NCBI RefSeq assembly: GCF_002005425.1
Contig: NZ_CP019704.1
Span: 372,001 to 436,000 of the forward strand
Reading direction: 5' to 3'
Length of the DNA: 64,000 bases
From: Polaribacter sp. BM10
GTDB lineage: Bacteria; Bacteroidota; Bacteroidia; Flavobacteriales; Flavobacteriaceae
The notes under the pieces are model-generated. The model had not been told where the DNA came from and did no database searches. It saw only the letters and a program-made list of their open reading frames with translations. Position 1 is the stretch's first letter. Each line of letters starts with the position of its first letter. Made by a program: the position numbers and the translations under genes. Positions 1 through 64,000 of the stretch are shown piece by piece.

Positions 1-840
1 GTTACTGAAAATGCAAGCAACGATTCTGGAAATACGACCAATGATGGTGTTACTATTGATGGTTCTAAAACTTACAATGGTTATGTAAACGCATTTAATA
101 CTGCAGATGATAGTTACGCTTTTGGATTCTCTTATGATGTAGCAAATTTAAAAACTACGGTAAATGCATCAACAATTACATTACAACCTAATTTTGCTAT
201 TTGGACAGCCGAAAACACTAATGCTTCTTGGTTTGATAATCCTACAACACCAAATAAGTATATAGAAGCAAGTTCTTATGTAGAAAATAACGGATTAGCA
301 GATTCGGATTTAACTTTTTCTGCAAATATCGATAGTTATACAATCGATGCAGGTTACACTGTTGTTGCATTTATAAAAGCATTAGATCCTAATAATGGTT
401 ACGCTACAGTTGTAAATAAAAGTGTCACTTTAACAAGTAGCATGTCTTCTTTTTCAGTTTCGGCATTAGCTGCAGAATTACAAGCAGGTTTTATTATTCA
501 ATACGGTTTTTCTGTAAAAGGTGCATTAGGTAATCCGTCTAACGAAGCCAGTTTAGGTAGTGTTGTTTTAAGTTCTAATGCTGCAGTAGCAAGTGTAGAA
601 AGAAATTCTTTATTAAACATTTCTATGTATCCTAATCCTACAAATAATTACTTAAATATTTCTTCGGATAATATAATTTCTAAAGTTAGTATTTACAATA
701 TTTTAGGAAAACAAGTAAAAAATATTCAAGTAAATGAAAAATCAAAAAGTATTGATGTTTCGAATTTGAGTAAAGGTGTTTACATGATTAAATATACAGT
801 TGATAATACTGTAGGAAGTTCTAAATTTATGAAAAATTAG
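1..840 (+). CDS. C-terminal part of a T9SS-secreted protein (5' end outside window)
   Basis: The reading frame is open from base 1, so only the last 279 residues are present. The final ~75 residues are a type A T9SS sorting domain: a YPNPTNNYLNI motif, then SIYNILGKQV, then a GVYMIKYT strand and a terminal KFMKN. The family signature shows export through the outer membrane by the type IX system with removal of this domain. The upstream ~200 residues are Asn/Thr/Ser-rich and beta-strand-like; they resemble, from memory, a module that follows catalytic domains in flavobacterial polysaccharide hydrolases, but no catalytic part is in view. A strong terminator follows directly. The secretion call is firm; the enzymatic identity is unknown. 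Confidence 0.85.
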   Translation, partial: VTENASNDSGNTTNDGVTIDGSKTYNGYVNAFNTADDSYAFGFSYDVANLKTTVNASTITLQPNFAIWTAENTNASWFDNPTTPNKYIEASSYVENNGLADSDLTFSANIDSYTIDAGYTVVAFIKALDPNNGYATVVNKSVTLTSSMSSFSVSALAAELQAGFIIQYGFSVKGALGNPSNEASLGSVVLSSNAAVASVERNSLLNISMYPNPTNNYLNISSDNIISKVSIYNILGKQVKNIQVNEKSKSIDVSNLSKGVYMIKYTVDNTVGSSKFMKN

Positions 841-860
841 AGTTTAGTTATTTATATTAA

Positions 861-898
861 AACGTCTAGATACGTAATTGTTTCTAGACGTTTTTTTT
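861..898 (+). terminator. Rho-independent terminator
   Basis: The arms AACGTCTAGA (861-870) and TCTAGACGTT (883-892) form a perfect 10-bp stem followed by a run of eight T. It ends the T9SS cargo gene and touches the stop codon of the convergent gene. Confidence 0.9.
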
Positions 899-1547
899 AT
901 TTTAAAAGTGCTTCTAATGTTAAAAGGTCTAAAACGCCGTCAGATAAAAGATTGTTTTTAGTTTCAAAACTCTTAATTGCATTAAAAGTTTCTTTTTTAT
1001 AAAGACCATCTATTTCAAGTTCGTATCCTTTATCAGCTAAAATTTTTTGAATTTCAAAAACAATAGGATGTTTGCTTCCAAACTTAATCTGAGGAGTATT
1101 CTTAAATAATGTAATTAACTTATTAGTGTAAAGATTTTTATTGTAAGTTTTTAAATCGACTCTATTTTTAGTTAAAAATTCAATCTCTTTACTCGTTAAT
1201 CCTTTCGATTTTAATTCAGAAGATTTAGATAAAATATCTTCATAATATTTTACTGTAGCTAATTTTTTAGCATAAGTATCAACTGCTATTTTTGTTTCGT
1301 TATCATCGTCTTCTGGTGTTCTAACATCTATATTGTTTGCAGACCATTGTAACATTACAAAACTATTAAGTTCTTCTACAGCCTGATAATACTTTAAAAC
1401 AATTTCTTGATTGTAGTATTCTAAATCAATAGTTTTAGTTGATGTATAATTAACTTCTGGTGAGTTGTATCTTTTGTACTGGTTGTATTTTCCAAAGCCA
1501 ATAAAAAAAGTAATAATCAGCAACAAAAAAATTATAATTTGTTTCAT
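897..1547 (-). CDS. Membrane-anchored protein with C-terminal peptidoglycan-binding-like domain
   Basis: The 216-residue product starts with an uncleaved-looking hydrophobic segment (residues 4-19) and is otherwise soluble. The last ~65 residues fit the PG_binding_1 fold: a VFEIQKILADKGY helix, then DGLYKKETFNAIKSFE, then a SDGVLDLLTLEALL end. Such domains usually tether proteins to cell wall, so it probably sits in the inner membrane facing the periplasm. The middle (~residues 40-145) is helical and unrecognised. The ATG start is placed just before the hydrophobic segment. It is transcribed alone, toward the T9SS cargo gene. The specific role is unknown. Confidence 0.75.
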   Translation of the reverse strand: MKQIIIFLLLIITFFIGFGKYNQYKRYNSPEVNYTSTKTIDLEYYNQEIVLKYYQAVEELNSFVMLQWSANNIDVRTPEDDDNETKIAVDTYAKKLATVKYYEDILSKSSELKSKGLTSKEIEFLTKNRVDLKTYNKNLYTNKLITLFKNTPQIKFGSKHPIVFEIQKILADKGYELEIDGLYKKETFNAIKSFETKNNLLSDGVLDLLTLEALLK

Positions 1548-1597
1548 TAAGATAAAAAGTTGTAGTTAGGTATAACAAAAGTAATAAAAAGCTATAT

Positions 1598-1963
1598 TTA
1601 TATTGCATTTAAATAAACCCAATGATTATTTTCTTTACAAAATGTAGAATGTTCTTTAATGGTTTCTAAATTTCCGTTTTCAATAAAAAATGCAGTAAAT
1701 TCTACACTATTATTCGTAGAATTATGAATTTGAAGTTTTGCCCAATCAACAGATTTAGTCCACTTTTTTAATTCTTTGTACTCTTTATTAGACAATCTTG
1801 TTGTACTGTGATGACTTTTATGTAAATAATCTGTATTACCCAACACAAAAGCACTGTATCTAGAACGCATTAATTCTTCTGATGTTTTTACAGAAAAAAT
1901 ATCATCATGAGCTTTTTTACAGCAATTTTTATATAATTTATTTGGGTTACAAGGACAATTCAT
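1598..1963 (-). CDS. YchJ/UPF0225 family SEC-C motif protein
   Basis: The 121-residue protein begins with a Cys-rich zinc-binding SEC-C-type motif (C3-x-C5, then C14-C15), followed by the family block EELMRSRYSAFVLGNTDYL and a C-terminal NTF2-like region. This matches the UPF0225/YchJ family in length and order. The biochemical function of the family is not established. The gene lies 2 bp downstream of the gene ending at 1966, so the two are probably co-transcribed. Confidence 0.85.
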   Translation of the reverse strand: MNCPCNPNKLYKNCCKKAHDDIFSVKTSEELMRSRYSAFVLGNTDYLHKSHHSTTRLSNKEYKELKKWTKSVDWAKLQIHNSTNNSVEFTAFFIENGNLETIKEHSTFCKENNHWVYLNAI

Positions 1964-1965
1964 AC

Positions 1966-2322
1966 CTAATTTAATTTTTCATTTTCTTTAATTCTAAAAC
2001 ATCTTTCTTCGCCTAAATAATTTGGGTTACCAAATTCTTCAGACCAAAAACCATCTAAAATATCTTTAGATAAACATCTGTAAACAACTGTTCCTTTGTA
2101 AATATTGCTTTCATCACCTTGATATTCAAAATTAATAACTAAGATATTGTCTTTAAAAAAACCTTCTCCAAATTGTTGCTGACTCTTATTAATTAGCCAA
2201 ACAGCTTTAATTTTGTTGTTGTTTAGTAAGCTTAAATTTAAAATACCTTTATAAGTGTTTTCAGTATTATCTTGGTTTTTACCTATTATTTGATATTCAC
2301 CAATTAAATCTTCTATTTGCAT
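1966..2322 (-). CDS. Hypothetical protein, beta-rich
   Basis: I chose the internal ATG at 2322 (MQIEDLIGEYQI, 118 residues). The longer frame to 2376 would add a hydrophobic stretch that overlaps the terminator hairpin and promoter region and looks non-coding. The product alternates polar and hydrophobic residues (GEYQIIG, KIKAVWLIN, NILVINFEYQ, GTVVYRCL), typical of a small beta-barrel, with no signal peptide. I do not recognise a family. It precedes the YchJ-like gene by 2 bp, so they likely form a two-gene operon. Confidence 0.65.
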   Translation of the reverse strand: MQIEDLIGEYQIIGKNQDNTENTYKGILNLSLLNNNKIKAVWLINKSQQQFGEGFFKDNILVINFEYQGDESNIYKGTVVYRCLSKDILDGFWSEEFGNPNYLGEERCFRIKENEKLN

Positions 2323-2363
2323 GACTATTATTAAGATTACAAAGGTAAATGTTTCATGATTAT

Positions 2364-2396
2364 AAAAAAAAACCACTCTGTTTGAGTGGTTTTTTT
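2364..2396 (-). terminator. Rho-independent terminator
   Basis: AACCACTC (2371-2378) pairs with GAGTGGTT (2384-2391), flanked by A and T runs. It lies just past the stop of the M14 peptidase gene on the minus strand and could act in both directions. Confidence 0.85.
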
Positions 2397-2400
2397 AATT

Positions 2401-4878
2401 TTATTTAAGTTGATTAGAGTTTAACAGAAATACTGCATTGGCTACAAATAGTTTTCCGTTTTCCCAAAAAGATCTAAATAAAGGATTATCTACCATATAA
2501 ACAATACTTCCTCTTCCCATCGTTTGTTCTCCAAACAGTAAAGATTCAGGTACATTTTTTACAGCTTTACTTCCTGCATAACCAGAAACATTGTTAGAGT
2601 TTTTATCAAAATAACCAACATTATATCCTTTTTTTAAGTAACTGTATGAGGTTCCGCTTAGTTTTAAAGAAAAATATTCTTTATCATATCCAAAAGCTAA
2701 CGGATGCGAATTGTCTAATGTGCTTTTAAAAATACTTCCAGTAATTAAATTAGCAACACTTTTACGTTCTCTATCTTGGTAAGGAACTAAATTATTGTCA
2801 GTTTCTATTTCTGCATTCTTTTTTGTTTTTAAAGAGAATCCTTCTTTATTGGCAAAACTATTTAATGCATTTCCTATTGCTACTAATGTTCCGCCAGATC
2901 TTACCCATTTTTTTAAGTTAGATAAAGTAGAACCACTTAAAATACTATTGTAATAACCACTAGGTAAGATTATAACATCATATTTACTTAGATCTGTATA
3001 ACCAAAATTACTAGAGTTTATGTTAGTAATTGGGTATTCTAATTGAGTTTCAAAAAAGTGCCAAACTTCACCAAAACTTAAAGAAGAAGTTGCTTTACCA
3101 GAAACAACTGCTATTTTTTGCTTGTTAATTGGTTTAATTGCTGATGAACCAAAATCTACACCAGACTGAGAAAAACCAGTGGCAACAGATGTTAATTTAC
3201 GTTGATGTTTGTCTGCTATTGCTACAATTTTTGAATCAAAATCTGTGTTTCTGTTATCATTTCTAAGTATTATTAAAGTTCCTTTATCGTAAGATGTATT
3301 TTTTGCTGAAAAAGATTTTTCTGCAAACCTTGGTACAATATTATTCTTTAATAAATCTGCTAAGAAAGTAGCATCAGCAAGACTATTCCATTTAGAAACA
3401 TATGCATAAGCACTTTTATCTTCAGAATTTACAATAGTATTGTTAGTGTTAATAGTTGTAGAGTTTACCTTACTTTTAGATGCAACAGCATTAAAACCAT
3501 AAGCATACGGTAAAGACCATGCTGTAATATCATAAGTTAAAGAATCTACTAATTTAGCATTTGGTTCAAACAAAGCTTTTACCATTTTACCTTTTGGCTG
3601 ATCTGTATGAATAACTAAATCTTTATTGCTAACGTCTAATTTAGCATCTTTTTGAGTAGTATAACTATATCCTTTTACAGAACCATTTTTAGCACTTTCA
3701 TATTTTATTTCATGAGTGTCTAATAACTCTTTTAGACGATTCATTTTGTCTACGTTTTCGTTCTTTAAAACATAACTTTTAAAGTTTAAACCAGTATTAT
3801 TAAAGAATTTTCTGAATTCTAAGTTTAGTTTTTTAGCATTTTTTGAAGAAATCTCTACAGTAGATAAACCTGTAGTTAAATGGTGTGTTGCTCTATCTTT
3901 TAAAGTTAAAATTTCACCTTCATCTGTATGAATACCTAAACCTGCACGCCCATGACCAGCTTGTTCATAGGTCATACCAATTGCGCCCATATATGTTGGG
4001 TAAGTATCGCCATAACTTGGGTATAATAAATCGAAACTTTCTTTTGTAAAATACAACCAACCTTCTTTATCGAAATATTTTGCGTGATTTTTACCAATTT
4101 GTGTTTGAAAATCTCTTTGCCAATCAGTAATAATTTCATGAAAAGGTTCTGCCGCAGGAGCAAAGTAATACGGATTATTAATTCCTTGTTCATGAAAATC
4201 TACATGAATGTGAGGTATCCATTTATTGTAAACTTTAATTCTTTGTTTAGATTCTACTTGTGTTGCCCAAGCCCAATCTCTATTTAGATCGAATAAATAG
4301 TGATTTGGTCTTCCTCCTGGCCAAGGTTCTGTATGTTCTTTAGCATTTTGATCTGTATTATAAGGTGTGCTTTTTACTTGATTGTACCAATTTACATATC
4401 GATCTCTACCATCAGGATTTATACAAGGATCTAAAATAACAACCGTGTTTTCTAACCAAGCTTTTTTTGCAGTAACCAATTCGTATAATGTTAACATTGC
4501 TGCTTCTGTACTAGAAGCTTCGTTACCATGTACATTATAACTTAGCCATACAATGGCAATATCGTTTTTAGAATTACCAGAAATTACACCTGTTTGACTT
4601 AGATTATTTTTTCTTATGCTTTCTAAATTCTTAATATTTTCTGCAGAAGAAATGTAACTAACATATAAAGGTCTGTGTTCATTTGTTTCGCCATATTTCT
4701 CTAACTTTACATTAGATAAAGTGTTGCTAACATAATTAAAATAGTCTACAACTTTATGATGTCTTGTAAAACGAGCGCCAATTTCGTAACCTAAAAATTC
4801 TTTTGGAGATTTAATTTTTTGAGAAAATAGTGTTCCTGTTAATAAAAAAAGAACAACTACAATAGATTTGATTTTCAT
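2401..4878 (-). CDS. Secreted M14 family zinc carboxypeptidase with C-terminal GATase-like domain
   Basis: The 825-residue product has an N-terminal signal peptide (about residues 1-19, ending TLFSQ). The M14 catalytic domain shows the HxxE zinc motif (H117-G-N-E120), the NPDGRDR substrate block (154-160), DLNRDWAW (197-204) and the third ligand region HIHVDFHEQG (224-232). The C-terminal third contains a DJ-1/PfpI-like alpha/beta domain (YDVIILPSGYY, then a WVRSGGTLVAIGNA stretch), the usual architecture of this Bacteroidota subfamily. It should trim peptides in the periplasm or outside the cell. It is monocistronic: a TAnnTTTG-type -7 box lies upstream and a terminator downstream. Confidence 0.93.
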   Translation of the reverse strand: MKIKSIVVVLFLLTGTLFSQKIKSPKEFLGYEIGARFTRHHKVVDYFNYVSNTLSNVKLEKYGETNEHRPLYVSYISSAENIKNLESIRKNNLSQTGVISGNSKNDIAIVWLSYNVHGNEASSTEAAMLTLYELVTAKKAWLENTVVILDPCINPDGRDRYVNWYNQVKSTPYNTDQNAKEHTEPWPGGRPNHYLFDLNRDWAWATQVESKQRIKVYNKWIPHIHVDFHEQGINNPYYFAPAAEPFHEIITDWQRDFQTQIGKNHAKYFDKEGWLYFTKESFDLLYPSYGDTYPTYMGAIGMTYEQAGHGRAGLGIHTDEGEILTLKDRATHHLTTGLSTVEISSKNAKKLNLEFRKFFNNTGLNFKSYVLKNENVDKMNRLKELLDTHEIKYESAKNGSVKGYSYTTQKDAKLDVSNKDLVIHTDQPKGKMVKALFEPNAKLVDSLTYDITAWSLPYAYGFNAVASKSKVNSTTINTNNTIVNSEDKSAYAYVSKWNSLADATFLADLLKNNIVPRFAEKSFSAKNTSYDKGTLIILRNDNRNTDFDSKIVAIADKHQRKLTSVATGFSQSGVDFGSSAIKPINKQKIAVVSGKATSSLSFGEVWHFFETQLEYPITNINSSNFGYTDLSKYDVIILPSGYYNSILSGSTLSNLKKWVRSGGTLVAIGNALNSFANKEGFSLKTKKNAEIETDNNLVPYQDRERKSVANLITGSIFKSTLDNSHPLAFGYDKEYFSLKLSGTSYSYLKKGYNVGYFDKNSNNVSGYAGSKAVKNVPESLLFGEQTMGRGSIVYMVDNPLFRSFWENGKLFVANAVFLLNSNQLK

Positions 4879-4899
4879 GTAAGTGTTTGATTAGAAAAT

Positions 4900-4907
4900 C
4901 AAAAGTA
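4900..4907 (-). promoter_or_regulatory. Candidate -7 element of the M14 peptidase gene
   Basis: Read on the minus strand this is TACTTTTG, a full match to the Bacteroidota primary-sigma -7 consensus TAnnTTTG, 21 bp upstream of the ATG. I do not see a clear -33 TTG at the right distance. Confidence 0.5.
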
Positions 4908-5003
4908 ATAATATATTTTTAAAATTGTTAATTTGCAGAAAATAGAACTTGTTAAAACTTTGTTAGATTGATTTGTAGTGATTTACAAAGCTTAAAATAG
5001 TTG

Positions 5004-5011
5004 TATTTTTA
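5004..5011 (+). promoter_or_regulatory. Candidate -7 element of the leader ORF/bshC transcript
   Basis: TATTTTTA matches TAnnTTTG at seven of eight positions, with a TTT about 19 bp upstream as a weak -33. A transcript starting near 5016 would place the cysteine-rich leader ORF about 16 nt from its 5' end. Confidence 0.4.
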
Positions 5012-5031
5012 TAAAAAATTTAGAAGTTAAA

Positions 5032-5085
5032 ATGAGCAGTAAGATAGACAGAGAATGTTGTTGTATTAAAAACCATGTAGCCTAA
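5032..5085 (+). CDS. Cysteine-rich leader peptide ORF overlapping the bshC start
   Basis: A 17-codon ORF encodes MSSKIDRECCCIKNHVA and contains three consecutive TGT cysteine codons. Its TAA stop (5083-5085) overlaps the bshC ATG (5085-5087) as TAATG, so translation of the two is likely coupled. Polycysteine short ORFs are known in mycobacteria as cysteine-responsive attenuators; assigning that role here is inference. It fits the neighbour, because BshC consumes cysteine. No homologue is known to me, and chance cannot be excluded for so short a frame, but the Cys run, the coupling and the pathway agree. Confidence 0.55.
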   Translation: MSSKIDRECCCIKNHVA

Positions 5086-6677
5086 TGAAAGTTACTCAAA
5101 TTCCGTTTAAAAAAACAGGTTTTTTCTCTAATACAATGATAGATTATTTAGAGCAAAAAGATACTTTAAAACCGTTTTACAATAATTTTCCAGATATTAC
5201 AGGGTTTTACAATCAAATAGAAGAAAAAGAAACATCTTTTAGTTTGCAAACTCGTTTGGTTTTGGCAGAAGCGATAAAAAATCAATATTTAAATTTTGAT
5301 GTTTCAGCGAAAACGGAAGAAAACATACAACTTTTAAAACTTAAAAATACTTTTACAATTACAACCGGTCATCAATTAAACTTATTTACAGGACCGTTGT
5401 ATTTTTTATATAAAATTATTTCTGCTATTAATTTAGCAGAAGAATTGTCAGAAAAATTTCCAGAGAAAAATTTTGTGCCAGTTTATTGGATGGCAACAGA
5501 AGATCACGATTTTGATGAGATTAACTATTTTAACTTTAAAGGTAAAAAAGTTGTTTGGAACAGAGAAGATGGTGGGGCAGTAGGACGATTTTCTACCGAA
5601 GGTTTAGATAACGTTTTAAATGTTTTTGCAAATCAATTAGGTGGTTCTAAAAATGCTACTTATTTACGAACTCTTTTTTCTGATGGTTATTTAAAGCATA
5701 ATAATTTAGCAGATGCAACACGATATATCGCAAACGAATTGTTTAAGGAATTTGGATTGGTAATTGTTGATGGAGATGATAAACAATTAAAAGAACTTTT
5801 TATTCCTTTTGTTAATGATGAACTAGAGCATGGTACTTCGTTTAAAGAAGTTTCTAAAACTATAGAAAAATTAGAAGAAAATTATAAAATTCAAGTAAAC
5901 CCTAGAGAGATTAATTTATTTTATTTAGGTGATAATTATAGAGAACGTATCGTTTTTGAAGAAGGAATTTATAAGATAAACAACACGGAAATTACGTTTA
6001 CTAAATCAGAAATTCTACAGGAAGTAGAAAAAAATCCGAAAGCATTTTCGCCAAATGTAATAATGAGACCTCTTTATCAAGAAGTTATTTTACCAAATAT
6101 TTGTTATTTAGGTGGTGGAGGCGAAATGGCATATTGGTTTGAGTTAAAACAATATTTTAATAAAGTAAATGTTCCTTTTCCAATTTTATTATTAAGAAAT
6201 TCTGTGCAAGTTGTCTCAGAAAAGCAACAACGAAAACTAGATAAATTAGATATTTCTATAGAGGAGTTGTTTTTAAATCAACACAAGTTATTATCTAAAA
6301 AAGTAATTGAAAACGCAGATTTAGAAGTTAATTTTAACAATAAAATCGCTTATTTAGAACAACAATTTGAAGAATTAAAAGTGGTTGCAGAAAAAACAGA
6401 TGTTACTTTTATAAATGCAGTAAAAGCTCAAGAAAAGAAACAAATTAAAGGTTTACAGAATTTACAGAAGAGATTAGTTAGAGCAGAAAAAAGAAGGCAA
6501 AAGGATTTGGTAGATCGAATTACTTCTCTTCAAAATGAAATTTTACCGAATCAGAGTTTAGAAGAAAGACAGCGTAATTTCTCTGAATATTATTTAGAAT
6601 ATGGTAGTGGCTTTATAAAAGCGCTTAAAAAATCTTTAAAACCATTAGATCTTCAATTTACTGTTTTAGAACTTTAA
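5085..6677 (+). CDS. bshC: Bacillithiol biosynthesis cysteine-adding enzyme BshC
   Basis: BshC ligates cysteine to glucosaminyl-malate in the last step of bacillithiol synthesis, the low-molecular-weight thiol of many Bacteroidota. The 530-residue length is normal for the family. Diagnostic blocks include TGHQLNLFTGPLYFLYK near residue 95, VPVYWMATEDHDFDEIN near 145-160, RPLYQEVILPN and YLGGGGEMAYW in the middle, and a long C-terminal coiled coil with RLVRAEKRRQKD. The start is fixed by the MKVTQIPF family N-terminus. It overlaps the stop of the upstream cysteine-rich ORF by one base, which implies coupling. rlmF follows 69 bp later, possibly on the same transcript. Confidence 0.95.
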   Translation: MKVTQIPFKKTGFFSNTMIDYLEQKDTLKPFYNNFPDITGFYNQIEEKETSFSLQTRLVLAEAIKNQYLNFDVSAKTEENIQLLKLKNTFTITTGHQLNLFTGPLYFLYKIISAINLAEELSEKFPEKNFVPVYWMATEDHDFDEINYFNFKGKKVVWNREDGGAVGRFSTEGLDNVLNVFANQLGGSKNATYLRTLFSDGYLKHNNLADATRYIANELFKEFGLVIVDGDDKQLKELFIPFVNDELEHGTSFKEVSKTIEKLEENYKIQVNPREINLFYLGDNYRERIVFEEGIYKINNTEITFTKSEILQEVEKNPKAFSPNVIMRPLYQEVILPNICYLGGGGEMAYWFELKQYFNKVNVPFPILLLRNSVQVVSEKQQRKLDKLDISIEELFLNQHKLLSKKVIENADLEVNFNNKIAYLEQQFEELKVVAEKTDVTFINAVKAQEKKQIKGLQNLQKRLVRAEKRRQKDLVDRITSLQNEILPNQSLEERQRNFSEYYLEYGSGFIKALKKSLKPLDLQFTVLEL

Positions 6678-6746
6678 TGTAGTATAAAATTTACAGTTCT
6701 AAAAATATGGTTTATAACCATTAATTGTTTTAAAATATCGATATTT

Positions 6747-7604
6747 ATGAATAAAGAAAAAGGTTTACATCCAAAAAATAAATTTAATACAGGTTATAAT
6801 TTTGATGAACTTGTTCTTAATAATTCTAATTTAAAGGAGTTTGTAGCAACAAATAACTACGGAAATTTAAGTATCGATTTTTCGAACCCTAATGCTGTAA
6901 AAGAATTGAATAAAGCACTTTTATTTTCTTATAATAAATTAAATGTTTGGGATTTTCCTGACGAAAATTTATGTCCGCCAATTCCTGGTCGTTTAGATTA
7001 CATTCATCATTTATCTGATTTGCTTTCATCCGAAGAAAATATTAAAATATTAGATGTAGGAACCGGTGCAACTTGTATTTATCCTATTTTAGGTGTAGCA
7101 GAGTATAATTGGACATTTGTTGGTTCTGATATTGATTTAGATTCTTTAGATTATGCACAAGACATTATTTACGATAATAAGTTAGAAGAGAATATCACTT
7201 TACGCCAGCAATTTAACGAGCAAAATATTTTAAAAGGAATTATAGAAGAAGAAGATTCTTTTACTGCAACGATGTGTAATCCTCCTTTTTATAAATCTGC
7301 AGAAGAAGCACAAGGTGCAAACCGAAGAAAGACTAAGAATTTAGGAAATAATGCAGTTAGAAATTTTTCTGGGAATAATAATGAGCTTTGGTATGTTGGC
7401 GGAGAAAAAGCTTTTCTACACAATTATTTATACGAAAGTTCTTTGTTTAAAACCAAAAGCAAATGGTTTACAAGTTTAGTTTCTAAGAAAGAAAATATAG
7501 AAAGTTTAGAGAAATCTTCAAAAAAATTAGGTGCAGTACAGTTTAAAGTAATCCCAATGAATCAAGGTAATAAGGTTACTAGAATTGCTTGTTGGCAGTT
7601 TTAA
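6747..7604 (+). CDS. rlmF: 23S rRNA (adenine(1618)-N6)-methyltransferase RlmF
   Basis: RlmF methylates N6 of A1618 in 23S rRNA. The 285-residue product opens with LHPKNKFNTGYNFDEL, a family signature. It has the SAM-binding glycine loop in KILDVGTGATCIYP (near residues 97-110) and the catalytic NPPF motif in MCNPPFYKSAEEA (near 177-190), as expected for N6-adenine methylases. Length is close to the E. coli enzyme. It lies downstream of bshC with a 69-bp gap and no strong terminator between them. Confidence 0.93.
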   Translation: MNKEKGLHPKNKFNTGYNFDELVLNNSNLKEFVATNNYGNLSIDFSNPNAVKELNKALLFSYNKLNVWDFPDENLCPPIPGRLDYIHHLSDLLSSEENIKILDVGTGATCIYPILGVAEYNWTFVGSDIDLDSLDYAQDIIYDNKLEENITLRQQFNEQNILKGIIEEEDSFTATMCNPPFYKSAEEAQGANRRKTKNLGNNAVRNFSGNNNELWYVGGEKAFLHNYLYESSLFKTKSKWFTSLVSKKENIESLEKSSKKLGAVQFKVIPMNQGNKVTRIACWQF

Positions 7605-7616
7605 TTAAAAGGATTT

Positions 7617-8216
7617 TTAATTGTATACTAGATCTTTAATATTGTATTTTTTGCAAATGTAGTGTAGTATTGTATACACTAACATATGTACAAAAACCAA
7701 ACAGATAAAAGCATATAAAGGTACTCCGAAAAGCTGATAAGGCCAATAATAGGTCCAAACACCTAGCTGAATTGTAATAACTTCACCGAAAGCAGGTAAT
7801 ATTAATGCTAAAATTAAAGCAAGTATAATTTTATTTTTTTGACTTTTATTTTTTAATAACGGAATTAATTTTAATTCTAATTTGTATAAAAAATAGAAGG
7901 CATACATCCAAGCAAAAGGTAGCCAAAGCGGTAATTCTCTGCTAACTTCATGGTATTCCCAATAACCGTTTGCAACACCCCAAGTTTCACCTACAATTCC
8001 GCCAAAGCAAGTTAAAAGCATTCCTATAAGTAACAACCAATTTTTATTTTTGGGTTTAATAATATCCTTGTAAACGTTATGCGTAAGTTTTGCAACTAAA
8101 ATTAAGGCAATTATTAAATCGTATTCTTTTAAATAACCAATAAAAACACCTGCAACTATTAATTTGGCAATTCCTTTTAAAAGTTCTGCTAAAAATTTCT
8201 TCTTATTAGTTATCAA
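7617..8216 (-). CDS. Multi-spanning membrane protein, unknown function
   Basis: The 199-residue protein has about five to six hydrophobic segments (residues ~14-30, 60-75, 97-112, 130-152, 160-182). A conserved-looking loop between the second and third reads GIVGETWGVANGYWEYHE. I do not recognise a characterised family. The likely start is TTG at 8216, since the next Met lies deep in the protein; it overlaps the end of the upstream small membrane-protein gene by 11 bp, so the pair is probably translationally coupled. It converges on rlmF with a 12-bp gap. Confidence 0.7.
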   Translation of the reverse strand: MITNKKKFLAELLKGIAKLIVAGVFIGYLKEYDLIIALILVAKLTHNVYKDIIKPKNKNWLLLIGMLLTCFGGIVGETWGVANGYWEYHEVSRELPLWLPFAWMYAFYFLYKLELKLIPLLKNKSQKNKIILALILALILPAFGEVITIQLGVWTYYWPYQLFGVPLYAFICLVFVHMLVYTILHYICKKYNIKDLVYN

Positions 8217-8499
8217 AATTCTGAGGGTCGTTTTTTAATTTTTGATATCTTTTCTCATACATATTATAAGTTATGTAATAGGTAAGTAGAAAATAAATAC
8301 AGAAAATAGAAATAAATTTAAATGCAAATTGCAAAGTTAAAAAGCCTTTTAAACTTTCTAAAGCTTGAAAAATAAAACTAAAAGGAACAGCAAAATACAA
8401 GCTTTGTAGTAAAGCATATTTAAGTCTATTTTCTCTTTTTGGTTCCCAATACTTTAGTAAACCTTCGTTTTTCTTTTTGTAGTAGTCTTTTGAGTTCAT
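8206..8499 (-). CDS. Small membrane protein, unknown function
   Basis: A 97-residue product with a charged N-terminus (NSKDYYKKKNEGLLKYWEPKRENRLKY) and two hydrophobic segments (about residues 31-45 and 57-78), ending in a charged tail. This suggests a two-pass inner-membrane protein. It is the first gene of a two-gene operon with the downstream multi-spanning protein (11-bp overlap). No family recognised. Confidence 0.65.
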   Translation of the reverse strand: MNSKDYYKKKNEGLLKYWEPKRENRLKYALLQSLYFAVPFSFIFQALESLKGFLTLQFAFKFISIFCIYFLLTYYITYNMYEKRYQKLKNDPQNFDN

Positions 8500-8524
8500 T
8501 AGAAACTTTTATTAATTTTCAAAT

Positions 8525-8554
8525 ATAAAAAAAACCGAAGCAAATTTGCTTCGG
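8525..8554 (-). terminator. Rho-independent terminator (20-bp palindrome)
   Basis: The perfect palindrome CCGAAGCAAATTTGCTTCGG (8535-8554) is followed on the minus strand by eight T. It terminates the LysM gene, whose stop codon is 25 bp upstream. Confidence 0.85.
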
Positions 8555-8578
8555 CTTTATTATAGAATTTTATAATTC

Positions 8579-8953
8579 TTATAAATTAGGAATTACTAAT
8601 TCTTGACCTGGATGAATTACATCTGGGCTTTTTAAGATATTAGTATTTGCTTCAAAGATAGCAGTATATTTAGATGACTTACCATAATATTGCTTTGCGA
8701 TTTTACCAAGAGTATCTCCGCTTTTTACAGTATGGTTTGCAAAGATAGAAGTATCTTCTACAGAAATATCTGCCATAATATCTGTAGGGTTTTCACCACC
8801 AACTTTTTTTATTTCATCCCAAAGTAAGTTTTTTTCATATTGGTTTTTTGCAGTACCTACAATATGTAGTACGCCGTTTTCTTCTTTTACATCTCCATTT
8901 TTAATAGCTAATTCTTCTCCTAGATTTAATACGCTTTGATATTTTGCTCTCAT
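8579..8953 (-). CDS. LysM domain protein resembling the potassium-binding protein Kbp/YgaU
   Basis: The C-terminal half (residues ~74-122) is a textbook LysM domain: HTVKSGDTLGKIAKQYYGKSS, then FEANTNILKSPDVIHPGQELVIP. The N-terminal ~70 residues carry a degenerate BON-like segment (VKEENGVLHIVGTA), giving the BON-LysM order of E. coli YgaU/Kbp, a K+-binding protein. At 124 residues it is slightly shorter than Kbp. No signal peptide is visible, so a cytoplasmic location like Kbp is plausible; peptidoglycan binding is the alternative. Monocistronic. Confidence 0.8.
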   Translation of the reverse strand: MRAKYQSVLNLGEELAIKNGDVKEENGVLHIVGTAKNQYEKNLLWDEIKKVGGENPTDIMADISVEDTSIFANHTVKSGDTLGKIAKQYYGKSSKYTAIFEANTNILKSPDVIHPGQELVIPNL

Positions 8954-8990
8954 TTTAATTTTTTGATTTTTAATTATAGTCTAAATGTAC

Positions 8991-9022
8991 AAAAAAACCA
9001 AAGCTTTTAGCTTTGGTTTTTC
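8991..9022 (-). terminator. Rho-independent terminator after lpdA
   Basis: AAAACCAAAGC (8994-9004) and GCTTTGGTTTT (9010-9020) form an 11-bp stem with a TTTTA loop, with T runs on both strands. It lies about 70 bp past the lpdA stop on the minus strand. Confidence 0.8.
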
Positions 9023-9088
9023 GATTAAACTACAAATTTTATAGTTAAATGATAATTATATATCAGTTATAAATTTTAAATAATAATC

Positions 9089-10477
9089 TTATAAATGAAT
9101 TACTTCGTCATAAGCATCTGCAACAGCTTCCATTACAGCTTCACTCATTGTTGGGTGAGGGTGAATTGCTTTTAAAACTTCATGACCAGTAGTTTCTAAT
9201 TTTCTACCAAGAACAGCCTCTGCAATCATATCAGTAACACCAGCACCAATCATGTGGCAACCTAACCATTCACCATATTTTGCATCAAAAATTACTTTTA
9301 CAAAACCATCAGGCGTTCCTGCTGCTTTTGCTTTTCCTGATGCTGAAAATGGAAATTTACCAACTTTAAGCTCGTAACCAGCTTCTTTAGCTTTTGCTTC
9401 TGTCATACCAACAGATGCAATTTCTGGAGTAGCATATGTACAACCAGGTACGTTACCGTAATCGATAGCTTCTGTATGTAAACCTGCTAACTTCTCAACA
9501 CAAGTTATTCCTTCTGCAGAAGCAACGTGTGCTAAAGCTTGCCCAGGAACAACGTCACCAATTGCATAATAACCTGGTATGTTAGTTTGGTAAAAATCGT
9601 TTACTAAGATTTTATCTCTATCAACAATAATACCTACATCTTCTAAACCAATGTTTTCGATGTTAGATTTAATACCAACTGCAGATAATAAAATATCAGC
9701 TTTTAAAGTTTCTTCTCCTTTTTTAGTTTTTACAGTAGCAACAACACCATCACCAGAAGTATCAACAGACTCTACAGAAGAGTTTGTCATAACTTTAATT
9801 CCAGATTTTTTAACAGAACGTTCAAATTGTTTAGAAATATCGATATCTTCTACTGGTACTAAATTTGGCATATATTCTACAATAGTAACTTCTGTTCCCA
9901 TAGAGTTATAGAAATGAGCAAACTCAACACCAATTGCACCAGAACCTACAACAATCATAGATTTTGGTTGCGATGGCAACGTCATTGCTTGTCTATAACC
10001 AATTACTTTTTTACCATCTTGTGGTAAGTTTGGTAATTCTCTAGAACGTGCACCAGTTGCAATAATAATATTGTCTGCACTATATTCTGTTACAGTACCA
10101 TCTTCTGCAGTAACATCAACTTTTTTACCAGTTTTTATTTTACCAAAACCATTTATAATATCGATTTTGTTTTTCTTCATTAAAAAAGCAACACCTTTGC
10201 TCATTCCGTCTGCAACACCACGACTTCTTTTAATAACAGCATCAAAATTTTTATCAATTGCTTCTGCTTTTAAACCATATTCATCAACATGCTTTAAATA
10301 ATCATAAACTTGTGCAGACTTTAGTAATGCTTTTGTTGGGATACATCCCCAGTTTAAACAAATTCCACCTAAACTTTCTTTTTCTACAATGGCAACTTTA
10401 AAGCCTAATTGAGAAGCTCTAATTCCCGTAACATATCCTCCAGGTCCACTTCCAATAATTATGATGTCGTATTTCAT
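9089..10477 (-). CDS. lpdA: Dihydrolipoyl dehydrogenase (E3)
   Basis: E3 reoxidises dihydrolipoyl groups of the 2-oxoacid dehydrogenase complexes and the glycine cleavage system using FAD and NAD+. The 462-residue protein has the FAD-binding GSGPGGY motif (residues 9-15) and the redox disulfide in GGICLNWGCIPTKA (C40 and C45). It also has the NAD-binding GSGAIGVEFA near 180, the second FAD motif in YAIGDVVPG near 305-313, and the C-terminal HPHPTMSEAV with the active-site His. All catalytic residues are present. It stands alone between an upstream extragenic repeat and a downstream terminator, away from the E1/E2 genes. Confidence 0.96.
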   Translation of the reverse strand: MKYDIIIIGSGPGGYVTGIRASQLGFKVAIVEKESLGGICLNWGCIPTKALLKSAQVYDYLKHVDEYGLKAEAIDKNFDAVIKRSRGVADGMSKGVAFLMKKNKIDIINGFGKIKTGKKVDVTAEDGTVTEYSADNIIIATGARSRELPNLPQDGKKVIGYRQAMTLPSQPKSMIVVGSGAIGVEFAHFYNSMGTEVTIVEYMPNLVPVEDIDISKQFERSVKKSGIKVMTNSSVESVDTSGDGVVATVKTKKGEETLKADILLSAVGIKSNIENIGLEDVGIIVDRDKILVNDFYQTNIPGYYAIGDVVPGQALAHVASAEGITCVEKLAGLHTEAIDYGNVPGCTYATPEIASVGMTEAKAKEAGYELKVGKFPFSASGKAKAAGTPDGFVKVIFDAKYGEWLGCHMIGAGVTDMIAEAVLGRKLETTGHEVLKAIHPHPTMSEAVMEAVADAYDEVIHL

Positions 10478-10511
10478 TCTTTTAATATTTACTAGTTGTT
10501 TGTTTTATTTT

Positions 10512-10588
10512 GGGCGTTTTAACAGGCTTTACGTTCTATCTTTTTTTATCGTACCTCAAAAAAAGGATGCCGCTTCAATCCTTAACGC
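10512..10588 (-). repeat. Flavobacterial-type extragenic repeat with hairpin potential
   Basis: The 77-bp intergenic element runs from GGGCGTT to TTAACGC. Its ends are inverted (GCGTT/AACGC). Inside, ATCTTTTTTTATC faces AAAAAAAGGAT across a short loop, and it includes GGATGCCGCTTCAATCC. From memory, GGGCGT...CAATCCTTAACGC-like elements recur in flavobacterial intergenic regions. Only one copy is in this window. It lies between argS and lpdA, which are both on the minus strand. Confidence 0.5.
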
Positions 10589-10608
10589 GTGCTAATTTAC
10601 TAACTTTT

Positions 10609-12384
10609 TTACATTCTTTCAGGAACCTGAATTCCTAATAAAGAAAATGCAGATTTTATAGTGTCTGCAACTTTTTTAGATAATTGAACTCTAAATGTTT
10701 TTTTATCTAAATCTTGTTCTCCTAAAATGTGTACATTTTGATAAAAAGAATTAAATTCTTTCACCAGATCATAGGTGTAATTTGCAATAATTGCTGGCGA
10801 ATAATTAGCAGCAGCTTGCTGTATTGTTTCAGGATATAATTCTAATTGTTTTAATAATTCTTTTTCCTTTTCATGTAAATCTACAGTTACAGGTTTCGAA
10901 TAATCAAAATTTGCTTTTCTAATTATAGACTGAATTCTAGCATACGTATATTGTATAAAAGGACCCGTATTTCCTTGGAAATCTACAGAAGACTTCGGGT
11001 CGAATAAAATTCTCTTTTTAGGATCTACTTTTAAGATAAAATACTTTAAAGCTCCTAAACCAATCGTTTTATACAACTCTTCTTTTTCTTCATCAGAATA
11101 CCCTTCTAACTTTCCTAGTTCTTCAGAAATAGTTCTAGCAGTATCTGTCATTTCTATCATTAATTCATCAGCATCTACAACAGTTCCTTCTCTAGATTTC
11201 ATTTTTCCAGAAGGTAAATCTACCATTCCGTAGCTTAAATGATGTAATTGTTTAGCCCAATCGAAACCTAGTTTCTTTAAGATTAAAAATAATACTTGAA
11301 AATGGTAATCTTGCTCGTTACCAACAGTATAAACCATACCGCCAACATCTGCATAATCTTTTACACGTTGTATGGCTGTACCAATATCTTGCGTCATATA
11401 AACTGCAGTTCCGTCAGAACGTAATACAATTTTTTCGTCTAAACCATCATCAGTTAAATCGCACCAAACAGAACCGTCTTCTTTTCTAAAGAAAACACCT
11501 TTTTCTAAACCTTGTGCAACAACATCTTTTCCTAATAAATAGGTGTTACTTTCATAATAAAGATTATCAAAGTTAACTCCCATATTTTTGTAAGTAACGT
11601 CAAAACCAGCGTAAACCCAAGCATTCATAGTTTCCCATAAAGCCACTACATCTTTATCACCAGCTTCCCATTTTAAAAGCATTTGTTGTGCTTCAACAAA
11701 TAAAGGAGCTTCTTTTTTAGCCTCATCTTCAGTTTTACCTTCAGAAATTAATTGAGCTATTTCTTTTTTATATTCTTGGTCAAATTTTACGTAATAATTA
11801 CCAACTAATTTATCACCTTTTAAACCTGTAGATTCTGGCGTTTCTCCGTTTCCGAATTTTTCCCAAGCCAACATCGATTTACAGATATGAATTCCTCTAT
11901 CGTTAATAATTTGAGTTTTGTAAACTTTTTTACCAGACGCTTTTATAATTTCTGCAACAGAATATCCTAATAAATTATTACGAACGTGGCCTAAATGAAG
12001 AGGTTTGTTTGTGTTCGGAGAAGAATATTCTACCATAATAGCTTTTTCATTAGCCTTTGGTGTTTCAAAACCATAAGAAGTATTCTCTAGAATCGCATTA
12101 AAAAAGTTTGTGTAAAAAGAATCGTCTACCACTAAATTTAAAAATCCTTTTACAACATTAAAATTGGTGATTTCGGTAACGTTTTCTACTAAATATGTAC
12201 CTAAATTTTCTCCTATTTGTACAGGATTTCCTTTTTTGTAACGTAGCAACGGAAAAACAACAACAGTAATGTCTCCTTCAAATTCTTTTCTAGTTGCTTG
12301 AAACTCTACAGACGGAATTTCGATATTATATAATGCTAAGAAACCTTCTTTAACTTTAGTTTCTATGGTGTTTTGAATATTCAT
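10609..12384 (-). CDS. argS: Arginyl-tRNA synthetase
   Basis: ArgRS charges tRNA-Arg. The 591-residue protein has the N-terminal additional domain, then the class I HIGH-type signature in SSPNTNKPLHLGHVRNNLLG (near residue 125). The KMSKS position reads KMKSREG, the variant usual in ArgRS. It also has the FIQYTYARIQSI anticodon-domain block and ends with the typical LLGIQVPERM. Length and motif order are normal. It is monocistronic; the extragenic repeat follows its stop. Confidence 0.96.
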   Translation of the reverse strand: MNIQNTIETKVKEGFLALYNIEIPSVEFQATRKEFEGDITVVVFPLLRYKKGNPVQIGENLGTYLVENVTEITNFNVVKGFLNLVVDDSFYTNFFNAILENTSYGFETPKANEKAIMVEYSSPNTNKPLHLGHVRNNLLGYSVAEIIKASGKKVYKTQIINDRGIHICKSMLAWEKFGNGETPESTGLKGDKLVGNYYVKFDQEYKKEIAQLISEGKTEDEAKKEAPLFVEAQQMLLKWEAGDKDVVALWETMNAWVYAGFDVTYKNMGVNFDNLYYESNTYLLGKDVVAQGLEKGVFFRKEDGSVWCDLTDDGLDEKIVLRSDGTAVYMTQDIGTAIQRVKDYADVGGMVYTVGNEQDYHFQVLFLILKKLGFDWAKQLHHLSYGMVDLPSGKMKSREGTVVDADELMIEMTDTARTISEELGKLEGYSDEEKEELYKTIGLGALKYFILKVDPKKRILFDPKSSVDFQGNTGPFIQYTYARIQSIIRKANFDYSKPVTVDLHEKEKELLKQLELYPETIQQAAANYSPAIIANYTYDLVKEFNSFYQNVHILGEQDLDKKTFRVQLSKKVADTIKSAFSLLGIQVPERM

Positions 12385-12459
12385 TTATTAATAAAATTGA
12401 AATACAAAATTAAGGATTTTTATTTGTTTTTCTGAGTGATTTTTCCGGAAGAATAATTG

Positions 12460-12467
12460 TAATTTTG
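12460..12467 (+). promoter_or_regulatory. Consensus -7 element 5 bp before a start codon (leaderless transcript)
   Basis: TAATTTTG matches TAnnTTTG fully and is separated from the ATG at 12472 by only four bases. Transcription should start at or next to the A of ATG, predicting a leaderless mRNA. Confidence 0.55.
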
Positions 12468-12471
12468 TATC

Positions 12472-12996
12472 ATGGAAAAAATGCTGAAACAACTCCCAAA
12501 ATTAGCTAAAGAAGCAAAAAAAGAAAACGAAAAATATTTTGCGAGACTTAAGAAACGAACTCCAAAAAGATTAGATTATTTAATGCAAGAATTACACGAT
12601 AAAGAGTTTGAAAAAACAGACTGTTTAACTTGTGGTAATTGTTGCAAAACAACTAGCCCAATATTTACTGATGTTGATATAGAACGTATTGCAAAATATC
12701 TAAAAATGAAGGTTGCAGCATTTACATCTAAATATTTAGAGAGAGATGAAGATGATTTTATGGTTTTAAAATCTGCGCCTTGTACTTTTTTTGATGAAAG
12801 CGATAATACTTGTTTTATTTACAGTGTAAGGCCAAAAGCATGTGCAGAATATCCGCATACAAATCGTAAAAAGTTTATTGGCATAACAGATTTAACCATT
12901 GCTAATACAGCAATTTGTCCTGCAACCTATAATATTGTAGAAAACTTAAAAAAGCGTTTGCCTTTAGAAGGCAACAAGAAAATTAAAAGATCTTAA
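12472..12996 (+). CDS. YkgJ family Cys-cluster protein
   Basis: The 174-residue cytoplasmic protein carries the family cysteine cluster: C51, C54, C57 and C58 in TDCLTCGNCCKT, with further C104, C114, C124 (RPKACAEYPH) and C149. These are expected to bind zinc or an Fe-S cluster; the substrate of the family is not defined. The start at 12472 keeps the ~50-residue basic helical N-terminus seen in relatives. A consensus -7 element four bases upstream predicts a leaderless mRNA. A sterol-desaturase gene follows 60 bp later. Confidence 0.85.
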   Translation: MEKMLKQLPKLAKEAKKENEKYFARLKKRTPKRLDYLMQELHDKEFEKTDCLTCGNCCKTTSPIFTDVDIERIAKYLKMKVAAFTSKYLERDEDDFMVLKSAPCTFFDESDNTCFIYSVRPKACAEYPHTNRKKFIGITDLTIANTAICPATYNIVENLKKRLPLEGNKKIKRS

Positions 12997-13056
12997 ACTC
13001 TTTTACTAGTAAAATTTGCATAATTTAATTTCACTATTTTAGTAGAAAATAAATTT

Positions 13057-13884
13057 ATGCAAACTATTTTTTCTTATTTCGAATCGATACCATCTTCTCA
13101 TCGAAGTTTAATTCTCGTTTCTGGTATTACATTTTTTTGGCTTTTAGAAGTTGCAGTACCTTTATTTAATTTTAATTACAAAAAATCGAAACATGCGCTA
13201 CCTAACTTGTTTTTTACATTTACAACGATAATTATAAATTTTTCGTTGGCATTTTTATTGCTTAAAACTGCAGATTGGGTAGATGTAAATAATTTCGGAC
13301 TTATTAATTGGTTGCCAGAAATGCCACTTTGGTTATATGTTACTTTAGGAATATTATTTTTAGATTTTTTTGGCGCTTATTTGGCTCATTTTGTAGAACA
13401 CAAAGTTGCTGTTTTATGGATGGTTCATTTGGTACATCATTCCGATCATAATGTAGATACAACCACAGCAAATAGGCATCATCCAATAGAAAGTATTATT
13501 CGTTTTGCTTTTACTTTATTAGGTGTTTTTGTTGTTGGTACGCCAATAGCTATTGTATTTATGTATCAATCGATGTCTTTAATTTTTACTCAATTTACAC
13601 ACGCCAATATTAAAATGTCTTCAAAATTTGATACGTTTTTAAGTTATTTTATAGTTTCTCCTGATATGCATAAAGTACATCATCATTATAAATTGCCTTA
13701 TACTGATTCTAATTATGGAAATATTTTTTCTATTTGGGATAGAATATTTGGCACTTACATGAAATTTGATAGAGATAAAATTGTGTATGGTGTAGATACT
13801 TTTCCTGATGAAGTAAAAAATTCTTCGTTAAAAGAATTTTTAAAACAGCCTTTTCAAGGATATAGAAAACCAGCAAATATTTAG
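13057..13884 (+). CDS. Sterol desaturase/fatty acid hydroxylase family protein
   Basis: A membrane di-iron oxygenase of 275 residues with hydrophobic segments at about 18-38, 48-70, 92-112 and 150-175. The histidine boxes are complete: H111-x3-H115, H124-x2-H127-H128 with H131, H141-H142, and H205-x2-H208-H209-H210. These place it firmly in the FA_hydroxylase superfamily. The substrate cannot be read from sequence; lipid or carotenoid hydroxylation is the usual family role. It lies 60 bp after the YkgJ-type gene and 44 bp before a thioredoxin-like gene, all in the same direction. Confidence 0.88.
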   Translation: MQTIFSYFESIPSSHRSLILVSGITFFWLLEVAVPLFNFNYKKSKHALPNLFFTFTTIIINFSLAFLLLKTADWVDVNNFGLINWLPEMPLWLYVTLGILFLDFFGAYLAHFVEHKVAVLWMVHLVHHSDHNVDTTTANRHHPIESIIRFAFTLLGVFVVGTPIAIVFMYQSMSLIFTQFTHANIKMSSKFDTFLSYFIVSPDMHKVHHHYKLPYTDSNYGNIFSIWDRIFGTYMKFDRDKIVYGVDTFPDEVKNSSLKEFLKQPFQGYRKPANI

Positions 13885-13928
13885 TTTTTTACTGAAAAGC
13901 ATTATATTTATCCAAAAAAATAAATGCT

Positions 13929-14777
13929 ATGAAAAAAATTATTTTACCATTCACTTTTCTATTATTATTTACAAACAGTTTAAAAGCAGATCAATGGATG
14001 ACATCTTTTGAAGATGCACAGAAAATTGCTGTAGCTACAAATAAATTTATATTAGTAGATTTTTGGGCTAGTTGGTGTGGCCCGTGTAAAAGAATGGATT
14101 CCGAATCTTGGAGTAAGCCAGAAGTGCAAGAATTGATGGGAAATTTTATTCCTTTAAAAATTAACATTGATTTAGAAAGTAGTCTCTCTAGAAAATATGG
14201 CGTAAGAGCAATACCTTTTGTTTTTATTATAGACCCAACAGGAGAAATAGTTTTTCAAAAGATGAGTTATATGAGGAAATCAGAAGTAATATCACTTCTG
14301 CAAAATTTTTCTTTAAAAACTAATTTAATGCAAAAAAAATATGTTTCTTTTTTGAATAAAAAATCTGGAGATACTGCATTAGAATTGGCAGAAAGTTATT
14401 TAGATTTTTCAATTTTTTTAGATAAAAAGGTAAGAAGTAATTTTTTAAAACTTGCAAATGTTTATTTAAAAAAATCTAAAAGCCTTTTTAAAAAAGAAGG
14501 CAACAAAAACAAGGAATCTCAAAGATTATATTTGTTAAGTGAGGTTTACAGAAATACTTTGAAAAATAATAACATAAAGGCCATAACCAAAATAAAAAAT
14601 AAATTTAAAGAAAGTGAAATTGAAGAAAAAAATCGAACCTTTTATAATTTTTTAAATTTTACTTTGTATAATAAAATAGGAGAAAAGGATAAAGCTAAAA
14701 TTTGGTATGACAAATTAAAAAAAGATAATAATTATAAATTATTATTAATGAAATCAAGGAAAATTTTATCCATCTAA
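13929..14777 (+). CDS. Exported thioredoxin-fold protein
   Basis: A signal peptide (residues 1-20, ending LKA) precedes a thioredoxin domain with the active site WASWCGPCKRM (C50, C53) and the cis-Pro loop RAIPFVFIIDPTG near residue 100. The C-terminal ~150 residues are Lys-rich and helical without a recognised family. The CxxC pair implies a periplasmic reductase or chaperone-like role, as in DUF255/thioredoxin_7 relatives. It ends at a bidirectional terminator shared with the convergent NamZ-like gene. Confidence 0.85.
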   Translation: MKKIILPFTFLLLFTNSLKADQWMTSFEDAQKIAVATNKFILVDFWASWCGPCKRMDSESWSKPEVQELMGNFIPLKINIDLESSLSRKYGVRAIPFVFIIDPTGEIVFQKMSYMRKSEVISLLQNFSLKTNLMQKKYVSFLNKKSGDTALELAESYLDFSIFLDKKVRSNFLKLANVYLKKSKSLFKKEGNKNKESQRLYLLSEVYRNTLKNNNIKAITKIKNKFKESEIEEKNRTFYNFLNFTLYNKIGEKDKAKIWYDKLKKDNNYKLLLMKSRKILSI

Positions 14778-14783
14778 ATTATT

Positions 14784-14820
14784 AAAAACCATTTCTTAAA
14801 ATTTATGAAATGGTTTTTTT
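14784..14820. terminator. Bidirectional terminator between convergent genes
   Basis: AAAAACCATTTC (14784-14795) pairs with GAAATGGTTTTT (14807-14818), with T runs on each strand. It serves both the thioredoxin gene (+) and the NamZ-like gene (-). Confidence 0.85.
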
Positions 14821-16075
14821 ATTTATAAATTAAATATTTTTCTCGTATCAGTTTAAAATCATTCAAATCTTTTTGCCAAGTATTTTTTATTTCTTCAGCA
14901 GATAAACCTTGCTCTATTTGTTCTTGTAGTTTTTTTGTGCCAGCTAATTTTGCGAAAAAATTATTAAAAAAATCTTTAGAAGTATTTTGCTTATAAGCAT
15001 TAATCAAATAAGACAAATCAAGTTGATTTAAATTCTTAGAATCTCTTAAATCTTCGCCAAAACATAGCTTGTTTTTATGTTTAGGATATTTTGCTCCTTC
15101 ATTTTCTTTCGGAGTAAAAGAAAAGCTATTCTTCGATAAAAAAGGAGAGCCATAAATTTGAAACTGCATAGATGTTCCTCTTCCAGCAGATACATTTGTT
15201 CCTTCAAAAAAACATAAACTAGGGTAAAGGTTTATGCTTTTATCGTTTGGTAAATTTGGCGAAGGTTTTATAGGTAAACTATATTGTGTTTGATGATTGT
15301 AGTTTAAAACTGGTATCACTTTTAAATCACATGCTATTCCGTTTTTTAACCATTTTTCACCATTAATCATTTGTCCGTATTCGCCAATTGTCATTCCGTA
15401 AACCACAGGTACGTTATGCATACCAACAAAAGATTTATGGCTTGTTTCTAAAACAGGCCCATCAATATAATGAGCATTCGGGTTTGGTCTGTCTAATAAT
15501 AAAACAGGAATATTTGCTTCTGCACAAGCTTCCATAACATAATGTAACGAAGAAATATACGTGTAAAAACGAGCACCAACATCTTGTATGTCAAAAACAA
15601 CAATATCTATGTTTTTTAATTGCTCTAGAGTTGGTTTTTTATTTTTACCATAAAGAGATACAATTGGCAAATTTGTTTTGGTATCTAAACCGTCTTTTAC
15701 AATTTCTCCAGCATCAGCTTTTCCTCTAAAACCGTGTTCTGGTGCAAAAACTTTTTTTACATTTATTGTATTATTGTTGTGAAGATAATCTACTAAATGA
15801 TGTGTTATTTTTTTAGAACCCATTACATTTGGTGCAACTTCGGCTCTTTGTAAAACGTTTAAAACAGAAGTTTGATTTGCCACAATGGCTACGTTTTTTC
15901 CTTTTAAAATATTTAAATATAAATCGGTTCTTTCTGCACCTGTTTTAATTTCAGAAATAGTTCTGATATGATTATTCTGATTAACTTTTGTTTTCTGAGC
16001 ACAAGAAATCAGGTTAAAATTCAGTAAAAGAACTAAGAATAAATATGTACTTTTGAAAGGTTTAAAATCTGTCAT
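14819..16075 (-). CDS. DUF1343 lipoprotein, exo-beta-N-acetylmuramidase NamZ family
   Basis: NamZ-family enzymes release N-acetylmuramic acid from the non-reducing end of peptidoglycan fragments. The 418-residue product has a lipoprotein signal with lipobox LISC and the family blocks VANQTSV, FAPEHGFRG, DIQDVGARFYTYISSLHYVMEA, LLDRPNP and FEGTNVSAGRGT. The ATG at 16075 gives the full signal peptide; an in-frame TTG one codon upstream is less likely. It is arranged head to head with the permease gene, with only four bases between the start codons, so each promoter must lie in the other's coding region. Confidence 0.9.
   Translation of the reverse strand: MTDFKPFKSTYLFLVLLLNFNLISCAQKTKVNQNNHIRTISEIKTGAERTDLYLNILKGKNVAIVANQTSVLNVLQRAEVAPNVMGSKKITHHLVDYLHNNNTINVKKVFAPEHGFRGKADAGEIVKDGLDTKTNLPIVSLYGKNKKPTLEQLKNIDIVVFDIQDVGARFYTYISSLHYVMEACAEANIPVLLLDRPNPNAHYIDGPVLETSHKSFVGMHNVPVVYGMTIGEYGQMINGEKWLKNGIACDLKVIPVLNYNHQTQYSLPIKPSPNLPNDKSINLYPSLCFFEGTNVSAGRGTSMQFQIYGSPFLSKNSFSFTPKENEGAKYPKHKNKLCFGEDLRDSKNLNQLDLSYLINAYKQNTSKDFFNNFFAKLAGTKKLQEQIEQGLSAEEIKNTWQKDLNDFKLIREKYLIYK
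16048..16055 (+). promoter_or_regulatory. Consensus -7 element inside the divergent NamZ-like gene
   Basis: TACTTTTG fits TAnnTTTG exactly and lies 25 bp before the chosen TTG start of the permease gene, within the first codons of the opposite-strand gene. An alternative TTG at 16053 overlaps this box, which argues against that start. Confidence 0.5.
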
Positions 16076-16079
16076 CAAT

Positions 16080-17315
16080 TTGAATTACGAGTTATATATA
16101 GCCAAACGCATTATTGCAGGTAAAAAGTATAAAAATAGCATTTCAGCGCCAATAATAAAAATTGCAATTGCTGCAATTGCGTTAGGTATGATTATTATGC
16201 TAATTGCTGTAGCAACAGCCGCAGGTTTACAAACCAAAATTCGGGATAAAATGGCTGGTTTTAAAGGTCACGTTCAAATTGTAAATTATGATAATAACAA
16301 CTCTGATGTCTCTACAACGCCTATAGATATTGAGCAAGATTTTTATCCGGAATTTAAAAATATCAATGGCATTAAAAACGTGCAAGTTTATGCTAGTAAA
16401 GGCGGTCTTTTAAGAACAGATACAGCTTTTGAAGGTGTTGTTTTTAAAGGAGTTTCTTCGGATTATGATTGGTCTATATTTAACGAGTATTTAGTTGAAG
16501 GTAGATTGCCAGATTTTACGTTACCAAGAACAAAAGGGGTGTTATTATCACAAACAATTGTAAATAGACTTCAATTAAAATTAAATGACACAATTTCTGC
16601 GTCATTTTTAAAATCTAGGCAAAATAAGCTTCCATCTAATAGAAAATACCAAGTTGTTGGTATTTACAATTCTGGTTTTATGCAGTTTGATGAAAATATG
16701 ATGATTGGAGATATTAGAGAAGTTCAAAAATTAAATAAATGGACAGAGAACCAAGTTGGTGGTTTTGAAGTTGTTTTAAATAGTTTTGATGATATAGAAG
16801 CAAAAGGAGAAGAAATTTATAGCGAAGTAAGTTTAACGCTTAATGCAAAAACGATTACAGATATTTACCCGACAGTATTCGATTGGATTAAATTATTTGA
16901 CAATAATGTTTGGTTTATTATTGCAATAATGATTCTAATTGCAGGCATAAATATGATTACGGCTTTGCTTGTTTTAATATTAGAACGTGTGCAAATGATT
17001 GGTATTTTAAAAGCTTTAGGAAGTAGTAATTCTAGTATAAGAAAGATTTTTCTATACAACGCTTCTTATTTAATTTTAAAAGGTCTTTTCTGGGGAAATA
17101 TTATAGGTTTATCAATTATTGGTACACAACACTTTTTCAAACTAATTACATTAAATCCAGAAACATATTACGTTTCTGTAATGCCTGTACATATAAGTAT
17201 TGGTGCAATTTTAGCATTAAATATTGGGACATTAATTTTATGTTTTTTAATGTTGATTATCCCATCTTATATTATCACAAAAATTAACCCTTCAAAATCG
17301 ATTAAGTTCGCTTAA
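16080..17315 (+). CDS. FtsX/LolE-type ABC transporter permease
   Basis: The 411-residue protein has the MacB/LolE topology: one N-terminal TM (about residues 24-45), a ~220-residue periplasmic domain, and three C-terminal TMs. An FtsX core ERVQMIGILKALGSSNSSIRKIFL lies between the first two C-terminal TMs. Relatives begin NYELYIAKRI, so I take TTG at 16080 as the start; no ATG is available. It probably moves lipoproteins or lipids out of the inner membrane. No ATPase is adjacent; a LolD-like ATPase gene lies at 59199-59858 and could be the partner. It converges on the LysR gene with a 3-bp gap. Confidence 0.87.
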   Translation: MNYELYIAKRIIAGKKYKNSISAPIIKIAIAAIALGMIIMLIAVATAAGLQTKIRDKMAGFKGHVQIVNYDNNNSDVSTTPIDIEQDFYPEFKNINGIKNVQVYASKGGLLRTDTAFEGVVFKGVSSDYDWSIFNEYLVEGRLPDFTLPRTKGVLLSQTIVNRLQLKLNDTISASFLKSRQNKLPSNRKYQVVGIYNSGFMQFDENMMIGDIREVQKLNKWTENQVGGFEVVLNSFDDIEAKGEEIYSEVSLTLNAKTITDIYPTVFDWIKLFDNNVWFIIAIMILIAGINMITALLVLILERVQMIGILKALGSSNSSIRKIFLYNASYLILKGLFWGNIIGLSIIGTQHFFKLITLNPETYYVSVMPVHISIGAILALNIGTLILCFLMLIIPSYIITKINPSKSIKFA

Positions 17316-17318
17316 TTA

Positions 17319-18236
17319 TTAATTAGAAAACCAATTAAAGTTATTTTCAATAATAATATTTTTGTTCTCTTCGATATGCTGTTTAAATGCTTTTGCAACA
17401 GACGATAGGTTTTTAGATTTTAACCAAATTAGATTCCAAGTTGTTTCTATTGGTAAATCTTTAATATCTAAAATTTTTAAATCTCCTTTCTGAAGTTCGT
17501 TTTTAATACCAATTATAGGCATAATAGAAATTCCTAATCCTGCAATTACCGCTTGTTTAACTGCCTCGTTAGAGGTTAGCTCCATCTTTTTATGTATTTG
17601 AATTTTATTTTTTGTTAAATATCTTTCCATTGCTAATCTAGTTGCAGAACCTTGTTCTCTAAAAATAAATGGAGTTTTATTTAACTCTGTTTTTAATTTT
17701 TTTCTATCAAAAATGTAATTTTTATTAGAAACAAAAAATAACTTATTTTTCATTAGAGCAATACGCTCTATATTTAATTTTTTAGGAATTGTAGACACCA
17801 TTGCAAAATCACATTCGTTATTTTCTAAACTTCTAATTACAGACATTTTATTAGTAACATCCATAGTTAAATCTATCATTTCATTTTTTTTTATAAAGTC
17901 TGATAAGAAATATGGCATTGCATATTTTGCAGTAGAAACAATCGATATTTTTAATTTACCTGCCAATTTACCTTCAAAAAGAGCCGATTTGTAATTAATT
18001 GAAGCTACTTGATCTAAAATTTTAATGGCAGTTTCTGCTATTTCTTCTCCAAATTCTGTTATGTATAGCTTTCTACCAACAACTTCAAATAATGGTAAAT
18101 TAAATTGATCTTGAAAGTTTTTAAGCTGAATAGAAACTGCTGGTTGAGTTAAAAAAAGCTGTTCAGATGCTTTTGTTACGCTTTTTACTTCTGCTATTTT
18201 CTTAAAAATTTCTAACTGATGTAAAGTGTAGTTCAT
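17319..18236 (-). CDS. LysR family transcriptional regulator
   Basis: A 305-residue LysR-type regulator. The N-terminal winged helix-turn-helix reads YTLHQLEIFKKIAEVKSVTK, then ASEQLFLTQPAVSIQLKNFQ; a PBP2-like effector domain follows from about residue 90. It is divergent from a bicarbonate-transport cluster, 81 bp away, and LysR proteins usually control their divergent neighbour. CbbR/CmpR members regulate carbon-fixation and bicarbonate genes, and the N-terminus resembles that branch. Control of the sbtA-like operon is therefore a reasonable inference. Confidence 0.9.
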   Translation of the reverse strand: MNYTLHQLEIFKKIAEVKSVTKASEQLFLTQPAVSIQLKNFQDQFNLPLFEVVGRKLYITEFGEEIAETAIKILDQVASINYKSALFEGKLAGKLKISIVSTAKYAMPYFLSDFIKKNEMIDLTMDVTNKMSVIRSLENNECDFAMVSTIPKKLNIERIALMKNKLFFVSNKNYIFDRKKLKTELNKTPFIFREQGSATRLAMERYLTKNKIQIHKKMELTSNEAVKQAVIAGLGISIMPIIGIKNELQKGDLKILDIKDLPIETTWNLIWLKSKNLSSVAKAFKQHIEENKNIIIENNFNWFSN

Positions 18237-18281
18237 AAATTATTTTAATATATAACATAATAAATATAAATAAAAATATAT

Positions 18282-18298
18282 GAAATAAATCTTATTTC
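18282..18298 (+). promoter_or_regulatory. Inverted repeat in the LysR/bicarbonate divergent region
   Basis: GAAATAA-ATC-TTATTTC is a perfect 7-3-7 inverted repeat located 20 bp before the ATG of the small membrane-protein gene. It is a candidate operator for the divergent LysR protein; the very AT-rich surroundings make chance possible. Confidence 0.35.
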
Positions 18299-18317
18299 TT
18301 TGTGAAAAAAATAAACC

Positions 18318-18587
18318 ATGAGTCAAACAGTAATTAAACCATCAAGACAAATAAAGCCTTATAACAATGATGTTGTAATTCAGGTAACTAAAGCACAATT
18401 AATTAAATTTTTACAATTTATAGTAATCATTTCTATGGCAACTATTAACATATTAGCATATAAAACAACAAGTCCTTTATTAAAAGATTTAATTATATCA
18501 CAAGTTATTTTACTACTTATTTATTTTATAAAAAACTCAAACTTAACACAATTATCAAGTAAGAAATCATGGAAAATTCAACATTAG
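18318..18587 (+). CDS. Small two-TM protein of the bicarbonate-transport cluster
   Basis: The 89-residue protein has a basic N-terminus and two hydrophobic segments (about residues 30-48 and 55-72). I know no characterised homologue. It overlaps the next small gene by 19 bp and is divergent from the LysR gene, so it heads the cluster that leads to the SbtA-like transporter. A role as an accessory or regulatory subunit of bicarbonate uptake is possible but unproven. Confidence 0.65.
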   Translation: MSQTVIKPSRQIKPYNNDVVIQVTKAQLIKFLQFIVIISMATINILAYKTTSPLLKDLIISQVILLLIYFIKNSNLTQLSSKKSWKIQH

Positions 18588-18889
18588 AAATGTCAAAAAA
18601 CACAAACACATCACAAGAGCAACAGTTAAAACTAATCGAAGGTAATTTTACTAAGAGTGAAGCCCTAAAGATTATAAACAATGTTGTTAACGTAAAAATT
18701 AACTTTCATAAGTTACAAAGGTTATCAAAAATAGAAGGTAATGTAAATGATAAATGTACTTATGATAATTCTAGAATATCAGAATTAATAGATGACCAAG
18801 CAGACATGAAATCATTTTTAAGATCTTTAGAAGCAAATGGTAAAAATATAAAAATTTCGAGCACCATAAATATAACAGTAGAAGAGTAA
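18569..18889 (+). CDS. Small soluble protein of the bicarbonate-transport cluster
   Basis: A 106-residue hydrophilic, mainly helical protein with no TM segment or signal peptide and a short beta-like C-terminus (NIKISSTINITVEE). It lacks PII/SbtB features, so it is not the usual SbtB partner, although its position between the regulator and the transporter would suit a regulatory protein. It is coupled to the upstream small membrane protein by a 19-bp overlap and followed by a terminator-like hairpin before sbtA. No family recognised. Confidence 0.65.
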   Translation: MENSTLEMSKNTNTSQEQQLKLIEGNFTKSEALKIINNVVNVKINFHKLQRLSKIEGNVNDKCTYDNSRISELIDDQADMKSFLRSLEANGKNIKISSTINITVEE

Positions 18890-18913
18890 TATTTATTTTA
18901 ATTTGATTTGAAC

Positions 18914-18953
18914 AGTAGGAAAGAATGGCATTATTAGGCTTTCCTACTTTTTT
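18914..18953 (+). terminator. Terminator-like hairpin inside the bicarbonate cluster
   Basis: AGTAGGAAAG (18914-18923) pairs perfectly with CTTTCCTACT (18939-18948), followed by a T run. It sits between the small soluble gene and the SbtA-like gene and starts 24 bp after the upstream stop. It may end the upstream transcript or attenuate read-through into the transporter. Confidence 0.75.
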
Positions 18954-18971
18954 ATGCTTAAACATTAATTT

Positions 18972-19934
18972 ATGGATTTACATTATTTAGTAGACAATTT
19001 AACAAACCCAGCATTATTATTTTTCTTTTTAGGTTTGATAGCTGTTAATTTAAAAAGCGATTTAAAAATACCAGAAAACTCGTCAAAATTTATATCACTT
19101 TACTTATTACTTGCTATTGGTTTTAAAGGCGGGCAAGAATTAGCACATAGTATTATTACATCAGAAATAATTTGGTCTTTACTTTTTGGTGTATTATTAG
19201 CATTAATAGTTCCACTTTATACTTATTTTATTTTACGATTAAAGTTAAGTGTAGAAAATGCAGGAGCCATTGCGGCTGCTTATGGTTCTGTAAGCGCCGT
19301 TACTTTTGTAACAACAATATCTTTTTTAGAAATGTCTAACATTCCGTTTGGTGGTCATATGGTTGCAGTTATGGCATTAATGGAAGCGCCTTCTATTATT
19401 ATTGGGGTTTTACTAATCTCTATTTATAACAAAGAAAATAAGAAAAAAACTTCTTTTAAAAGTGTTATACATCATTCTTTAACAAACGGAAGTGTAATAT
19501 TAATTATTGGTAGTTTATTTGTAGGATATTTCACCAATGATGCACAAGCAGCAGGTATTAAGCCATTTACAACCGATATTTTTAAAGGCTTTTTAGCTGT
19601 TTTCTTATTAGATATGGGAATTACCAGTGGAGGCAAGTTAAAAGCACTGTTAAAAAAAGGATGGTTTACATTATCTTTTGCCATTGTAATTCCGTTAATA
19701 AACGGTTGTCTTGTAGCTATAATAAGTGGTGTTTTTATAGAAGAAATAGGTAATAGGTTGTTAATGTCGATCTTAGCAGCAAGTGCTTCCTATATTGCGG
19801 TACCAGCAGCTATGAAATTGGCAGCACCAAAAGCAAATCCCGGACTTTATATTCCTATGGCTTTAGCAATAACATTTCCTTTTAATATAACAATTGGTAT
19901 GCCTTTATATCTCTGTATAATAGAAGTTTTTTAG
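18972..19934 (+). CDS. SbtA-like sodium-dependent bicarbonate permease
   Basis: The 320-residue integral membrane protein has about ten hydrophobic segments and the SbtA/DUF897 blocks NLTNPALLFFFLGLIAVNLKS, LLLAIGFKGGQELAHS, GAIAAAYGSVSAVTFVT and MALMEAPSIIIGVLL. The second half repeats the topology, with LDMGITSGGKL and ASASYIAVPAAMKLAAPKANPG. SbtA imports bicarbonate with sodium in cyanobacteria; in a heterotrophic flavobacterium it would supply anaplerotic carboxylases. The upstream small genes and divergent LysR regulator support an inducible unit. The gene follows a terminator-like hairpin by 19 bp. Confidence 0.88.
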   Translation: MDLHYLVDNLTNPALLFFFLGLIAVNLKSDLKIPENSSKFISLYLLLAIGFKGGQELAHSIITSEIIWSLLFGVLLALIVPLYTYFILRLKLSVENAGAIAAAYGSVSAVTFVTTISFLEMSNIPFGGHMVAVMALMEAPSIIIGVLLISIYNKENKKKTSFKSVIHHSLTNGSVILIIGSLFVGYFTNDAQAAGIKPFTTDIFKGFLAVFLLDMGITSGGKLKALLKKGWFTLSFAIVIPLINGCLVAIISGVFIEEIGNRLLMSILAASASYIAVPAAMKLAAPKANPGLYIPMALAITFPFNITIGMPLYLCIIEVF

Positions 19935-20146
19935 TTTAATCATCCTTAATTTATAATTATATTATAATAGAATCTATTTTTTATTTTTTGTTCGAAAACC
20001 TAGTAACGTTTCTAGGTTATCCAAATAAGAATAGGTAATTTATCTTCAATTTAAAATCGTATTTTAAATAATCTTTAAAACTTTTAAAAAAAATGTTAAA
20101 AGCTAGTAATGAAAGTGTGATTTTTTAAGGAAACCACAAAAATAAG

Positions 20147-20154
20147 TATCTTTG
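20147..20154 (+). promoter_or_regulatory. Consensus -7 element
   Basis: TATCTTTG matches TAnnTTTG, 17 bp before the ATG of the PLP/CBS enzyme gene, giving a leader of roughly 12 nt. Confidence 0.55.
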
Positions 20155-20171
20155 TAATCGAAATTTAAGAC

Positions 20172-21530
20172 ATGAAATACGCAAAGAATATATTAGAAAC
20201 TATTGGTAATACACCATTGGTTCAATTAAACAGTGTTACAAAAGAAATAGATGCTTTAGTTTTAGCAAAAGTAGAAACTTTTAATCCGGGTAATTCTGTT
20301 AAAGATAGAATGGCTTTAAAGATGATTGAAGATGCAGAAGCAGATGGTCGTTTAAAACCGGGCGGAACAATTATTGAAGGTACATCTGGTAACACAGGTA
20401 TGGGTTTAGCTTTAGCAGCAATTATAAAAGGTTACAAATGTATTTTTGTAATTTCTGATAAACAATCTAAAGAGAAAATGGATATTTTACGTGCAGTTGG
20501 TGCAGAAGTAATTGTTTGTCCAACTAATGTAGAGCCAGAAGATCCAAGATCTTATTATTCGGTTTCTAAACGATTAGGAGCAGAAACACCAAATTCTTGG
20601 TATGTAAATCAATACGATAACCCAAGTAATGCAACAGCACATTACGAGCAAACTGGACCAGAAATTTGGGAACAAACAGCTGGTAAAATAACGCATTTTG
20701 TTGTTGGTGTTGGTACTGGAGGTACTATTTCTGGTACAGCTAAATATTTAAAAGAGAAAAATCCAAATATTAAAATTTGGGGAATAGATACTTACGGTTC
20801 TGTGTTTAAAAAATATCATGAAACGGGTATTTTTGATGAGAATGAAATTTATCCTTATATCACAGAAGGTATTGGTGAAGATATTTTGCCAAAAAATGTA
20901 GACTTCTCATTAATTGATGGTTTTACAAAAGTAACCGATAAAGATGCCGCAGTTTACACAAGAAAAATTGCAAAAGAAGAAGGTATTTTTGTTGGTAACT
21001 CTGCAGGTTCTGCAATTAAAGGGATGTTGCAATTAAAAGAACATTTTACTAAAGATGATGTTGTAGTTGTTCTGTTTCACGATCACGGTAGTAGATACGT
21101 TGGTAAAATGTTTAATGATGATTGGATGCGCGAAAGAGGTTTTTTAGAAGATGAAATTAAAACAGCAGCAGATTTAATTAAAAATCATTCTGATAAACCT
21201 TTAGTTACAGCACAAACAGAAGAATTAGTTTCTCATGCAATCGAAAGAATGCGAGATTTTAAAATTTCTCAAATTCCTGTAAAAGATGTTAATGGTTTTG
21301 TTGGATCTATAGATGAATCTGTTTTATTACACAATTTTATTTCAGATAAAGATATTGCAGATAAACCTATTAAAGATATTATGGGTAAATCATATCCTAT
21401 TGTTAAGAAATCTGCAAAATTAGAAGAGATTTCTAAATTGATAAATAAAGACAATCAAGCTGTATTAGTGGCTTTAGAAAATGGCAATCATCATATAATT
21501 ACAAAGTATGATATTATAAGTGCTATTTAA
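20172..21530 (+). CDS. Cystathionine beta-synthase-type PLP enzyme with CBS-domain pair
   Basis: The 452-residue protein has a fold-type II PLP domain: NTPLVQLN, the Schiff-base lysine K44 in NPGNSVKDRMA, the phosphate loop EGTSGNTGMGLA, and the GVGTGGTISG loop that holds the cofactor. The block HGSRYVGKMFNDDWM resembles eukaryotic and bacterial cystathionine beta-synthase more than cysteine synthase. From about residue 335 two CBS motifs follow, often an adenosyl-ligand regulatory module. It should condense serine or a derivative with homocysteine or sulfide. It is monocistronic with its own -7 box and terminator. Cysteine synthase activity remains possible. Confidence 0.9.
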   Translation: MKYAKNILETIGNTPLVQLNSVTKEIDALVLAKVETFNPGNSVKDRMALKMIEDAEADGRLKPGGTIIEGTSGNTGMGLALAAIIKGYKCIFVISDKQSKEKMDILRAVGAEVIVCPTNVEPEDPRSYYSVSKRLGAETPNSWYVNQYDNPSNATAHYEQTGPEIWEQTAGKITHFVVGVGTGGTISGTAKYLKEKNPNIKIWGIDTYGSVFKKYHETGIFDENEIYPYITEGIGEDILPKNVDFSLIDGFTKVTDKDAAVYTRKIAKEEGIFVGNSAGSAIKGMLQLKEHFTKDDVVVVLFHDHGSRYVGKMFNDDWMRERGFLEDEIKTAADLIKNHSDKPLVTAQTEELVSHAIERMRDFKISQIPVKDVNGFVGSIDESVLLHNFISDKDIADKPIKDIMGKSYPIVKKSAKLEEISKLINKDNQAVLVALENGNHHIITKYDIISAI

Positions 21531-21550
21531 AATTATAATATGAAATTACA

Positions 21551-21585
21551 AAAAGAGCTTTCTATTCAGAAAGCTCTTTTTTTTT
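21551..21585 (+). terminator. Rho-independent terminator
   Basis: AAAAGAGCTTTCT and AGAAAGCTCTTTT form a 13-bp stem with an ATTC loop and nine T, ending the PLP/CBS enzyme gene. Confidence 0.92.
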
Positions 21586-21755
21586 GATGATTGTTTAAAA
21601 AAGAAATACTTTAAACGTTTTTATTGAATATTTTTAGTTTAAAATTCATTTTTATTGATAATAAATAAATGAAAATAGTTAATTGTAAAAATATTAACAC
21701 ATAGTTTTTTTAAGAATTATATATCTTTAGGCATTAACTAACTTAATTCAAAAAA

Positions 21756-23054
21756 ATGAAAAACCTAAAAATTCTATTTATTCTTACTTTAATAGTTGCT
21801 TGTAAAGAGAATAAAAAAGAGGACATTAAAACAGGTAATATGTTGTCTAAAGCTAAAGAAATTCACAAAAAAGTAATGACTTTAGATACGCATGTAGATA
21901 TTAATGTTGCTAATTTTACCGACTCTATCAATTATACTCAAAAATTAAAAAACCAAGTCAACTTGCCAAATATGGAAGAAGGTGGCTTAGATGTGGCATT
22001 TTTTATAGTTTATACAGGTCAAGGAGATTTAACAGAAGAAGGTTATGATAAAGCGTATAAAAATGCAATGAGCAAGTTTAACGCAATTCATAAATTAACA
22101 AAAGAAATCGCTCCAGAAAGAATTGGTTTGGCTGTAAATTCTAAAGAAGCTAGAGAAATTTATGCATCAGGAAAAAAAGTAGCAATGATTGGTGTAGAAA
22201 ATGCTTATCCTTTGGGTACAGATGTTTCTAGAGTAAAAGAATTTTACGATTTGGGTGCAAGATATATGAGTCTTTCTCACAATGGACATAGTCAACTGTG
22301 TGATTCTAATACCGGAGAAAAAGATAATGTTTGGTTACATAACGGTGTTAGCGATCTAGGAAAAGAAGTTATTAAAGAAATGAACAAATGGGGAATTATG
22401 ATTGATGTTTCTCATCCTTCAAAAAAATCTATGCAAGATATGATTGCTTTGTCTAAAGCGCCAATAATCGCCTCTCATTCTTCTGCAAGAGCATTATGTA
22501 ATCATAGTAGAAATTTAGATGATGAACAATTACAATGGATGAAAGAGAACGGAGGAGTTGTACAAACGGTTGCTTTTAGTTCTTATGTAAATACAGAAAA
22601 AGATAAAGTTTATAAAGAAGAATTAAATAAAGTAATAAAAGAATTAGCTGCAGCACAAGGAGAAGAAATGATGACTTGGGCAGAAGCAAGAAAGTTAAGT
22701 CCAGAAAAGAGAGATGCTTTTATAGCTACTTACAGAAAATTATCTGCAGAAGCGAAAGAGAAAATGAAGTCTTCTGATGTTTCACCAGTTAATGTATCAG
22801 ATTTTGTAGATCATATAGACTACTTAATAAGTAAAATAGGAATTGATCACGTCGGTATCAGCTCAGATTTTGACGGTGGAGGAGGAGTAGATGGTTGGAA
22901 TGATGCGTCGGAAACTTTAAATGTAACTTTAGAGTTGGTAAAAAGAGGTTATACAGAAGCGCAAATTGCACAATTATGGAACGGGAATTTATTAAGAGTT
23001 TTAGATGAGGTTGAAAAAGTAGCAAAAGAAATTCAATCTAAAGAAACAATATAA
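21756..23054 (+). CDS. Lipoprotein membrane dipeptidase, M19 family
   Basis: M19 (renal dipeptidase-like) enzymes hydrolyse dipeptides with a binuclear zinc site. The 432-residue product has a lipoprotein signal with Cys16 (TLIVAC). The first zinc pair is H46 and D48 in LDTHVDIN. It also has DVSHPSKKS, the PIIASHSSARALCNHSRN block with two zinc-binding histidines, and HVGISSDFDGGGG, all in family order. It should act in the periplasm or at the outer membrane on peptides, D-amino-acid dipeptides included. Monocistronic; a near-consensus -7 (TATCTTTA, 21722-21729) lies upstream and a terminator downstream. Confidence 0.93.
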   Translation: MKNLKILFILTLIVACKENKKEDIKTGNMLSKAKEIHKKVMTLDTHVDINVANFTDSINYTQKLKNQVNLPNMEEGGLDVAFFIVYTGQGDLTEEGYDKAYKNAMSKFNAIHKLTKEIAPERIGLAVNSKEAREIYASGKKVAMIGVENAYPLGTDVSRVKEFYDLGARYMSLSHNGHSQLCDSNTGEKDNVWLHNGVSDLGKEVIKEMNKWGIMIDVSHPSKKSMQDMIALSKAPIIASHSSARALCNHSRNLDDEQLQWMKENGGVVQTVAFSSYVNTEKDKVYKEELNKVIKELAAAQGEEMMTWAEARKLSPEKRDAFIATYRKLSAEAKEKMKSSDVSPVNVSDFVDHIDYLISKIGIDHVGISSDFDGGGGVDGWNDASETLNVTLELVKRGYTEAQIAQLWNGNLLRVLDEVEKVAKEIQSKETI

Positions 23055-23074
23055 TTACTTATATTATCAAAATT

Positions 23075-23110
23075 AAAAAACCATCTCAATTAAGAGATGG
23101 TTTTTTTTTA
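23075..23110 (+). terminator. Rho-independent terminator
   Basis: AAAAAACCATCTC (23075-23087) pairs with GAGATGGTTTTTT (23094-23106) around an AATTAA loop and ends the dipeptidase gene. Confidence 0.92.
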
Positions 23111-23136
23111 ACTAACTAATTCAAATAATTTACACA

Positions 23137-23229
23137 ATGAAAACAGTTTACTACGTTGCTTTCATTTTTATAATTGCAACTACTGTGCCAAACTTTAAAT
23201 TAGTATTGAAAAATGTTAATAAAATATGA
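23137..23229 (+). CDS. Possible 30-residue hydrophobic peptide
   Basis: An ATG frame encodes 30 residues, starting MKTVYYVAFIFIIATTVPNF and ending KKI-like. It has a charged start, a hydrophobic core and a polar tail, so it could be a small membrane peptide or a remnant signal sequence. It lies between the dipeptidase terminator and the lipA terminator. There is no other support; it may be spurious. Confidence 0.2.
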   Translation: MKTVYYVAFIFIIATTVPNFKLVLKNVNKI

Positions 23230-23244
23230 TTTTTATATTTTTAG

Positions 23245-23279
23245 CAATAAAAAAACGATTCTTTTTATAGAATCGTTTT
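23245..23279 (-). terminator. Rho-independent terminator of the lipA operon
   Basis: AAAACGATTCT (23252-23262) and AGAATCGTTTT (23269-23279) form an 11-bp stem, followed on the minus strand by a T run, about 55 bp past the lipA stop. Confidence 0.85.
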
Positions 23280-23334
23280 AGTTTTTCGCTTATTATTGTG
23301 ATATAAATAATTATTCGTTTAAAATTCAACTAAA

Positions 23335-24204
23335 TTAATTAGCATGTTTATGTGCTTTGTAAGAAGATCTTACTAATGCACCACTTTCTACAAACATAAA
23401 GCCCATTTCTAAACCTAAAGTTTCATACTTTTTAAACTGTTCTGGTGTAATAAATTCTTTAACAGGTAAATGTTTTTTTGTTGGTTGTAAATACTGTCCA
23501 ATCGTAATGATGTCACAATTTACTTCACGTAAATCTTTCATTGTTTGTATTACTTCTTCTTCAGTTTCTCCTAAACCAAGCATTAAACCTGTTTTAGTTC
23601 TCATTCCGTTTTCTTTTAAATACTTTAAAACACCTAAACTTCGGTCATATTTAGCCTGAATTCTAACTTCTCTGGTTAACCTTCTAACGGTTTCCATATT
23701 ATGAGATACAACTTCTGGTGCAACCTCTATAATTCGATCTATTTGTTTTGTATTTCCTTGAAAATCTGGAATTAAAGTTTCTAAAGTGGTTTTAGGATTT
23801 GCTCTTCTAATAGCATCTACAGTTTCTGCCCAAATAATAGAACCTCCATCTTTCAAATCATCTCTATCTACAGATGTAATTACTGCATGTTTGATGCTCA
23901 TTATTTTTATAGAGCGAGCAACTTTTTCTGGTTCATCCCATTCTACTGTTTCAGGTCTTCCTGTTTTTACACCACAAAATCCGCAAGATCGTGTACAAAC
24001 ATTACCTAAAATCATAAAAGTTGCAGTTCCTTCTCCCCAACATTCTCCCATGTTTGGGCAGCTACCACTAGTACAAATTGTGTTTAATTTATATTTATCT
24101 ACTAAACCTCTAAGTTCTGTGTATTTTTTACCAACAGGCAACTTTACTCGAAGCCATTTTGGTTTTTTTGGTCTTTCTGGTACTATTACAGATTCTATTG
24201 CCAT
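23335..24204 (-). CDS. lipA: Lipoyl synthase
   Basis: LipA inserts two sulfurs into octanoyl groups on lipoyl domains by radical SAM chemistry. The 289-residue protein has both iron-sulfur sites: the auxiliary cluster ligands C44, C49 and C55 ([12 protein letters not shown]) and the radical SAM motif C70-x3-C74-x2-C77 (CTRSCGFC). It also has the family blocks [15 protein letters not shown] and VRSSYKAH near the C-terminus. Its product is needed by the 2-oxoacid dehydrogenases that use LpdA. It is the last gene of a minus-strand operon after the Nramp-like gene (39-bp gap). Confidence 0.96.
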
Positions 24205-24243
24205 TTCTATTGAATTTGAAATGCAAATTTACGAAGAAAAGAT

Positions 24244-25464
24244 TTAAATACTTGTTAAAAACCAAATAGTAAAACCTATTAAAAAAGCAAAACCAATAAA
24301 ACTTAAAATTTTTAAAATTATACCTGGTCTGTGTTCTTTAGGTGTGTGGTTACTAGTTATTAATTTATAGTTTAAAATAGCGTAAAAAGGAGCTGTTAAA
24401 AATGAAAGTATGGTAGCAATTTTAACTAATAAACCCATATTATCCATAAAAAAATGTAAAATCAAAAATGTACCTATAAATAAGAAGAGAATCCAAAACC
24501 AATAACCAAATTTAAACGGTTTATTAAATAAAAGTTTAGATGTTCTATCCATTGCTCTTGGTGATGCATCTAAAGTTGTTATGGTTGTACTAAACATTGT
24601 TGTAAAAGCTGCTATAGCTATAAAAATGTAAGAAAACTCGCCGAGGTTTTTTGTGTATAATTCAATTAATTGAGTTGCAAATACACCTCCTTTATCAGAG
24701 AAAGTTGCCCCGGATTTATACATAACCAAAGCACCTAAGAGTACAAAACAAATTCCTAAAAATAGCGCACTGATATAGCCAACATTAAAATCGAAAACGG
24801 CATCTTTTTTCTTAGTTTTTATGAAAGAAGTTTCATCTTTTTCTACAGACCATATCGAATGCCAAATAGAAACGTCTAAAGGTGCAGGCATCCATCCTAA
24901 AAAAGCAATTAAAAAGGTAAGTTCTACAGCGCCAGAAGGTATAATTTGTGTTACATCAAAAGCTTCTTTTGTGTTATAAAGAGCTACACAAACTGCAATA
25001 ATTGTACTAAAAGTAAGAATTACTATAATGTATTTCATCACATTATCGAGTAATTTATACTTTCCAATAAGTAAGAAAATGATACTTAAAAACATTAAAA
25101 AAGTAGACCATAAAACTAAATTATCTGTAAAACCAAATAATTGAGAAGCTAAACCAGCGGTAACAATTGTTACTGCAGCTTGTATGGTAAACATGGTTGT
25201 AAAGTTTATAATATAATAAGCAACTAAAATACCTTTCCCTAATTTTTTATAACCGTCTAAAAGTGTTTCTCCGGTTGCAGCGGCATATCTTGGTCCGAAT
25301 TGAAAGAACGGATATTTAAAAATATGTACTAAAAAAAGTGCCCAAATTAACCCAAATCCAAATTCTGCACCAGCTCTTGTAGATTGTACTAAATGCGAAA
25401 CGCCAATTGCAGCACCTGCAAATAGTAAACCTGGTCCTAAAGATTGTAAAAAAGATCTTTTCAC
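24244..25464 (-). CDS. Divergent Nramp-family transporter lacking the canonical metal-site residues
   Basis: The 406-residue protein has about eleven hydrophobic segments and the Nramp-like opening SLGPGLLFAGAAIGVSHLVQS. In canonical Nramp proteins this TM1 region carries DPGN; here the aligned residues read GVSH, so the metal-binding Asp and Asn are absent. The TM6 block, normally MPHN, reads MPAPLDVSIW. The start codon is GTG, directly abutting the stop of the upstream sigma gene. It may carry a substrate other than Mn2+ or Fe2+. Membership in the superfamily is likely; the substrate is unknown. Confidence 0.8.
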   Translation of the reverse strand: MKRSFLQSLGPGLLFAGAAIGVSHLVQSTRAGAEFGFGLIWALFLVHIFKYPFFQFGPRYAAATGETLLDGYKKLGKGILVAYYIINFTTMFTIQAAVTIVTAGLASQLFGFTDNLVLWSTFLMFLSIIFLLIGKYKLLDNVMKYIIVILTFSTIIAVCVALYNTKEAFDVTQIIPSGAVELTFLIAFLGWMPAPLDVSIWHSIWSVEKDETSFIKTKKKDAVFDFNVGYISALFLGICFVLLGALVMYKSGATFSDKGGVFATQLIELYTKNLGEFSYIFIAIAAFTTMFSTTITTLDASPRAMDRTSKLLFNKPFKFGYWFWILFLFIGTFLILHFFMDNMGLLVKIATILSFLTAPFYAILNYKLITSNHTPKEHRPGIILKILSFIGFAFLIGFTIWFLTSI

Positions 25465-26028
25465 TTAAGATTTCTTAATAATTTCAGCTAAAAGTTTTTT
25501 TGCACGCAAAAGTTTAACTTTTACGTTATTCATTGGTTCGTTAATTTGTACAGAAATTTCTCTATAACTTAATTCTTGAAAATAACGTAATTGTATAACT
25601 TCTTGATATTTAGGTTTTAATTGTTTTATGTCTCGCAAAAGATTTGCTAAATTTTGTTCTCGAATGATTTTATCTTCTGGTGTTGGGTTTTCATCAACAA
25701 CCAAATAAACTTTATCTTCTTGTTCTTTAGAAGTTTCTGTAATTATAGAACTATTTTTTTTACGAAGTAAATCGATGTGTATGTTTTTAGAAATAGTAAT
25801 TAACCAAGTTTTAAAAACATAAGTTTCATCAAAAGACTTTATTTTATCAAAAGCTTTAGAAAACGTTTGTATTGCGATGTCCTCTGCATCGTTTTCGCTC
25901 TTTGTTCTTTTTAATAAAAAATTAAAAACATCAGACCAATAGAGGTTCAGTAGAAAGCTAAAAGCAGATTGATCTCCGTTTTTAGCTTTTAAAATATTTG
26001 CTTCTAATTTTTTAATATCTATTTCCAA
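25465..26028 (-). CDS. ECF-type RNA polymerase sigma factor
   Basis: The 187-residue sigma-70 family protein has region 2 (VFNFLLKRTKSENDAEDIAIQTFSKAF, with the DAEDI core helix) near residues 35-60. Region 4 (LKPKYQEVIQLRYFQELSYREIS) lies near 135-160. The likely start is TTG at 26028, which lies inside the 3' end of the glycosyltransferase gene (10-bp overlap). No anti-sigma gene is next to it; the downstream gene is the Nramp-like transporter, with zero spacing. Its target promoters are not evident. Confidence 0.88.
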   Translation of the reverse strand: MEIDIKKLEANILKAKNGDQSAFSFLLNLYWSDVFNFLLKRTKSENDAEDIAIQTFSKAFDKIKSFDETYVFKTWLITISKNIHIDLLRKKNSSIITETSKEQEDKVYLVVDENPTPEDKIIREQNLANLLRDIKQLKPKYQEVIQLRYFQELSYREISVQINEPMNNVKVKLLRAKKLLAEIIKKS

Positions 26029-27125
26029 TGATTTGGTTTTGATAACAAGTTAGCTATAAATATACTAAATTGAAAGAATAATAAACCAATTTCTAAAAAA
26101 GGAAGAAAATAAATTAGTTGTGGTTCATCTAATTTTTTTGCTGATAAACCAATTACTAAAAATTGAACAAAGTAATAGGAAAGCAAAATTGATAAAATAA
26201 GAATCCAATTAGGAAATAAAATAAATAACAAGGCTGCTGTTACAAATAAAAATACTTTAGATATATAAAAAAGACCTAATAAAAACTGATGTTTTTTCTT
26301 ATAATAATTTGCAGTAGAAATATGTCTTCTTTTTTGTTGAAACCATTTTTTAAAATTTGTTGGAGCCAAAGATTCTGTAAAACTATCTTTAGTTGTGCAA
26401 ATTTTTGTATTTTCTTTATTTGCTGCATCTTGTATAAACAAGTCGTCATCACCAGAATTAATATGCATGTGCTTTATAAAGCCCTTTACATTAAAAAACT
26501 CAGATTTTGCATACGCTAAATTTCTACCAACTGCCATATAAGGCATTTTTAGTTTGGCGTAACTAAAATATTGTATTGCTGTTAAAAGTGTCTCGAAACG
26601 AACAAATAAGTTTACCATAGATTTTTCTTTTTTGTACTTACCATATCCAATTATAATAGTTTTTGTTTCACTAAAATTTTTAGACATTTCTGTTATCCAG
26701 TTTTTAGAAACCGGTTTACAATCTGCATCAATAAATAATAAATGCTCGTAATTTGCCGCTTTAATACCAAGGGTTAAAGCATATTTTTTATTTCCCCAAA
26801 AAGCTTCAATGTTTTCGACTTCTATACATTTAATTCTATCATCCTTTTTTTGAAAATCTTCCATTACTTCTGATGAAGCATCAGAAGATGCATCATTAAT
26901 AAGTACAACCTCAAAATTAGAATATGTTTGTTCTAAAATTGATGGTATAAATTTTCTAAGGTTTTTTGCTTCGTTTTTAGCACAAATTATAACAGAAACT
27001 GGTGTTTCTTTAGAAGTATTTGTTTGTTCTTTATCTTTAAAAAGAAAAGAAGTAAAAAATAAATAATATACAATTTGAATTACTGCAAAAACTACAAAAC
27101 TGTAGAATAGTACAGATATAATCAT
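26019..27125 (-). CDS. Membrane glycosyltransferase, family 2
   Basis: The 368-residue GT-A enzyme has an N-terminal TM (residues 5-28). The nucleotide-sugar domain shows VSVIICAKNEAKNLRKFI, VVLINDASSDAS and the metal-binding DAD in LLFIDADCKP near residue 130. A QQKRRH motif comparable to the QxxRW acceptor motif lies near 265, followed by two or three C-terminal TMs. It probably adds a sugar to a lipid or envelope polymer at the inner membrane; the acceptor is unknown. It leads the operon continuing through the sigma factor, Nramp-like transporter and lipA. Confidence 0.88.
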   Translation of the reverse strand: MIISVLFYSFVVFAVIQIVYYLFFTSFLFKDKEQTNTSKETPVSVIICAKNEAKNLRKFIPSILEQTYSNFEVVLINDASSDASSEVMEDFQKKDDRIKCIEVENIEAFWGNKKYALTLGIKAANYEHLLFIDADCKPVSKNWITEMSKNFSETKTIIIGYGKYKKEKSMVNLFVRFETLLTAIQYFSYAKLKMPYMAVGRNLAYAKSEFFNVKGFIKHMHINSGDDDLFIQDAANKENTKICTTKDSFTESLAPTNFKKWFQQKRRHISTANYYKKKHQFLLGLFYISKVFLFVTAALLFILFPNWILILSILLSYYFVQFLVIGLSAKKLDEPQLIYFLPFLEIGLLFFQFSIFIANLLSKPNHWK

Positions 27126-27138
27126 TTAAAGAATTAAA

Positions 27139-27342
27139 TTAGTTATGTTGAGGCTCTGCACAATCTGCATATTGTTCTGGCGTTTTTCCGCAAAAGCCAC
27201 AAGATTCACCAGATTTGTTTAACATTGGGTTTTGGCTTGCACAAGTACCTGCAAATTTACCGTCTTTTTTTGCCCAAATTTTAATTGCAATTCCTGCAAC
27301 ACCAAGTCCTAATAAAGCTAAAGTAATAAGTAATAGTTTCAT
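27139..27342 (-). CDS. Small Cys-containing membrane or secreted protein
   Basis: The 67-residue product has one N-terminal hydrophobic segment (residues 3-23) and a short tail with five cysteines (GTCASQN, ESCGFCGKTPEQYADCAEP). The CGFCG element may bind metal or form disulfides. It looks like a small envelope protein common in Flavobacteriaceae, without known function. It lies 13 bp upstream of the glycosyltransferase gene and may start that operon. Confidence 0.7.
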   Translation of the reverse strand: MKLLLITLALLGLGVAGIAIKIWAKKDGKFAGTCASQNPMLNKSGESCGFCGKTPEQYADCAEPQHN

Positions 27343-27468
27343 AAATAATATTTCTAATGCAAAGATACGTATTCTAATTGTTACCTAAAAAATCACTTAT
27401 ACTTATTTTGTATCGTGACTTTTTAAATTTTAAAGGGTCAAATATTTCTAACAAACTAAAACTATATA

Positions 27469-28299
27469 ATGGATACAATTACAAATTCTTTACAAAATTT
27501 TTTTAATACAATTTCTTCTGGATTAGGAAATTGGGGTTTACAGTTAATTGGTGCAATAGCAGCTTTAATAATTGGACTATGGATTATTAGAATAATTATG
27601 AAAGGTGTTTCTAAAGCATTTGAAAAAACAAGTTTAGACGAAACTTTACAGCCATTTCTATTAACAACTATTGGTTTTTTATTAAAATTATTATTAATTA
27701 TTTCTATTGCAGGTATAGTAGGTTTACCAATGGCATCTTTTGCAGCGTTATTGGCAGGAGTTGGTTTAGCTATAGGCGCAGCATTTAATGGTTCTTTGGG
27801 GCATATTGCATCTGGTGTAATGCTACTTGTTTTTAAGCCGTTTAAGGTTGGTGATTTAATTAAAACAAACGGTGCTTTTGGTTTTGTAAAAGAAATTTCT
27901 GTTTTTGTAACAGTTATAGAAACTTTTCAGAATGAAACAGAAATTATACCAAACTCTGCTATAACATCTAACAAAATAACTAATTTAACTAAAATTGGTA
28001 ATTTACGTATCGATATGCCTTTTGCTATTAGATATGATGCTGATATTTCAAAAGCTAAAGAGATTGTTTTAGATATTTTAAATAAAGATAAAAACGTTTT
28101 ACAAGAAGGTGCAAACAAACCAAGAGTTGCTGTAAATAATTTAGGACAAAATAGTGTTGAGTTATTAGCATTGCCTTATGTAAATTGTGAAAATTATTGG
28201 GATGTTTATTGGGATACCAGACAAGCTGTTGTAGAAGCTTTAGGTAAAGCAGGTTTCGAAGCACCATTACCACAGAGAATAGTTACAATGACAAAATAA
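27469..28299 (+). CDS. MscS family small-conductance mechanosensitive channel
   Basis: A 276-residue MscS-like channel that would release solutes on osmotic downshift. Three TM segments occupy about residues 20-42, 62-85 and 88-115. The pore helix reads FAALLAGVGLAIGAAFNGSLGHIASGVMLL, with the family Ala/Gly spacing, followed by the beta-domain FKVGDLIKTNGAFGFVKEI and TEIIPNSAI. Length and order match E. coli MscS. An upstream TTG...TTATTTTG pair (27378-27380 and 27403-27410) is a near-consensus promoter. Monocistronic, with its own terminator. Confidence 0.94.
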   Translation: MDTITNSLQNFFNTISSGLGNWGLQLIGAIAALIIGLWIIRIIMKGVSKAFEKTSLDETLQPFLLTTIGFLLKLLLIISIAGIVGLPMASFAALLAGVGLAIGAAFNGSLGHIASGVMLLVFKPFKVGDLIKTNGAFGFVKEISVFVTVIETFQNETEIIPNSAITSNKITNLTKIGNLRIDMPFAIRYDADISKAKEIVLDILNKDKNVLQEGANKPRVAVNNLGQNSVELLALPYVNCENYWDVYWDTRQAVVEALGKAGFEAPLPQRIVTMTK

Positions 28300-28320
28300 A
28301 AGATCTTTAGAGATTAAATA

Positions 28321-28352
28321 AAAAAGACTGCTCTGTAAAGCAGTCTTTTTTT
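28321..28352 (+). terminator. Rho-independent terminator
   Basis: GACTGCT (28326-28332) pairs with AGCAGTC (28339-28345), extended by A/T arms, with a T run. It ends the mscS-like gene. Confidence 0.88.
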
Positions 28353-28382
28353 GTATGTTTACTTATTAGAAATTAAAAACTA

Positions 28383-28961
28383 TTGACCGAAGAAAATTTA
28401 ATAGAAGCATTAAAATCTGGAAATCAGAAAGTTTTTAGTCAAGTTATCGATGATTATCAACAGAAAGTTTTTGGTACCTGTATCTCTTTTATTCCAAATA
28501 AAGAAGATGCAGAAGATGTTGCGCAAGAAGTTTTCTTAGAAGTTTTTAAATCTATAGCCAAATTTAAAGGAGATTCTAAATTATCTACTTGGATTTTTAA
28601 AATAGCTACAAATAAGTGTTTAGAATTTATCAGAAAAAAGAATGCTAAAAAACGTTTTGCTTTTATGCAAACCATTTTTGGTAATGAAGTGCCATTAGAT
28701 AAAACTAGCTATTTTACAGAATTTAACCATCCGGGTGTTTTATTAGAAAATAAAGAAAAATCAGTAACTATTTACAAAGCTATAAATACCTTGCCCGAAG
28801 CACAAAGAGTAGTTTTTACATTAGCTAAAATTGATGATAAAAGTTATCAAGAAATTGTAGAGATTACAGGTAAAAGTTTATCATCTGTTGAGTCTTTAAT
28901 GTTTAGGGCAAAAAAGAGTTTACAAGAAAAATTAACAAAATTTTATAAAAATGATATTTAG
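28383..28961 (+). CDS. ECF sigma factor of the metal/envelope-stress module
   Basis: The 192-residue sigma factor shows region 2 (IPNKEDAEDVAQEVFLEVFKSIAKF and LSTWIFKIATNKCLEFIRKK) and region 4 (LPEAQRVVFTLAKIDDKSYQEI, then SVESLMFRAKKSL). The start is TTG at 28383. A near-consensus primary-sigma -7 (TATGTTTA, 28354-28361) lies 22 bp upstream, so the gene itself seems to be housekeeping-driven. Its stop is three bases before a repeated promoter motif that also precedes two further operons. The order sigma, single-TM protein, periplasmic sensor suggests a CnrH-like system. Confidence 0.9.
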   Translation: MTEENLIEALKSGNQKVFSQVIDDYQQKVFGTCISFIPNKEDAEDVAQEVFLEVFKSIAKFKGDSKLSTWIFKIATNKCLEFIRKKNAKKRFAFMQTIFGNEVPLDKTSYFTEFNHPGVLLENKEKSVTIYKAINTLPEAQRVVFTLAKIDDKSYQEIVEITGKSLSSVESLMFRAKKSLQEKLTKFYKNDI

Positions 28962-28964
28962 GCG

Positions 28965-28992
28965 CAAGTTTTTACAAAAGTTTGCATCTAAA
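28965..28992 (+). promoter_or_regulatory. ECF-type promoter copy A: CAAGTTTTT-N10-GCATCTAAA
   Basis: CAAGTTTTT (28965-28973) and GCATCTAAA (28984-28992) are separated by exactly 10 bp, 33 bp before the ATG of the single-TM gene. The same bipartite motif with identical spacing recurs at 29916 and 30384. Confidence 0.75.
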
Positions 28993-29025
28993 TAGGTACA
29001 TGTTTATTTTAATAAAGTGTTAAAA

Positions 29026-29340
29026 ATGAAAAATAAAGAAATAGATAAGAAAGTTGAAGATACTTTTATGGCTATAGAAACCATAGAAAAAGTGAAAGTA
29101 AGTCCTTATTTTAAACATCAAATTCTTCAAAAAATAAATGAAGATAAAGAAGAAAAAGAAAAGGTTTTCTCTTGGCTTACTCCTCAATTTCAATTGGCTG
29201 CTGTTTTGGTAATTCTGTTTTTAAATGCAGCAACTATTTTTTACGCTTTTAATTCATCAGAAAAAACGACAAATTACTCTGTAGATACATTTTCTCAAGA
29301 GTATTCTTTAGAGTCTACAAGTAATTCTTATTTAAATTAA
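29026..29340 (+). CDS. Single-TM protein, candidate anti-sigma factor
   Basis: I use the ATG at 29026 (104 residues); the upstream GTG at 29017 adds only three residues. The N-terminal ~50 residues are cytoplasmic-like and charged, with a VSPYFKHQILQKI segment resembling the YF-containing motif of the partner protein in the second ECF module. A single TM spans about residues 55-75, with a short polar periplasmic tail. This is the expected shape of an anti-sigma anchored in the inner membrane. It sits between the sigma gene and the sensor gene (6-bp gap to the latter). Confidence 0.7.
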   Translation: MKNKEIDKKVEDTFMAIETIEKVKVSPYFKHQILQKINEDKEEKEKVFSWLTPQFQLAAVLVILFLNAATIFYAFNSSEKTTNYSVDTFSQEYSLESTSNSYLN

Positions 29341-29346
29341 TAAAAG

Positions 29347-29835
29347 ATGAAATCAAAATTACTTCCTATTTTATTATTGCTGTTGGTCGTTTTAAACGGC
29401 GTACTTATTTTTATGCTAATCAATAAACCGCACATTAAAGAAAACGAAAGACGTGGTAGAGATTTTCTTATAGAAGAATTAAATTTTACCAAAGATCAAG
29501 AAAAAGAATTTTTGGTTTTAGATACGTCTCATAGAGAAAAGATGAGAAGTTTAGAGGAACAGGTAAAAAATAATAAAAATAAATTATTCAATTCTTTTGG
29601 GATATTAGAACAAGAAGTGGAATTAATAGCTAAAGAAATAGGCTCTTTAGAAGGTAAAAAAGAGTTAGAAGTATTTTCTTTTTTTAATAAGGTTCGTGAT
29701 TTGTGTTCACAAGAACAGAAAGATAAATTAGAAAAGATTGTTAGAAAAGCTATACATGGCAATAATAAAATGCCACCACCAAGAGACGGTAGAATGCCAC
29801 CTCAAAATAGAGGAAACCGACCACCACCAAGATAA
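29347..29835 (+). CDS. Periplasmic Spy/CpxP- or CnrX-like sensor protein
   Basis: The 162-residue protein has an N-terminal hydrophobic anchor (residues 5-26). A helical domain follows with the LTxxQ-like element LNFTKDQEKEFLVLDTSHREKM and the second half FNKVRDLCSQEQKDKLEKIV, typical of Spy/CpxP and heavy-metal-resistance sensors. The last ~20 residues are Pro/Arg-rich (PPPRDGRMPPQNRGNRPPPR). It probably detects metal or misfolded protein in the periplasm and controls the upstream sigma/anti-sigma pair. A strong terminator closes the operon. Confidence 0.8.
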   Translation: MKSKLLPILLLLLVVLNGVLIFMLINKPHIKENERRGRDFLIEELNFTKDQEKEFLVLDTSHREKMRSLEEQVKNNKNKLFNSFGILEQEVELIAKEIGSLEGKKELEVFSFFNKVRDLCSQEQKDKLEKIVRKAIHGNNKMPPPRDGRMPPQNRGNRPPPR

Positions 29836-29856
29836 TTTTTGTTTTTAATTATATTC

Positions 29857-29893
29857 AAAAAGCCTTATTTCTAAATTAGAAATAAGGCTTTTT
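29857..29893 (+). terminator. Rho-independent terminator, 18-bp stem
   Basis: AAAAAGCCTTATTTCTAA and its exact complement TTAGAAATAAGGCTTTTT are separated by a single base, giving a near-perfect hairpin after the sensor gene. Confidence 0.93.
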
Positions 29894-29915
29894 GTTAAAA
29901 TAAAGTTAACGCATA

Positions 29916-29943
29916 CAAGTTTTTTTTAATACCTGCATCTAAA
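29916..29943 (+). promoter_or_regulatory. ECF-type promoter copy B: CAAGTTTTT-N10-GCATCTAAA
   Basis: CAAGTTTTT (29916-29924), a 10-bp spacer and GCATCTAAA (29935-29943), 28 bp before the ATG of the EF-hand gene. Confidence 0.75.
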
Positions 29944-29971
29944 TATTCAAAACAAGTAAAAACTTATAAAA

Positions 29972-30265
29972 ATGAAGAATTTAGAAAACAAAATAGTAAC
30001 ATCTTTAGCAGTAATAGTTTTAACAACATCTATAACTTATGCCCAAGAGGAAGAAAGAAGAGAGAAACCAAAAGGGCCGCCATCAATAGCTAAAATTTTA
30101 AAAGATTTAGATGTTAATGAAGACGGTAAAATTTCTTTAAAGGAAGCTAAAGGTCCGTTGAAAAAAGATTTTAAGAAAATCGATACTAATGAAGATGGTT
30201 TTCTATCTAAAAAGGAGTTAAAAAATGCACCAAAACCAGAAAGAAGAGAAAGACCAAGAAATTAA
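29972..30265 (+). CDS. Exported EF-hand protein
   Basis: A 97-residue protein with a signal peptide (to about residue 24, ITYAQ). Two canonical 12-residue EF-hand loops follow: D47-V-N-E-D51-G-K-I-S-L-K-E58 and D71-T-N-E-D75-G-F-L-S-K-K-E82. Charged Arg/Pro segments flank them (EERREKPKGPP and PERRERPRN). It should bind Ca2+, or another divalent ion, in the periplasm. It is a single-gene unit between copy B of the ECF-type promoter and its own terminator, which ties it to the upstream sigma factor. Confidence 0.87.
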   Translation: MKNLENKIVTSLAVIVLTTSITYAQEEERREKPKGPPSIAKILKDLDVNEDGKISLKEAKGPLKKDFKKIDTNEDGFLSKKELKNAPKPERRERPRN

Positions 30266-30329
30266 TAAAATATGTACACAAGAAAATAAAAAAAAATAAA
30301 ATTTGATTTGAGTTTGGTTAGTTGATTAA

Positions 30330-30360
30330 AGGCTTCGTAAGCAATTACGAGGCTTTTTTC
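30330..30360 (+). terminator. Rho-independent terminator
   Basis: GGCTTCGTAA pairs with TTACGAGGCT (two wobble pairs) around a GCAA tetraloop, followed by T6. It ends the EF-hand gene. Confidence 0.8.
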
Positions 30361-30383
30361 TAAAAAAAATATAAACTTAAGCA

Positions 30384-30411
30384 CAAGTTTTTTTAATTAA
30401 TTGCATCTAAA
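30384..30411 (+). promoter_or_regulatory. ECF-type promoter copy C: CAAGTTTTT-N10-GCATCTAAA
   Basis: CAAGTTTTT (30384-30392), a 10-bp spacer and GCATCTAAA (30403-30411), 28 bp before the ATG of the YHYH gene, the same distance as copy B. Confidence 0.75.
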
Positions 30412-30439
30412 ATATATATAACTTTTAAAATACATTAAT

Positions 30440-31225
30440 ATGAGATTTAAAATCGTAAAAAAAATAGCTCTTTTAGCAGTAATTATATTCTACAGTTTTG
30501 CATGTAGCTCTTCAGAAGGTGCTGTATCAGTAGAAGAAGTAGAAGAAATTGAAGAAATTGAAGTAACACTTCATAGTGCATTTGCAGAGTTTGATACAAC
30601 AGAAACAGATATTTATTTACAAGGTTCTAACGTTGTAATCGAAACCACGGGTTTACCAAATCATAAAACACCATATTGGAGTGAAAATCATCCATTATAT
30701 GTAGCACCAACTGTAACTAGTACAGATAAAATGACACCAACCAGAATAGATACATCTGGGCGAGATAATTCTGCTTCTTTAACCGTACCAGCAAATCCTA
30801 GTAAAGCCAACTCAACATCTAATACCCAATTAGGCGCTATTGGTATTGCAATTAGCGGTGCTTTTTTATACAATGATCAAGAAGGCAATGGACCTTTAGA
30901 TTCTGCAGCAGGAAGTTTAGATTACTCTGGTGCACACATTGGCCCTTCAAATTATCATTATCATTTAGAACCTTTGGCTTTTTCTGATGACGACGATAAA
31001 TTAAATGGTATTATTTCTGATGGTTTTTTTATTTATGGTAGAAAGTGTAACTCTACAGGAACATATCCAACAGATTTAGATAGTTCTGGCGGACATGTAA
31101 GTACTACGCAACATACAGATATTGCAGAATATCATTATCATATTATCAATGAGTTGTATGCAAGTACAGGTAGGTACATACTTTTTGCAGGACCCTATCA
31201 AGGAACCCCAAATGCAGTTAACTAG
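30440..31225 (+). CDS. YHYH domain lipoprotein
   Basis: The 261-residue product has a lipoprotein signal with a SFAC lipobox near residue 21, an acidic linker (VEEVEEIEEIEV), and a YHYH-family domain. The hallmark motifs are SNYHYHLEP near residue 175 and AEYHYHI near 235. The family is of uncertain function; the His-rich motifs suggest metal binding. It is the first gene of a three-gene operon with overlapping ends (MORN-repeat lipoprotein, then SCO copper chaperone), driven by copy C of the ECF-type promoter. This supports a metal, perhaps copper, connection. Confidence 0.85.
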   Translation: MRFKIVKKIALLAVIIFYSFACSSSEGAVSVEEVEEIEEIEVTLHSAFAEFDTTETDIYLQGSNVVIETTGLPNHKTPYWSENHPLYVAPTVTSTDKMTPTRIDTSGRDNSASLTVPANPSKANSTSNTQLGAIGIAISGAFLYNDQEGNGPLDSAAGSLDYSGAHIGPSNYHYHLEPLAFSDDDDKLNGIISDGFFIYGRKCNSTGTYPTDLDSSGGHVSTTQHTDIAEYHYHIINELYASTGRYILFAGPYQGTPNAVN

Positions 31226-31808
31226 AATATTACTTATCGTTATTTTGGCTCTTAGTAGCTGTAATAAAACTTCTGTTAAAACAACATCTAAAAAAGAAAT
31301 TAAAAATTTTCTAGTTGATAAAAATAAATTAGAATTAATCAAAGAAAAAGGGCAGTGGTTTTACATGGATAATCCTTTTAATGGATTTGCTGTAAAATAT
31401 TATAGTAATTCATCATTATCTGAAAAAATAGGTTACTATAACGGAAAAAAAGAAGGTTTAGCATATAAGTTTTTTAAAGATGGTACCGTAAAAACTAAAT
31501 CATATTATAATAAAAATGTTTTAGAAGGAACAAAAATAAAGTACTATTCTTCGGGTAAAATCTTTTCTGAATCTAAGTATCTAAATGGTAAAAAACATGG
31601 GATAGAACAAGTTTGGTTTGAAAATGGACAATTGTCAAAAAAAAAGAACTTAAAAGATGGTAAAGAGAATGGTTTACAACAAGCTTGGTTAAAAAATGGA
31701 AAAATATATGTTAACTACGAAGCTAAAAATGGTAGAGCATTTGGTTTGCAAAGAGCTAATTTATGCTATCAATTATCTAACGAAAAAATTATAGAAAATG
31801 TTAAATAG
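31212..31808 (+). CDS. MORN-repeat (YwqK-like) lipoprotein
   Basis: The ATG at 31212 gives a 198-residue product with a clear lipoprotein signal (QLTRILLIVILALSSC). Starts further upstream lie within the YHYH gene and lack a signal. The body is a chain of MORN/YwqK-type repeats: YYNGKKEGLAYKFFKDG, YYNKNVLEGTKIKYYSSG, YLNGKKHGIEQVWFENG and LKDGKENGLQQAWLKNG. Such proteins are often labelled toxin-antitoxin YwqK antitoxin, but nothing here supports that role. It overlaps its neighbours by 14 bp and 11 bp, so it is co-translated with YHYH and SCO. Confidence 0.83.
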   Translation: MQLTRILLIVILALSSCNKTSVKTTSKKEIKNFLVDKNKLELIKEKGQWFYMDNPFNGFAVKYYSNSSLSEKIGYYNGKKEGLAYKFFKDGTVKTKSYYNKNVLEGTKIKYYSSGKIFSESKYLNGKKHGIEQVWFENGQLSKKKNLKDGKENGLQQAWLKNGKIYVNYEAKNGRAFGLQRANLCYQLSNEKIIENVK

Positions 31809-32454
31809 ATTTTTTTTATTAATTGGTTTTATCATTATGATAAGCTGTAAAAGTAACAATAAAGAAAAAATGTCTAGTAGGGTAAATGTATTGCCTTTTT
31901 ATAATGAAGCATCTTTTACTCCTAAATGGTTATCATCTTTAGATACAGATTTAGATGATTTTCATAGCATTCCAGATTTTAATTTTATTAATCAAGATGG
32001 TCGTGTAGTTAATCAGAATACATTTAAAAATAAAATCTATGTGGCAGATTTTTTCTTTACAACTTGTCCTGGTATTTGTCCTAAAATGACGGCAAATATG
32101 AGTATAGTTGCAGATAAATTTAAAAACGATACTACGGTATTATTTTTATCTCATTCTGTTACGCCTTTAATAGATTCGGTTGCACAATTAAAAAAATACG
32201 CATTAGACAAAAATATTGGTAAAAATTGGCATTTAGTAACTGGTAATAAAAAAGAAATTTACGATTTAGGAAGACAAGCCTATTTTGTAGAAGAAAATTT
32301 AGGAGAACCTAAAGGATTAGACGATTTTTTACACACAGAAAACTTTGTCTTAATTGATAAAAACAAACACATTAGAGGTATTTATAACGGTTTGAATAAA
32401 AATTCTGTTATGCAGTTAATTGAAGATATAAAAACCTTAAAGAAAGAGAAGTAG
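31798..32454 (+). CDS. SCO1/SenC family copper-chaperone lipoprotein
   Basis: SCO proteins deliver copper to the CuA site of cytochrome oxidase or act as thiol reductases. The 218-residue product has a lipoprotein Cys17 (IMISC), a thioredoxin-like fold, the copper motif C90-P-G-I-C94 in FFFTTCPGICPKM, and the conserved ligand H178 in DDFLHTENF. All three copper ligands are present. As the last gene of the YHYH-MORN-SCO operon it gives the strongest functional hint for the ECF regulon: copper or redox homeostasis at the envelope. Confidence 0.92.
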   Translation: MLNRFFLLIGFIIMISCKSNNKEKMSSRVNVLPFYNEASFTPKWLSSLDTDLDDFHSIPDFNFINQDGRVVNQNTFKNKIYVADFFFTTCPGICPKMTANMSIVADKFKNDTTVLFLSHSVTPLIDSVAQLKKYALDKNIGKNWHLVTGNKKEIYDLGRQAYFVEENLGEPKGLDDFLHTENFVLIDKNKHIRGIYNGLNKNSVMQLIEDIKTLKKEK

Positions 32455-32483
32455 GTATTGTTTTGGGGAATATTGTTGAAGAG

Positions 32484-32509
32484 AGCCTTAATTATTTAAG
32501 GCTTTTTTT
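32484..32509 (+). terminator. Rho-independent terminator
   Basis: AGCCTTAA (32484-32491) pairs with TTAAGGCT (32496-32503), followed by T. It ends the SCO operon next to the convergent murB stop. Confidence 0.85.
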
Positions 32510-33518
32510 ATGTAATTACATTCACTTCAATTTCTAATGAAATTCCAAAGTTTTTAAATACTTTTTCTTGAATTTTTTGAGCTAATAAATAAATTTCTTT
32601 ACCAGAAGCATTACCGTAATTTACTAAAACTAATGCTTGTTTTTCATGTATTCCAGCATCTCCAAAACGTTTTCCTTTAAAACCACTTTGTTCTACTAAC
32701 CAACCTGCAGGAACTTTAATTTCTGTATCGGAAACTGGGTAATTAGGTATGTTTGGGTTTTCTTTTTGAAGTTCTAAGAATTGATCTTTAGAAATTACAG
32801 GGTTTTTAAAAAAGCTACCACTGTTACCAATTTCTTTAGGATCTGGTAATTTAGATTTTCTTATGGTAATTACTGCATTAGAAACATCTTGTAAACTTGG
32901 CGAAACTATATTTTTTGCTTCAAGCTCAGTTTCAATTGCTCCATAAGAAGTATTTAAAGTATGCTTGTTTTTTGTAAGCTTAAAGCTAACTGCTACAATA
33001 ACGTACTTACCTTTTTCTTCGTTTTTAAATATTGAGTTTCTGTAGCCAAAATCACAAACTTCGTTAGAAAAACTAACTAGTTTTCCTGTTTCAATTTCTA
33101 GAGCTTCAACTTTAGTAATTACATCTTTTACTTCAACTCCATATGCACCAATATTCTGAATTGGGCATGTGCCAACATTTCCAGGAATTAAAGATAAATT
33201 TTCTATTCCACCATAATCATTGTTAATAGTCCATAAGACAAATTCGTGCCAATTTTCTCCTGCATTAACAGTTAAATAAACATTGTTTTCATCTTCTCTA
33301 TCAATAGAAATACCTTTAAAATCTATATGAACTACTAGTTTTTCAATATTTTTAGTAAGTAACATATTGCTACCACCAGAAATTAAAAAAATATCTTTTT
33401 CTTGCTTTAAAATTTGTTGCAATAAATAAACAGAATCTACAGATATAAAGCGTTTGGCATTTACAGAAATGCCAAACGTATTATACTTTTTTAAGGATAT
33501 GTTTTGTTGAATATTCAA
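32508..33518 (-). CDS. murB: UDP-N-acetylmuramate dehydrogenase
   Basis: MurB reduces UDP-GlcNAc-enolpyruvate to UDP-MurNAc with NADPH and FAD. The 336-residue protein has NTFGISVNAKRF, the FAD-binding SGGSNMLL, the PGNVGTCPIQNIGAYGVEV block, FGYRNSIF, the catalytic GNSGSFFKNP and the C-terminal PAGWLVEQSGFKGKRFGDAGI. The long form matches type I MurB. The start is TTG, directly abutting the stop of the upstream aminotransferase gene; the MNIQ-type N-terminus supports it. It is co-transcribed with that aminotransferase. Confidence 0.95.
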   Translation of the reverse strand: MNIQQNISLKKYNTFGISVNAKRFISVDSVYLLQQILKQEKDIFLISGGSNMLLTKNIEKLVVHIDFKGISIDREDENNVYLTVNAGENWHEFVLWTINNDYGGIENLSLIPGNVGTCPIQNIGAYGVEVKDVITKVEALEIETGKLVSFSNEVCDFGYRNSIFKNEEKGKYVIVAVSFKLTKNKHTLNTSYGAIETELEAKNIVSPSLQDVSNAVITIRKSKLPDPKEIGNSGSFFKNPVISKDQFLELQKENPNIPNYPVSDTEIKVPAGWLVEQSGFKGKRFGDAGIHEKQALVLVNYGNASGKEIYLLAQKIQEKVFKNFGISLEIEVNVIT

Positions 33519-34709
33519 CTAGTTTTGATATTGTTTTAATGCTTCTGCTAAAATTTCTACAGATCTTTTTAAATCTTTTTCATTTAATACATAAGCAATT
33601 CTTACTTGATTTTTACCTTCGCCTGCAGTAGAATAAAAGCCGCTTGCCGGTGCCACCATAACTGTTTCGTTATTATGATTAAAGCTTTCAAGAATCCATT
33701 GCGCAAAATGATCAGAATCTTTTACGGGTAATTCTGCAACACAATAAAAAGCACCTTTTGGGTTCGCAACTTTTACGCCATCAATTTTTTGTAATTCAGA
33801 AATTAAAATATTTCTTCTAGAAACATATTCTTCTTTTACATCATCAAAATAAGACTGTGGTGTGTCTAAAGCAGCTTCACTTGCAATTAATGCATATGTT
33901 GGCGGGCTCAATCTTGCTTGTGCAAATTTTACCGCAGTTTTTATGAACTCTTCATTTTTTGATACAATACAACCAATTCTTGCACCACACATACTATATC
34001 TCTTAGATACAGAATCTATTACAATTGCATTATTTTCTAACCCATCGATAGAAAGTACAGATGTATGATTTAAACCATCGTAAGTAAATTCTCTATAAAC
34101 TTCATCAGCAATTAAAAATAAATCGTGTTTTAAAACAATTTCTTTTAATTTTATTATTTCTTCTTCAGAATATAAATAACCGGTTGGGTTACCTGGGTTA
34201 CATATTAATATAGCTTTGGTTTTAGCTGTAATTAACTTCTCGAAATCTTCTATTTTTGGTAGTGCAAAATTGTCATCTATACTAGAGATAACGGGTACAA
34301 CACTTACACCAGAAGCTGTAGAAAAACCATTATAGTTTGCGTAAAATGGTTCTGGAATAATAATTTCGTCTCCTGGATCTGTAATACTTCCAATTGTAAA
34401 TAATAATGCTTCTGAACCACCTGTTGTAACTACTATATTGCTTGAGTTAACTGGTATGTTGTTCTTTACATAATAGTTTGCTAACTTATTTCTATATTCT
34501 TCAGAACCTTCAGACCTTGCATAAGAAAGTGTTTCTAAAGTATTGTTTTTAACAGCATCTAAAGCTACTTGAGGTGTTTTAATATCTGGTTGACCTATAT
34601 TTAAATGAAAAACCTTAACTCCTCTTTTTTTAGCATCTTCTGCATATGGTACCAATTTTCTAATTGGCGATTCTGGCATTTGTATTCCTTTATTAGATAT
34701 TGAAGGCAT
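33519..34709 (-). CDS. Class I PLP-dependent aminotransferase
   Basis: A 396-residue fold-type I aminotransferase of the aspartate-aminotransferase group. It has LNIGQPDIKTP near residue 40, SYARSEGSEEYRNKLA, ICNPGNPTGYLYSEEEI with the substrate-binding NPGNPTG, and IADEVYREFTYDG. The PLP lysine lies in DSVSKRYSMCGARIG. Substrate specificity (aspartate or another amino acid) cannot be settled from sequence. It is the promoter-proximal gene of a pair with murB, with zero intergenic distance. Confidence 0.9.
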   Translation of the reverse strand: MPSISNKGIQMPESPIRKLVPYAEDAKKRGVKVFHLNIGQPDIKTPQVALDAVKNNTLETLSYARSEGSEEYRNKLANYYVKNNIPVNSSNIVVTTGGSEALLFTIGSITDPGDEIIIPEPFYANYNGFSTASGVSVVPVISSIDDNFALPKIEDFEKLITAKTKAILICNPGNPTGYLYSEEEIIKLKEIVLKHDLFLIADEVYREFTYDGLNHTSVLSIDGLENNAIVIDSVSKRYSMCGARIGCIVSKNEEFIKTAVKFAQARLSPPTYALIASEAALDTPQSYFDDVKEEYVSRRNILISELQKIDGVKVANPKGAFYCVAELPVKDSDHFAQWILESFNHNNETVMVAPASGFYSTAGEGKNQVRIAYVLNEKDLKRSVEILAEALKQYQN

Positions 34710-34863
34710 AATATATTGTTGTAATTTTTATCAATGCAAATTTGCAAAATATATTTTATATTAAGAATTATATTATTGAAAGTTTAAGGCTAATTTTTAG
34801 TTAAAAAAAGAATAATCAGCAAAAAAAATATTGTATTTTTATAAATACCTAAACTAAAATAAC

Positions 34864-36204
34864 TTGAATAATAATTCGCTTTTGATAATTTTTATTTTGT
34901 TTTTTTTGACTTTTACTTGTCATTCTCAAAACGGATTTCGGTTTAAAAATACGTCTCAAAAAAAACAACGTCTTTCTTTTGAATTAATAAATAATTTAGT
35001 TGTAATTCCGCTGTATATCAATAACAAGAAAATGAGTTTTATTCTTGATACTGGAGTAAATAAAACCATAATTTTTAATCTTTCAGAAAATGACAGTATT
35101 GGTCTGCTAAAACCAGAAAAAGTATCTTTAAGAGGTTTGGGTGATGGAGAATCTGTAGAAGCTATTATTTCTAGAAATAATAAATTACAGGTTAAAGATG
35201 CGATTGGTAATAATGAATCTGTTTATGTTATTTTAAAAGATTTTTTTGATTTATCTAGTAAAATGGGAACTACAATACACGGTATAATAGGCTATAATTT
35301 ATTAAAAGATTTTGTAGTGAGAATAAATTACAAAACTAAAAAAATAGACTTTTATAACCCAGACTCCTTTAAATATAAACGATGTAAAAAGTGCGAAGTT
35401 CTGCCCATACAATTTTATAGAAAAAAACCATTTGTTGAGGTTGATGTGCAATTAGATACAGTTAAAAATGTTCAAACTCCTGTTAAAATGTTGGTAGATT
35501 CAGGAGGAAGCGATGCAATATGGCTTTTCGAAAATTCTAAAGCCGAAATAAAAACACCTTTAAAATATTTTAATGATTTGTTAGGTGAAGGTTTAAGCGG
35601 GTCTATTTATGGTAACAGAAGTAGAATACCAAAACTAATAATTGGTAAATATGAAATTAAAAGCCCTACGGTATCTTTTCTAGATTCTCTTTCTACACAA
35701 AATGCAAGTATGTTAAAAGAAAGAAATGGCAGTATTGGGGGTAATATTTTAAAGAGGTTTATGGTTTGGATAGATTACCCAAATAAAAAAATTACGCTTA
35801 GAAAAAACGCTTCTTTTAAAAGTGATTTTAATTATAATATGAGTGGTTTAGATATTGTTTATAATGGTAAACAGTTAGTTAAAGAAGAGATTATTAAACC
35901 TGTTTCAGATTCTTTTAATAATGATATTCAAACAAATAATACAATTTCTTTTGTAGCGAATTACAGGTATAAATTTAAGCCTTCTTACATTATTAAAAAT
36001 GTTGTAAAAAACTCGCCAGCAGATAGGGCAGGTTTGCAACCAGGTGATATTCTCTCAAGTATTAATAGAAAGCCCGTTCACTCATATAAACTAAATGAAA
36101 TTGTAAGTAAAATGCAAGAAAGAGCCAATAAAAAAATTACAATTTCAGTTCTAAGATACGGTTCTAAAAAAACATTTCAATTTCGATTAGAAAAAAGAAT
36201 CTAA
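34864..36204 (+). CDS. Exported retropepsin-like aspartyl protease with PDZ domain
   Basis: The 446-residue product starts at a TTG (34864) that precedes a good signal peptide (residues 1-21); no ATG is near. Two aspartyl-protease-like halves are present: FILDTGVNKT (D62-T-G) and MLVDSGGSDA (D212-S-G), each with hydrophobic flaps. A PDZ domain occupies about residues 375-445 (VVKNSPADRAGLQPGDILSSINRKPV). Two catalytic-type motifs in one chain suggest an intramolecular dimer. It probably processes envelope or secreted proteins. Its stop overlaps the stop of the convergent DUF1573 gene. Confidence 0.87.
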   Translation: MNNNSLLIIFILFFLTFTCHSQNGFRFKNTSQKKQRLSFELINNLVVIPLYINNKKMSFILDTGVNKTIIFNLSENDSIGLLKPEKVSLRGLGDGESVEAIISRNNKLQVKDAIGNNESVYVILKDFFDLSSKMGTTIHGIIGYNLLKDFVVRINYKTKKIDFYNPDSFKYKRCKKCEVLPIQFYRKKPFVEVDVQLDTVKNVQTPVKMLVDSGGSDAIWLFENSKAEIKTPLKYFNDLLGEGLSGSIYGNRSRIPKLIIGKYEIKSPTVSFLDSLSTQNASMLKERNGSIGGNILKRFMVWIDYPNKKITLRKNASFKSDFNYNMSGLDIVYNGKQLVKEEIIKPVSDSFNNDIQTNNTISFVANYRYKFKPSYIIKNVVKNSPADRAGLQPGDILSSINRKPVHSYKLNEIVSKMQERANKKITISVLRYGSKKTFQFRLEKRI

Positions 36205-36605
36205 TTGCCAGAAAGCATGCTTTTCTCTTTTTCTAAGAACTCTTTTTTATCGACAAAACCTCTAATTTTTAAAGTTTTTCTAGCAGTTTTTGCATTAGAG
36301 AAAATTGTAATTTGTTTAGAAAAACCACCAACTCTTTTTGTATCATAAGAAACTTTAATTTCTCCTTTTTCACCTGGCATAATTGGTTTTTCTGGTTTTT
36401 TAGGCACAGTGCAACCACAAGAAGATTGTATGTTCTTAATAATTAAGGGTGCATCGCCAATATTTGTAAATACAAAAACTCGCTCACCGTTAGCGCCTTT
36501 ACTAACTTTACCATAGTTAATAGACTCTGTTTCAAACTTAAATTCTTGTGAGTTTATAGGAAAAGAGACAAATAAAAATAAGATAAAGGTTGTTAAAAGT
36601 TTCAT
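36201..36605 (-). CDS. Exported DUF1573 protein
   Basis: A 134-residue protein with a signal peptide (to about residue 19, INSQ) and one DUF1573 immunoglobulin-like domain: the hallmark FVFTNIGDAPLIIKNIQSSCGCTVP and VSYDTKRVGGFSKQITIFSN. The family is common in Bacteroidota envelopes; its function is not defined. The stop codon overlaps that of the convergent protease gene by four bases. It is a single gene divergent from valS. Confidence 0.88.
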   Translation of the reverse strand: MKLLTTFILFLFVSFPINSQEFKFETESINYGKVSKGANGERVFVFTNIGDAPLIIKNIQSSCGCTVPKKPEKPIMPGEKGEIKVSYDTKRVGGFSKQITIFSNAKTARKTLKIRGFVDKKEFLEKEKSMLSGN

Positions 36606-36690
36606 ATTTAATATTTTAAAGTGTAAAATTAAGCTTTATAATTTGTTTTAAAAAATCAACTACTAATTTTCTCTACAAAATAGATAATTG

Positions 36691-36698
36691 TATTTTTG
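36691..36698 (+). promoter_or_regulatory. Consensus -7 element of valS
   Basis: TATTTTTG matches TAnnTTTG, 30 bp before the valS ATG. Confidence 0.5.
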
Positions 36699-36728
36699 TG
36701 AATTATATATCAAAAAGGATACCAAAGT

Positions 36729-39365
36729 ATGACAATTCCATCTAAATACGATGCAAAACAAGTAGAAGATAAATGGTACGATTACTGGATGAAAAATAAT
36801 TATTTTCATTCAACGCCAGATGAAAGAGAGCCTTACACAATCGTGATTCCGCCACCAAACGTAACCGGAGTATTACATATGGGGCACATGCTAAATAATA
36901 CAATACAAGATGTTTTAATTAGACGTGCACGTTTATTAGGTAAAAATGCTTGTTGGGTACCTGGTACAGATCACGCATCTATTGCAACAGAAGCAAAAGT
37001 TGTTGCTAAATTAAAAGAGCAAGGAATTAAAAAAAGCGATCTAACTCGTGAAGAATTCTTACAACATGCTTTTGATTGGAAAGATGAATATGGAGGAATT
37101 ATTTTAGAACAATTAAAGAAGTTAGGTGCTTCTTGTGATTGGGAAAGAACTGCGTTTACAATGGATCCAGCGATGTCTGAATCTGTGATTAAAGTTTTTG
37201 TTGATTTATACAATAAAGGTTTAATTTATAGAGGTTACAGAATGGTAAACTGGGACCCGGAAGCCAAAACAACACTTTCTGATGAAGAAGTAATACACGA
37301 AGAAAGACAAGGAAATTTGTATTATTTAGAATACAAAATAGAAGGTTCAGATGATACTTTAACAATTGCAACCACAAGACCAGAAACTATTTTTGGTGAT
37401 ACTGCAATTTGTATCAACCCAAATGATGAGCGTTTTACACACTTAAAAGGTAAAAAAGCAATTGTGCCGCTTTGCGGAAGAATTATTCCGATTATAGAAG
37501 ATGAATATGTAGATTTAGAATTTGGTACAGGTTGTTTAAAAGTTACGCCTGCACACGATGAAAATGATAAGAATTTAGGTGATAAACATAATCTAGAAGT
37601 AATCGATATTTTTAATGATGATGCTTCTTTAAATTCCTTCGGATTACATTACCAAGGGAAAGATAGATTTGTCGTTCGTAAAGAAATTGCTCAAGAATTA
37701 TCAGAAAAAGGAATTTTAGTAAAAACTGAAGTTCATACAAACAAAGTTGGTACATCAGAAAGAACAAAAGCGGTTATTGAACCTAGATTGTCTGACCAAT
37801 GGTTTTTAAAGATGGAAAAACTGGCTAAACCTGCAATTAAAGCAGTTTTAGGTGATGATACTGATATCAACTTATATCCAAAGAAATTTGAAAATACCTA
37901 CCGTCATTGGATGGAAAATGTACGCGATTGGAATATTTCTCGTCAACTTTGGTGGGGACAACAAATTCCTGCTTTTTTCTACGGAGACGGAAAAGAAGAT
38001 TTTGTAGTTGCAGAAAATATTGAAGATGCTTTAGTTTTAGCAAAAGAAAAAACAGGAAATGCTTCTTTGTCTGCGTCTGATTTAAAACAAGATGAAGATG
38101 CTTTAGATACTTGGTTCTCTTCTTGGTTGTGGCCAATGTCTGTTTTCGACGGAATTAGAAATCCAGAGAACGAAGAAATTAAATATTACTACCCAACAAA
38201 CGATTTAGTTACTGGGCCAGATATTTTATTTTTCTGGGTGGCAAGAATGATTGTTGCAGGTTATGAATTTAAAGATCAAAAACCTTTTAATAACGTATAC
38301 TTAACAGGGTTAGTTAGAGATAAACAAAGACGTAAAATGTCTAAATCTTTAGGTAATTCGCCAGATGCACTTAAATTAATTGATGATTATGGAGCAGACG
38401 GAGTAAGAGTTGGACTTTTATTAAGTTCTGCAGCGGGTAACGATTTAATGTTTGATGAAGATTTATGTCAGCAAGGAAAAGGGTTTGCAAATAAAATTTG
38501 GAATGCTTTTCGTTTGATAAAAGGTTGGGAGGTAGATGCAAGTTTACCACAACCAGAAACTTCTAAAATTGGATTAGTATGGTATGAAGCTAAGTTCCAA
38601 AAAACGTTGGCAGAAATAGAAGATCATTTTTCTAAATATCGTTTGTCTGATGCTTTAATGGCAATTTACAAGTTAATTAATGATGATTTTTCTTCATGGT
38701 TATTAGAAATTGTAAAACCTGCATATCAGAAACCAATCGATAAAACTACGTTTGATGCAATTATAGAGGTTTTAGAAAATAACTTAAAAGTATTACATCC
38801 GTTTATGCCATTTTTAACAGAAGAAATTTGGCAACATATTACAGAAAGATCATCAGAAGAAGCATTGGTTATTGCCAAATATCCTACAATTAAAGAGTTT
38901 GATACGCAAATAATTACCAATTTCGATTTTGCTACAGATGTAGTTTCAGGAATTAGAACTATTAGAAAAGATAAGAACATTTCATTTAAAGATGTGGTCG
39001 AATTATTTGTAATTGATAATGATAAAAGTTCTAGAGACTTTGATGCTGTTATACAGAAATTAACAAATGCATCAGCAATAAACTATGTTTCAGAAAAAGT
39101 AGACGGCGCTTCATTTAGAGTAAAATCAAATGAATATTTTGTGCCAATTTCTATAGAAAATATAGATGTAGAAGCCGAAATTAAAAAGTTAGAAACAGAA
39201 TTAAAAAGAGCAGAAGGTTTTTTGTTTGGTATTAACAAAAAGCTTTCTAACGAACGTTTTGTGGCAAATGCACCAGAACAAGTAATTGCTTTAGAACGTA
39301 AAAAAGAAGCAGATACTATTGCTAAAATAGAAACAATAAAGAGTAGTTTAAGTTCCCTTAAATAA
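36729..39365 (+). CDS. valS: Valyl-tRNA synthetase
   Basis: ValRS charges tRNA-Val. The 878-residue class I enzyme has the HIGH-type [13 protein letters not shown] near residue 45 and [16 protein letters not shown]. Its CP1 editing domain contains [12 protein letters not shown], and the tRNA/catalytic block is [10 protein letters not shown]. It also has the KMSKS motif ([12 protein letters not shown]), the anticodon-binding domain and a C-terminal coiled coil ([15 protein letters not shown] onward) typical of ValRS. It is monocistronic with its own -7 box and terminator. Confidence 0.97.
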
Positions 39366-39390
39366 CTCGTACATACATTTTAATTTTTCT

Positions 39391-39426
39391 AAAAAACCAT
39401 AATATTAAGTTATTATGGTTTTTTTA
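39391..39426 (+). terminator. Rho-independent terminator
   Basis: AAAAAACCATAATA (39391-39404) pairs with TATTATGGTTTTTT (39411-39424) around TTAAGT. It ends valS. Confidence 0.88.
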
Positions 39427-39522
39427 ACATTTTAAGTTAAAAAGTTATAAAATACAGTTAGGGTTATACTAATTCGAAAAAATGTAGGTTTTAAAAGATA
39501 ACTATTAATAAAACTTAAAATT

Positions 39523-40392
39523 ATGAAAAAACTTATTATTCCCTTTGTAGCATTGTCTTTATTGGCAACATCATGTGTGTCTAAAAAGAAATATGCTGCT
39601 TTAGAAAGTCAATATATAGACACTAAAGGAAATCTTCAAAAAACTACTTTAGAAAAAGAAGCTTTAGAAGGTAGATTTGCTAAAATTCAAAAAAGAGTAG
39701 CTAATTATAACGATAAAATTAACTCTTTAAAAAGTGACAACGTTGCTTTGAAAAATGAAAATGACATCAAATTAGATATGGTTGGTAATACAGCCGTAAT
39801 ATCAAATAAGACTAGAGAAAGAATGATAGAAACGCTAGCAAAAGTAGATGCAACAGATTTAGCAGAGGCTAAGACTCTAAAAGATTCTTTAAACTTAGCG
39901 ATATCTTATAATTTAAAGAATAAGATGAATACTTCTGATCTTAATAATTCTGATGATATAAATATAGATATTGATCAAACAGTTGTAATGATTTCTGTTT
40001 CTGATAAATTGTTATTTAATACTGCTAGTTATAGAATAAAAAAAGGAGCTTATAGTTTAGTTGAAAAGTTGGCTAATGTTATAAATTCTGAACCAAGTAT
40101 GGATGTTATGATAGAAGGTCATACAGACTCAAGAACTATCAACAATGCTTCTGTGCAAGATAATTGGGATTTGAGTGTTAAAAGAGCTACGTCAATTGTA
40201 AGGTTATTAGAAAATAAATACAATGTAGATGGTAGTAGATTAATTGCATCTGGTAGAGGTTCTACAATGCCTTTAGTAGAAAACAATACACGAGAAAATA
40301 GAGCTAAAAATAGAAGAACGAGAATCGTAATTCTACCAAATTTAGATAAGTTTTTTGCACTAATTGCTACAGATGAAGCATTAGCAGAATAA
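39523..40392 (+). CDS. OmpA family lipoprotein
   Basis: The 289-residue protein has a lipoprotein signal (ALSLLATSC, Cys18). A coiled-coil region follows (~residues 25-85). The OmpA-like peptidoglycan-binding domain spans about residues 155-275, with LLFNTASYRIKKGAYSLVEKLA, MIEGHTDSRTINNASVQDNWDLSVKRA and RASGRG-like LIASGRGSTMP, then NRRTRIVILP. It should link the outer membrane to the cell wall. It stands alone between terminators. Confidence 0.92.
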   Translation: MKKLIIPFVALSLLATSCVSKKKYAALESQYIDTKGNLQKTTLEKEALEGRFAKIQKRVANYNDKINSLKSDNVALKNENDIKLDMVGNTAVISNKTRERMIETLAKVDATDLAEAKTLKDSLNLAISYNLKNKMNTSDLNNSDDINIDIDQTVVMISVSDKLLFNTASYRIKKGAYSLVEKLANVINSEPSMDVMIEGHTDSRTINNASVQDNWDLSVKRATSIVRLLENKYNVDGSRLIASGRGSTMPLVENNTRENRAKNRRTRIVILPNLDKFFALIATDEALAE

Positions 40393-40412
40393 AATTTAAA
40401 ATAATATATTCC

Positions 40413-40445
40413 AAAAAAAAAACTCCCAATTGGGAGTTTTTTTTA
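40413..40445. terminator. Bidirectional terminator (perfect palindrome)
   Basis: A-rich ACTCCCAATTGGGAGT T-rich palindrome centred at 40429/40430, with long A and T arms on both strands. It is shared by the OmpA gene (+) and the DUF4199 gene (-). Confidence 0.9.
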
Positions 40446-40913
40446 TTTGTTTAAATTCTCTTTGTCGTGGTTTTTATAAAATTGCATTATAATAAAAGAA
40501 CCTATAAATGAAGATGCCATACCTTCTATTAATAAAGTAATTACTACTTCTGGCAACGTTAAATTACCACCAATTAAAAAAGAATTGTTCATTACAGTTA
40601 GAAAATCAGGATTTATAAATTGTACATAAATTACAACGCCAATAATAGAAAGAATTACTGCAATAACAGAAGTTCTAATACCAATACCTAAATTTGTAGT
40701 GTATTTAGTTTCGTTATTTTTATATACACTTTCTTTAATGGCTAAGTATATACCAAATAATACAAATGCTAAATTTAAAAATCTTAAATATGGGTTTTCT
40801 TCTAAGCCAACTAATTTACATAGTAGAAAAAATCCACCAATTAAAAATGTAATTAGCAATGCGTTTTTAATAATAATTTTATCTGTTGTCATCTTATCTT
40901 GTTTTATATTCAT
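40443..40913 (-). CDS. DUF4199 membrane protein
   Basis: I chose the ATG at 40913 (156 residues); a GTG at 40934 and an ATG at 40892 are alternatives. Four hydrophobic segments (IKNALLITFLIGGFFLLCKL, YLRFLNLAFVLFGIYLAI, TSVIAVILSIIGVVIYVQF and a last one near IEGMASSFIGSFIIM) match the DUF4199 family, which is widespread in Bacteroidota with no known function. A small Lmo0937-like membrane protein lies directly upstream, 48 bp away. Confidence 0.8.
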   Translation of the reverse strand: MNIKQDKMTTDKIIIKNALLITFLIGGFFLLCKLVGLEENPYLRFLNLAFVLFGIYLAIKESVYKNNETKYTTNLGIGIRTSVIAVILSIIGVVIYVQFINPDFLTVMNNSFLIGGNLTLPEVVITLLIEGMASSFIGSFIIMQFYKNHDKENLNK

Positions 40914-40961
40914 AATTTCTTCTGAAACTCTCACCGAATTTTTATAATATATTAAGAGACA

Positions 40962-41147
<186 letters not shown>

Positions 41148-41202
41148 TCACTCAAAATTATAAAAATTGTAAAGTGTAGTTTAACGCTATCCATTTAAAT
41201 AT

Positions 41203-41210
41203 TATCTTTG
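41203..41210 (+). promoter_or_regulatory. Consensus -7 element of kdsB
   Basis: TATCTTTG matches TAnnTTTG, 20 bp before the kdsB ATG. Confidence 0.55.
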
Positions 41211-41230
41211 ATGCATACAAAAAGCTATTC

Positions 41231-41962
41231 ATGAAAGTAATTGCAATGATTCCTGCACGTTATAGTGCTTCTCGATTTCCGGGTAAATTAATGAAAGATT
41301 TAGGTGGTAAAACCGTGATTTTAAGAACATACGAAGCTGCTTTACATACAAATTTATTTGACGAGGTTTATGTAGTAACAGATTCAGATATAATTAAAGA
41401 AAATATTTCGAACGCTAACGGTAACGTAATTATGAGTAAAAAAGAGCACGAATGTGGCTCTGATAGAATTGCAGAAGCTGTAGAGTTTTTAGACGCAGAT
41501 ATTGTAATTAATGTGCAAGGAGACGAACCATTTATAGACAAAGTATCGTTAGAGAAATTAATAGACGTATTTAAGAAAGATTTAAAAAAAGAAATAGATT
41601 TAGCTTCGCTAAAAGTAGAAATTATTAATAAAGAAGATATCGAAAATCCGAATAACGTTAAAGTTATTACAGATGTAAATAATTTGGCTATTTATTTTTC
41701 TAGAAGCGTTATACCATTTCATCGAGATAAAAACATCAATGTAAAATATTATAAACACAAAGGTGTTTATGCTTTTAGAAAACAAGCTTTATTAGATTTT
41801 TATAATACACCAATGACACCTTTAGAAGCTTCAGAAAAAATTGAAGCTATTCGATACCAAGAAATTGGTAAAAAAATAAAAATGGTAGAAACTTATGTAG
41901 AGGCGGTTGGTATAGATACACCAGAAGATTTAGAAAAAGCCAAAAAATACTTAAACTTATAA
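41231..41962 (+). CDS. kdsB: 3-deoxy-manno-octulosonate cytidylyltransferase
   Basis: KdsB activates Kdo as CMP-Kdo for lipopolysaccharide core synthesis. The 243-residue protein has the nucleotide-binding [16 protein letters not shown] at the N-terminus, then [25 protein letters not shown] and the C-terminal [13 protein letters not shown] and [11 protein letters not shown]. All are diagnostic. It starts a three-gene operon (HAD hydrolase 1 bp downstream, then a CAT-like gene). Confidence 0.96.
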
Positions 41963-41963
41963 T

Positions 41964-42656
41964 ATGTTTAAAAATATAAAAGTAATCGCATTTGATGCTG
42001 ATGATACTCTGTGGGTAAATGAAACTTACTTTAGAGAGGCAGAAGAAACTTTTGCTGAATTAATATCTAAATACGAAACTAAAAATAAAATAGATCAAGA
42101 GCTTTTTAAAACAGAAATTAAAAATCTTGAAATTTATGGTTACGGCATAAAAGGCTTTGTTTTATCGATGGTAGAGTGTGCATTAGAATTATCTAATTAC
42201 AAGTTACCGCAAAAAACCATCGAAAAAATACTAGATATTGGTAAAGAAATGTTGGCACAACCTATAGAATTATTAGTCGGAGTAGAAGAGGTGTTAAGTA
42301 ATTTACAAGGCAAGTATAAATTGATAGTTGCTACAAAAGGTGATTTATTAGATCAAGAAAAAAAATTAGAAAAATCGAATCTTCTAAAATATTTTCATCA
42401 TATCGAAGTAATGAGCGATAAGAAAGAAAAAGATTATTTAAAATTGATGAAACATCTAGAAGTAGAACCATCAGAATTGTTAATGATTGGTAATTCTTTA
42501 AAGTCTGATGTTTTGCCTTTAGTTGCTTTAGGTGCATCTGCAATTCATATTCCTTTTCATACAACTTGGGAGCATGAAGAAGTTACATCCGAAGAAAAAA
42601 ACGATGCAAGCTATAAAACAATTTCTAAAATTACAGACTTACAAAATTTTTTATGA
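41964..42656 (+). CDS. HAD-superfamily hydrolase
   Basis: The 230-residue protein carries HAD motif I (IAFDADDTLWVNE, nucleophile D11), motif II-like LIVATKG near residue 120, and motifs III/IV (K near 150; MIGNSLKSDVLPLVALG). A helical cap lies between I and II. It probably dephosphorylates a small metabolite. The kdsB-adjacent position might suggest Kdo-8-phosphate phosphatase, but that family (KdsC) is shorter and capless, so I do not assign it. It overlaps the next gene by four bases (ATGA). Confidence 0.88.
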   Translation: MFKNIKVIAFDADDTLWVNETYFREAEETFAELISKYETKNKIDQELFKTEIKNLEIYGYGIKGFVLSMVECALELSNYKLPQKTIEKILDIGKEMLAQPIELLVGVEEVLSNLQGKYKLIVATKGDLLDQEKKLEKSNLLKYFHHIEVMSDKKEKDYLKLMKHLEVEPSELLMIGNSLKSDVLPLVALGASAIHIPFHTTWEHEEVTSEEKNDASYKTISKITDLQNFL

Positions 42657-43279
42657 AGTATTTAGACATAGATTCTTGGAACAGAAAACAGCATTTTCAA
42701 CATTTTAAAAGTTTAGAAGATCCTTTTTTTTCGGTTACAGTAAATGTTGATGTTACAAATACCTTAAAATTGTCTAAAGAAAAAAAAGCATCTTTTTTTG
42801 CAATGTATTTGCACGCATGTTTAGTCGCGTTAAATTCTATTGAAAATTTTAAATATAGAATTCAAGAAGATAAAATTGCTATTCATGATGTAATTAATGC
42901 ATCTGCAACAATAGCTCGAGAAGATCATACATTTGGTTTTTCTTATATTTATTTTGATGAAATTTTTAAAAATTTTAACGATAACTTTCTTAAGGAAAAG
43001 GAAAGAATTTTAAATTCACAAGAATTGTTTCCTCCTATAAATTCTGATGATTGTATCTATTGTTCTGCATTGCCGTGGTTTTCTTTTACAAGTCAAAAAG
43101 AACCCGTATCTGGCGTTAAGAATGATAGTATACCTAAACTAGCATTTGGTAAAACATTTACAGAAAATAATCAAATAAAAATGCCAGTTGCTATTTCTGT
43201 AAACCATGCTCTGGTAGATGGTTATCATATTGGTTTATTTTTTGAAGAATTTCAGAGTCAATTAGATAAAAACAATTAA
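42653..43279 (+). CDS. Chloramphenicol acetyltransferase-like protein
   Basis: The 208-residue protein has the CAT trimer fold: the N-terminal WNRKQHFQHFKSLEDPFFSVTVNVDVT, the LHACLVALNSIENFKYRI helix, PWFSFTS, and the catalytic HxxxD in SVNHALVDGYHIG (H185, D189). Catalytic residues are intact, so acetyl transfer is likely. Chromosomal flavobacterial CAT-like proteins are common and need not confer chloramphenicol resistance; the natural acceptor is unknown. It is coupled to the HAD gene by an ATGA overlap. Confidence 0.85.
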   Translation: MKYLDIDSWNRKQHFQHFKSLEDPFFSVTVNVDVTNTLKLSKEKKASFFAMYLHACLVALNSIENFKYRIQEDKIAIHDVINASATIAREDHTFGFSYIYFDEIFKNFNDNFLKEKERILNSQELFPPINSDDCIYCSALPWFSFTSQKEPVSGVKNDSIPKLAFGKTFTENNQIKMPVAISVNHALVDGYHIGLFFEEFQSQLDKNN

Positions 43280-43305
43280 CTTTGCATCTTTAAAATAAAT
43301 AAATT

Positions 43306-43566
43306 ATGGCAAGCATAAAAAACTTAAAAAAAGATATTAACTATACTTTAGGAGATATTATTGGATACGCTTCTGAAAAAGTTGATCTTAAAGGAGAGAA
43401 TAAAGAAGTAGAGGCAGTTATAGATGAAACTATAAACACTTTTGACGATTTAATTGGAAAAATTAACGCAAAAGGTGTAGAAAACAAAAAAGTACATTAC
43501 AAGCAAGTAAGTGCAGAGTTAGAAACAAGAGCCAACGATTTAATCGCTAAAATTAATAAGATTTAA
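43306..43566 (+). CDS. Small conserved-looking helical protein
   Basis: An 86-residue, Lys/Glu-rich protein with no signal or TM. Predicted helices run through LKKDINYTLGDIIGYASEKV and AVIDETINTFDDLIGKINA to the C-terminal ARANDLIAKINKI-like helix (ETRANDLIAKINKI). I recall similar short proteins in other Flavobacteriaceae but know no function. It follows the CAT-like gene by 26 bp and ends at a terminator, so it may belong to the kdsB operon. Confidence 0.65.
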   Translation: MASIKNLKKDINYTLGDIIGYASEKVDLKGENKEVEAVIDETINTFDDLIGKINAKGVENKKVHYKQVSAELETRANDLIAKINKI

Positions 43567-43593
43567 TCTTAATTTTTTTAGATATTTTTTAAC

Positions 43594-43626
43594 AACCATC
43601 AACATTTCTGTTGATGGTTTTTTTAT
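43594..43626 (+). terminator. Rho-independent terminator
   Basis: AACCATCAAC (43594-43603) pairs with GTTGATGGTT (43610-43619), followed by a T run. Confidence 0.9.
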
Positions 43627-43689
43627 TAAATTTGGTTAGTTATACTAAAAATGAATTATTAACGTTAAAACTTTAAATATTATTAAATT

Positions 43690-43887
43690 ATGGCTAGAGC
43701 AATGTTTGAATATACGAAAACGGTTTTAAAAAAAGTTAGCTTTAATTCAGATCTTTTTTGCAAAGAATTACAAAAAAGTTTAGACAGACTATTGCCGTAC
43801 GAAATTAACGAACTTGTAATTTGGTTAAGAGGTTTTACAGCAAATAAACCAGAACTTTTAATATGTATGAATTTACTTAAGAAATAA
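43690..43887 (+). CDS. Small protein of unknown function
   Basis: The 65-residue product is basic and helical: ARAMFEYTKTVLKKVSFNSD, then LFCKELQKSLDRLLPYEINE, then LVIWLRGF. It has no TM or signal. The gene stands alone between two terminators, which supports a real transcription unit. Function unknown; I do not recognise a named family. Confidence 0.65.
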   Translation: MARAMFEYTKTVLKKVSFNSDLFCKELQKSLDRLLPYEINELVIWLRGFTANKPELLICMNLLKK

Positions 43888-43915
43888 AAAAAAGAGGCTT
43901 TAAAGCCTCTTTTTA
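43888..43915. terminator. Bidirectional terminator
   Basis: GAGGC (43894-43898) pairs with GCCTC (43905-43909) around TTTAAA, extended by A and T arms. It separates the convergent small gene (+) and the ECF-sensor operon (-). Confidence 0.85.
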
Positions 43916-43933
43916 ATTTGTATAAAGTTTTTA

Positions 43934-44389
43934 TTATTCTTTTTTACTTCTTCCTTTACCATATTTTCTCATTAACTTTCTAGCGAATTCTCTTTCAGAA
44001 ATATGAAGTTTCATTATTTTTCTGTAAGATAAAAACTTAGAAACTTTAGTGTTAAAATCTTCTTTTTCTGAGGCCATTTCGTTTTCTAACTCTAGTCTTA
44101 ATAAAACTAGTTTTTTTGCATCAGATTCTTCTAATTTGCTTAAATCGCCTGCTTCTTTAATTTTTTTCTTGTATTCTATACGTCCTTTATTTCTAAGAAA
44201 ATCTATCTTTTCTTCGTGTTTGTTGTATAAAGGCCAAAATTTTTCTGCCTCGCTAGAAGTAAGCTGTAATTCCTCTGTTAAATAAGCTGTTTTTAAAGCT
44301 TTAATTTTTTTTCTACTTTCTTTAGTATGCTGTGCTATACTGCTAAAAGAAGTAAGTATTATTGTTAAAAGTAAGATGTATTTTTTCAT
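43934..44389 (-). CDS. Periplasmic sensor of the second ECF sigma module
   Basis: A 151-residue exported protein (signal peptide to about residue 19, SSIAQ). Its helical body has an LTSSEAEKFWPLYNKHEEKI segment and a repeat-like C-terminal half (EDFNTKVSKFLSYRKIMKLHISEREFARKL), typical of Spy/CpxP-like proteins annotated as sensors of ECF sigma factors. It is the last gene of the minus-strand operon sigma, single-TM partner, sensor, two bases from the partner gene. It probably senses envelope stress; the signal is unknown. Confidence 0.83.
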   Translation of the reverse strand: MKKYILLLTIILTSFSSIAQHTKESRKKIKALKTAYLTEELQLTSSEAEKFWPLYNKHEEKIDFLRNKGRIEYKKKIKEAGDLSKLEESDAKKLVLLRLELENEMASEKEDFNTKVSKFLSYRKIMKLHISEREFARKLMRKYGKGRSKKE

Positions 44390-44391
44390 TA

Positions 44392-44934
44392 TTAATAGTT
44401 TTCGTTTAATAAAGATGTGTTTTCAGAATCTATAATGTAATCTTCTATATCTGTATTGTTTAGACTTGCAAAAGCAAAGTCATTTTCGTTATTTACTTCA
44501 TTATTAATTAAGGCTGCAAAATCTTCATCAGAAATATCACTTGCATTTTCAATTACCCAGTTTTCTATATCTGCTTCAGCTAAAGTGTCAAAATTTATTT
44601 CATCAGTTTTAAAATTATTATAAAAATTGATGCTTAAAAATAACACAACAGAAGCTGCTGCTGCAATTGGTATAAACCTAATTATTTTATCTTTTAAAGA
44701 GATTATTTTACCTTTTTTAGAAACAATTACTTTGTTTATTATTGAATCTTCTAATGTGTCAAAGTAATTATCTGGTATAGAAAAACCATTTTCTTTCGGA
44801 AATTTTTCTTCTTTAAGAAAGGCAGAGAATTTATCTTCTGCATTCTCAAAATAATTTTCGGGAGCAGACAAACCAGTATTTTTTTTAATTACCGATTTTA
44901 AAAAGTCTTCGCTATGTTTAATTTTGTTTTCCAT
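44392..44934 (-). CDS. Single-TM partner (candidate anti-sigma) of the second ECF module
   Basis: The 180-residue protein has a cytoplasmic N-terminal ~85 residues with a tandem motif: GLSAPENYFENAED (residues 21-34) and GFSIPDNYFDTLED (50-63). One TM follows (about 86-104), then a strongly acidic periplasmic part with two similar elements (ADIENWVIE, TDIEDYIID). The paired YF motifs face the cytoplasm, where they could hold the sigma factor. A dedicated ECF-type promoter lies directly upstream, overlapping the sigma gene's stop codon, in addition to that of the operon. Confidence 0.78.
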   Translation of the reverse strand: MENKIKHSEDFLKSVIKKNTGLSAPENYFENAEDKFSAFLKEEKFPKENGFSIPDNYFDTLEDSIINKVIVSKKGKIISLKDKIIRFIPIAAAASVVLFLSINFYNNFKTDEINFDTLAEADIENWVIENASDISDEDFAALINNEVNNENDFAFASLNNTDIEDYIIDSENTSLLNENY

Positions 44935-44945
44935 AATTACTCTTT

Positions 44946-44975
44946 AGACACAATTATTTACAAAAGGTTTAATCT
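44946..44975 (-). promoter_or_regulatory. Second-module ECF-type promoter, copy before the partner gene
   Basis: On the minus strand, AGATTAAACCTTTTGTA (44959-44975), 8 bp, then TGTCT (44946-44950), 11 bp before the ATG. The 17-bp block is identical to the one at 45549-45565, with the same spacing. The sigma gene's TAA stop lies within the block. Confidence 0.72.
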
Positions 44976-45517
44976 GTTTGATTTTTTATATAGCTTTCTA
45001 TTTTTTTAACTGCATGAAAATAAGAAGATTTAAGAGCTCCTACAGAAGTTTCTAAAATTTCTGACATTTCGTTATACTTAATTTCATCAAAATATTTCAT
45101 GTTAAATACAAGTTGCTGCTTTTGTGGTAGCGTAGCAATTGCTTTTTGAAGTATAATCTGAATTTCATCACCAGAAAAATACACATCACTTTCTAAACTA
45201 GATGCTAATTGTTCGTGCATTTCAGAGATATCTACATTTCTGTCTTTTACACGTTTATTAATAAATGTAATAGATTCGTTTGTGGCAATTCTGTACATCC
45301 AAGAAAACAACTTGCTTTCTTGGTTAAACTTATCGATGTTTTTGTAAACCTTTATAAATGTGTTTTGTAAAACGTCGTCTGCATCATCATGAGAAACTAC
45401 AATTTTACGAATATGCCAATACAAGCGCTCTTTGTAGAGTTTTATTAACTCTCTAAAGGCAGTTTCTCTAGTGGTAACATTTTTAAGTTGTTCTATTAAA
45501 ACAATTTCGTCTTTCAA
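44969..45517 (-). CDS. ECF sigma factor of the second module
   Basis: The 182-residue sigma factor has region 2 (VSHDDADDVLQNTFIKVYKNIDKF and KLFSWMYRIATNESITFINKR) and region 4 (LPQKQQLVFNMKYFDEIKYNEMSEIL, then SVGALKSSYFHAVKKI-like helix). The start is TTG at 45517 (minus). It is preceded by an ECF-type promoter motif that recurs before the partner gene, indicating positive autoregulation. The operon order matches the first ECF module at 28383-29835. Confidence 0.9.
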   Translation of the reverse strand: MKDEIVLIEQLKNVTTRETAFRELIKLYKERLYWHIRKIVVSHDDADDVLQNTFIKVYKNIDKFNQESKLFSWMYRIATNESITFINKRVKDRNVDISEMHEQLASSLESDVYFSGDEIQIILQKAIATLPQKQQLVFNMKYFDEIKYNEMSEILETSVGALKSSYFHAVKKIESYIKNQTD

Positions 45518-45535
45518 TTGGGTTGTTTTTTAGTA

Positions 45536-45565
45536 AGACAAAATTTTATACAAAAGGTTTAATCT
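45536..45565 (-). promoter_or_regulatory. Second-module ECF-type promoter, copy before the sigma gene
   Basis: On the minus strand, AGATTAAACCTTTTGTA (45549-45565), 8 bp, then TGTCT (45536-45540), 18 bp before the TTG start. An AAC-containing -35 with a GTC-type -10 is typical of ECF promoters. Confidence 0.72.
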
Positions 45566-45568
45566 ATA

Positions 45569-47017
45569 TTATTTATCTATTCTAGATCTAGAGTAACCAA
45601 ACAATCTTTTTTGCTTAATTATTTCTGGAATTCCTTCTGGTAACATTTCTTCCCAACCTTTTTTACCATCTAAAATCATTTTTAAAACTGTACGAGAAAA
45701 AATATCTAAAATTTCTTTATCAAAGTCATCAATATCTACAACTTTACCATTGTGCTTAAAGAATTTAAACAATTCTTTCATTCTAGGGTGCACTTTTAAG
45801 TTCTCGCTGGTAATGTATTCTCCTGATGCTTGATCGTGATAAGGATACATGTAAACTTTTAAATCTCTATAGAAAAGTTTACCAAATGCTTCTAAAATTC
45901 CACCACTTAAATTTCTGTAGTACTTTTCATCAAAAATTTGAATTAAGTTTTGAACACCCATAGTTAACCCCATTCTTTCTTTGGTAAATTCACTAAAGTA
46001 TTCTACCAATTTAAAGTATTGCTGAAAACTAGTAATCATTACATTTTGTCCGAGAGAACAAAGTAGTTCTGCTCTGTCTAAAAAGTCTCTTTCGTTGATT
46101 TTACCTTCTGCACTTAAATTACTTAAGGTAATTTCGAAAATAACTTGTGTTTTACTTTCTTCAACTTTATTTTCTTCGAAGAAAAGTTTTTTCGACTTCT
46201 CAAACATATCCATATTTACCTTAGTAACTGGTCTAAAGCTACCTCTTAAGGCCAAAATATTCTTTTTGTATAATACTTGTGCTGGTAATAAGTTGTTTCC
46301 GTCTGGGCCAAACATTACTGCATTTGTCATTCCGTTTTTAAGTAATTGTAAACTCATTAAACGGTTATCAACATACATAAAACGAGGTCCAGAGAAATTA
46401 ATCATATCAATTTCTAATTGATCGTTACTTAAATTATGGTAAAAAGATTTTACCAATTCTTTCGGATTATCATTTAAGTAAAAAGCACCGTAAATTAAGT
46501 TTACACCTAAAATACCTAAAGTTTCTTGTTGTAAACGAGCGTCTGTTTCTTTAAAACGTAAGTGTAAAATAATTTCGTTGTATCCCTCTAAAGGATCTAA
46601 CTGAAAACGGATTCCGACCCAACCATGACCTTTAAATTTCTTTGCAAAATCTATAGTTGTTACGGTATTTGCATAACTAAAAAATAATTTATCAGGATGT
46701 TTAGATCTACTTAATCGATCTTCCATCAAATCGATTTCATGACGTAACATTTTCTTTAAACGAGGTTGAGTAACATAGCGTTTATCTTCTTCGATACCAT
46801 AAATAGCATCAGAAAAATCTTTATCATATGCACTCATTGCCTTTGCAATTGTACCAGAAGCAGCACCAGATCTAAAAAAATTACGCGCTGTTTCTTGTCC
46901 GGCTCCAATTTCGGCAAAAGTACCGTAAATATCAGAGTTTAAGTTAATTCTAAGCGCTTTGCTTTTAGTTGTTGGTACACTACTTATTTCTTGATCTCCT
47001 TTTAAAGAAATTGCCAT
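45569..47017 (-). CDS. Conserved cytoplasmic protein of unknown function
   Basis: A 482-residue soluble protein without signal peptide or TM. It begins MAISLKGDQEISSVPTTKS and has conserved-looking blocks FAEIGAGQETARNFFRSGAASG and TIAKAMSAYDKDFSDAIYG, then HPDKLFFSYANTVTTIDF and GPDGNNLLPAQVLYKKN. I recall near-identical proteins across Bacteroidota. Some carry labels such as TonB-dependent receptor or nucleotide adenylyltransferase, which nothing in the sequence supports. It is monocistronic and divergent from the MBL hydrolase gene, 77 bp apart. Function open. Confidence 0.75.
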   Translation of the reverse strand: MAISLKGDQEISSVPTTKSKALRINLNSDIYGTFAEIGAGQETARNFFRSGAASGTIAKAMSAYDKDFSDAIYGIEEDKRYVTQPRLKKMLRHEIDLMEDRLSRSKHPDKLFFSYANTVTTIDFAKKFKGHGWVGIRFQLDPLEGYNEIILHLRFKETDARLQQETLGILGVNLIYGAFYLNDNPKELVKSFYHNLSNDQLEIDMINFSGPRFMYVDNRLMSLQLLKNGMTNAVMFGPDGNNLLPAQVLYKKNILALRGSFRPVTKVNMDMFEKSKKLFFEENKVEESKTQVIFEITLSNLSAEGKINERDFLDRAELLCSLGQNVMITSFQQYFKLVEYFSEFTKERMGLTMGVQNLIQIFDEKYYRNLSGGILEAFGKLFYRDLKVYMYPYHDQASGEYITSENLKVHPRMKELFKFFKHNGKVVDIDDFDKEILDIFSRTVLKMILDGKKGWEEMLPEGIPEIIKQKRLFGYSRSRIDK

Positions 47018-47081
47018 AAATTCGTTTTTAATTATCGCAACAAATGTACTAAATAAGTGTGTAATCAGTAAATTTTTATCT

Positions 47082-47089
47082 TATTTTTG
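47082..47089 (+). promoter_or_regulatory. Consensus -7 element 5 bp before a start codon (leaderless transcript)
   Basis: TATTTTTG matches TAnnTTTG and is followed after five bases by the ATG at 47095, which predicts a leaderless mRNA for the MBL hydrolase. Confidence 0.55.
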
Positions 47090-47094
47090 TTTCA

Positions 47095-47877
47095 ATGAAA
47101 ACTGATAAAAAACTGTTAAATATTACTTTTTTAGGTACAGGTACATCACAAGGTATACCAATGATAGCAAGTAACGATCCTGTTTGTTTGTCTAAAGATT
47201 TTAAAGATAAGCGCTTACGATCTTCTGTATTAATTTCGTCGGATGATGCGTCTTATGTGATCGATTGTGGTCCAGATTTTAGACAACAAATGCTTAGAGA
47301 GAATGTACAATTGGTAGAAGGTGTTTTATTTACCCACGAACATGCAGATCATACAGCAGGTTTAGATGATTTAAGACCTTATTGTTATAAAATAGGAGAG
47401 ATGCCTATTTATTTAAATGAGAGAACGTTAGAAAGTTTAGAGCAACGTTTTCAATATATATTTTCTAAAGAAAACAGATATCCTGGTGCACCAAGTGTGC
47501 AACCAACTATTGTAGATAATCAAAGTTTTAAATTAGGTAATTTAAACGTAACGCCAATACAGGTTTTACATGGTAATTTGCCTATTTTAGGTTATAAAAT
47601 TCAAAATATTGCTTATTTAACAGATGTAAAAACTATTGAAACCTCAGAAATTGATAAACTAAAAAACTTAGATGTTTTAATAGTAAATGCTTTACGATTA
47701 GAGGCACATCCTACACATTTTAACTTAGAAGAAGCCTTAGGTTTTGTGGCAAAAATTAAGCCTAAAAAAACTTATTTTACGCATATTAGTCACAAATTAG
47801 GTTTTCATGAAGAAGTTTCTAAAAACTTACCGCCAAATGTTTATTTGGCTTATGATGGTTTAAAAATAACAAGTTAG
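47095..47877 (+). CDS. PhnP-like metallo-beta-lactamase-fold hydrolase
   Basis: The 260-residue protein starts with FLGTGTSQGIPMIAS and has the binuclear zinc motif H81-x-H83-x-D85-H86 (THEHADHTAGLDDLRPYCY), then QVLHGNLPILGYKI and a C-terminal KTYFTHISHKLG. The combination with DLRPYC is characteristic of PhnP-type cyclic phosphodiesterases. It probably cleaves a phosphodiester in a small molecule; the exact substrate is not evident. An upstream -7 box five bases from the ATG suggests a leaderless message. Confidence 0.88.
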   Translation: MKTDKKLLNITFLGTGTSQGIPMIASNDPVCLSKDFKDKRLRSSVLISSDDASYVIDCGPDFRQQMLRENVQLVEGVLFTHEHADHTAGLDDLRPYCYKIGEMPIYLNERTLESLEQRFQYIFSKENRYPGAPSVQPTIVDNQSFKLGNLNVTPIQVLHGNLPILGYKIQNIAYLTDVKTIETSEIDKLKNLDVLIVNALRLEAHPTHFNLEEALGFVAKIKPKKTYFTHISHKLGFHEEVSKNLPPNVYLAYDGLKITS

Positions 47878-47901
47878 ATTTTAAATAATTATATTTTAAC
47901 G

Positions 47902-47909
47902 TATATTTG
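47902..47909 (+). promoter_or_regulatory. Consensus -7 element of the GTPase/kinase operon
   Basis: TATATTTG matches TAnnTTTG, 74 bp before the first ATG of the four-gene operon, giving a leader of about 70 nt. Confidence 0.5.
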
Positions 47910-47983
47910 TTATTACAGGTAATAAAAGCAAAAAAAATGCTTCATTTAATAAGCCAAATAAATCAACGCAATTAATAATATAG

Positions 47984-48337
47984 ATGGAAAACAAGTCAGA
48001 GAATAGCAAAGCAACTAAAGCTAATCAAGTAGAAGATAGTAGAATTGCAGCAGTAAGAGACTTAATTTTTGGTGAAAATATTCAGCAATACAATTCTGAG
48101 TTTGAAGATGTTTTTAACAGAATTAAAGCATTACGAGACGAAACTCAAAAAAACTTAGGAGAATCTGTAGCAAATTTAGAAAATAAATTAGCAGACTTAG
48201 AAAGTCTAATGGATCATAAATTTCAAGATTTAAATGAAGATTTAGATAAGAAATTAGCAGATTTAGATGATGAAAAAGCAGATAGAAAAAAATTAGGAAA
48301 AGCTTTAGAAAAAATTGCATTGATGTTGCAAGAATAG
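47984..48337 (+). CDS. Acidic coiled-coil protein, first gene of the GTPase/kinase operon
   Basis: The 117-residue protein has a polar N-terminal tail, then the element SRIAAVRDLIFGENIQQYNS and EFEDVFNRIKAL. A long heptad coiled coil follows (about residues 48-110: NLENKLADLESLMDHKF, DLNEDLDKKLADLDDEK). The N-terminal element resembles the one at the start of the next gene product (NRFELLRELLLEEDRDKFSD, then LSNRILEKEKL). No TM or signal. Its stop directly abuts the next ATG, so the genes are coupled. Possibly a scaffold for the GTPase; no family known to me. Confidence 0.78.
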   Translation: MENKSENSKATKANQVEDSRIAAVRDLIFGENIQQYNSEFEDVFNRIKALRDETQKNLGESVANLENKLADLESLMDHKFQDLNEDLDKKLADLDDEKADRKKLGKALEKIALMLQE

Positions 48338-49144
48338 ATGAAAAAGGAAACTGTAGATAACAAAAAAGACAATCGTTTTGAGTTGCTCAGAGAACTTTTA
48401 TTAGAAGAAGATAGAGATAAGTTTTCTGATCTAAGTAATAGAATTTTAGAGAAAGAAAAATTATCTGAAAAGGTTACGCCTTTAGTAGATGAAAAAATTG
48501 AAGATCTTCGTAAAAATTTTCCAGCTTATTTTGGAAGTACAATTACAGAAACAATAAAAGTACAAATTAGAGACTCGCAAGATGAGGTTGTAGAAGCTCT
48601 ATACCCAATAATGGGTAAACTTATTAAGAAAGCAATTGTTAGTGAAATAACAAAGTTGTCTGACAGTATTAATAAAACCATCACAGAGAAATTCTCGATT
48701 ACAGAAATCTTAAAAAGGTTTTTTAAAGGAAAAAAGAGTGATGCAGAAGATGTACTACAAGAAGTTTTTGAGCCTATAATAGAAGAGGTTTTTATCATAG
48801 AAAAAGACTCTGGCTTATTATCGGGAAATTTTACACGAGGTAATATTGCAGATAAAGATATGGTGTCTGGTATGTTAACAGCCATTAAGTCATTTGCAGA
48901 AGAAGCGTTTTCTAAAGAAAATCAAAATTTAGAAGATATTCGATTCGATAACTTTCAACTTACCATTAAAAACTTCAAAACCATATACATAGCAATTGCA
49001 ACTTCAGGAGTAATTAACAATGAATTTAGAGATAATTTGTCTGATAACGTAAATAATTTAGCTGAAATTATCTTAAGAGATCGCGATTATTTATCAGATG
49101 AAGTTAAACTGAATGTCTTAATAGAAAGACATTTAATAGATTAA
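48338..49144 (+). CDS. Helical protein of the GTPase/kinase operon (OmpA-associated N-domain type)
   Basis: A 268-residue cytoplasmic-looking protein, predominantly helical and strongly charged, without signal or TM. Residues ~12-42 share a motif with the preceding protein (R-x4-R-E-L). The middle has PLVDEKIEDLRKNFPAYFGSTITETIKVQIR and ITEILKRFFKGKKSDAEDVL. I recall homologues labelled cell-envelope biogenesis protein OmpA, and N-terminal regions of larger OmpA proteins that look similar, but no OmpA domain is present here. It lies between the coiled-coil gene (0 bp) and the GTPase gene (5 bp). Function unknown. Confidence 0.75.
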   Translation: MKKETVDNKKDNRFELLRELLLEEDRDKFSDLSNRILEKEKLSEKVTPLVDEKIEDLRKNFPAYFGSTITETIKVQIRDSQDEVVEALYPIMGKLIKKAIVSEITKLSDSINKTITEKFSITEILKRFFKGKKSDAEDVLQEVFEPIIEEVFIIEKDSGLLSGNFTRGNIADKDMVSGMLTAIKSFAEEAFSKENQNLEDIRFDNFQLTIKNFKTIYIAIATSGVINNEFRDNLSDNVNNLAEIILRDRDYLSDEVKLNVLIERHLID

Positions 49145-49149
49145 TAATA

Positions 49150-49635
49150 ATGATAGCTAAAAAAGTTTTATTAGTTGGTAATTTTGGCGTTGGTAAAACA
49201 TCTTTAATTAGAAGATTTGTTTTAAATCAATTCTCAGAAGACTATATAAGCACTATTGGTGTTAGGGTTAGCTCTAAAATTGTATCCTATGAAAATCAAG
49301 AAATTAAACTTTTAATTTGGGACGTTGCAGGAACAAGTGAAGATGAAAAAATACCCAAAGCTTATTTTTTAGGAGCAAAAGCAGCCATGTATGTTTTCGA
49401 TTTAAGCAGAGAAGAAACATATTTAAAATTAGATGAATACGTTGGTAACGTAAAAAAATTATCTGGTTTAAAAGAAATAACCCTTGTGGGTAACAAAAAA
49501 GATTTACTAACAGAAGATGAGTTGTTAACAGTTAAAAATAAAGTTTCTTTAGATATAGATTTAATTACAAGTGCAAAAGAAAATGAAAACGTAGAGAATG
49601 CATTTTTAAAGTTAGCAGCAAATTCATTAAAATAA
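49150..49635 (+). CDS. Ras/Rab-like small GTPase
   Basis: The 161-residue protein has all five G motifs: G10-x4-G-K16-T17 (GNFGVGKTSL), switch I T35, G3 WDVAGT (D58), G4 NKKD (N115-D118) and G5 SAK (141-143). The residue equivalent to Ras Gln61 is Thr62, as in Rap-type GTPases, so intrinsic hydrolysis may be slow and rely on a partner. No C-terminal Cys for lipidation is present. Bacterial Rab/MglA-type GTPases act in polarity and signalling; here it is co-transcribed with a hybrid kinase 7 bp downstream. Confidence 0.92.
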   Translation: MIAKKVLLVGNFGVGKTSLIRRFVLNQFSEDYISTIGVRVSSKIVSYENQEIKLLIWDVAGTSEDEKIPKAYFLGAKAAMYVFDLSREETYLKLDEYVGNVKKLSGLKEITLVGNKKDLLTEDELLTVKNKVSLDIDLITSAKENENVENAFLKLAANSLK

Positions 49636-49642
49636 AATTTAC

Positions 49643-51169
49643 TTGATACCAGCAAAAATAGAAGATGTTTTTATACAAATCACCACCAATATTTCTGGTG
49701 CGATTTTAAATATCGATGCTGGTAAATTTGCTATCTCAGAATTTCGTTTAAATCAAAGTATTTTTGATGTCTGTCCTTTTTTAGAAGGAACATTAGAAGC
49801 TTTAGAAGAAAATACTTCGTTTCTGTTAGAGGGAATGGTTATCAACGCAGATAATCAAGAATTTAATGTTGATTTAGAGTTGTTTAATACAGGTAGGGTT
49901 ATAACAGTTTTAATTCATAACAGAACAAATGTTTATAAATACGTCGATCAATTAAATCAAAATCGAAACGATATTTTCTTTGTGAAAAGAGAACTGGCAG
50001 AAAAAAATATTGAGTTAGATCGATTAAGAAAAATTGCAGATAAAGCAAACGAAGAAAAGTCTCGATTTTTAGCAATGATGAGTCACGAAATCAGAAATCC
50101 TTTAAATGTTATTTTAGGATATTCTGAAATGATTTCTAATGAAAGTTTAAATGATAATGTTAAAGAGTATGCCAATCTTTTATCTTTATCTGGTAAAAAT
50201 CTTAAAGTAATTGTAAACGATATTTTAGATTTATCTAGAATAGAAGCCGGAAAATTAGATTTGGTAAATTCCGAATTAAATGTTCATGAAATTGCTAAAA
50301 ATGCTATTGATAATTATAGATTCCAGAATAAAAACAACAAAATTACTTTAGCTTTAGAGGTTGATGAAAATATACCTAAAGTTTTAATTGGTGACGATGT
50401 TCGAGTAAATCAAATCTTATCTAATTTATTATCAAACGCTTTAAAATTTACTGAAAAAGGAGTTATTTCTTTAAAGTTAAATATAGATTTAGAAGAAGAA
50501 AATAAAGTTCTTTTAAACTTTTTAATTGAAGATTCTGGTAGAGGAATGACGGCAGAACAAGCCTCTAAAATTTTTAATGAATATCAGCAAAATAATAAAG
50601 ATGATAACCGAGTATACGGTGGTGCTGGTCTTGGTTTGTCTATTGTTAAGAAGTTACTTTTGGCAATGAACGGAGAAATCTCTGTGAAAAGTAAACTGAA
50701 TTCTGGTACTTTATTTAAAGTAAAAATTCCTTTTTCAAAACCGCAGCATAATCAGCAATCTCAAAATCAGAATCCAGAGAAATTTACCGACATAAATCTA
50801 GTAGGCAAAAGAATATTAGTAGCAGATGATGATGTGTTAAATCAATCAATTGTTTCTCATATTTTAAAATCTGAAAATGTGGCTTTAACTTTAGTAAAAG
50901 ATGGTTATGAAGCTTTACAATTGTTAAAAAACAACATTTTTGATATCGTTCTTTTAGATATTCATATGCCAAATATTACAGGTGAACAGTTAGTTCAAAT
51001 GTCTAATGAATTTGCAAGTGATAACTCTAAAATTCCTTTTTTAGCATTAACTGCAAACACTACAGAAGAAGATGTTTTTCGATATAAAAGTATTGGTTTT
51101 AAAGATGTAATTGGCAAGCCATATACAGCAAAACAGCTTAAAGAGCAAGTTTATAAAGCTTTAATTTAA
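49643..51169 (+). CDS. Soluble hybrid histidine kinase/response regulator
   Basis: The start is TTG at 49643, 7 bp after the GTPase stop; no ATG fits. The 508-residue product has an N-terminal ~100-residue PAS-like alpha/beta domain. A coiled coil (115-140) and the HisKA phospho-acceptor H148 (FLAMMSHEIRNP) follow. The HATPase domain has N-box NQILSNLLSNALKF, G1 DSGRGM and G2 GGAGLGLSIV. A receiver domain follows with D439 (DIVLLDIHMPN) and the conserved K492. There is no TM, so it senses a cytoplasmic cue, perhaps the GTPase state. It is the last gene of the four-gene operon. Confidence 0.9.
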   Translation: MIPAKIEDVFIQITTNISGAILNIDAGKFAISEFRLNQSIFDVCPFLEGTLEALEENTSFLLEGMVINADNQEFNVDLELFNTGRVITVLIHNRTNVYKYVDQLNQNRNDIFFVKRELAEKNIELDRLRKIADKANEEKSRFLAMMSHEIRNPLNVILGYSEMISNESLNDNVKEYANLLSLSGKNLKVIVNDILDLSRIEAGKLDLVNSELNVHEIAKNAIDNYRFQNKNNKITLALEVDENIPKVLIGDDVRVNQILSNLLSNALKFTEKGVISLKLNIDLEEENKVLLNFLIEDSGRGMTAEQASKIFNEYQQNNKDDNRVYGGAGLGLSIVKKLLLAMNGEISVKSKLNSGTLFKVKIPFSKPQHNQQSQNQNPEKFTDINLVGKRILVADDDVLNQSIVSHILKSENVALTLVKDGYEALQLLKNNIFDIVLLDIHMPNITGEQLVQMSNEFASDNSKIPFLALTANTTEEDVFRYKSIGFKDVIGKPYTAKQLKEQVYKALI

Positions 51170-51171
51170 AT

Positions 51172-52410
51172 TTAATACCAGCGTTTTTTCTTCTTTTTAG
51201 AAGCTTCAGATTTTCTACCTTTTTTATTTTTACTGATGGTATTAGGTTGTTTTTTTGTGTGCTTTGGTTTGTTGATTACATACGGATGATCCGTAACCAC
51301 TTTAATAGGTCTTTCGATTAGGTTTTCTATTAATTTTATATAACCATTTTCGTCAGGCGAACAAAATGAAAATGCTATTCCAGATTTACCCGCTCTACCA
51401 GTTCTACCTATTCGATGTACATAAGTTTCTGGTACATTTGGCATATCAAAATTAATAATACAGTCAACATTTGTAATATCAATGCCTCTAGAAGCAACAT
51501 CTGTAGCAATTAAAATGTGTGCTTTTTTGTTTTTAAAATCTTCAATTGCTTTGTTTCTAGTAGCTTGGGTTTTATCTCCATGAATACTAGCAACCTTATA
51601 TTCGTTTTTTAAAAGTGAATTTTCTAATTTATCAACTCCAAATTTTGTACGCCTAAAAATAATAATTCTTCCATTGATTGTATTTCTCAACAAGTTTAAA
51701 CAGAGATCTGTTTTGTTTTTCTTTGGAAGATAATATAATAATTGTCCAATGTTTTTTGCAGTAGTTTCTTCTGGATGTATTTCTACTTTAACTGCATTTT
51801 TTAAGGTAGCATTAGCTAATTCAACTATTTTTTCTGGCATAGTTGCAGAAAATAATAGTGTTTGTTTTTTTCTAGGGCAAAGGCTTTCGATTTTTTTAAT
51901 ATCGTTAATAAAACCCATATCTAACATTAAATCTGCCTCGTCTAAAACAAAAATTTCTACGTTACTTAAATCTATATTTCCTTGCATTTGCAAGTCTATT
52001 AACCTACCAGGAGTTGCAATTAATATATCTACACCAGAAGCTAGTTTTTCTTTTTGAGGTTCTAAAGAAACTCCACCATATACAGCTGTTGCATTACTGT
52101 TTGTGTATTTGCCAAAACTTTCAAAATTTTCTAAAATTTGAATCGCTAACTCTCTTGTTGGAGTTAGAATAACAGATTTTATTTTCTTTTTTTCAGTTTC
52201 TAAATTCTCTGTTTCTTTTGTTATAAGTTCTAAAATGGGTAGTGCAAAAGCAGCTGTTTTACCTGTACCTGTATTTGCAGAAACGATTACATTTTTTTTA
52301 TCTAAAATTAACGGAATTGCTTTTTCTTGAACCAGGGTTGCAGTGTGAAACCTTTCTTCTGAAACAGCTTTTAAAATTGAATTATTTAATGAAAACTTAG
52401 AAAATTGCAT
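51172..52410 (-). CDS. DEAD-box RNA helicase
   Basis: The 412-residue protein has all core motifs: Q-motif region (ATLVQEKAIPLIL), motif I ANTGTGKT, Ia PTRELA, II DEAD (VLDEADLMLD), III SAT, and motif VI HRIGRTGRAGKSG. A basic, low-complexity C-terminal tail (HTKKQPNTISKNKKGRKSE) suits RNA binding. It belongs to the RhlE/CsdA-like bacterial group; ribosome assembly or cold adaptation are the usual roles. It converges with the hybrid kinase gene, 2 bp apart. Confidence 0.93.
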   Translation of the reverse strand: MQFSKFSLNNSILKAVSEERFHTATLVQEKAIPLILDKKNVIVSANTGTGKTAAFALPILELITKETENLETEKKKIKSVILTPTRELAIQILENFESFGKYTNSNATAVYGGVSLEPQKEKLASGVDILIATPGRLIDLQMQGNIDLSNVEIFVLDEADLMLDMGFINDIKKIESLCPRKKQTLLFSATMPEKIVELANATLKNAVKVEIHPEETTAKNIGQLLYYLPKKNKTDLCLNLLRNTINGRIIIFRRTKFGVDKLENSLLKNEYKVASIHGDKTQATRNKAIEDFKNKKAHILIATDVASRGIDITNVDCIINFDMPNVPETYVHRIGRTGRAGKSGIAFSFCSPDENGYIKLIENLIERPIKVVTDHPYVINKPKHTKKQPNTISKNKKGRKSEASKKKKKRWY

Positions 52411-52522
52411 GTAATATTTTTTTGCAAAGGTAGTTTAAAAGAAAATATATTTTTATGATTTTACTTTAATACTATATTTAAATATTATAAATATGCATTT
52501 CTAATTCTTGTATTTATTTAGA

Positions 52523-53182
52523 ATGAACAGAAAAAATAAAAAACCTTGGCCTACAAAAGCAGCTATGACTCAAGTTTATGATAAATATCTTTGGGGAAAA
52601 GGAGATGGCTTGTTTTATTCTGGTGAAGGTTCTCATTTAGAATATATCGTAAAACCATACGTTCAAAATGTTCGTTTTTTTCTTAAATCATTTAAATCGC
52701 CTATTTCTGTTTGTGATTTAGGTTGTGGAGATTTTAATATTGGTAAACATTTTGTAGAATTTACTTCAGACTATATTGCTGTAGATATAGTAGAAGATTT
52801 AATCAATTATAATAAAGAAAAATTTAGTTTTAAAAATTTAAGTTTTTTTACTTTGGATATTGCTAAAGATGATTTACCTAATGCAGATTGTGCAATTATT
52901 AGGCAAGTATTACAGCATCTGTGTAATAAAGAAGTAGAAGTTATTGTTCAAAAATTAAATAGTTATAAATATATAATTCTAACTGAGCATTTACCTTTAG
53001 GTGATTTTGAGCCCAATAAAGATATTATTTCTGGTCAAGGAATTAGAATGAAAAAAAAGAGCGGAATTAATTTATTAGCACCACCTTTTAATTTGAAGGT
53101 GCAATCAGAAAAAGAATTAGTGTCTGTTACTCTTAAAGATAATAAAGGAATTTTAGTTACAACGTTGTATCAACTTTTTTAA
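52523..53182 (+). CDS. Class I SAM-dependent methyltransferase
   Basis: I use the ATG at 52523 (219 residues, MNRKNKKPWP); the upstream TTG adds five residues only. The SAM-binding motif I is VCDLGCGDFNIGKHF near residue 73, with DYIAVDIVEDLI as motif II and ADCAIIRQVLQHL as the post-II region. The early TQVYDKYLWGKGDGLFYSG block suggests a small-molecule methylase. Substrate unknown. Its stop overlaps the convergent VOC gene by four bases. Confidence 0.85.
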   Translation: MNRKNKKPWPTKAAMTQVYDKYLWGKGDGLFYSGEGSHLEYIVKPYVQNVRFFLKSFKSPISVCDLGCGDFNIGKHFVEFTSDYIAVDIVEDLINYNKEKFSFKNLSFFTLDIAKDDLPNADCAIIRQVLQHLCNKEVEVIVQKLNSYKYIILTEHLPLGDFEPNKDIISGQGIRMKKKSGINLLAPPFNLKVQSEKELVSVTLKDNKGILVTTLYQLF

Positions 53183-53562
53183 ACATCATTATTAATTTCT
53201 ATCCAATAACCATCAGGATCTTGAAAATAAATTTGTTTAATGCCATCTTTTCTTAAATAATCTTTTGTAGGTGTATCTTTCCAATCAGAATATTCAATAT
53301 TTAAATCGTTTAAATGTGAAATAAATGCATCAAATTGTGCTGTAGACAAAGCAAAATGAACTGCTTTATTAGTTTTAACTTCTAAATTTGGTCTAGGAAT
53401 TAAATGTAATTGCCTGCCTTCATTTAAAGAAAGCCATCTTGTATTAGAGTTTGAAGCAGTGTTTTCAATTTCTTTTAAACCTAATACTTTTTGATAAAAA
53501 TCTATAGATGTTGTAACATCTTTTATAGAAATAGCAATATGATTAAAGGTGAAATTATGCAT
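53179..53562 (-). CDS. VOC (glyoxalase-like) family protein
   Basis: The 127-residue protein has the paired beta-alpha-beta-beta-beta modules of the vicinal oxygen chelate fold: FNHIAISIKDVTTSIDFYQKVLGL with first metal ligand H7, and the closing block IKQIYFQDPDGYWIEIN with the usual Glu ligand. HLIPRPN and AVHFALST supply the other strands. It probably binds a divalent metal and acts on a small metabolite. It ends the BatA-led operon, 24 bp after the esterase gene. Confidence 0.88.
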   Translation of the reverse strand: MHNFTFNHIAISIKDVTTSIDFYQKVLGLKEIENTASNSNTRWLSLNEGRQLHLIPRPNLEVKTNKAVHFALSTAQFDAFISHLNDLNIEYSDWKDTPTKDYLRKDGIKQIYFQDPDGYWIEINNDV

Positions 53563-53586
53563 AAAAGTTTTGTTTTAAAAATAAGA

Positions 53587-54228
53587 TTATAAGCGTTCTT
53601 CAATCCACTTTTTAAAACTAAAAAAGTTTTGAGGCGCAACACCATGACCAACATTGTATTCTGAATAATCATTTTTAAAACCTAAATTATCTAAAAAAGG
53701 TTTCGATTTTCTAGCCCATTCTACGGGTAAAACTTGATCAACAGAACCGTGAGAGCAATAATAATCCGTTTTAATTTCAGATGAAATACTTTCTGGTAAT
53801 AATTCAGTATTTATATACCCGCTTAAAGCAATAACGTGTTGAACTTTATTAGGGAAAAAGAAACTTAAAGAGTAGCTTAATATGGCACCTTGGCTAAAAC
53901 CTAATAAAAATGTTTTATCTGTATTAGTATTGTATTTTAGTTTAATCTCATCGATAAAAACGGCAATCTTATCAATAGATTCTTTGGCTTCTTTTAAATC
54001 AGAAAATTTACCATTTTTATCATCAAAATTAATAGAATACCAAGCGTAACCACCAAATCCCATAGACATAGGTGCTTGTGCGCTTACAATTAATAAATTA
54101 TCTGGTAACTCGTTGGCAAAAGAAAATAAATCTTGCTCGTTACTGCCATAACCATGTAGTAAAATTAAAAGAGAAGGTTTTTCTATGTTAATTTTTGGTT
54201 CTCTAACAACGTAATTTAAATTACTCAT
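53587..54228 (-). CDS. Phospholipase/carboxylesterase family alpha/beta hydrolase
   Basis: The 213-residue cytoplasmic hydrolase has the oxyanion loop LLHGYGSNEQD and nucleophile S112 in LLGFSQGAIL. The acid D164 lies in SHGSVDQVLPV and H195 in NVGHGVAPQ, completing the triad. Length and motif spacing match the YpfH/carboxylesterase 2 group. It probably hydrolyses short-chain esters. It sits in the minus-strand operon between the DUF4870-like and VOC genes. Confidence 0.9.
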   Translation of the reverse strand: MSNLNYVVREPKINIEKPSLLILLHGYGSNEQDLFSFANELPDNLLIVSAQAPMSMGFGGYAWYSINFDDKNGKFSDLKEAKESIDKIAVFIDEIKLKYNTNTDKTFLLGFSQGAILSYSLSFFFPNKVQHVIALSGYINTELLPESISSEIKTDYYCSHGSVDQVLPVEWARKSKPFLDNLGFKNDYSEYNVGHGVAPQNFFSFKKWIEERL

Positions 54229-54240
54229 TTGGTGAATTTT

Positions 54241-54567
54241 TTAAATATTTTGAAACCATTCTTGAAACTTCTCTCCTATAAAAGGAACAAGTTTTTCTTC
54301 TCCTTTAATAGCGCCAATTAAAGAAATTATCCAAAAAACAAAAAGGATAAAGCCAAGTATTGCGCCAGCAGTAGCTCCAATAAATTCATAAACAACCCAT
54401 CCATTAAAAGCTTGAATTAAGTTTAAACCTAAACTTTGTCTAATGTAAAAACTTGTAAAAAAGTTTTTGTTGTTATTATTTACAAAGAAAGCAATTAACA
54501 ATCCTATAATCCATAAATGGCTAATAATTGCCATTGTTTTTCCTTCTTTTACAGTATGATTTTCCAT
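54241..54567 (-). CDS. DUF4870/Tic20-like small membrane protein
   Basis: A 108-residue protein with three hydrophobic segments (MAIISHLWIIGLLIAFFV, NLIQAFNGWVVYEFI and GAILGFILFVFWIISLIGAI) and the FYIRQSLGLN block typical of DUF4870/Tic20-like proteins. The function of bacterial members is not known. Its ATG overlaps the stop of the dihydroorotase-like gene by one base (TAATG), so translation is likely coupled. Confidence 0.82.
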   Translation of the reverse strand: MENHTVKEGKTMAIISHLWIIGLLIAFFVNNNNKNFFTSFYIRQSLGLNLIQAFNGWVVYEFIGATAGAILGFILFVFWIISLIGAIKGEEKLVPFIGEKFQEWFQNI

Positions 54568-55826
54568 TATTTATTTAAAATTAGTTGGTTGTTAGAAAAG
54601 ATTCCGTAAACTTTTCCTCTTAGATTTTTATTTAAAAAAGCACTGTTTTTTGATGTTGATAAAATTGCGTCTTTAGTAAATACATTTTTCTCTTCCGGAT
54701 TAAAAAATGAGATATCGGCCGTTTCTCCTACAGCAATAGAAGTTGGTTTAATTCCGAAAACTTCTCTTGGTTTTGAAGTGATATTTTCAATAAAATCTGA
54801 TATGCTTAAAACAGAATTTAAAGCGCCAAATAAACTCTCTAAACCAATTGTACCATCTTTAGCTTCGCTAAATTCTACTTTTTTATGTTCAATATCAATC
54901 GGGTTGTGATCTGAGGTAATAATATCAATAACTCCAGATTTTACACCTTTTTGCAAAGCTTTACAATCTTGATTAGTTCTTAACGGTGGATTTGTTTTAA
55001 AATTACTATCAAAACCGTGTAATTCGTCATCAGAAAGTATTAAATGATGTGCAGAAACACTACATGTAACCTGTAAACCTTTCTTTTTAGCTTCTTTTAT
55101 CAATTGCAAAGATTTCTCTGTAGAAATTGTAGGAATATGAAGTTTACCGCCAGTATATTCTAATAAAAATAAATCTCTAGCAATTTGTAATTCTTCTGCT
55201 AATGCTGGGATTCCTTTCAATCCTAACTTAGTACTGTTTATGCCTTCATTTGCGATACCTTCTCCTGCGATAGCTAAATTTTTAGGAAAACTTAATACCA
55301 AACCATCAAAATTTTGAGCATATAATAATGATACTTTCATTAAGTTATCATTAGCAATTGGTTTTTTATAATCACCAAAGGCAATAGCACCAGATTGTTG
55401 CATGTCGAATAATTCTGCCATTTCAATTCCTTTACTCTTTGCAGTTAAAGCCGCAATAGGATATAAATTGGTAGCAGAACCGTTTGCTTTATTTATTAAA
55501 AACTCTACGGAAGTTTTTGTGTCTATAACCGGATTTGAGTTGGCGTTTACGGCAACTGCTGTAAAGCCGCTTTTCGCAGCAACTTTTAAGCCGTTTTCTA
55601 TGGTTTCTCTTTCTTCGAATCCCGGTTCTCCAAAAGAAACACTTGTATCAAACCATCCACAAGAAATATGCAAATTATCTTTATTTACTATGGTGTAATT
55701 GTCTTTAGAGTCAATAGTGTCTTCTATTTTTTTGATAACTCCGTTTTCGATTAAAACATCTTTTTTTTGGTTATGAAAAGAACTCGAAGCGTCTATAATT
55801 GTTGCCGATTTTATAAGCGTAATCAT
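54567..55826 (-). CDS. Dihydroorotase-like protein that has lost most zinc ligands
   Basis: The 419-residue amidohydrolase aligns along its whole length with class I dihydroorotase. The metal motif DxHxH, however, reads D60-T-S-V-S (both His replaced by Ser) in WFDTSVSFGEPGFEERE. The later HAED-type ligand site reads LVLSFPKN, and HICHVS reads HIPTIST. HHLILSD and SDHNPID are kept. It is therefore probably not an active dihydroorotase. Similar catalytically dead PyrC paralogues support aspartate transcarbamoylase in Pseudomonas. It is coupled to BatA by a 4-bp overlap. Confidence 0.85.
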   Translation of the reverse strand: MITLIKSATIIDASSSFHNQKKDVLIENGVIKKIEDTIDSKDNYTIVNKDNLHISCGWFDTSVSFGEPGFEERETIENGLKVAAKSGFTAVAVNANSNPVIDTKTSVEFLINKANGSATNLYPIAALTAKSKGIEMAELFDMQQSGAIAFGDYKKPIANDNLMKVSLLYAQNFDGLVLSFPKNLAIAGEGIANEGINSTKLGLKGIPALAEELQIARDLFLLEYTGGKLHIPTISTEKSLQLIKEAKKKGLQVTCSVSAHHLILSDDELHGFDSNFKTNPPLRTNQDCKALQKGVKSGVIDIITSDHNPIDIEHKKVEFSEAKDGTIGLESLFGALNSVLSISDFIENITSKPREVFGIKPTSIAVGETADISFFNPEEKNVFTKDAILSTSKNSAFLNKNLRGKVYGIFSNNQLILNK

Positions 55827-57760
55827 GGTTTATAGAATTTTAGAATAAAAATTTCTAATAACAAAGATACAATTGCCAAGGCTAAAAACCATTTCCAAAG
55901 CCACTGAACTTCGTTATTTTTATTAATTTCTGTAAAAACATCTTTTATAGAATTATAAGTACTGATGTTTTTTAGTTCTTTTAAATCATTAAGATTTAAA
56001 AATTGTAATGAACTTTCTTCTTTAGGATTGTTATAAGCAAGTTCTTTAATTATAGAATCTTGTTTTTTTATTTGATAAAAACCAGCTTCTTGTGGTTGTT
56101 CTGTTGTATTGATGACAACTTTGTTTTGATAAGCTCGTTGTAAAGGAATAAAAGAGGATTTTTTACTTGTAATTGATAGAATTTCATCTTTACTTGCTTT
56201 AACTTTTACTTCAATTTTGTTTTCTTCATTTAAATTGTAAGCTAATTTTGGATACGAAAAGCTAGCTTTTGCAATGTTGTAAAATACAGGAACAACTAAC
56301 GGTGAATTTATAAAGTTACTGCTATTTTTATCGAGTGAACTTGATACAAAGTAGATGTTTTTATTTATAAATTTTGAAATAAATGGTGTGTTATTTTCGA
56401 ATGAAATTATCGAAGAAATATTTCCAGTAATAGGGTAGTGGTTGTTTACTGAAGGATATTGAAAATTTGAAATATTTTTTGAAAAAACATTTTCAAATAT
56501 TGGATGTTTAAAATTAATTGAAGTTATTTTTAAGGTGTCTTTTTTGATGTTTTTAATCGAGCCAATTTTTAAATTTTTAAGAAATAAATTATAAGAAGAA
56601 ATGTTTGTTTTTTGGTTCGGAATAATTACTAAATTCCCTCCGTTTTTCAGAAAATCTTCTAAACTGTTTTTTAGTATTTCTGGTATTTCTTTTAACTCGT
56701 TTAAGATAATTAATTGCTGATTTTTTAACGCGTTATAATTTACATTTTGTAATGATTTTTCTGAGAAATTAAACTCATTTTCAGTATAAATTTTTTGTAA
56801 AAACTTAGCGCTGTTTCCTATCGAAAGAATATTGGTTTTTTGGTTATTGTTTAGTGTGAAATAATAAGTATTGTCAAAACCAAAAGTATCGCTATAGGTA
56901 ATGGTTATTTTTCCAGAAAAATCTAAAGAATTTTTTACTGTAAAAGTAATAGTTTTTTTTGAGTTTTCTTTAATAGGGAAGGTTTGCTTACTAACTAAAA
57001 TGTCTTTGTTAAAAAGTGCAATTGGTACATTGTTTTGTTTGGTGCCAATGTTATTGATAACAACATTTACTGTAAAGTTGTTGTTATTTTTATTGCTGAT
57101 AAAAACACTGTCTATAGAAATATTATTTTTTTTGCTAGATTGTAGCTGAATTAGCGATAATTCTTGTGTTACATTTGTAAACTCGTTTTTGTAAGTGTTC
57201 TGAAAATCAGATATTAATATATTTTTATTTAAAGTGTTTGTTTTATTTTTATTGTTTAGGTTTAATTTTAATAAAACACTCTCTAAATCTAAATTTTTTG
57301 TAGTTTTTTCTACTTTTAAAAGTACATTTTTTAACTCGTTACTGCTAATTTTTTCGTAAAAATTAGAATTTGTTAATAAACTGTAAGAGCTTTTTAAACT
57401 AGAGTTTTTAATAATTTCTTGTGCTGCAACTTTTAATAAATCTCCTTTCTCTCCTTTAGTATTTGTACTTAAAGAATTGTCTAAGTAAATAAAATTATGC
57501 TGTTTTTTATCAATATTTTTGTTGCTAAAATAAGGTTGTGAAAAAGCAAAAACTATCGCGGTAAATAAAAGCATTCTTGTGGTTAATATGAGCCATTTTT
57601 TTATGCGAGAACTCTTACGTGTTTGTTGCTGAATTTTTTGAAGAAAAGCAACATTTGAAAATGGTATTTTAACGAATTTTTGTAACTGAAAAAGATGTAC
57701 AATTATTGGTATAATTAGTAGTGCTAAAAAATATAAAATTTCTGGATTTTTAAATTGCAT
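55823..57760 (-). CDS. BatA-type membrane protein (aerotolerance regulator N-terminal domain)
   Basis: The 645-residue protein begins with the BatA N-terminal domain: a TM then PIIVHLFQLQKFVKIPFSNVAFLQKI, followed by a second TM (~residues 57-80). A VWA-like region with a degenerate MIDAS start (FIYLDNSLSTNTKGE) follows. A large periplasmic part contains a GATase-like segment (LEDFLKNGGNLVIIPN), and a C-terminal TM (~625-643) closes it. The Asn/Lys-rich composition is pronounced. Bat proteins are linked to envelope integrity and stress tolerance. It leads the operon with the dihydroorotase-like, DUF4870-like, esterase and VOC genes. Confidence 0.86.
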   Translation of the reverse strand: MQFKNPEILYFLALLIIPIIVHLFQLQKFVKIPFSNVAFLQKIQQQTRKSSRIKKWLILTTRMLLFTAIVFAFSQPYFSNKNIDKKQHNFIYLDNSLSTNTKGEKGDLLKVAAQEIIKNSSLKSSYSLLTNSNFYEKISSNELKNVLLKVEKTTKNLDLESVLLKLNLNNKNKTNTLNKNILISDFQNTYKNEFTNVTQELSLIQLQSSKKNNISIDSVFISNKNNNNFTVNVVINNIGTKQNNVPIALFNKDILVSKQTFPIKENSKKTITFTVKNSLDFSGKITITYSDTFGFDNTYYFTLNNNQKTNILSIGNSAKFLQKIYTENEFNFSEKSLQNVNYNALKNQQLIILNELKEIPEILKNSLEDFLKNGGNLVIIPNQKTNISSYNLFLKNLKIGSIKNIKKDTLKITSINFKHPIFENVFSKNISNFQYPSVNNHYPITGNISSIISFENNTPFISKFINKNIYFVSSSLDKNSSNFINSPLVVPVFYNIAKASFSYPKLAYNLNEENKIEVKVKASKDEILSITSKKSSFIPLQRAYQNKVVINTTEQPQEAGFYQIKKQDSIIKELAYNNPKEESSLQFLNLNDLKELKNISTYNSIKDVFTEINKNNEVQWLWKWFLALAIVSLLLEIFILKFYKP

Positions 57761-57838
57761 CTATACAGTAAATATTCATTTTTAAAAATATAAATTTATT
57801 ACAAAAATTACGATTAAAAAACTCTTGTTAATTACTAA

Positions 57839-58603
57839 TTAAAACTTTTCGAAAACGCCTAAACCAAACAACGCAAAATCGTATTTTACAGGATCTAATT
57901 TATCTAACTTTCTTAAATTTTTATCTAATTCTGCAACGGCTTTCCAATCGTTTTGTTTTCTTAAAAGTAGCTTTAATTTTCTTGCAACATTGCCAGAATG
58001 TAAATCTAATGGGCAAGATAAATTAGCAGGATTATGGGTTGGCCAAAGCCCGAAATCTACACCTGTTTTATCGTTTCTAACCATCCATCTTAAAAACATA
58101 TTAATACGTTTTGCCGCAGAATTTTTTAAGGGATCAGAAATATGTTTTAAGGTTCTATTTTGATGTTCGATTTCAAAAAAAACTTGTTTAAATTGATGAA
58201 TAGAATTTTGGTAAGTATTCGAATTATCATCAATTTTTAAGACGTTTTCTAATCCACCATGATTTTGGTAAATATTCTGTAAAGACTTTATAAATTGTGT
58301 TAAATCTATATGATTAAAAGTTCTGTGTACAAAATTTTCTAATCCTTTTAAATCGTTATTTGTGTGGTTTATAATAAAATCATGTGGTGCATTATCTAAC
58401 ATTTCCATCATTTTATTCGAATTTCGAATAATCATGGTTCTATTGCCCCAAGAAATAATTGCGGTTAAAAAACCTGAAATTTCAATATCTTCTTTTTTGC
58501 TAAATAAGTGAGGTATTTGTATTGGGTCTGTCTCAATAAAATTAGGATTGTTGTATAGAACAACCTTTTCGTCTAAAAATTCTTTTAATACTTTTTTATT
58601 CAT
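57839..58603 (-). CDS. TIGR02757/DUF2400 family protein
   Basis: I use the ATG at 58603 (254 residues); the TTG at 58618 would overlap the upstream gene. Conserved blocks include ISGFLTAIISWGNRTMIIRNS, NFVHRTFNH, AAKRINMFLRWMVRNDKTGVDFGLW and CPLDLHSGNVARKL, which define TIGR02757. The RWMVR/DLHSG elements resemble helix-hairpin-helix DNA glycosylases, but no activity is established. It lies 1 bp after the CPBP protease gene. Confidence 0.88.
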   Translation of the reverse strand: MNKKVLKEFLDEKVVLYNNPNFIETDPIQIPHLFSKKEDIEISGFLTAIISWGNRTMIIRNSNKMMEMLDNAPHDFIINHTNNDLKGLENFVHRTFNHIDLTQFIKSLQNIYQNHGGLENVLKIDDNSNTYQNSIHQFKQVFFEIEHQNRTLKHISDPLKNSAAKRINMFLRWMVRNDKTGVDFGLWPTHNPANLSCPLDLHSGNVARKLKLLLRKQNDWKAVAELDKNLRKLDKLDPVKYDFALFGLGVFEKF

Positions 58604-58604
58604 G

Positions 58605-59150
58605 TTATTCGAATCCAAAACCTATAATCATTAGAATACTGTTATAGCAACCGTGTAATAACATAGACCAAATTAAGCCAAATTTAACTCGGATAAATCC
58701 AAAATATGCTCCCAATATAATTTGTGGTAAAACAAGTAATGGAGCCGCAATTAAGACATTGGGTGTAATATCAAAATTAGTTAAATGTACCAAACCGAAT
58801 AAAACGGCAAAAACATAAAAACCGATTTTAAAAGAAGCTGGTTTTTTAAAAGATGTTATGGGGGCTCTAAATATTAATTCTTCTATTACAGGTGCTATAA
58901 TTCCGCCGGTTAATAAAATTTGAAATAAGCTTAAGTTTTTAAACATATCATCAATCTTATGATTATCCATGTTTACAAAACCTATTTCATCTAAAATTAC
59001 AAAAATTGGCGATATTACTAAACCTGTAGCAATACTAATAACTAATAAATGTAAAAATATCTTAAATCGATATTTTGTATCGGTATTTAAATCTTTCTCT
59101 AAAACAGGGTTTTTAATGTAGTCGATTAAGTTTAAAAAAGTTTCTTTCAT
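58605..59150 (-). CDS. CPBP family intramembrane metalloprotease
   Basis: A 181-residue membrane protein with about five TMs and the CPBP/Abi catalytic motifs: E90-E91-x3-R95 (VIEELIFRAPI), H122 in FGLVHLTNF and H166 in MLLHGCYNS. These are the expected glutamate and zinc-binding histidines of CAAX-type proteases. The substrate is unknown. It is flanked by the ABC ATPase gene (48 bp upstream) and the TIGR02757 gene. Confidence 0.9.
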   Translation of the reverse strand: MKETFLNLIDYIKNPVLEKDLNTDTKYRFKIFLHLLVISIATGLVISPIFVILDEIGFVNMDNHKIDDMFKNLSLFQILLTGGIIAPVIEELIFRAPITSFKKPASFKIGFYVFAVLFGLVHLTNFDITPNVLIAAPLLVLPQIILGAYFGFIRVKFGLIWSMLLHGCYNSILMIIGFGFE

Positions 59151-59198
59151 AGTATGGTTTACTACATTAGTGTTTCGATAGAGTTAGATGTTACAAAA

Positions 59199-59858
59199 TT
59201 AAATGATTTTACCATCTTTCATTGTTAATTTTCTGTCTGCCATTTCTGCTAAATCTTCGTTATGCGTTATCAAAACAAACGTTTGGCCGTATTCATCTCT
59301 TAATTTAAAGAATAATTCGTGCAAATTTTTTGCGGATTCACTGTCGAGATTTCCACTTGGTTCATCAGCCAAAATTACTGATGGATTATTAATTAAGGCT
59401 CTTGCTACGGCTACTCTTTGTTGTTCTCCTCCAGAAAGCTCGCTAGGTTTGTGGTTTACTCGATGGTCTAAACCTAAAAAAGATAAAATTTCTAAAGCTT
59501 TGGTTTCTGTTTCTTTTTTAGACTTATTTCCTATAAACGCAGGAATGCACACATTTTCTAGTGCTGTAAACTCTGGTAAAAGTTGGTGGAATTGAAAAAT
59601 AAAACCAATATGATTGTTTCTAAATGAAGATAGCTCTTTATCAGATAAGTTTTTTAAAGAAATATTATTTATTGATAATTCGAAATCTTGCTCTTTTAAA
59701 GGTTTGTCTAAAGTACCTAAAATTTGTAGTAAAGTGGTTTTACCAGCACCAGAAGGACCAACAATTGCAACAATTTCTCCTTTTTTTACATGTAAATCGA
59801 CTCCTTTTAAAACTTCAACATCATCATAATATTTATGAATATTTTTCCCAATTATCAT
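59199..59858 (-). CDS. LolD-type ABC transporter ATP-binding protein
   Basis: The 219-residue ATPase has Walker A (GPSGAGKTT), the Q-loop region [18 protein letters not shown], the signature LSGGEQQR, Walker [17 protein letters not shown] and the switch His in LITHNED. The [11 protein letters not shown] block and length match LolD/MacB-type ATPases that drive FtsX-like permeases. No permease is adjacent; a LolE-like permease lies at 16080-17315 in the same window. Probably lipoprotein release from the inner membrane. Confidence 0.9.
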
Positions 59859-59882
59859 ATTTCTTCAAATTTAAAACGAATG

Positions 59883-59925
59883 TATAAAAAAGAAATCAGA
59901 AACACTTATGGGCGTTTCTGATTTC
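59883..59925 (-). terminator. Rho-independent terminator
   Basis: GAAATCAGAAAC (59892-59903) pairs perfectly with GTTTCTGATTTC (59914-59925) and is followed on the minus strand by a T run. It ends the DUF5916 gene. Confidence 0.88.
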
Positions 59926-59956
59926 AAATTCAAATCTTAAATAATATTGTAACTAA

Positions 59957-62446
59957 TTAGCTAAAAATATTTTTTATACGGTTATAGTCGATAAAATATA
60001 CAAACCTTACAGATAATGTGTGTTGTTGTGGTTGATCAAATAAATTATCTAAGTTTTTGAAGAATTTTAATCCAGAATTATTGTTAGAATCAAAGATAGA
60101 ATTTCTGTAAAATACTATTAATTGACTTCCTGGAGCAAATTGCCAGAAGTAGTTTAAATCTAAATTCCAACTATTAAAATTTAAATCGTTTGTAGTATAA
60201 TTGTTATTATCAGCTAAACTTCCATCGCTATTTAAATTGTAAAAGCTATTGTATGCAACATCACTCCAATAATGTCTAAAACTTAAAGATAATGATGAAT
60301 TTGTGCTAAAACTGTATTTACCAGATATTGTATTTGTATAACTTTTTCTATCTCTTTGCCCAAATACAATATTGTTATTTACTTCGTCTACATATCCTTG
60401 ATCGTTTTTAGTTTTGTTATAATTTAATCGATATTGAAGAGAAAACTGATTTGTAAAACGATAACGCGGACTAATACTAACACCATAAGATTGCTGCGGA
60501 TGATTTGTGAAATTTGTAAAATATCCGTTAGCATTAATTTCTAATTTCTTTTGAGAATTTGTAGAAATCCAACCATTTACATTCATTCTTTCTGGTCTTT
60601 GAAAGTAAACGCCGCTAGTTGTACCTTGTCTTGGTTCAAAATAATCTCTATTCTTAGATCCGTAGTTTAAATTACTACCAAAAGTAAAACGTTTTTTAGT
60701 TTGTGCGTTTGCATTTAAGCCAGCTTCGTAACCGGTATAGGCGCCAGAGAAATGCTGAAAATTAACTTGATTGTAAAAATTAAAACTGTAATTATTAAAT
60801 TTTTTAGTTGGTTGTAAAGTTCTCCAACCTGCACTACCATAAATTGCTTGCTGGTCGTTAGAAAACAAAATACCTAAATCATTTGGGTTAAAATCTTTAT
60901 TTTCAAAATTATAGCCAATTTCCCAATTCCAATGTCCAGAATTGTATCCAAAGCTATTATCAAAAGTATAACCTGTGTTCTGGTTGTTGATGTCATCAGA
61001 AATATTACTCATTTTAAAAGAACCATCTGCATTGTATTTACTGTCTTTAGTTTCTATATGCCAATCTAAAGCCGTAACGTTTGCATCTCTAAATCTACCA
61101 TCTCTAGTAACATTTGTGTTGATTAAAGTAACCGTAGAGTTTTGATTAAACTGTTGATCTAAAACCATGATGTTGTAATTCGAAAACGGATTTGTAGTTT
61201 CTTTTCTAGTAGAAACAGTACTTGTTGTAGTTCCGCCAGACATCTGTTCTGTAGTTGTTCTAATGGTTGCTTCTGTAGTTTCTGTAATTGCATTAAAAAA
61301 ACCAATTCCTAATCCGCTTTTAGTTCGTCCAGAAATTTTAATAGCATTCAACATAGTAACTTTACCAGGATAATCTGTTATTTCTTCGTTAACTCGTCTT
61401 CCGTTTGCATCAAAATTTTCTTCTTTTGTTAAGTTTGATGCTACATTAAATTGATCTATTGGTCTTCCACCAACTCTCCTAGAATAAAATAAATTTCCTT
61501 TATTAAAAAGCTCTGTACCTTCTGTAAAAAACTGTCTTTGTTCTGTAAATTGTTGTTCGAATGGACCTAAATTTAATTCAACATTATCGAAACCAACCTG
61601 ACTAAAATCTGGAATTAAGGTTGCATCTAAAGTAAAATTGTCTGTTAAACCATATTTTAGGTCCATACCAACACTGTAATCATACTCTGTTTCACCATCA
61701 AAACTAACAGAGGTTGCAGAAGCGTATGGATACAAATTTAATCTAGTTGGGGGAGTTATATTTTTAAAACCTTCTATTAAACCATCATATTGAGTCCATC
61801 TTCCAACAGAATTATCAATATGCGTCCAAGTATGTTGTTCGTTTAATTTTTCTAATCTTCTATGAAAATTAAAACCCCAAGATTGTACAGGTCTATTTGC
61901 AAATCTTATGGCTCTATAAGGTAGCTTAATTTCTACATTCCAGCCTTTATCTGTTATTTTTGTAGCACTTTCCCAAACGGCACTCCAATTAAAGTCTTCA
62001 TTACCGTTAGATACTTTTGCATCTCCTTGATTACCGGTGACTTGAACTATAAATTCAAATGGGTTTTGACCGTCGTCATTGGGGTTTATAGTAACTAAGA
62101 AAAAATCTGCTTGACTAAAATTATCTCTAACAGCAAATTCTTGCGGAATATTTTCTGGATCTGGGTCTAATAATTGTGCAGAAATATAAACGGCATCATC
62201 ATCATAAGCTACTTTTACAAATGTTTGGTATTCAGAAGAAACTAATTTACCATTGTCTGGTCTAAAAATTACAAAATCTGATAATATTTCGGCATTTTGC
62301 CAAGCTTCATCATTCAATAACCCGTCTATTTTTGGAGCTTTTGTAACTCTATGTGTAGTAACTGTCTTTCTATTTTTGTTGTTTTGAGCTTGTGAAATTA
62401 AGACAGAAAATAGTACTAATTTAACTAATAAAATTCTTTTAAACAT
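59957..62446 (-). CDS. DUF5916 outer-membrane protein with N-terminal CBM9-like domain
   Basis: The 829-residue exported protein has a signal peptide (to about residue 20, SQAQ). A carbohydrate-binding family 9-like domain (KIDGLLNDEAWQNAEIL through GWNVEIKLPYRAIRF, about residues 37-195) follows. A long DUF5916 region is rich in aromatic beta strands (VGMDLKYGLTDNFTLDATLIPDFSQV, NLNYFWQFAPGSQLIVFYRNS) and ends in FVYFIDYNRIKNIFS, suiting an outer-membrane barrel. Function unknown; sugar or glycan recognition is suggested by the N-domain only. Monocistronic. Confidence 0.88.
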   Translation of the reverse strand: MFKRILLVKLVLFSVLISQAQNNKNRKTVTTHRVTKAPKIDGLLNDEAWQNAEILSDFVIFRPDNGKLVSSEYQTFVKVAYDDDAVYISAQLLDPDPENIPQEFAVRDNFSQADFFLVTINPNDDGQNPFEFIVQVTGNQGDAKVSNGNEDFNWSAVWESATKITDKGWNVEIKLPYRAIRFANRPVQSWGFNFHRRLEKLNEQHTWTHIDNSVGRWTQYDGLIEGFKNITPPTRLNLYPYASATSVSFDGETEYDYSVGMDLKYGLTDNFTLDATLIPDFSQVGFDNVELNLGPFEQQFTEQRQFFTEGTELFNKGNLFYSRRVGGRPIDQFNVASNLTKEENFDANGRRVNEEITDYPGKVTMLNAIKISGRTKSGLGIGFFNAITETTEATIRTTTEQMSGGTTTSTVSTRKETTNPFSNYNIMVLDQQFNQNSTVTLINTNVTRDGRFRDANVTALDWHIETKDSKYNADGSFKMSNISDDINNQNTGYTFDNSFGYNSGHWNWEIGYNFENKDFNPNDLGILFSNDQQAIYGSAGWRTLQPTKKFNNYSFNFYNQVNFQHFSGAYTGYEAGLNANAQTKKRFTFGSNLNYGSKNRDYFEPRQGTTSGVYFQRPERMNVNGWISTNSQKKLEINANGYFTNFTNHPQQSYGVSISPRYRFTNQFSLQYRLNYNKTKNDQGYVDEVNNNIVFGQRDRKSYTNTISGKYSFSTNSSLSLSFRHYWSDVAYNSFYNLNSDGSLADNNNYTTNDLNFNSWNLDLNYFWQFAPGSQLIVFYRNSIFDSNNNSGLKFFKNLDNLFDQPQQHTLSVRFVYFIDYNRIKNIFS

Positions 62447-62618
62447 TTGATTTTGGTTGATTTACGTTTAAATACAAAGCGAAAGTATCTAACCTTTAGA
62501 GACTCGGTTCATAAAATTGTGTTAATTATAGTAAAGACTTTACTTTTTTAGAAGTGTTACAAATAAGAGGTGTTAAAAAAATCTTAAAGAAATATATAGA
62601 TATTTTTTATTTAAAAGA

Positions 62619-62650
62619 TTGCAGTTATAACCAATGAATTTGTATTTTTG
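62619..62650 (+). promoter_or_regulatory. Primary-sigma promoter of sucC
   Basis: TTG (62619-62621), a 21-bp spacer and TATTTTTG (62643-62650) match the Bacteroidota consensus TTG-N17-23-TAnnTTTG, 23 bp before the ATG. It is the most complete housekeeping promoter in the window. Confidence 0.65.
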
Positions 62651-62673
62651 TTTCTGTTAAAAACATTCACAAA

Positions 62674-63870
62674 ATGAACTTACACGAATATCAAGGTAAA
62701 GAAATATTAAATAGTTTTGGAGTTAGAATTCAAAGAGGAATTGTTGCAAACACTCCAGCAGAAGCAGTAGCAGCTGCAAAAAAACTAACTGAAGACACAG
62801 GTACAGGTTGGCACGTAATTAAAGCACAAGTTCACGCAGGTGGTCGTGGTAAAGGTGGTGGTGTTAAGTTGGCAAAAAACTTAGACGAAGTTAAAAGTAT
62901 TTCTGATGATATTTTAGGAATGATGTTAATTACGCCTCAAACGTCTGCAGAAGGTAAATTAGTTAACCAAGTTTTGGTTGCAGAAGATGTATATTATCCA
63001 GGTGATGAAGAGCCAGATGAATATTATATGTCTGTTTTATTAAACAGAGCAACAGGTAAAAACATGATTATGTATTCTACAGAAGGTGGAATGGATATAG
63101 AAACTGTTGCAGAAGAAACTCCGCACTTAATTTTTACAGAAGAAGTAGATCCATTATTAGGATTAATGCCTTTTCAAGCACGTAAAGTTGCTTTTAATTT
63201 AGGATTATCTGGTGTTGCATTTAAAGAAATGACAAAGTTTGTTACAGCTTTGTATACTGCTTACATCAAATCAGATTCTTCTATGTTTGAAATCAATCCT
63301 GTATTAAAAACATCTGATTCTAAAATTATGGCAGTAGATGCTAAAGTTTCTTTAGATGAAAATGCATTATATAGACATAAAGATTATGCAGCAATGCGTG
63401 ATTTAAGAGAAGAAAACCCAATAGAAGTAGAAGCGAAAGCTGCTGGTTTAAATTATGTAGATTTAGACGGTAACGTTGGTTGTATGGTAAACGGAGCTGG
63501 TTTAGCAATGGGAACTATGGATTTAATTAAAGAATCTGGTGGTGAGCCTGCAAACTTTTTAGATGTTGGTGGTACTGCAGATGCTGCAAGAGTAGAAACT
63601 GCATTTGGTATCATCTTAAAAGATGAAAACGTAAAAGCAATTTTAGTAAATATTTTTGGTGGTATTGTACGTTGTGACAGAGTAGCACAAGGTGTTGTTG
63701 ATGCTTATAAAAATATGGGAGATAAAATTACTGTGCCAATTATTTGTAGATTACAAGGTACAAATGCTAAAGAAGCAAAAGAATTAATTGACAATTCTGG
63801 TATGGAAATTATTTCTGCTACAGAATTTCAAGAAGCAGCTGATAAGGTTCAAGAAGTTTTAGAAGCTTAA
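62674..63870 (+). CDS. sucC: Succinate-CoA ligase (ADP-forming) beta subunit
   Basis: SucC forms, with SucD, the TCA-cycle enzyme that makes ATP or GTP from succinyl-CoA. The 398-residue protein starts MNLHEYQGKEILNSFGV and has the ATP-grasp elements VIKAQVHAGGRGKGGGVKLA, FEINPVLKT and DAKVSLDENALYRH. The C-terminal half has NYVDLDGNVGCMVNGAGLAMGTMD, NFLDVGGTADAARVETAF and VNIFGGIVRCDRVAQGVVDA. Length is normal. sucD is not adjacent; a terminator follows at once. Confidence 0.97.
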   Translation: MNLHEYQGKEILNSFGVRIQRGIVANTPAEAVAAAKKLTEDTGTGWHVIKAQVHAGGRGKGGGVKLAKNLDEVKSISDDILGMMLITPQTSAEGKLVNQVLVAEDVYYPGDEEPDEYYMSVLLNRATGKNMIMYSTEGGMDIETVAEETPHLIFTEEVDPLLGLMPFQARKVAFNLGLSGVAFKEMTKFVTALYTAYIKSDSSMFEINPVLKTSDSKIMAVDAKVSLDENALYRHKDYAAMRDLREENPIEVEAKAAGLNYVDLDGNVGCMVNGAGLAMGTMDLIKESGGEPANFLDVGGTADAARVETAFGIILKDENVKAILVNIFGGIVRCDRVAQGVVDAYKNMGDKITVPIICRLQGTNAKEAKELIDNSGMEIISATEFQEAADKVQEVLEA

Positions 63871-63894
63871 TTCTTAAAAAAAATATATTTAGTT

Positions 63895-63928
63895 AAAACG
63901 TCTCAATTTTATTGAGACGTTTTTTTTT
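63895..63928 (+). terminator. Rho-independent terminator of sucC
   Basis: AAAACGTCTCAAT (63895-63907) pairs with ATTGAGACGTTTT (63911-63923), followed by T. Confidence 0.9.
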
Positions 63929-63978
63929 AGAGTAAATTATAAAATTCATAAATAGATTATTTCAATACTTTTATTAAA

Positions 63979-64000
63979 ATGATTAAATTAATAAAAAGTT
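63979..64000 (+). CDS. Possible start of a gene cut by the window edge
   Basis: ATG followed by six sense codons (MIKLIKS) reaches the end of the window. Nothing more can be said; it may be a chance ATG. Confidence 0.2.

Follow-up and report, generated by a model that had tools for sequence, protein, structure and literature searches.

We found that three copies of a two-part signal, CAAGTTTTT-N10-GCATCTAAA, in a 64,000-nucleotide stretch of Polaribacter sp. BM10 DNA (the window) very probably serve as switches that the adjoining ECF sigma factor reads. In our preferred reading, to which we assign a probability of about 0.92, the copies would be promoters of the sigma factor encoded at 28383, with the 29026 product acting as anti-sigma factor and the 29347 product as sensor; the regulon would comprise this pair (feedback), the EF-hand gene and the YHYH-MORN-SCO1 operon. 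The motif, its spacing, its tie to the sigma gene and the gene set behind it are read from sequence comparison, while inhibition, release and signal are what we infer for the system. The features of the locus are collected in Table 1.

Table 1. Features of the sigma factor locus (positions are those of the window)
Feature	Position	Strand	Basis
Terminator-like hairpin between MscS-type channel gene and sigma gene	28320..28351	.	Hairpin scan
ECF sigma factor, 192 aa, TTG start	28383..28961	+	Pfam Sigma70_r2 60.8 bits, Sigma70_r4_2 59.7 bits, over cut-off
Putative promoter motif 1, ahead of anti-sigma/sensor operon	28965..28992	+	Equivalent site (up to 2 mismatches) in relatives
Putative anti-sigma factor, 104 aa, one hydrophobic segment by eye, CnrY-like layout	29026..29340	+	Position and conservation
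Putative periplasmic sensor, CnrX/Spy/CpxP fold, N-terminal hydrophobic helix, 162 aa	29347..29835	+	AlphaFold model; best fold matches CnrX
19-bp perfect inverted repeat 3' of sensor gene, likely terminator, T run inside 3' arm	29856..29894	+	
Putative promoter motif 2, ahead of EF-hand gene	29916..29943	+	Exact match
EF-hand protein, 97 aa, two loops, signal-peptide-like start by eye	29972..30265	+	Pfam EF-hand_5 42.3 bits, cut-off 25.9
Putative promoter motif 3, ahead of YHYH-MORN-SCO operon	30384..30411	+	Exact match
YHYH protein, 261 aa, lipobox by eye	30440..31225	+	Pfam YHYH 39.2 bits, cut-off 25
MORN-variant (YwqK-like) protein, 198 aa, lipobox by eye	31212..31808	+	Pfam MORN_2 29.0 bits, slightly below cut-off 29.6
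SCO1/SenC-family protein, 218 aa, lipobox by eye, CPGICP and conserved His	31798..32454	+	Pfam SCO1-SenC 87.2 bits

The 28383 product combines regions 2 and 4 in one short protein, as expected of an ECF (group IV) sigma factor. Its closest solved structures by sequence were RpoE (E 2.9e-24) and its best NCBIfam model was SigW, yet it is no equivalog of either type (117.6 bits against a cut-off of 209 for SigW; 103.4 against 236.15 for the RpoE equivalog). Orthologs (E <= 1e-40) were found in 37 of 146 congeneric genomes, including its own, and the window contains at least two further ECF genes, at 25465-26028 and 44969-45517. The inverted repeat that closes the first operon was absent from the terminator-scan list, and no hairpin was called in the gap from the EF-hand gene to motif 3. 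The genes from 30440 to 32454 overlap end to start, which fits a single operon. The genome has one YHYH gene, and a search of it gave no CotH match.

An exact scan confirmed that the boxes and spacing are identical at the three places, as the initial annotation had described. These are the only exact copies in the 3.25-Mb genome (one contig, 99.79% complete), in line with the earlier statement that the motif appears only downstream of the sigma gene. The distances from motif end to ATG, given earlier as 28-33 bp, measured 33 bp (ATG 29026), 28 bp (29972) and 28 bp (30440). With up to 3 mismatches the window held 4 matches against 0.48 expected, a number reached in 1 of 100 shuffles; the whole genome at 3 mismatches held 29 sites, against 19 in all for the reversed control. 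The single one-mismatch copy (C1:1842012) runs antisense within an alaS-like gene (named by eye) and was not counted as a promoter; near-identical letters were found again in relatives. Three more distant candidates were rejected: one with 2 mismatches lies inside a gene, one is upstream of an outer-membrane-type gene (named by eye) but has a changed T23, which is invariant in 58 of 58 sites, and one carries GCGTCTAAA. Since the individually examined distal candidates fail, the count of putative promoters stays at three.

The initial annotation had proposed scanning the full genome and relatives as a check, and in both the motif behaved as a constrained element rather than a randomly scattered one. 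Across the 146 congeneric genomes, with spacings of N6-N14 allowed, 64 of 65 box pairs were separated by N10 (reversed control, 2 matches). Motif and sigma gene occurred together in 32 genomes, sigma alone in 5, motif alone in 1 and neither in 108 (Fisher p 8e-26). A looser pattern in 299 genomes of the family gave 30, 5, 6 and 258, respectively (p 4e-30); both p values count related genomes as independent. Of the five sigma-positive congeneric genomes lacking the exact motif (G024, G029, G042, G062 and G064), the three checked, G024, G029 and G064, have sites at 1-2 mismatches. The sole congeneric genome with the motif and no sigma gene, G082, has no reading frame behind its site.

We also analysed the regions 3' of the sigma gene in 58 of 59 loci, one ending too soon; the 59 are part of 71 sigma-positive places in genus and family. 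A de novo search that did not use the motif as input recovered the dyad CAAG-N16-CATC in 57 of 58 regions, with a maximum of 15 in ten shuffles, and a site within 3 mismatches followed the sigma gene in all 58. The letters between the boxes vary in relatives while boxes and spacing remain constant. A chance origin is ruled out by the uniqueness in the genome, the mismatch and shuffle counts, the fixed spacing and the de novo dyad. The earlier statement that the sigma gene itself lacks the motif held for this genome and for the 30 genus loci examined, own included (best upstream match at least 5 mismatches), but not for the family: beyond the genus, the motif stands ahead of the sigma gene (0-2 mismatches) in 14 of 29 loci. 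The lack is a trait of the genus, not of the system.

Among the fetched loci, 68 of the 74 exact sites are followed within 110 bp by an ATG reading frame of at least 40 aa, though at least one of these 68 frames is an out-of-frame artefact; for random positions the figure was 777 of 3000. Where a site lies upstream of the sigma gene, some of the short frames that follow it are artefacts of this kind, as the sigma genes concerned begin at different codons. In the 37 sigma-positive loci, a site (up to 2 mismatches) preceded the putative anti-sigma gene in 36/36 cases, YHYH in 23/37 and EF-hand in 30/47, and never the inner genes (sensor 0/37, MORN 0/34, SCO 0/33). It was missing from 14 of the YHYH genes and 17 of the EF-hand matches. 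In a slightly narrower search interval 15 YHYH genes were without the site, of which 3 have another box and 12 neither, some of them inner operon genes. In other members of the family, CotH, VTC, EF-hand and cytochrome-peroxidase genes likewise have the motif in front of them. Judged by eye, at least 26 of 29 loci from distant relatives share the gene order sigma, anti-sigma-like, Spy/CnrX-like. The loci behind the tally of exact sites and behind the list of preceded genes were fetched around known matches, and the latter required AAGT and CATCTA, so these two tallies show what follows the motif; the frequency of motif-less genes is given by the counts from the 37 sigma-positive loci. In relatives, too, this putative switch stands in front of the same cell-envelope genes, whose roles are poorly understood.

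The neighbours of the sigma gene were compared with the CnrH-CnrY-CnrX system of Cupriavidus metallidurans. There the gene order is cnrYXH, and the His metal ligands of CnrX are H42, H46 and H119; E63 and M123 are named in PDB titles. The claim of a CnrX-like sensor gained support at the level of fold: CnrX was the best structural match of the AlphaFold model, with Z 11.8 over 101 residues, where the tool advises about 13 for helical bundles and unrelated chains also score (T4 Vs.4 at 9.3, seryl-tRNA synthetase at about 8). Foldseek gave E 0.028, and CnrX, Spy and CpxP all match the model. A sensor profile searched against PDB sequences gave nothing convincing (best Spy, E 0.058), and the LTXXQ/Spy family (PF07813) scored 18.6 bits, under the gathering score of 24.3. 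The His ligands of CnrX are missing, the single conserved core His being H62 (36 and 8 aligned sequences). H62, M66 and C120 are conserved in the alignment and could form another metal site. The 29026 protein matched no Pfam family over cut-off; by its layout it is most likely the anti-sigma factor.

As in the Cnr system, an ECF gene lies beside a small putative membrane anti-sigma factor (segment by eye) and a sensor predicted to share the CnrX fold, the match being within helical-bundle level. In contrast, the order here is sigma, anti-sigma, sensor, and the genes behind the motifs encode EF-hand, YHYH, MORN and SCO1 proteins, unlike the RND efflux operon of Cnr; no RND metal efflux genes were found behind the three motifs or in the cluster. 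We infer a system working like CnrH/CnrY/CnrX, as a variant with another regulon. CAAGTT would serve as -35 and (G)CATCTAA as -10 element. The 29026 membrane protein would most likely hold the sigma factor inactive, and the 29347 protein would sense a periplasmic condition and cause its release. The freed sigma factor would then transcribe its own anti-sigma/sensor pair as feedback, together with the EF-hand gene and the YHYH-MORN-SCO1 operon. In the genus the sigma gene appears to be transcribed from another promoter, and in several other genera also from a promoter of its own class. The signal is probably envelope stress, in which metal may be involved.

The initial annotation had suggested a metal-homeostasis regulon, copper in particular. 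This was not established, given the missing His ligands of the sensor, and copper as signal found no direct support. CotH kinase, VTC/DUF4956 and cytochrome-peroxidase genes in the regulon of relatives point equally to the cell surface or to oxidative stress. The same promoters could therefore serve a response to envelope, oxidative or cell-surface stress rather than metal, with the sensor as a Spy/CpxP-type stress protein. We give this even odds, and it is compatible with our preferred reading. It is favoured by the model matching CnrX, Spy and CpxP alike, by the absent ligands and by the relatives' regulon, which also includes DUF2490 genes (cytochrome-peroxidase-like genes follow two deep relatives, L235 and L252, by eye). 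The rank of CnrX as top structural match and the conserved H62, M66 and C120 argue against it, as does the metal chemistry suggested by SCO1 and YHYH. The SCO1/SenC assignment has both the family score and the CxxxC plus His, which we take to be copper ligands; CPGICP and HTENF are kept in at least 80% of 34 aligned sequences. YHYH is, in the part of the source consulted, predicted to be a Zn-dependent hydrolase, as a prediction only (PMC7824862).

Twenty loci below the sigma threshold keep the YHYH-MORN-SCO operon, and the motif was found in none of them. They represent 19 of the 40 genomes (a hand count) that lack the sigma ortholog and have a YHYH match; G052, G059, G066 and G115 among these 19 are 68-81% complete. 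In one locus (L228, G115) a distant sigma relative, cut by the contig end, adjoins the operon. Twelve of the 20 carry a different ECF-like box. A parallel class, AAACTWTT-N11-ARGTCTAA, with the same spacing, lies ahead of another ECF gene and of YHYH genes; it gave 80 matches against 20 in the reversed control, so part of the class is noise.

This class, and the presence of several ECF genes per genome, would suit the boxes being promoters recognised by a different ECF factor encoded in this genome, or by several whose specificities overlap. We consider this very unlikely, as the motif tracks the 28383-type sigma gene across the 146 and 299 genomes and follows it in 58 of 58 regions, while ECF genes resembling the 25465-26028 factor (by neighbours) also occur in motif-less loci. 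Near-identical letters at three places could also stem from copying along with genes, or the boxes could be operators of a DNA-binding regulator. That is less probable still: boxes and spacing are retained although the letters between the boxes differ, both the -10-like TCTAA and the distance to the start codon are in keeping with an ECF promoter, and unrelated gene families are preceded by the same motif. Spacing, co-occurrence, phylogenetic footprint and joint absence with the sigma gene thus support the earlier proposal that the motifs are promoters of the adjoining sigma factor.

Few ECF targets are, to our knowledge, known in Flavobacteriaceae. No description of this regulon was found among the literature matches listed, a search with subscription journals mostly outside it, in line with the initial annotation, which knew of none. 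The F. psychrophilum ECF promoter motif SM6, which includes type IX secretion targets, shares alternative promoters with an ECF-type -10 box but has a CGT box, and CATCTAA with CAAGTT was not found in the consulted part of that article (PMC9723704). As far as the part consulted of a second article goes, a CotH-polyphosphate polymerase-DUF4956 gene group adjoins Gram-positive pel loci (PMC7112168). The same three families stand together in clusters of relatives, which differ in having the ECF motif, YHYH and EF-hand genes; the present genome is without CotH.

For an alternative sigma factor of Flavobacteriaceae, these results offer a sharply defined promoter that lends itself to testing. The regulon ties YHYH, EF-hand, SCO1, CotH and VTC/DUF4956 proteins, several of them without known function, to one signal. 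More tentatively, and with somewhat less than even confidence, we suggest that two or three ECF systems with Spy/CnrX-like partners operate side by side in Flavobacteriaceae, and that the promoters of these systems share spacing and TCTAA and differ in a few -35/-10 letters. The conserved YHYH-MORN-SCO1 operon would then be a new envelope response module, handed from one sigma factor to the next through slight promoter alterations in step with the gain and loss of sigma genes. Genomes that keep the operon without the sigma ortholog are a natural experiment in promoter rewiring.

Three exact copies, all with the same box spacing, of the two-box motif CAAGTTTTT-N10-GCATCTAAA, 28-33 bp 5' of ATG codons, had been reported in the initial annotation, and we recovered all of them (33 bp from motif end to the ATG at 29026, 28 bp to those at 29972 and 30440). 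A scan of the whole genome (a single 3,254,403-base contig, of which the window spans 372001-436000), proposed there as a check, found no further exact copy. When up to 3 mismatches were allowed, there were 36 matches vs 19 for the reversed control, in which the pattern is turned round. One match (locus L004, 1501-1528) lies in coding DNA, antisense to an alaS-like gene, and many congeneric genomes carry nearly the same letters, which can mislead motif scans. In locus L006 (1501-1550), TAAGTTTTT-N10-GCAACTAAA stands 20 bp 5' of an outer-membrane-type gene and may be a site of another ECF factor. In locus L007 (1501-1610), AAAGTTTTT-N10-GCGTCTAAA is followed by a short intergenic stretch that holds two hairpins and a T run (by eye), possibly an ECF-driven small RNA.

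Pfam identified the 28383 gene as an ECF sigma factor. The 29026 protein (104 aa, one hydrophobic segment by eye) matched no Pfam family over the cut-off, and the 29347 protein was weakly LTXXQ-like (18.6 bits vs a cut-off of 24.3). The EF-hand protein has two loops. The YHYH, MORN_2 and SCO1 genes overlap in one operon (MORN_2 scored just below the Pfam cut-off) and encode lipoprotein-like N-termini (by eye). Motifs 1 and 2 seem to start separate units, because the hairpin/terminator scan placed a terminator-like hairpin 5' of the sigma gene and a perfect inverted repeat, absent from that scan's list, lies 3' of the sensor gene. No hairpin was called upstream of motif 3.

Features of two ECF regions in the window
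Feature	Position	Strand	Remark
Sigma gene	28383-28961		
Motif 1, CAAGTTTTT-N10-GCATCTAAA	28965-28992	+	exact match
Putative anti-sigma gene	29026-29340		
Sensor gene	29347-29835		CnrX/Spy-like
Motif 2, CAAGTTTTT-N10-GCATCTAAA	29916-29943	+	exact match
EF-hand gene	29972-30265		
Motif 3, CAAGTTTTT-N10-GCATCTAAA	30384-30411	+	exact match
YHYH gene	30440-31225		
MORN gene	31212-31808		
SCO gene	31798-32454		
Spy-like gene beside further ECF gene	43934-44389	-	by eye
Putative anti-sigma gene of further ECF gene	44392-44934	-	
AAACCTTTTG...TGTCT box before that anti-sigma gene	44970-44944	-	by eye
Further ECF gene	44969-45517	-	
AAACCTTTTG...TGTCT box before further ECF gene	45560-45531	-	by eye

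With spacers of N6 to N14 allowed, 146 congeneric genomes gave 65 box pairs, of which 64 had N10 and a single one N6, against 2 pairs for the reversed control. Of these genomes, 37 have an ortholog of the sigma gene at E <= 1e-40. Across all 146, 32 had both motif and sigma gene, 5 the sigma gene only, 1 the motif only and 108 neither. In the family, the looser pattern CAAGTTT-N13-CATCTAAA had 92 matches (hand count) in 36/299 genomes (reversed control, 6) and the sigma gene occurred in 35/299, with 30 genomes having both, 5 sigma only, 6 motif only and 258 neither. The p values for co-occurrence take genomes as independent despite kinship.

We also searched the 140 bp downstream of the sigma gene stop in 58 regions without using the motif. 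The top dyad was CAAG-N16-CATC, in 57/58 regions, while ten shuffles reached at most 15; C1, A2, G4, T7, T8, C21, A22, T23, C24 and A27 were invariant across the 58 best sites. The fixed spacing, the co-occurrence in the genus and this dyad strongly support the proposal that the motifs are promoters of the 28383 sigma factor. The statement that the sigma gene itself lacks the motif held in this genus, with no match better than 5 mismatches 5' of the gene in 30 loci (own included), but not in other genera, where 14/29 loci had a site with 0-2 mismatches (23-31 bp from the start in 13, 57 bp in L111), so that the factor is likely to be positively autoregulated in parts of the family.

We scanned 143 sites in 60 fetched loci, allowing up to 3 mismatches but requiring AAGT and CATCTA; at 125 of them an ATG reading frame of 40 aa or longer begins within 110 bp. 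Sorted by similarity, these frames encoded anti-sigma (36), EF-hand (23, plus 5 long EF-hand), YHYH (19), His-rich YHYH with EF-hand (6), CotH (5, plus 3 long CotH-like), VTC (5), an unknown 190-aa protein (5), cytochrome peroxidase (3), a small membrane protein and a sulfatase-like protein (2 each, named by eye), sigma (1) and other proteins (10). A Pfam run covered ten proteins from genes behind the motif, and mapped clusters had VTC genes followed by DUF4956 and DUF2490 genes; a portion of PMC7112168 describes CotH, polyphosphate polymerase and DUF4956 genes adjoining pel operons. The sulfatase-like genes (by eye) in L189 and L190 have a 2-mismatch motif. In the reverse tally of 37 sigma-positive loci, a site within 2 mismatches was upstream of anti-sigma in 36/36, YHYH in 23/37 and EF-hand in 30/47, and the reversed motif never came within 3 mismatches there. 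Sensor (0/37), MORN (0/34) and SCO (0/33) had none, as expected of inner operon genes. What sequence comparison shows is the motif, the constancy of its spacing, its association with the sigma gene, and which genes it precedes.

YHYH relatives occurred in 75/146 congeneric genomes. In 20 sigma-negative loci from 19 genomes (no match at E <= 1e-40), YHYH, MORN and SCO were always consecutive and the motif was never upstream of the operon head (best, 4 mismatches), an absence less certain in four genomes because their assemblies are incomplete (68-81%). A sulfatase-like gene (by eye) is the first gene of the operon in L218, L221 and L223, which have no sigma ortholog. In L228 (3226-5010), one of the 20 loci, a distant sigma relative (cut by the contig end) and anti-sigma-like and sensor-like genes lie directly 5' of YHYH-MORN-SCO, and from this order the link of the system to the operon may predate this promoter class. 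Upstream of the operon, AAACTWTT-N11-ARGTCTAA (up to 2 mismatches) was found in 12/20 sigma-negative loci (reversed control, 1/20), with the half-to-half distance of the first motif. The genus held 80 matches (hand sum) in 54 genomes, vs 20 for the control, including matches just upstream of ten YHYH genes. The box probably marks promoters of a second ECF system; it was spotted afterwards, in the loci it was counted in, and is a lead and not a test. In L289-L291 the second class, as AAACTTTTT-N10-AGGTCTAA, lies 5' of both the ECF gene and the Spy-like gene, and in L292 it lies 5' of the Spy-like gene and of one further gene; the system there adjoins gmk/nadD-like genes (by eye). The window itself appears to carry a parallel ECF system with its own promoter class (43934-45570).

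The sensor had been called CnrX-like. In its model, built from 8 sequences with pLDDT averaging 73.5 overall and about 90 in the core helices, the best match was CnrX (Foldseek E 0.028; TM 0.70-0.80 by target among CnrX chains; Z 11.8, rmsd 2.5 over 101 residues), though helical bundles can reach Z 13 through common arrangement. NccX, Spy, CpxP and ZraP also matched, and unrelated helical chains reached Z 8-10. The metal ligands of CnrX are His residues. These are missing in the sensor, where H62 is the sole conserved core His among aligned relatives, beside conserved M66 and C120. The sensor thus probably has the CnrX fold but, judging by the alignment, not its ligand set. Stops interrupt the sensor gene in L045 (6001-6500, Polaribacter filamentus assembly), an assembly error or a real loss. 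Sigma relatives (E <= 1e-40) were found in 80/395 genomes across the phylum, own included. In at least 26 of 29 phylum loci (by eye), the genes after the sigma relative encode a small protein bearing a hydrophobic segment and one resembling Spy/CnrX, which makes this a broad system type.

In the proposed mechanism, the 29026 protein would inhibit the sigma factor and the sensor would release it. The signal may be a metal or, with about equal likelihood, a stress of the envelope or an oxidative one; an excerpt of PMC7824862 gives a predicted Zn site in YHYH. In the section of PMC9723704 that describes it, the flavobacterial ECF motif SM6 differs from the motif here in having a CGT box and in its targets. 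No paper among those listed by our literature searches describes this regulon; on sequence grounds it is therefore an apparently undescribed form of the CnrH/CnrY/CnrX control scheme, differing in its ligands and in the genes controlled.
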